This document shows, in pieces, positions 1-9,667 of a DNA stretch of 9,667 nt. Made by a program: the position numbers and the translations under genes. Position 1 is the first letter of the stretch, and the number at the start of each line of letters is the position of its first letter. Below the pieces are notes generated by a model. The model was not told where the DNA came from. It did no database searches and worked only from the letters and a program-made list of their open reading frames with translations. Source of the stretch: Candidatus Altarchaeota archaeon (GTDB taxonomy: Archaea > Altiarchaeota > Altiarchaeia > JAFGQM01); the NCBI GenBank assembly GCA_016935655.1, contig JAFGQM010000098.1, positions 1-9,667 on the forward strand. Reading direction: 5' to 3'.

Positions 1-1
1 C

Positions 2-496
2 GAAGTGGCCATGGGCGGTGAGGGGGTTATAAAGGACATAGTGGTGCACCTGCCGATGAACCTTGTGGACCTGAAGTGTAAGCCGGGTTCCAACGGCGTC
101 AACTTCACTGTCCTGCTGTACAACCAGGACTGCGACTCGGACAGAAGGTATGCGCCGTATCCACAAAACTTTCTCGGAGTGACTGGGATTACAACATACT
201 GCTACCACATCCTCAACATAACGACGCCGCTTCCGATAGGCACATGCGAGCTGTGCGACCCCACCACCCACCAGAGCAGGAAGGGGTGGGTGTATATAGG
301 AGACCCGAATGGTGTACCTGCCAGTCCGAACGCCGGTGATCTGGTCGAGTTCTGCTGTGATGCAGGATTCAACATGCACGTGAGGGTCATGAAGAGCATC
401 AAAACGCCTGAAAATCAAATTGAAACTGTGAGCAATCGCATCGACATACTACAAAGGAGGTACTGGGCCGTTCCAGAATCATGGAAAATAACCTAA
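2..496 (+). CDS. Cys-rich secreted or pilin-like protein, C-terminal part (5' end outside window)
   Basis: The frame is open from the first base of the window, so this is the C-terminal part (about 164 residues) of a longer protein. The GTG at 5 and ATG at 11 are probably internal codons. The visible part has seven cysteines, including an ELC cluster near residue 79 and a CC pair near residue 118, and it has no hydrophobic segment. That suits a disulfide-bonded domain outside the cell, with any signal or class III leader upstream of the window. I do not recognise the family. It ends with TAA at 494-496, inside the next gene if that gene starts at ATG 481, so it is probably the preceding member of the same operon. 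A role as another pilin-like or adhesin-like subunit is inferred from context only. Confidence 0.7.
   Translation, partial: EVAMGGEGVIKDIVVHLPMNLVDLKCKPGSNGVNFTVLLYNQDCDSDRRYAPYPQNFLGVTGITTYCYHILNITTPLPIGTCELCDPTTHQSRKGWVYIGDPNGVPASPNAGDLVEFCCDAGFNMHVRVMKSIKTPENQIETVSNRIDILQRRYWAVPESWKIT
456..461 (+). promoter_or_regulatory. GGAGGT Shine-Dalgarno-like site, unusually far from the next start
   Basis: GGAGGT lies inside the end of the preceding gene, 19 nt before ATG 481. That is longer than the usual 5-10 nt. No ATG, GTG or TTG in the right frame lies closer, so it either serves ATG 481 at long spacing or is a chance match. It slightly favours ATG 481 over the in-frame ATG 502. Confidence 0.35.
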
Positions 497-1005
497 GAAA
501 AATGGAAACAGACAAAAAAGGGCAGCTGTCCTTTGACATGATATTCGCAATCATAATGCTCCTGATAGTCCTGGAGTTATGCGCTGAGTCATACAACAGC
601 ATAAGAGCGTCCTCACAGGACATCGAGACCCTGTCGACCTTCGACCAGCTTGCCACGTCCCTCGCGCTCCAGATGAACAAGGCTTATGTCTATGGGGTCA
701 ATATGAAGCCGTCGCCGGATAACCCCCTTGTTGGCGACGAATACATAGTTGTAGTAACACTACCTTACGAAGGACTTTATGACTCTGTTGAGTACAGTGT
801 TGAAACAGAAAACAGGCCAGGTGTGGGTATGGATTATTTGAAAATCACCAACTTAGCGGATCCCGGGGAGCCGAAGTTAGAGGTGTACAGGGAGCTTCTT
901 TTTGATTGTAATCCAGATATCATGGCGATAAAATCGTCTCCCCCCCCAGGAAAACAGATAGAAGTAACGTGCCGTTCGGGGGGTTGTAAATGTGAGGTAT
1001 TATGA
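481..1005 (+). CDS. Class III signal peptide (type IV prepilin-like) protein 1
   Basis: This 174-residue protein has an archaeal class III leader: a charged stretch ending KKG, predicted cleavage after Gly14, then mature QLSFD and a hydrophobic helix to about residue 36. Prepilin peptidase cuts such leaders before the hydrophobic segment, which then forms the filament core. An acidic residue (Asp) occupies mature position 5, where Glu is usual. The rest is a soluble C-terminal domain ending in a Cys-rich tail (four cysteines in the last 32 residues). ATG 481 is chosen because it gives a 14-residue leader, as in the next two genes; ATG 502 would give a 7-residue leader and is a real alternative. 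The stop overlaps the next start as ATGA. A C8 run at 940-947 sits in the coding region. The exact role (pilus, archaellum-like filament or secretion pseudopilus) cannot be told from sequence. Confidence 0.88.
   Translation: MENNLRKMETDKKGQLSFDMIFAIIMLLIVLELCAESYNSIRASSQDIETLSTFDQLATSLALQMNKAYVYGVNMKPSPDNPLVGDEYIVVVTLPYEGLYDSVEYSVETENRPGVGMDYLKITNLADPGEPKLEVYRELLFDCNPDIMAIKSSPPPGKQIEVTCRSGGCKCEVL
940..947 (+). repeat. Homopolymeric C8 tract inside a pilin-like gene
   Basis: Eight consecutive C residues encode the Pro-Pro-Pro part of a Ser-Pro-Pro-Pro-Gly turn at about residues 153-157 of the first prepilin-like protein. Loss of one C brings an in-frame TAG about five codons later. Gain of one C gives a different tail ending at a TAA just before the next gene. 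Either change removes the Cys-rich tail. A G6 run at 978-983 could pair with part of it. Whether the tract varies in nature is not visible here. Confidence 0.9.
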
Positions 1006-1403
1006 GGGTATACACACCTGTTATGGAAAGGGGTAGAAGGGGGCAAGTTGCCATAGAAAACCTTTTCATTATCATACTTATAGTAATGGCGGTTTCCATA
1101 ATCGTCGGCGGGCTTATCTCGAACAAGGAAAGCCTCGGAGTCATGTACGACGCCCGGGTGCAGGCGCAGGAGATCGCGTATAATCTCACAGTTAAGGAGG
1201 GCATAACGACTCACGTGATAAGGCTGGACGACACCGATATAGACGGGAAGATACCCCTTGGTGAGATAAGGGTCTATATTGTGGCCGAAGACTGTGACGA
1301 AGTGGAACCGAAATTTAAAAAGTATTTCAATGACTACTTCGCTCCTGACATAACATTGGATGACTCTGCTGGCTGGTGTGAGGAATTGTATACGCTAGAC
1401 TAA
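1002..1403 (+). CDS. Class III signal peptide (type IV pilin-like) protein 2, most canonical
   Basis: This 133-residue protein is the smallest of the set and the one with the textbook signal. The leader ends RRG (Gly14), cleavage would expose Gln at +1, and Glu is at +5 (QVAIE), followed by a hydrophobic helix to about residue 40. In type IV pilins Glu5 neutralises the N-terminus of the neighbouring subunit during assembly, so this is the best candidate for a core filament subunit. The mature C-terminal domain is short and acidic, with two cysteines that could pair. ATG 1002 overlaps the previous stop (ATGA) and has GAGGT three bases before it. ATG 1023, giving a 7-residue leader, is an alternative. 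It is followed after one base by the next gene (TAAGATG). Confidence 0.92.
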   Translation: MRVYTPVMERGRRGQVAIENLFIIILIVMAVSIIVGGLISNKESLGVMYDARVQAQEIAYNLTVKEGITTHVIRLDDTDIDGKIPLGEIRVYIVAEDCDEVEPKFKKYFNDYFAPDITLDDSAGWCEELYTLD

Positions 1404-1404
1404 G

Positions 1405-1977
1405 ATGAATGGGATCGTTTTAAAGAAGGGCTCAAGGAGCAGGGGGCAGATATTCTCCTTAGACGTGCTCGTGGCGCTTGTGCCGGTGGTCATGCTGCTG
1501 GGCGTGGGCCTGCAGTACCTGTATGAAGTACAGGAGGAGATGAAGTTCGTCTCAGGCGATTACGAGCTCGAGTCCCTGTCCAGGGCGCCACTGGACCTGA
1601 TGGTATCAAAGTATGGGAATGTGATATATTGCGACGAATATGAGGATTATCTAGAAAAGTTTTTAGATACGAGATACTTAGATGATGACTATGTATTCTA
1701 CCTTGCCGCAAACTACTACACGGAAAACATTGACGGCGGCAGCAAGCCCGAGAAGATAGCGTCCTGTGAACTGGAGGGTCCTACAGCTAGTCCTGAGGCT
1801 GTGCAGTTCTGGAGCAGTCGCACTGATGATGGCAATTCATTGGACTCCGAGTCGTTGCTTATGAATAAAAAGACTACTGCTTCATGGAAGCGGTTCGTCT
1901 TGGGGAACGTCAGGGGAGGTTTAAGTCCGGGGAACATAACCGAGGTTTCCCTGGCCGTATGGGAGAGGAAAGAATGA
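1405..1977 (+). CDS. Class III signal peptide (type IV prepilin-like) protein 3
   Basis: This 190-residue protein has a basic leader ending SRSRG (Gly14), Gln at +1, and a hydrophobic segment to about residue 39. The acidic residue of the mature helix is Asp at +6 (QIFSLD) rather than at +5. The soluble domain begins with a charged helix and contains only two cysteines, near residues 74 and 114, which could form one disulfide. Length and layout fit a minor pilin or pseudopilin with an extracytoplasmic domain. The start is one base after the previous stop, implying translational coupling; the nearest GAGG is too far upstream to be convincing. Its stop overlaps the next start as ATGA. I recognise no specific family beyond the leader type. 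Confidence 0.88.
   Translation: MNGIVLKKGSRSRGQIFSLDVLVALVPVVMLLGVGLQYLYEVQEEMKFVSGDYELESLSRAPLDLMVSKYGNVIYCDEYEDYLEKFLDTRYLDDDYVFYLAANYYTENIDGGSKPEKIASCELEGPTASPEAVQFWSSRTDDGNSLDSESLLMNKKTTASWKRFVLGNVRGGLSPGNITEVSLAVWERKE
1961..1968 (+). promoter_or_regulatory. Ribosome binding site fixing the start of prepilin-like gene 4
   Basis: GGGAGAGG ends five bases before ATG 1974, a good Shine-Dalgarno distance. Together with the ATGA overlap and the short basic leader that results, it supports 1974 as the start, rather than the longer in-frame ATG at 1884, which would put 30 extra polar residues before the leader. Confidence 0.7.
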
Positions 1978-2642
1978 AACGCAAGGGCATAATAGCGATA
2001 CTGGATGCGTTGCTCGCGTACACGACGATGTTCGTCTTTGTAGGGGCCATAGTCCTTCTCCTGAGCAACCAGGACTATGAGTCTGGCAGGGAGAGCCATG
2101 TGCTCAACTACTGGGCAGAGGACATCGCCGAAGCCATGGGCAGGAGCTGGGTGGCATACGACCGCGACTCTGACGACCCGGACCCAAAAATCAAGGGCCC
2201 AAATCCACGTGTGTACGACGGGCTCTACGGGAAGATACCAGACCCTGGAACAGCGGCAGAATCAGATGATGAGGACGGGTACTGGCATGACGAGATGTAT
2301 CTGCCCTTCCGCTGTGACACCTCGCCCCATATACAAACCAAGTTTTTGACCCAGCTTGAGAATCTGGCAATAGCCGACGGGTTCTATGTCAAGTTGACGA
2401 TAACCGACCCCAATACAAACGATATATTAAACGAGGTATACGGCAGGAGTCTTGACGGGATGGACATAGACGAAAGGGCGGAGTTCTTTGATAACCTAGT
2501 AAATAAAGCATCTGCCATTAGGTATCTGTTGGAGGACAGGGACATGTCTGCAGGATCGCAGCCACATGGCTCCCTGACCGGCGAACTTTGCAAACTCACG
2601 GTTATTGTGGCTTTTCATGACACTATAGAGGCGATACCATAA
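1974..2642 (+). CDS. Prepilin-like protein 4 with very short KRKG leader
   Basis: From ATG 1974 the product is 222 residues: a five-residue leader MKRKG, then a long hydrophobic helix (about residues 6-31) with Asp at mature +6 (IIAILD). The +1 residue is Ile rather than the usual Gln, so processing by prepilin peptidase is plausible but less certain than for the preceding genes. The extracytoplasmic part has an acidic, Asp/Pro-rich stretch around residues 60-100 (possibly metal-binding, an inference) and two cysteines, at about residues 117 and 209. Start choice rests on a good ribosome binding site and the ATGA overlap with the preceding gene. The next gene follows after one base. A minor pseudopilin role is inferred from leader type and operon position. 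Confidence 0.85.
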   Translation: MKRKGIIAILDALLAYTTMFVFVGAIVLLLSNQDYESGRESHVLNYWAEDIAEAMGRSWVAYDRDSDDPDPKIKGPNPRVYDGLYGKIPDPGTAAESDDEDGYWHDEMYLPFRCDTSPHIQTKFLTQLENLAIADGFYVKLTITDPNTNDILNEVYGRSLDGMDIDERAEFFDNLVNKASAIRYLLEDRDMSAGSQPHGSLTGELCKLTVIVAFHDTIEAIP

Positions 2643-2643
2643 G

Positions 2644-3411
2644 ATGGACAAAAAGGGTTATGTTATGAACGGGATGGTGTTTTTGATGTTGGTGCCAGTC
2701 CTTATCCTGGCCATATACCAGTCCGCAAGCGTGTCAAACGTAGCGGAATCCGACTACGAGGAGATAAGGGCATTGAAGGTCGGATACGCGGCCGACAATA
2801 TCTTCGAAATTTTCAACCAGTCTAAGGGGGACATGCTCGATCCCGATTACCCCAGCTACTGTGACAACATTGAAGCGATATTAAAAGACTCTGAGGAGAT
2901 AGGAGACACAGAGCTTGGTTCCGGGCCGCCTGTATGGCTCTATGATACCGACCCGGCAAATCTATTGGAATGCACGGAAATCCCGTTGAGGGTAAAAAAC
3001 CTGCGCACAGGCTCTCTGGAGGACCCGCCGCTAATACTGGACCTAAGGAACGCTTATGATCTAGTAGCCCCAGACTTTGGTGAAATAGTTGGCTGTTGGG
3101 ACATAGCTTCTTCTGAGCCAGACTACTTACTTTTTGAGCGTGATGATTGTCGGCGTAACCCTATTGATGGACGATATAAAGATAAATTCTGTGGTGGTAC
3201 CAGTGAATTTGATTGTATAGGTTTGTATTTATACTTTACTAGTGGTTCACTGGCGGGAAAAAGATTTGAAATCATTGACAATGGTTGTGAAAACGCCGAA
3301 AATAGGCGAAAGATAAAACTCAGGGGGTGGTATGATTGTACTTCCGTTAGACCGGATGAAGTATTGCCTGATGGGTCTCTCCGCTGGGACTATGAGATTT
3401 ACCCAATCTAG
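2644..3411 (+). CDS. Largest prepilin-like protein, no position-5 acid, C-terminal FTSG-type beta domain (possible tip subunit)
   Basis: This 255-residue protein has a five-residue leader MDKKG followed by a hydrophobic helix (about residues 6-25) that contains no acidic residue at +5 or +6 (YVMNGM). It is the largest of the five pilin-like products and has eight cysteines, all in the extracytoplasmic part. Residues 198-205 read FTSGSLAG, followed by KRFEI, a beta-strand-rich Lys/Arg segment and an Asp-Gly-Ser...Trp-Asp-Tyr-Glu-Ile ending. From memory this resembles a short beta domain found in many phage tail and surface proteins; a profile search would be needed to confirm. That domain is encoded by AT-rich DNA (about 35% GC by hand over 3121-3240, against about 47% over 2641-2760). 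Large size and missing Glu5 recall GspK, the tip pseudopilin of type II secretion; this is analogy, not demonstrated homology. Confidence 0.83.
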   Translation: MDKKGYVMNGMVFLMLVPVLILAIYQSASVSNVAESDYEEIRALKVGYAADNIFEIFNQSKGDMLDPDYPSYCDNIEAILKDSEEIGDTELGSGPPVWLYDTDPANLLECTEIPLRVKNLRTGSLEDPPLILDLRNAYDLVAPDFGEIVGCWDIASSEPDYLLFERDDCRRNPIDGRYKDKFCGGTSEFDCIGLYLYFTSGSLAGKRFEIIDNGCENAENRRKIKLRGWYDCTSVRPDEVLPDGSLRWDYEIYPI

Positions 3412-3429
3412 CTCCTCTAAATCCTACCC

Positions 3430-3840
3430 ATGGCTTTCATTATACGCGCCAAAGGCCACCCGAATGTAGGGGCCACACATAAAACGACCATAGAGATAAC
3501 AACGGAGGATTTCCTTACCCGGGAGGGCGACTGCATAATCGGGATATCAGCAGACAAGGCGTTAAAGGATCTGGACGAAGGTATAAAGGCCCATCTTAGG
3601 TCAGGGGGCAAGATACTCCTGCAAATAGTTTCTGGAGGCTCAAAGGACGTTATAAGCGGCCAGGGCGACCCTAGGCTGACCTTCAAAAGCGATAGATCCA
3701 TGGTCTTAAGGAAGAGTGATTTCGTCTGCGACAGGACACTTTGCATAAGGGCCGACAAGGCGGCGGCTGATTTGGACAGAAGCCTGATAGGGAATATTTC
3801 CAACGGCCATGATGTCGAGGTAAGGATCTCAAAACTTTGA
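3430..3840 (+). CDS. DUF371 family protein
   Basis: This 136-residue soluble protein matches the archaeal DUF371 family as I know it: a GHPNV motif (His10), a second His at 17 with a TTIEIT strand, LTREGDCIIGISADKA at about 29-44, GQGDP near 77-81, and MVLRKSDF near 91-98. The molecular function of the family is not established. It has no signal peptide or membrane segment, so it is probably cytoplasmic, unlike its neighbours. Residues 39-49 and 106-116 are similar (both ADK..xDLD), suggesting two related halves. The start lies 18 nt after the last prepilin-like gene with no evident Shine-Dalgarno sequence or clear TATA box. It may be transcribed by read-through from that operon, and the association with the pilin genes may be incidental. 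Confidence 0.9.
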   Translation: MAFIIRAKGHPNVGATHKTTIEITTEDFLTREGDCIIGISADKALKDLDEGIKAHLRSGGKILLQIVSGGSKDVISGQGDPRLTFKSDRSMVLRKSDFVCDRTLCIRADKAAADLDRSLIGNISNGHDVEVRISKL

Positions 3841-3847
3841 ATTTGGA

Positions 3848-3867
3848 TGTAACCGACTCAGGTTACA
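3848..3867. terminator. Perfect 7-bp hairpin between convergent genes (possible bidirectional terminator)
   Basis: TGTAACC and GGTTACA flank the 6-nt loop GACTCA in the 32-nt gap between two convergent stop codons. The position suits a signal stopping transcription from both sides. No clear T-run follows on either strand, and archaeal termination normally depends on T-rich tracts rather than hairpins, so termination is a guess. The inverted repeat itself is certain. Confidence 0.45.
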
Positions 3868-3872
3868 GATGA

Positions 3873-4325
3873 TTATAGTTTGAGCTCCACATGGTCCCCC
3901 ACCCTGATCGAGTTCTCGTCTATGAAGCCGGCATTCACCTCAAGGACGTACTGTATGAGCTCATTTGACCTATATATCTGGCAAGAGTCCGAGGAACAAG
4001 GCTGTAGGTCTTCAGAAATTTGGACCACCTGAAACTCTTCATCGATCCAGATAAGGTCCAGGGGAAACATCATGTCCCTCATCCAGAAGGACGCTATCTT
4101 CGGGTTGGGGAAGACGAAGAGCATGCCCTCGCCCTCCGCGAGACTGGGAACAAGGCTAAGCCCAGTGTTCTGCTTCTCCACCGTATCGGCTACAGAGACC
4201 CTGACTGTCGCGCCGTTTTGGAATAAAACAAGGCTGTCGGCATCTGGTGGGTGCCCAAGGGGCAAAAGGGATAGGGACGCCAAGACCAGGGCTATGATAA
4301 CCATCAACAGCAGTAGCAATCTCAT
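3873..4325 (-). CDS. Exported DUF192 family protein
   Basis: This 150-residue protein carries the DUF192 signature: TGL near residue 54, EGMLFVF at 66-72, FWMRDMMFPLDLIWID at 80-95 (commonly FWMKNT.iPLDi in the family), and YVLEVNAG at 126-133, ending with a GDHVEL strand. The family is widespread in bacteria and archaea and its biochemical role is not known to me. An N-terminal hydrophobic stretch (residues 3-21, preceded by Arg2) is a signal peptide or membrane anchor, so the domain is extracytoplasmic. Two cysteines at 110 and 115 lie in an insert-like loop and could pair. Its ATG overlaps the macroglobulin stop (ATGA), which implies translational coupling and probably a shared location. 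Confidence 0.92.
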   Translation of the reverse strand: MRLLLLLMVIIALVLASLSLLPLGHPPDADSLVLFQNGATVRVSVADTVEKQNTGLSLVPSLAEGEGMLFVFPNPKIASFWMRDMMFPLDLIWIDEEFQVVQISEDLQPCSSDSCQIYRSNELIQYVLEVNAGFIDENSIRVGDHVELKL

Positions 4326-7300
4326 TTCTTTGCACTCTTGGAGGCCTTCTCCTTCATACGCGTTATTATTACGACTATAAGGACCAGAATCACCAAAAGG
4401 GCCGCCAGGATGGCTAGGTCATTCATGCTGGCCCCGTTCTGGCCTTTGGGGGACAGGTCAGCGGTCTGCTGGCTTCCCACCCTCGTCACCTCCACTTGGC
4501 CCACCTGTATCCGCTTGCTGCCGGCTATCTTCGCCCCCTCTGGTGTGGTGAGGGTGTAGCTTATGACGTAGAAACCGTCTGCCAGGGATATGGGTATCAC
4601 CATCTCTTGGTTTTCCTCAGAGTTCTTTATGCTCATGTACTCTCTTTTCTGCTTCAGCAGGTTGCCCTTCTCGTCTTCCACTTCTATCAGCACTTCACCG
4701 GACAAGTCGTCGGGGACGAACTTCAATGCATTTACGGTGAATTTTAGTTCATTTGGACTTATCACCACGTCGGCTATCCTGACCCTTATCTTGTCGACTA
4801 TGTCCAGCCGCTTCTCGTCTGAGTGCCCCCTTATCTTTTCGTCGTACATGTTGTAGGCCAGACCGGGCATCACATGGTAGGAGCCCGGGATCTCAGCCCT
4901 TAGTGTGTAGGTTATCTCGTTTTTGCCCGGGTGCACATAGGTCATGAAGTAGACCACCTTCTCATCCCGTATCTCCCTTCTGCTATACCACCAGCTCCAG
5001 CCATAGTCCCAATAGTAGGACCCTTCCCTGTTCTCGACGACCTCGCATCCCGCAGGTATGGGGTCTTCCAGGATTATGTACTCTAGATCTGAGGGGACAT
5101 CGATGGTCAGTGTGACATTTATCTCCTCCCCGCTCTGCACCTGTGTCTTGCTATATCGTTTATTGACTGTTATGCCGTTGCTCTTGGCCTTTATGCTCTC
5201 TTCCATCTTGAAATATTTAAGGAAAAGGGAGTAGTAGAGTTTGCCTTGCCCCTCCTTGACTACCTTTATCTCATTCTTGCCCACCGCAGGATCCAGCTTG
5301 AGCTCATTGTCCATGCTGAAGACGTCGTCCTTCTTCACGCTCGCAACAAGGTCGCCGTTCAGGTAGACCTTGGCCACGTAGTTGGGGGTCATCTCCTTGG
5401 AGACCTTCAAATACTCGGCCAGGGCAAACACGGCTATGGCCGTATCTTTTGTAGAATACCAGTGGTTGCCCCTCCTGTTCTCGACGAGCCACTGAACAGT
5501 CCTGACTATTTTGTCATTGTTTGGATCTGCCTTCAACATAGCCATCAGCACATAAGAGGTCGTCTCCACATTGTTGGTGTTCCAGCTGTAATGGAAGGTC
5601 TCTGATTCCCAGTGGCACCGTATCTCATCACAGATGGCTGTCTTGTCAAAGTCTGGTACATACCCCTTCACACCGGTATTGATCGCCGCGAGAAGCTTCA
5701 GGGCGCGCGCATAGTCGTTCATCTCGGACTCCTTAAACTTTGAGAGATCCACCTCCCCGTAGAAGGAGAGGGAATACGCCATATAGGCCCTCGTATTCGA
5801 ATCTATGATGTCTTCAGAATACATCTTCCTGAGCTTCTCCAGGCCCCTGGCCAGCACATTCGAGTCGACCGTATAGCCGGCGTTCTTGGCCTGGGTCAGC
5901 CCGTATATCGCATAGGCGGTCATGTATGGGTGTGTATTGTCGTTCTCCCACCAGCCCCAGCCACCGTCCGAATGCTGCATGTTATAGATCTGCTGGAACC
6001 CCTTGCTCACCATGTCAGGCAGCTCTTCCTCCAGTTTCTCGTTCTTGATTCCCAAGTCCTTCAAGACCTGGACCACCATCACGTCCGGTAAGAAGGCGCT
6101 CATTGTCTGTTCTAAGCAGCCATAGGGGTAAGTAGCCAGATAGTCCAAGGCGTCAAATGCTGTCGCAGCTATTGAGGGCGACAAGGTCAATGTCAGTTCT
6201 GTTGCCCCGAATATGCTGTCCTCTGGGACGAGTAGGGTCTTTGTTATGGATGTATCTACCATCCCAGCCCAGACGTCCTGCTCCTCTATACCGTGGGGTA
6301 TTATCGGTATGACCATCTCCATGGCGTCGCTTTCCACGTCTGTGAGGGCCTTTACTGTTATGTTGGCCAAGCAGCAATCATCTATTGCTACGTTCCAGTC
6401 CACCCTCTCATCAGCCCCATGGGCCACGGAGACTGTCTTTGTCAGGGAATCCAGGACATTGATACCGTCCGCCTGGAGGATTATCTGCACGTCCTTCATC
6501 TCGCCGAGGTAGTTGTGGACAACGGCAGATATGACCAGCTCGTCATTCTGCGTGAAGAAACGGGGAGTCTCCAGTCGCACTAGAAGATCTTTCCTGGCGA
6601 TGACTGTCTGCGTCCCCTGACCTACCTTGAAGTCTTTTGTAATCGCTCTGGCAGTGGATTTCCAGGTGGTAAGGGAATCCGGAATCTGCACCCTGACGGT
6701 GGCCTCGCCATTGGAGTCGGTTATCACATGGGCATGCCAGAAAGCCGTGTCAGGGAAGTATTCCCTTATAGTCGGCTCGACCAATCCAGCTGCCGCTTTC
6801 GCACTGAAACCTCCGCTCATTGCATCCATGGCTACTTCTCTGGCGGCCTCCATAGGGGCTGCTGACGGGGCTATGTTCTGTGCTGCGCCCACGGAATATC
6901 TCAAATCCCAATCCATATGCCCCCCGTACATCCAAGAGGCCTGGGTCATCACCTGGCTCCACCTGCGGCCGTAGAAGAACCTCTCTATCTGGGTCGTAGT
7001 CTCCTCTACTATGGAATATATGGATTCGTCCACAATCCCAAAAGAAAGTTCGGCAGATACTGGATCGCCATTATTGTCTGTCGTCTTTATCGTAAAGACG
7101 GCATTCTCCCTGGGTTCGTAGACCTCCTTGTCCGAGATTATCTCCACGTTCAGGAACTTCTTGCCTGGCTGCACTACGAGAACTGCATTTTGAGTGTACT
7201 GGGTCTTCTCATTGACTATTATCACGTATACCACTGCATTGGGCTCATAGTCCTCTTTCACCGGTATCTCGACCCTGGCAGAGGTGCCCTCAGCTGAGAC

Positions 7301-9133
7301 TACTTGGTAATCATAAAGCTCGTTCGCCTCGAGAGCTACAAAGGCGGTGAAGTTCGCAATAGGTGAGTTTATCAGGACCTTGGCGGTGTCACCCACGTTG
7401 TACATGTCCTTGTCCAGGATCACATCAAGGCTCTCCCAGTAGTCATACCAGGTCCGCCCTTCCTCATAGACATAGAACCAACGGGTGGTCTCTATCTCGT
7501 TGCCCTTGGAGTCCTCGCTAGTTATCTTTATCTCAAAGTTCCCGGACTGATCGGGGACGAATTCAATATACTTTACCCCCTTTTCATCTGTTTCAAAATC
7601 AGTCTTGTAAACACTGGTTTCCTTGTGTGTGGACTTTTCCCATACCCTTCTGACTATCTCTAGCTTTCCATAGGCTGAGACTGGATTCTCCTCGATGTCC
7701 ATGGATTTTATGGTTATCCTGACGGTATCGCCGTCGTCGTAGGAATACTTGTCTGTACTAAGCTCGAAGTCGTATTCCGCGCGCGCGACGATGACCGAGG
7801 TCGTGCCAGAAGCCTCCCTCCTGCTTTTGTCCGTCACAGTGGCCTCTATCAGGAAAACCGAGTTGTGATCTGTCTGTGCCTCAAAGTTTATCCTGGCCTT
7901 TCCGTCAGAGCCTGTCACAGTAGTCCCTCTCTTGACTTCCCCGCCGTAGTAGCCATAATAGTAACGGCTTGAGTAATCCTCCTCATAATACCAGCACCAG
8001 TAGCCCCTACAGGGATAGTAATATCCGGAGCTGTAGACCCTATACTCCACCTCAGCATCGGGGACAGGGCTGCCAAAGAAGTAGTTAGCGCTTATTTCAA
8101 CAGATATATTGTCCCCCTTTATGTAAGTCTCCTTGTCCGCAGCCAGTTCGACTTTGTATTCGGGCTTCTTGTATTCCTGCACCTCGAAGCTGCCGTAACC
8201 GCTGTAGCTGCCCGCTCTCCGGATCTCTATCTGGTAGTTGCCCAGAGGGGGCTCCTCGCCCAACAGCATCGAGCCGGAGACGCTACCAAACTCGCTTAGG
8301 GACAGGTTCTCGGTGTAGACGATGTTCCACTTGGGGTCCTTTATCTCGACTGTCACATAGCCTTTAGGAACTTCAAAACTGTCATCCTTCTGCTCCCATA
8401 CTATCGCTTTGAAATAGACCCTCTGGTTAGGCCGGTAGACCGGGCGGTCAGTATACACATAGGTCTTTGACTGGTCATAACCATAATAGTAATAATAGGG
8501 CGTCACAAAGGCTATATTGCCGTCATATTCCGCGACGACATTGACGGAATTGGTCTTATTGCCGATTTTGTATTCCACAACACCGTCGGAATCGGTTTTC
8601 TTGCTTGCAAGGAACTTAGAATCCCAGTATATGTTCACATTAGCGCCTTGGATTGGCTTCCCATCGTCTATATCAAGGGTATAAATCAACATGTTCTCGC
8701 CCCACATCTTGGTCATGACGCCGAGGTCTGAGATCAGGAATGAGGTAGTCTGGTTGCTGACATTGGATTGTGCCTTGATGAAATACATGCCCTTGCCCGA
8801 GACTGTAAAATCGAGCTCCTGGCAGTCGTACCAGTCGCCTGTCTTCTTCGGTTCCACAGTCCAGGACTTGAGTGCACCCCCCTTCAGGGCGGCCTCTATT
8901 ATCCTCTGGGCCTCTGAAGAATCGGATGCCCCCACATACTCATAGAGGGTATCTACATCGAGTTTGTATAGTGCCAAATCCACCTTGCCGTAGTTATGCC
9001 CACAGAGGGACACCTGCGGCTTTTCGTCGGTCATGAACTGGTACTCGTTCTGGAAGTATACATATCCGTATCCATTGACCGATCCGACCATGCCCAATAC
9101 GAGCAACCCGAGGAGTATGTAGGCTGTTTTCAT
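4322..9133 (-). CDS. Alpha-2-macroglobulin family protein with intact thioester and C-terminal membrane anchor
   Basis: At 1603 residues this is a full-length bacterial-type alpha-2-macroglobulin. Order: signal peptide (1 to about 21); N-terminal beta domains; the MG2/MG3 hallmark TDRPVYRP at 228-235; EYKKPEYKV at 320 and YFFGSPV at 351; bait-region-type domain from about 569; an Ala/Met-rich putative bait segment at about 725-788; the central A2M signature REYFPDTAFW at 790; YPYGCLEQ with thioester residues Cys1006 and Gln1009; a helical thioester domain to about 1270; a bMG10-like domain with DPIPAG at 1357; an extra beta domain; a transmembrane helix at about 1573-1590; and a Lys-rich tail. 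Family members trap proteases or attach covalently to targets through the thioester after bait cleavage. Here the protein would sit outside the cell, anchored in the membrane. It starts 2 nt after the upstream stop and overlaps the DUF192 start. The bacterial-style sequence suggests ancient transfer (inference). Confidence 0.95.
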   Translation of the reverse strand: MKTAYILLGLLVLGMVGSVNGYGYVYFQNEYQFMTDEKPQVSLCGHNYGKVDLALYKLDVDTLYEYVGASDSSEAQRIIEAALKGGALKSWTVEPKKTGDWYDCQELDFTVSGKGMYFIKAQSNVSNQTTSFLISDLGVMTKMWGENMLIYTLDIDDGKPIQGANVNIYWDSKFLASKKTDSDGVVEYKIGNKTNSVNVVAEYDGNIAFVTPYYYYYGYDQSKTYVYTDRPVYRPNQRVYFKAIVWEQKDDSFEVPKGYVTVEIKDPKWNIVYTENLSLSEFGSVSGSMLLGEEPPLGNYQIEIRRAGSYSGYGSFEVQEYKKPEYKVELAADKETYIKGDNISVEISANYFFGSPVPDAEVEYRVYSSGYYYPCRGYWCWYYEEDYSSRYYYGYYGGEVKRGTTVTGSDGKARINFEAQTDHNSVFLIEATVTDKSRREASGTTSVIVARAEYDFELSTDKYSYDDGDTVRITIKSMDIEENPVSAYGKLEIVRRVWEKSTHKETSVYKTDFETDEKGVKYIEFVPDQSGNFEIKITSEDSKGNEIETTRWFYVYEEGRTWYDYWESLDVILDKDMYNVGDTAKVLINSPIANFTAFVALEANELYDYQVVSAEGTSARVEIPVKEDYEPNAVVYVIIVNEKTQYTQNAVLVVQPGKKFLNVEIISDKEVYEPRENAVFTIKTTDNNGDPVSAELSFGIVDESIYSIVEETTTQIERFFYGRRWSQVMTQASWMYGGHMDWDLRYSVGAAQNIAPSAAPMEAAREVAMDAMSGGFSAKAAAGLVEPTIREYFPDTAFWHAHVITDSNGEATVRVQIPDSLTTWKSTARAITKDFKVGQGTQTVIARKDLLVRLETPRFFTQNDELVISAVVHNYLGEMKDVQIILQADGINVLDSLTKTVSVAHGADERVDWNVAIDDCCLANITVKALTDVESDAMEMVIPIIPHGIEEQDVWAGMVDTSITKTLLVPEDSIFGATELTLTLSPSIAATAFDALDYLATYPYGCLEQTMSAFLPDVMVVQVLKDLGIKNEKLEEELPDMVSKGFQQIYNMQHSDGGWGWWENDNTHPYMTAYAIYGLTQAKNAGYTVDSNVLARGLEKLRKMYSEDIIDSNTRAYMAYSLSFYGEVDLSKFKESEMNDYARALKLLAAINTGVKGYVPDFDKTAICDEIRCHWESETFHYSWNTNNVETTSYVLMAMLKADPNNDKIVRTVQWLVENRRGNHWYSTKDTAIAVFALAEYLKVSKEMTPNYVAKVYLNGDLVASVKKDDVFSMDNELKLDPAVGKNEIKVVKEGQGKLYYSLFLKYFKMEESIKAKSNGITVNKRYSKTQVQSGEEINVTLTIDVPSDLEYIILEDPIPAGCEVVENREGSYYWDYGWSWWYSRREIRDEKVVYFMTYVHPGKNEITYTLRAEIPGSYHVMPGLAYNMYDEKIRGHSDEKRLDIVDKIRVRIADVVISPNELKFTVNALKFVPDDLSGEVLIEVEDEKGNLLKQKREYMSIKNSEENQEMVIPISLADGFYVISYTLTTPEGAKIAGSKRIQVGQVEVTRVGSQQTADLSPKGQNGASMNDLAILAALLVILVLIVVIITRMKEKASKSAKK

Positions 9134-9135
9134 TT

Positions 9136-9667
9136 TTAGTCTTGTTTATTCTGAATTGATTTAGTCTTTGCTTCCTTAAGCGTCTTTGCCTCGCTTTCCT
9201 CCTTTTGCAGCTTCTTGCCGTGCCGCTTTGTCCGGAGGACATAGAAGACCGCGACGAGGATGAAGAAGACTATCAGGAGGATTGCCAGCGTGGGCATGCT
9301 GTCCTCGGGCTGGGGCGACGGTTCCGGTGGGATTATCGGCGGCTCCACAGGAGGCGTAACTGGTTCAGTTCCTTTTTCCACGCACCTGTTGTTGACGCAG
9401 TCAAGTTCGCCTTGGAACATGAAGCATGCATATTCGCATATCGGGCATCCGCTCGTGGTTCTATGGGCCTCTATGAGGCCCCTTAGCTCTGTAAGGTCTG
9501 CATCCTTGTTTATGAAGGTGTTGCAACCAAACGGGCAGCCGAAGTACTCGTTCATGCAGTCGCTGCCGGACTGGCAGTAGTTAAGCTCTTCGATTTTCTG
9601 TCTGATCTGGTCTTCCATGTCTTTGCATCCATCCCCCAAACCAAGGTCGGTAATGATATCCTCAGTA
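9136..9667 (-). CDS. Cys-rich single-pass membrane protein, 5' end outside window
   Basis: The frame stays open to the window edge. A TTG at 9639 could be read as a start, but the codons upstream (ending DIITDLG) continue without a stop and no signal peptide is present, so the true start probably lies beyond the window. The visible part has ten cysteines between about residues 14 and 96 (for example CPFGC and CPICEYAC), enough for five disulfides; then a Pro/Glu linker of roughly 25 residues; a transmembrane helix (LAILLIVFFILVAVFYVL); and a basic, charged tail rich in Lys and Glu. Expected topology is Cys domain outside, tail in the cytoplasm, matching the macroglobulin encoded 2 nt downstream. 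I recognise no named family. A partner, receptor or anchor role for the macroglobulin is conjecture from the operon. Confidence 0.85.
   Translation of the reverse strand, partial: TEDIITDLGLGDGCKDMEDQIRQKIEELNYCQSGSDCMNEYFGCPFGCNTFINKDADLTELRGLIEAHRTTSGCPICEYACFMFQGELDCVNNRCVEKGTEPVTPPVEPPIIPPEPSPQPEDSMPTLAILLIVFFILVAVFYVLRTKRHGKKLQKEESEAKTLKEAKTKSIQNKQD

Follow-up and report, generated by a model that had tools for sequence, protein, structure and literature searches.

A candidate membrane-anchored thioester macroglobulin encoded in a packed three-gene unit of an archaeal contig

What would a thioester alpha-2-macroglobulin (A2M) do on the surface of an archaeon, and does it work together with the genes packed around it? 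Innate immunity of the A2M type is usually ascribed to animals, with a parallel in the bacterial periplasm. Most archaea have no outer membrane. An A2M anchored on an archaeal surface would be a testable case of thioester-based protection without such a membrane. Here, we analyze a 9,667-nt stretch of a Candidatus Altarchaeota contig (JAFGQM010000098.1; hereafter the window), the features of which are collected in Table 1.

Gene packing and origin of the locus

We find that a gene for a Cys-rich protein, the A2M gene, and a DUF192 gene follow one another in this order, all co-directional, on the minus strand of positions 3873-9667. The original prediction described a three-gene unit with a 2-nt gap and a 4-nt overlap, and the junction sequences agree: GAC TAA AA ATG separates the Cys-rich and A2M genes, while AAATGAG joins A2M to DUF192, with the stop TGA lying within ATGA. 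This packing suggests that the three genes are probably co-expressed. The A2M frame spans 1603 codons; when the window was shuffled 200 times by mononucleotide, the stop-to-stop frames reached at most 292. The window stops short of any genes on the far side of the Cys-rich ORF.

Among 14 control genomes, the DUF371 family was matched in three, every one an archaeon. Because the match is confined to archaea among these controls, an archaeal origin of the contig is well supported. No PADLOC model matched the A2M, Cys-rich, or DUF192 protein at E 0.01. Five ORFs nearly abut on the plus strand at positions 481-3411 and look, by eye, like archaeal type IV pilin-like proteins, with short N-termini and a hydrophobic stretch apiece; the only Pfam hint of such a family is a weak match to a class III signal peptide in a single ORF (PF04021, E 0.02, under the cut-off).

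Table 1. Features of the window, with positions, strand, and the basis on which each was assigned.
Feature	Positions	Strand	Basis or content
Cys-rich single-pass protein	9136..9666	-	ORF call; open at window edge, 5' end beyond window; Pro-rich linker, transmembrane segment, basic tail
Ten-Cys domain	9382..9627	-	homologous to Omnitrophota protein domains; no Pfam family over cut-off
Predicted transmembrane segment of Cys-rich protein, visible residues 126-144	9235..9291	-	read by eye
A2M, 1603 aa	4322..9133	-	hydrophobic N-terminus (predicted signal peptide), MG domains, bait, TED with CLEQ, bMG10, extra C-terminal beta domain, predicted transmembrane helix
Putative bait segment, residues 736-785	6779..6928	-	hypervariable among P0001-P0010; pLDDT under 50
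Thioester motif C1006-L-E-Q1009, YPYG just before	6107..6118	-	alignment
Extra C-terminal beta domain, residues 1441-1544	4502..4813	-	model and tail profile; P0001-P0011 only
Predicted C-terminal transmembrane segment, residues 1573-1591, then basic tail	4361..4417	-	hydrophobicity and model
DUF192 (PF02643) protein, 150 aa	3873..4325	-	Pfam; N-terminal hydrophobic segment
DUF371 (PF04027) gene	3430..3840	+	Pfam; convergent with the three-gene unit, 32 nt apart

Domains, bait segment, and thioester site of the macroglobulin

The explanation that best fits the whole, and in which we have moderate confidence, is that the A2M is a surface-anchored, single-use covalent protease trap. A signal peptide would export the protein, and the C-terminal helix would fix it to the outside of the archaeal membrane. 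A protease that cuts the disordered bait loop would cause the A2M to rearrange and may thereby be captured. A buried thioester, putatively formed between Cys1006 and Gln1009, would then be exposed and bond the protease, which would stay attached to the cell surface. A stalk from trap to membrane may be provided by the extra C-terminal domain. The Cys-rich and DUF192 proteins, although probably co-expressed, need not be parts of this mechanism. The family, predicted fold, bait segment, thioester site, C-terminal hydrophobic anchor, and gene packing were computed directly; the topology and export of all three proteins are predicted from hydrophobic segments and basic tails.

Six Pfam domains exceed their curated cut-offs in the A2M (bMG3, MG2, A2M_BRD, A2M, TED_complement, and bMG10), and the MG2, A2M_BRD, A2M, TED, and C-terminal MG domains stand in the order expected for the thioester (type I) A2M class. 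Predicted models, made as two overlapping halves, reproduce the A2M fold and match solved A2Ms; for the C-terminal half, the best matches are native-state chains. By sequence, the best PDB matches are A2ML1 (123 bits) and Escherichia coli YfhM (83 bits). These domains, CLEQ at residues 1006-1009, and a C-terminal hydrophobic segment scoring 3.52 (19-residue Kyte-Doolittle window) bear out the earlier description of a full domain chain with CLEQ and a transmembrane end. Domains, motif, bait, and predicted fold together indicate a genuine, well-preserved A2M of the thioester (type I) class.

Residues 736-785 appear to behave as a bait region should, being variable and predicted to be disordered. 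In the model, pLDDT drops below 50 at residues 737-782, which link the bait-region domain to the next MG domain. Among the ten sequences P0001-P0010 (P0001 is the window A2M and the others are its nearest homologues), pairwise identity in 40-residue windows is 0.149-0.170 in the bait, against a mean of 0.497. Apart from window 741-780 (0.149), a value this low is reached only in the linker and anchor at the C-terminus (0.147); a region close to the N-terminus follows at 0.173.

A different use of the thioester, coupling the cell covalently to a partner or host surface in an opsonin-like manner, was raised by the original prediction alongside protease defense. We consider it unlikely. The bait loop, being disordered, hypervariable, and canonically placed, fits protease sensing better than attachment. 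For CPR bacteria, A2M proteins are described as a possible shield against host proteases (PMC8080830 and PMC9793634); in the first of these, it is the large A2Ms of a parasitic CPR bacterium for which the authors propose such protection, not attachment.

The thioester site is conserved throughout the listed homologues. GCxEQ is kept in all 120 rows listed, the first of which is the window A2M, and YPYGC-x-EQTMS is invariant across a 12-row alignment. A sequence cannot reveal thioester formation, and this leaves room for a surface or scaffold protein that retains the fold around a thioester that does not work; given the conservation, however, we judge such a protein very improbable. Y-x-Y precedes the motif in 118 of the 120 rows. 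We take the shielding tyrosine pair of the Salmonella A2M to occupy positions -4 and -2. Shielding of the thioester by two tyrosines has been proposed for that protein (PMC4498604).

The C-terminal domain and predicted membrane anchor

Past bMG10, the predicted model continues with about 105 residues of beta strands (1441-1544), which a disordered linker joins to a helix. The strands look Ig-like by eye, in a region that the whole-model fold search barely covered. The window A2M and its ten nearest homologues (P0001-P0011) all carry a tail of this kind, 155-198 residues long and including a hydrophobic segment; at the same threshold, hydrophobic segments at the C-terminus were seen in just three of the remaining 109 rows of the listing (P0042, P0075, and P0082). 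A profile of the tail matched no protein beyond P0001-P0011 among the listed homologues at E 0.01 (these eleven match by construction), and no bacterial A2M locus among 80 translated in all six frames. Leave-one-out profiles regained the omitted member in five of five trials, including P0011, a named Nanoarchaeota, at 7.5e-10; one of the five gave a marginal match outside the eleven (P0025, E 0.0017). The extra domain and transmembrane anchor thus appear, by sequence comparison, to be group-specific to the window A2M and its ten nearest homologues, and the domain offers a sequence tag for collecting the anchored A2M group.

On a tree of 56 rows, built with FastTree only, P0001-P0011 together with P0030 and P0082 form a 13-member set with support 100, and P0001-P0010 group at support 87. 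The eleven are not a single clade on this tree because P0082 pairs with P0011 (support 92); P0082 has no tail-profile match, but its C-terminus does contain a hydrophobic segment.

The eukaryotic relatives A2M, A2ML1, CD109, and TEP1 include the closest PDB sequence match (A2ML1) and the native-state fold matches of the window A2M. Structure alignment suggests one additional N-terminal domain in the window protein, as the eukaryotic rows begin near model residue 115. CD109 is bound to the surface at its C-terminus through a GPI anchor, where the window A2M has a predicted transmembrane helix. As a tentative and rather doubtful extension, thioester protease traps anchored at the C-terminus may form a subfamily in archaea, perhaps throughout DPANN, that would be the prokaryotic equivalent of CD109; in it, the stalk and a lineage-specific Cys-domain membrane partner would make up a surface guard against the proteases of neighbors or hosts.

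E. coli ECAM/YfhM and Salmonella SaA2M share with the window A2M the MG domains, bait, TED with CxEQ, and bMG10/CTMG end domain. The N-terminal half model aligns with both from about residue 157-166, so that the window A2M would have one N-terminal MG domain fewer; it has an additional C-terminal domain with a transmembrane anchor. ECAM has a lipobox after its signal peptide (PMC3328433). In contrast, no lipobox pattern was found in residues 9-45 of the window A2M or in any of P0001-P0011.

Archaeal A2Ms with an intact thioester motif are already published. PMC8416519 reports TEDs with intact CxEQ in Halobacteria, Methanomicrobia, and others (27 proteins in 24 genomes), secreted and in some cases beside other surface proteins, with immune functions suggested. 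An archaeal membrane-anchored CxEQ A2M, most simply a protease trap, stands from the original prediction, whereas its word "undescribed" does not. What may be new here is the C-terminal domain and anchor, in comparison with the published proteins as they are described. Those proteins neighbor Ig-domain proteins, peptide transporters, endoproteases, and arCOG14565, and DUF192 is absent from the main text. The same source reports a C-terminal transmembrane segment in eight thermococcal arCOG07710 Ig proteins without a TED. Such proteins, with a hypervariable C-terminus and no TED, define the VARTIG module of Thermococcales (PMC8416519); the window A2M, which has a TED, does not belong to it. A2M-like repeats were also noted in a sponge-associated thaumarchaeon (PMC6697440). 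In the literature covered, mostly without subscription papers or supplements, we found no C-terminally anchored archaeal A2M with such an extra domain and no such trio.

The two neighboring proteins and the recurrence of the trio

Are the Cys-rich and DUF192 proteins dedicated to the A2M, for example by docking with it, or by holding or inhibiting captured proteases at the surface? The 2-nt gap and 4-nt overlap favor such a system, as do the predicted topologies of the A2M and the Cys-rich protein, alike by eye, and a third-position GC of 0.65-0.68 in the three genes against 0.49-0.63 in six other genes of the window. We nonetheless find it quite unlikely in light of what follows.

The DUF192 assignment of the original prediction is upheld: PF02643 is matched at 108.3 bits (cut-off 27), and a hydrophobic N-terminus is present. 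The protein is an ordinary member of DUF192/COG1430, with no difference seen, and its nearest relative is 54% identical. Two solved relatives, 3m7a and 3pjy, are named only uncharacterized or hypothetical. DUF192 was matched in 6 of the 14 control genomes; two of the six, M. jannaschii and H. volcanii, gave no A2M match.

The Cys-rich ORF has ten Cys among its 176 visible residues and a transmembrane segment read by eye, consistent with the ten-Cys single-pass protein foreseen. Its N-terminus lies beyond the window edge, so any signal peptide is outside the window. The ORF matched no Pfam family over cut-off and nothing in viral contigs, plasmids, or five genomes searched individually. Among 52 candidates of about 97-308 aa, the query, cut by the window edge, found no homologue but itself, which counts against a dedicated trio within that length limit.

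Of 285 Omnitrophota genomes, nine gave a match to the Cys domain (best E 4e-8); an alignment query that included pieces from eight of these nine matched 10 of 270 genomes and added one, G251 (E 3e-6). The domain sits in open frames that range from 94 to 475 residues and is probably extracellular. In numbering of the 86-residue window row, C18, C24, F33, N40, K41, C68, C77, and C82 are invariant over nine rows. At the Omnitrophota loci L081-L089, the domain has the pattern NYC..D.DC...C.FGC...NK...C...C....C, alone or within longer proteins, with no Pfam family over cut-off; one such protein carries a GH26-like match. A2M was found in none of the nine Cys-domain genomes, yet DUF192 is present in eight. 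We therefore read the Cys domain as a small, scattered domain and not as an A2M-specific partner.

Three further leads on the Cys domain were set aside. BsuPI- or TIMP-like inhibitor domains were considered beside it at L081 and L085; because Pfam found none, we claim no inhibitor role. A match in 1 of 199 Planctomycetota genomes was a short piece with three internal stops and is not counted as real. A second match in G087 (E 5e-4), about 6.5 kb from DUF192, was weak and was not repeated by the alignment search; we take it as chance.

Neighborhoods of A2M genes were surveyed at 80 loci from 550 relatives, all 80 bacterial, while archaeal relatives may be among the rest. Neither DUF192 (E 0.001) nor the Cys domain (E 0.01) was found in six-frame translations of these loci, although some flanks are short (70 of the 80 have an ORF of at least 90 aa on each given side); as a positive control, both profiles recover the window's own genes. 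DUF192 was likewise absent from the 397 neighbor ORFs. As a coarse proxy for linkage, we compared the longest contigs per cluster in 119 A2M and 118 DUF192 rows, and no size was shared among the matches listed (120 of 2875 and 120 of 145 hits). The trio as one system is unproven, and the bacterial loci and Cys-domain genomes give it no support; the module expected to recur was not found in either, which does not refute recurrence in archaea.

Other families adjoin the bacterial genes. Immediate neighbors include DUF1175 (20 of 86), VanW (11 of 86), and NlpC/P60 (11 of 86); the 86 come from the 99 immediate neighbors within 600 nt, out of 140, after ten on the opposite strand and three short ones were left out. 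Second and third neighbors, tallied for the 51 largest of 112 eligible, include SpoIID (11 of 51) and transpeptidases (10 of 51). We take these families to mark a peptidoglycan context, which most archaea presumably would not need. The earlier contrast with PbpC holds for the E. coli type of A2M, which is PbpC-linked (PMC3328433); the direct neighbors in the window are the Cys-rich ORF and DUF192, with no pbpC adjacent. In the nearer bacterial relatives sampled, DUF1175, VanW, and NlpC/P60 adjoin the A2M gene most often, and transpeptidases occur in second or third place.

Viral contigs gave no A2M match. The rank of DUF1175 as the commonest immediate-neighbor family, with cell-wall-type genes nearby, is a possible clue to its function. 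One bacterial locus (L042:1726-7887) encodes, besides the matched A2M, a second A2M of 2054 aa with a carboxypeptidase-regulatory-like domain.
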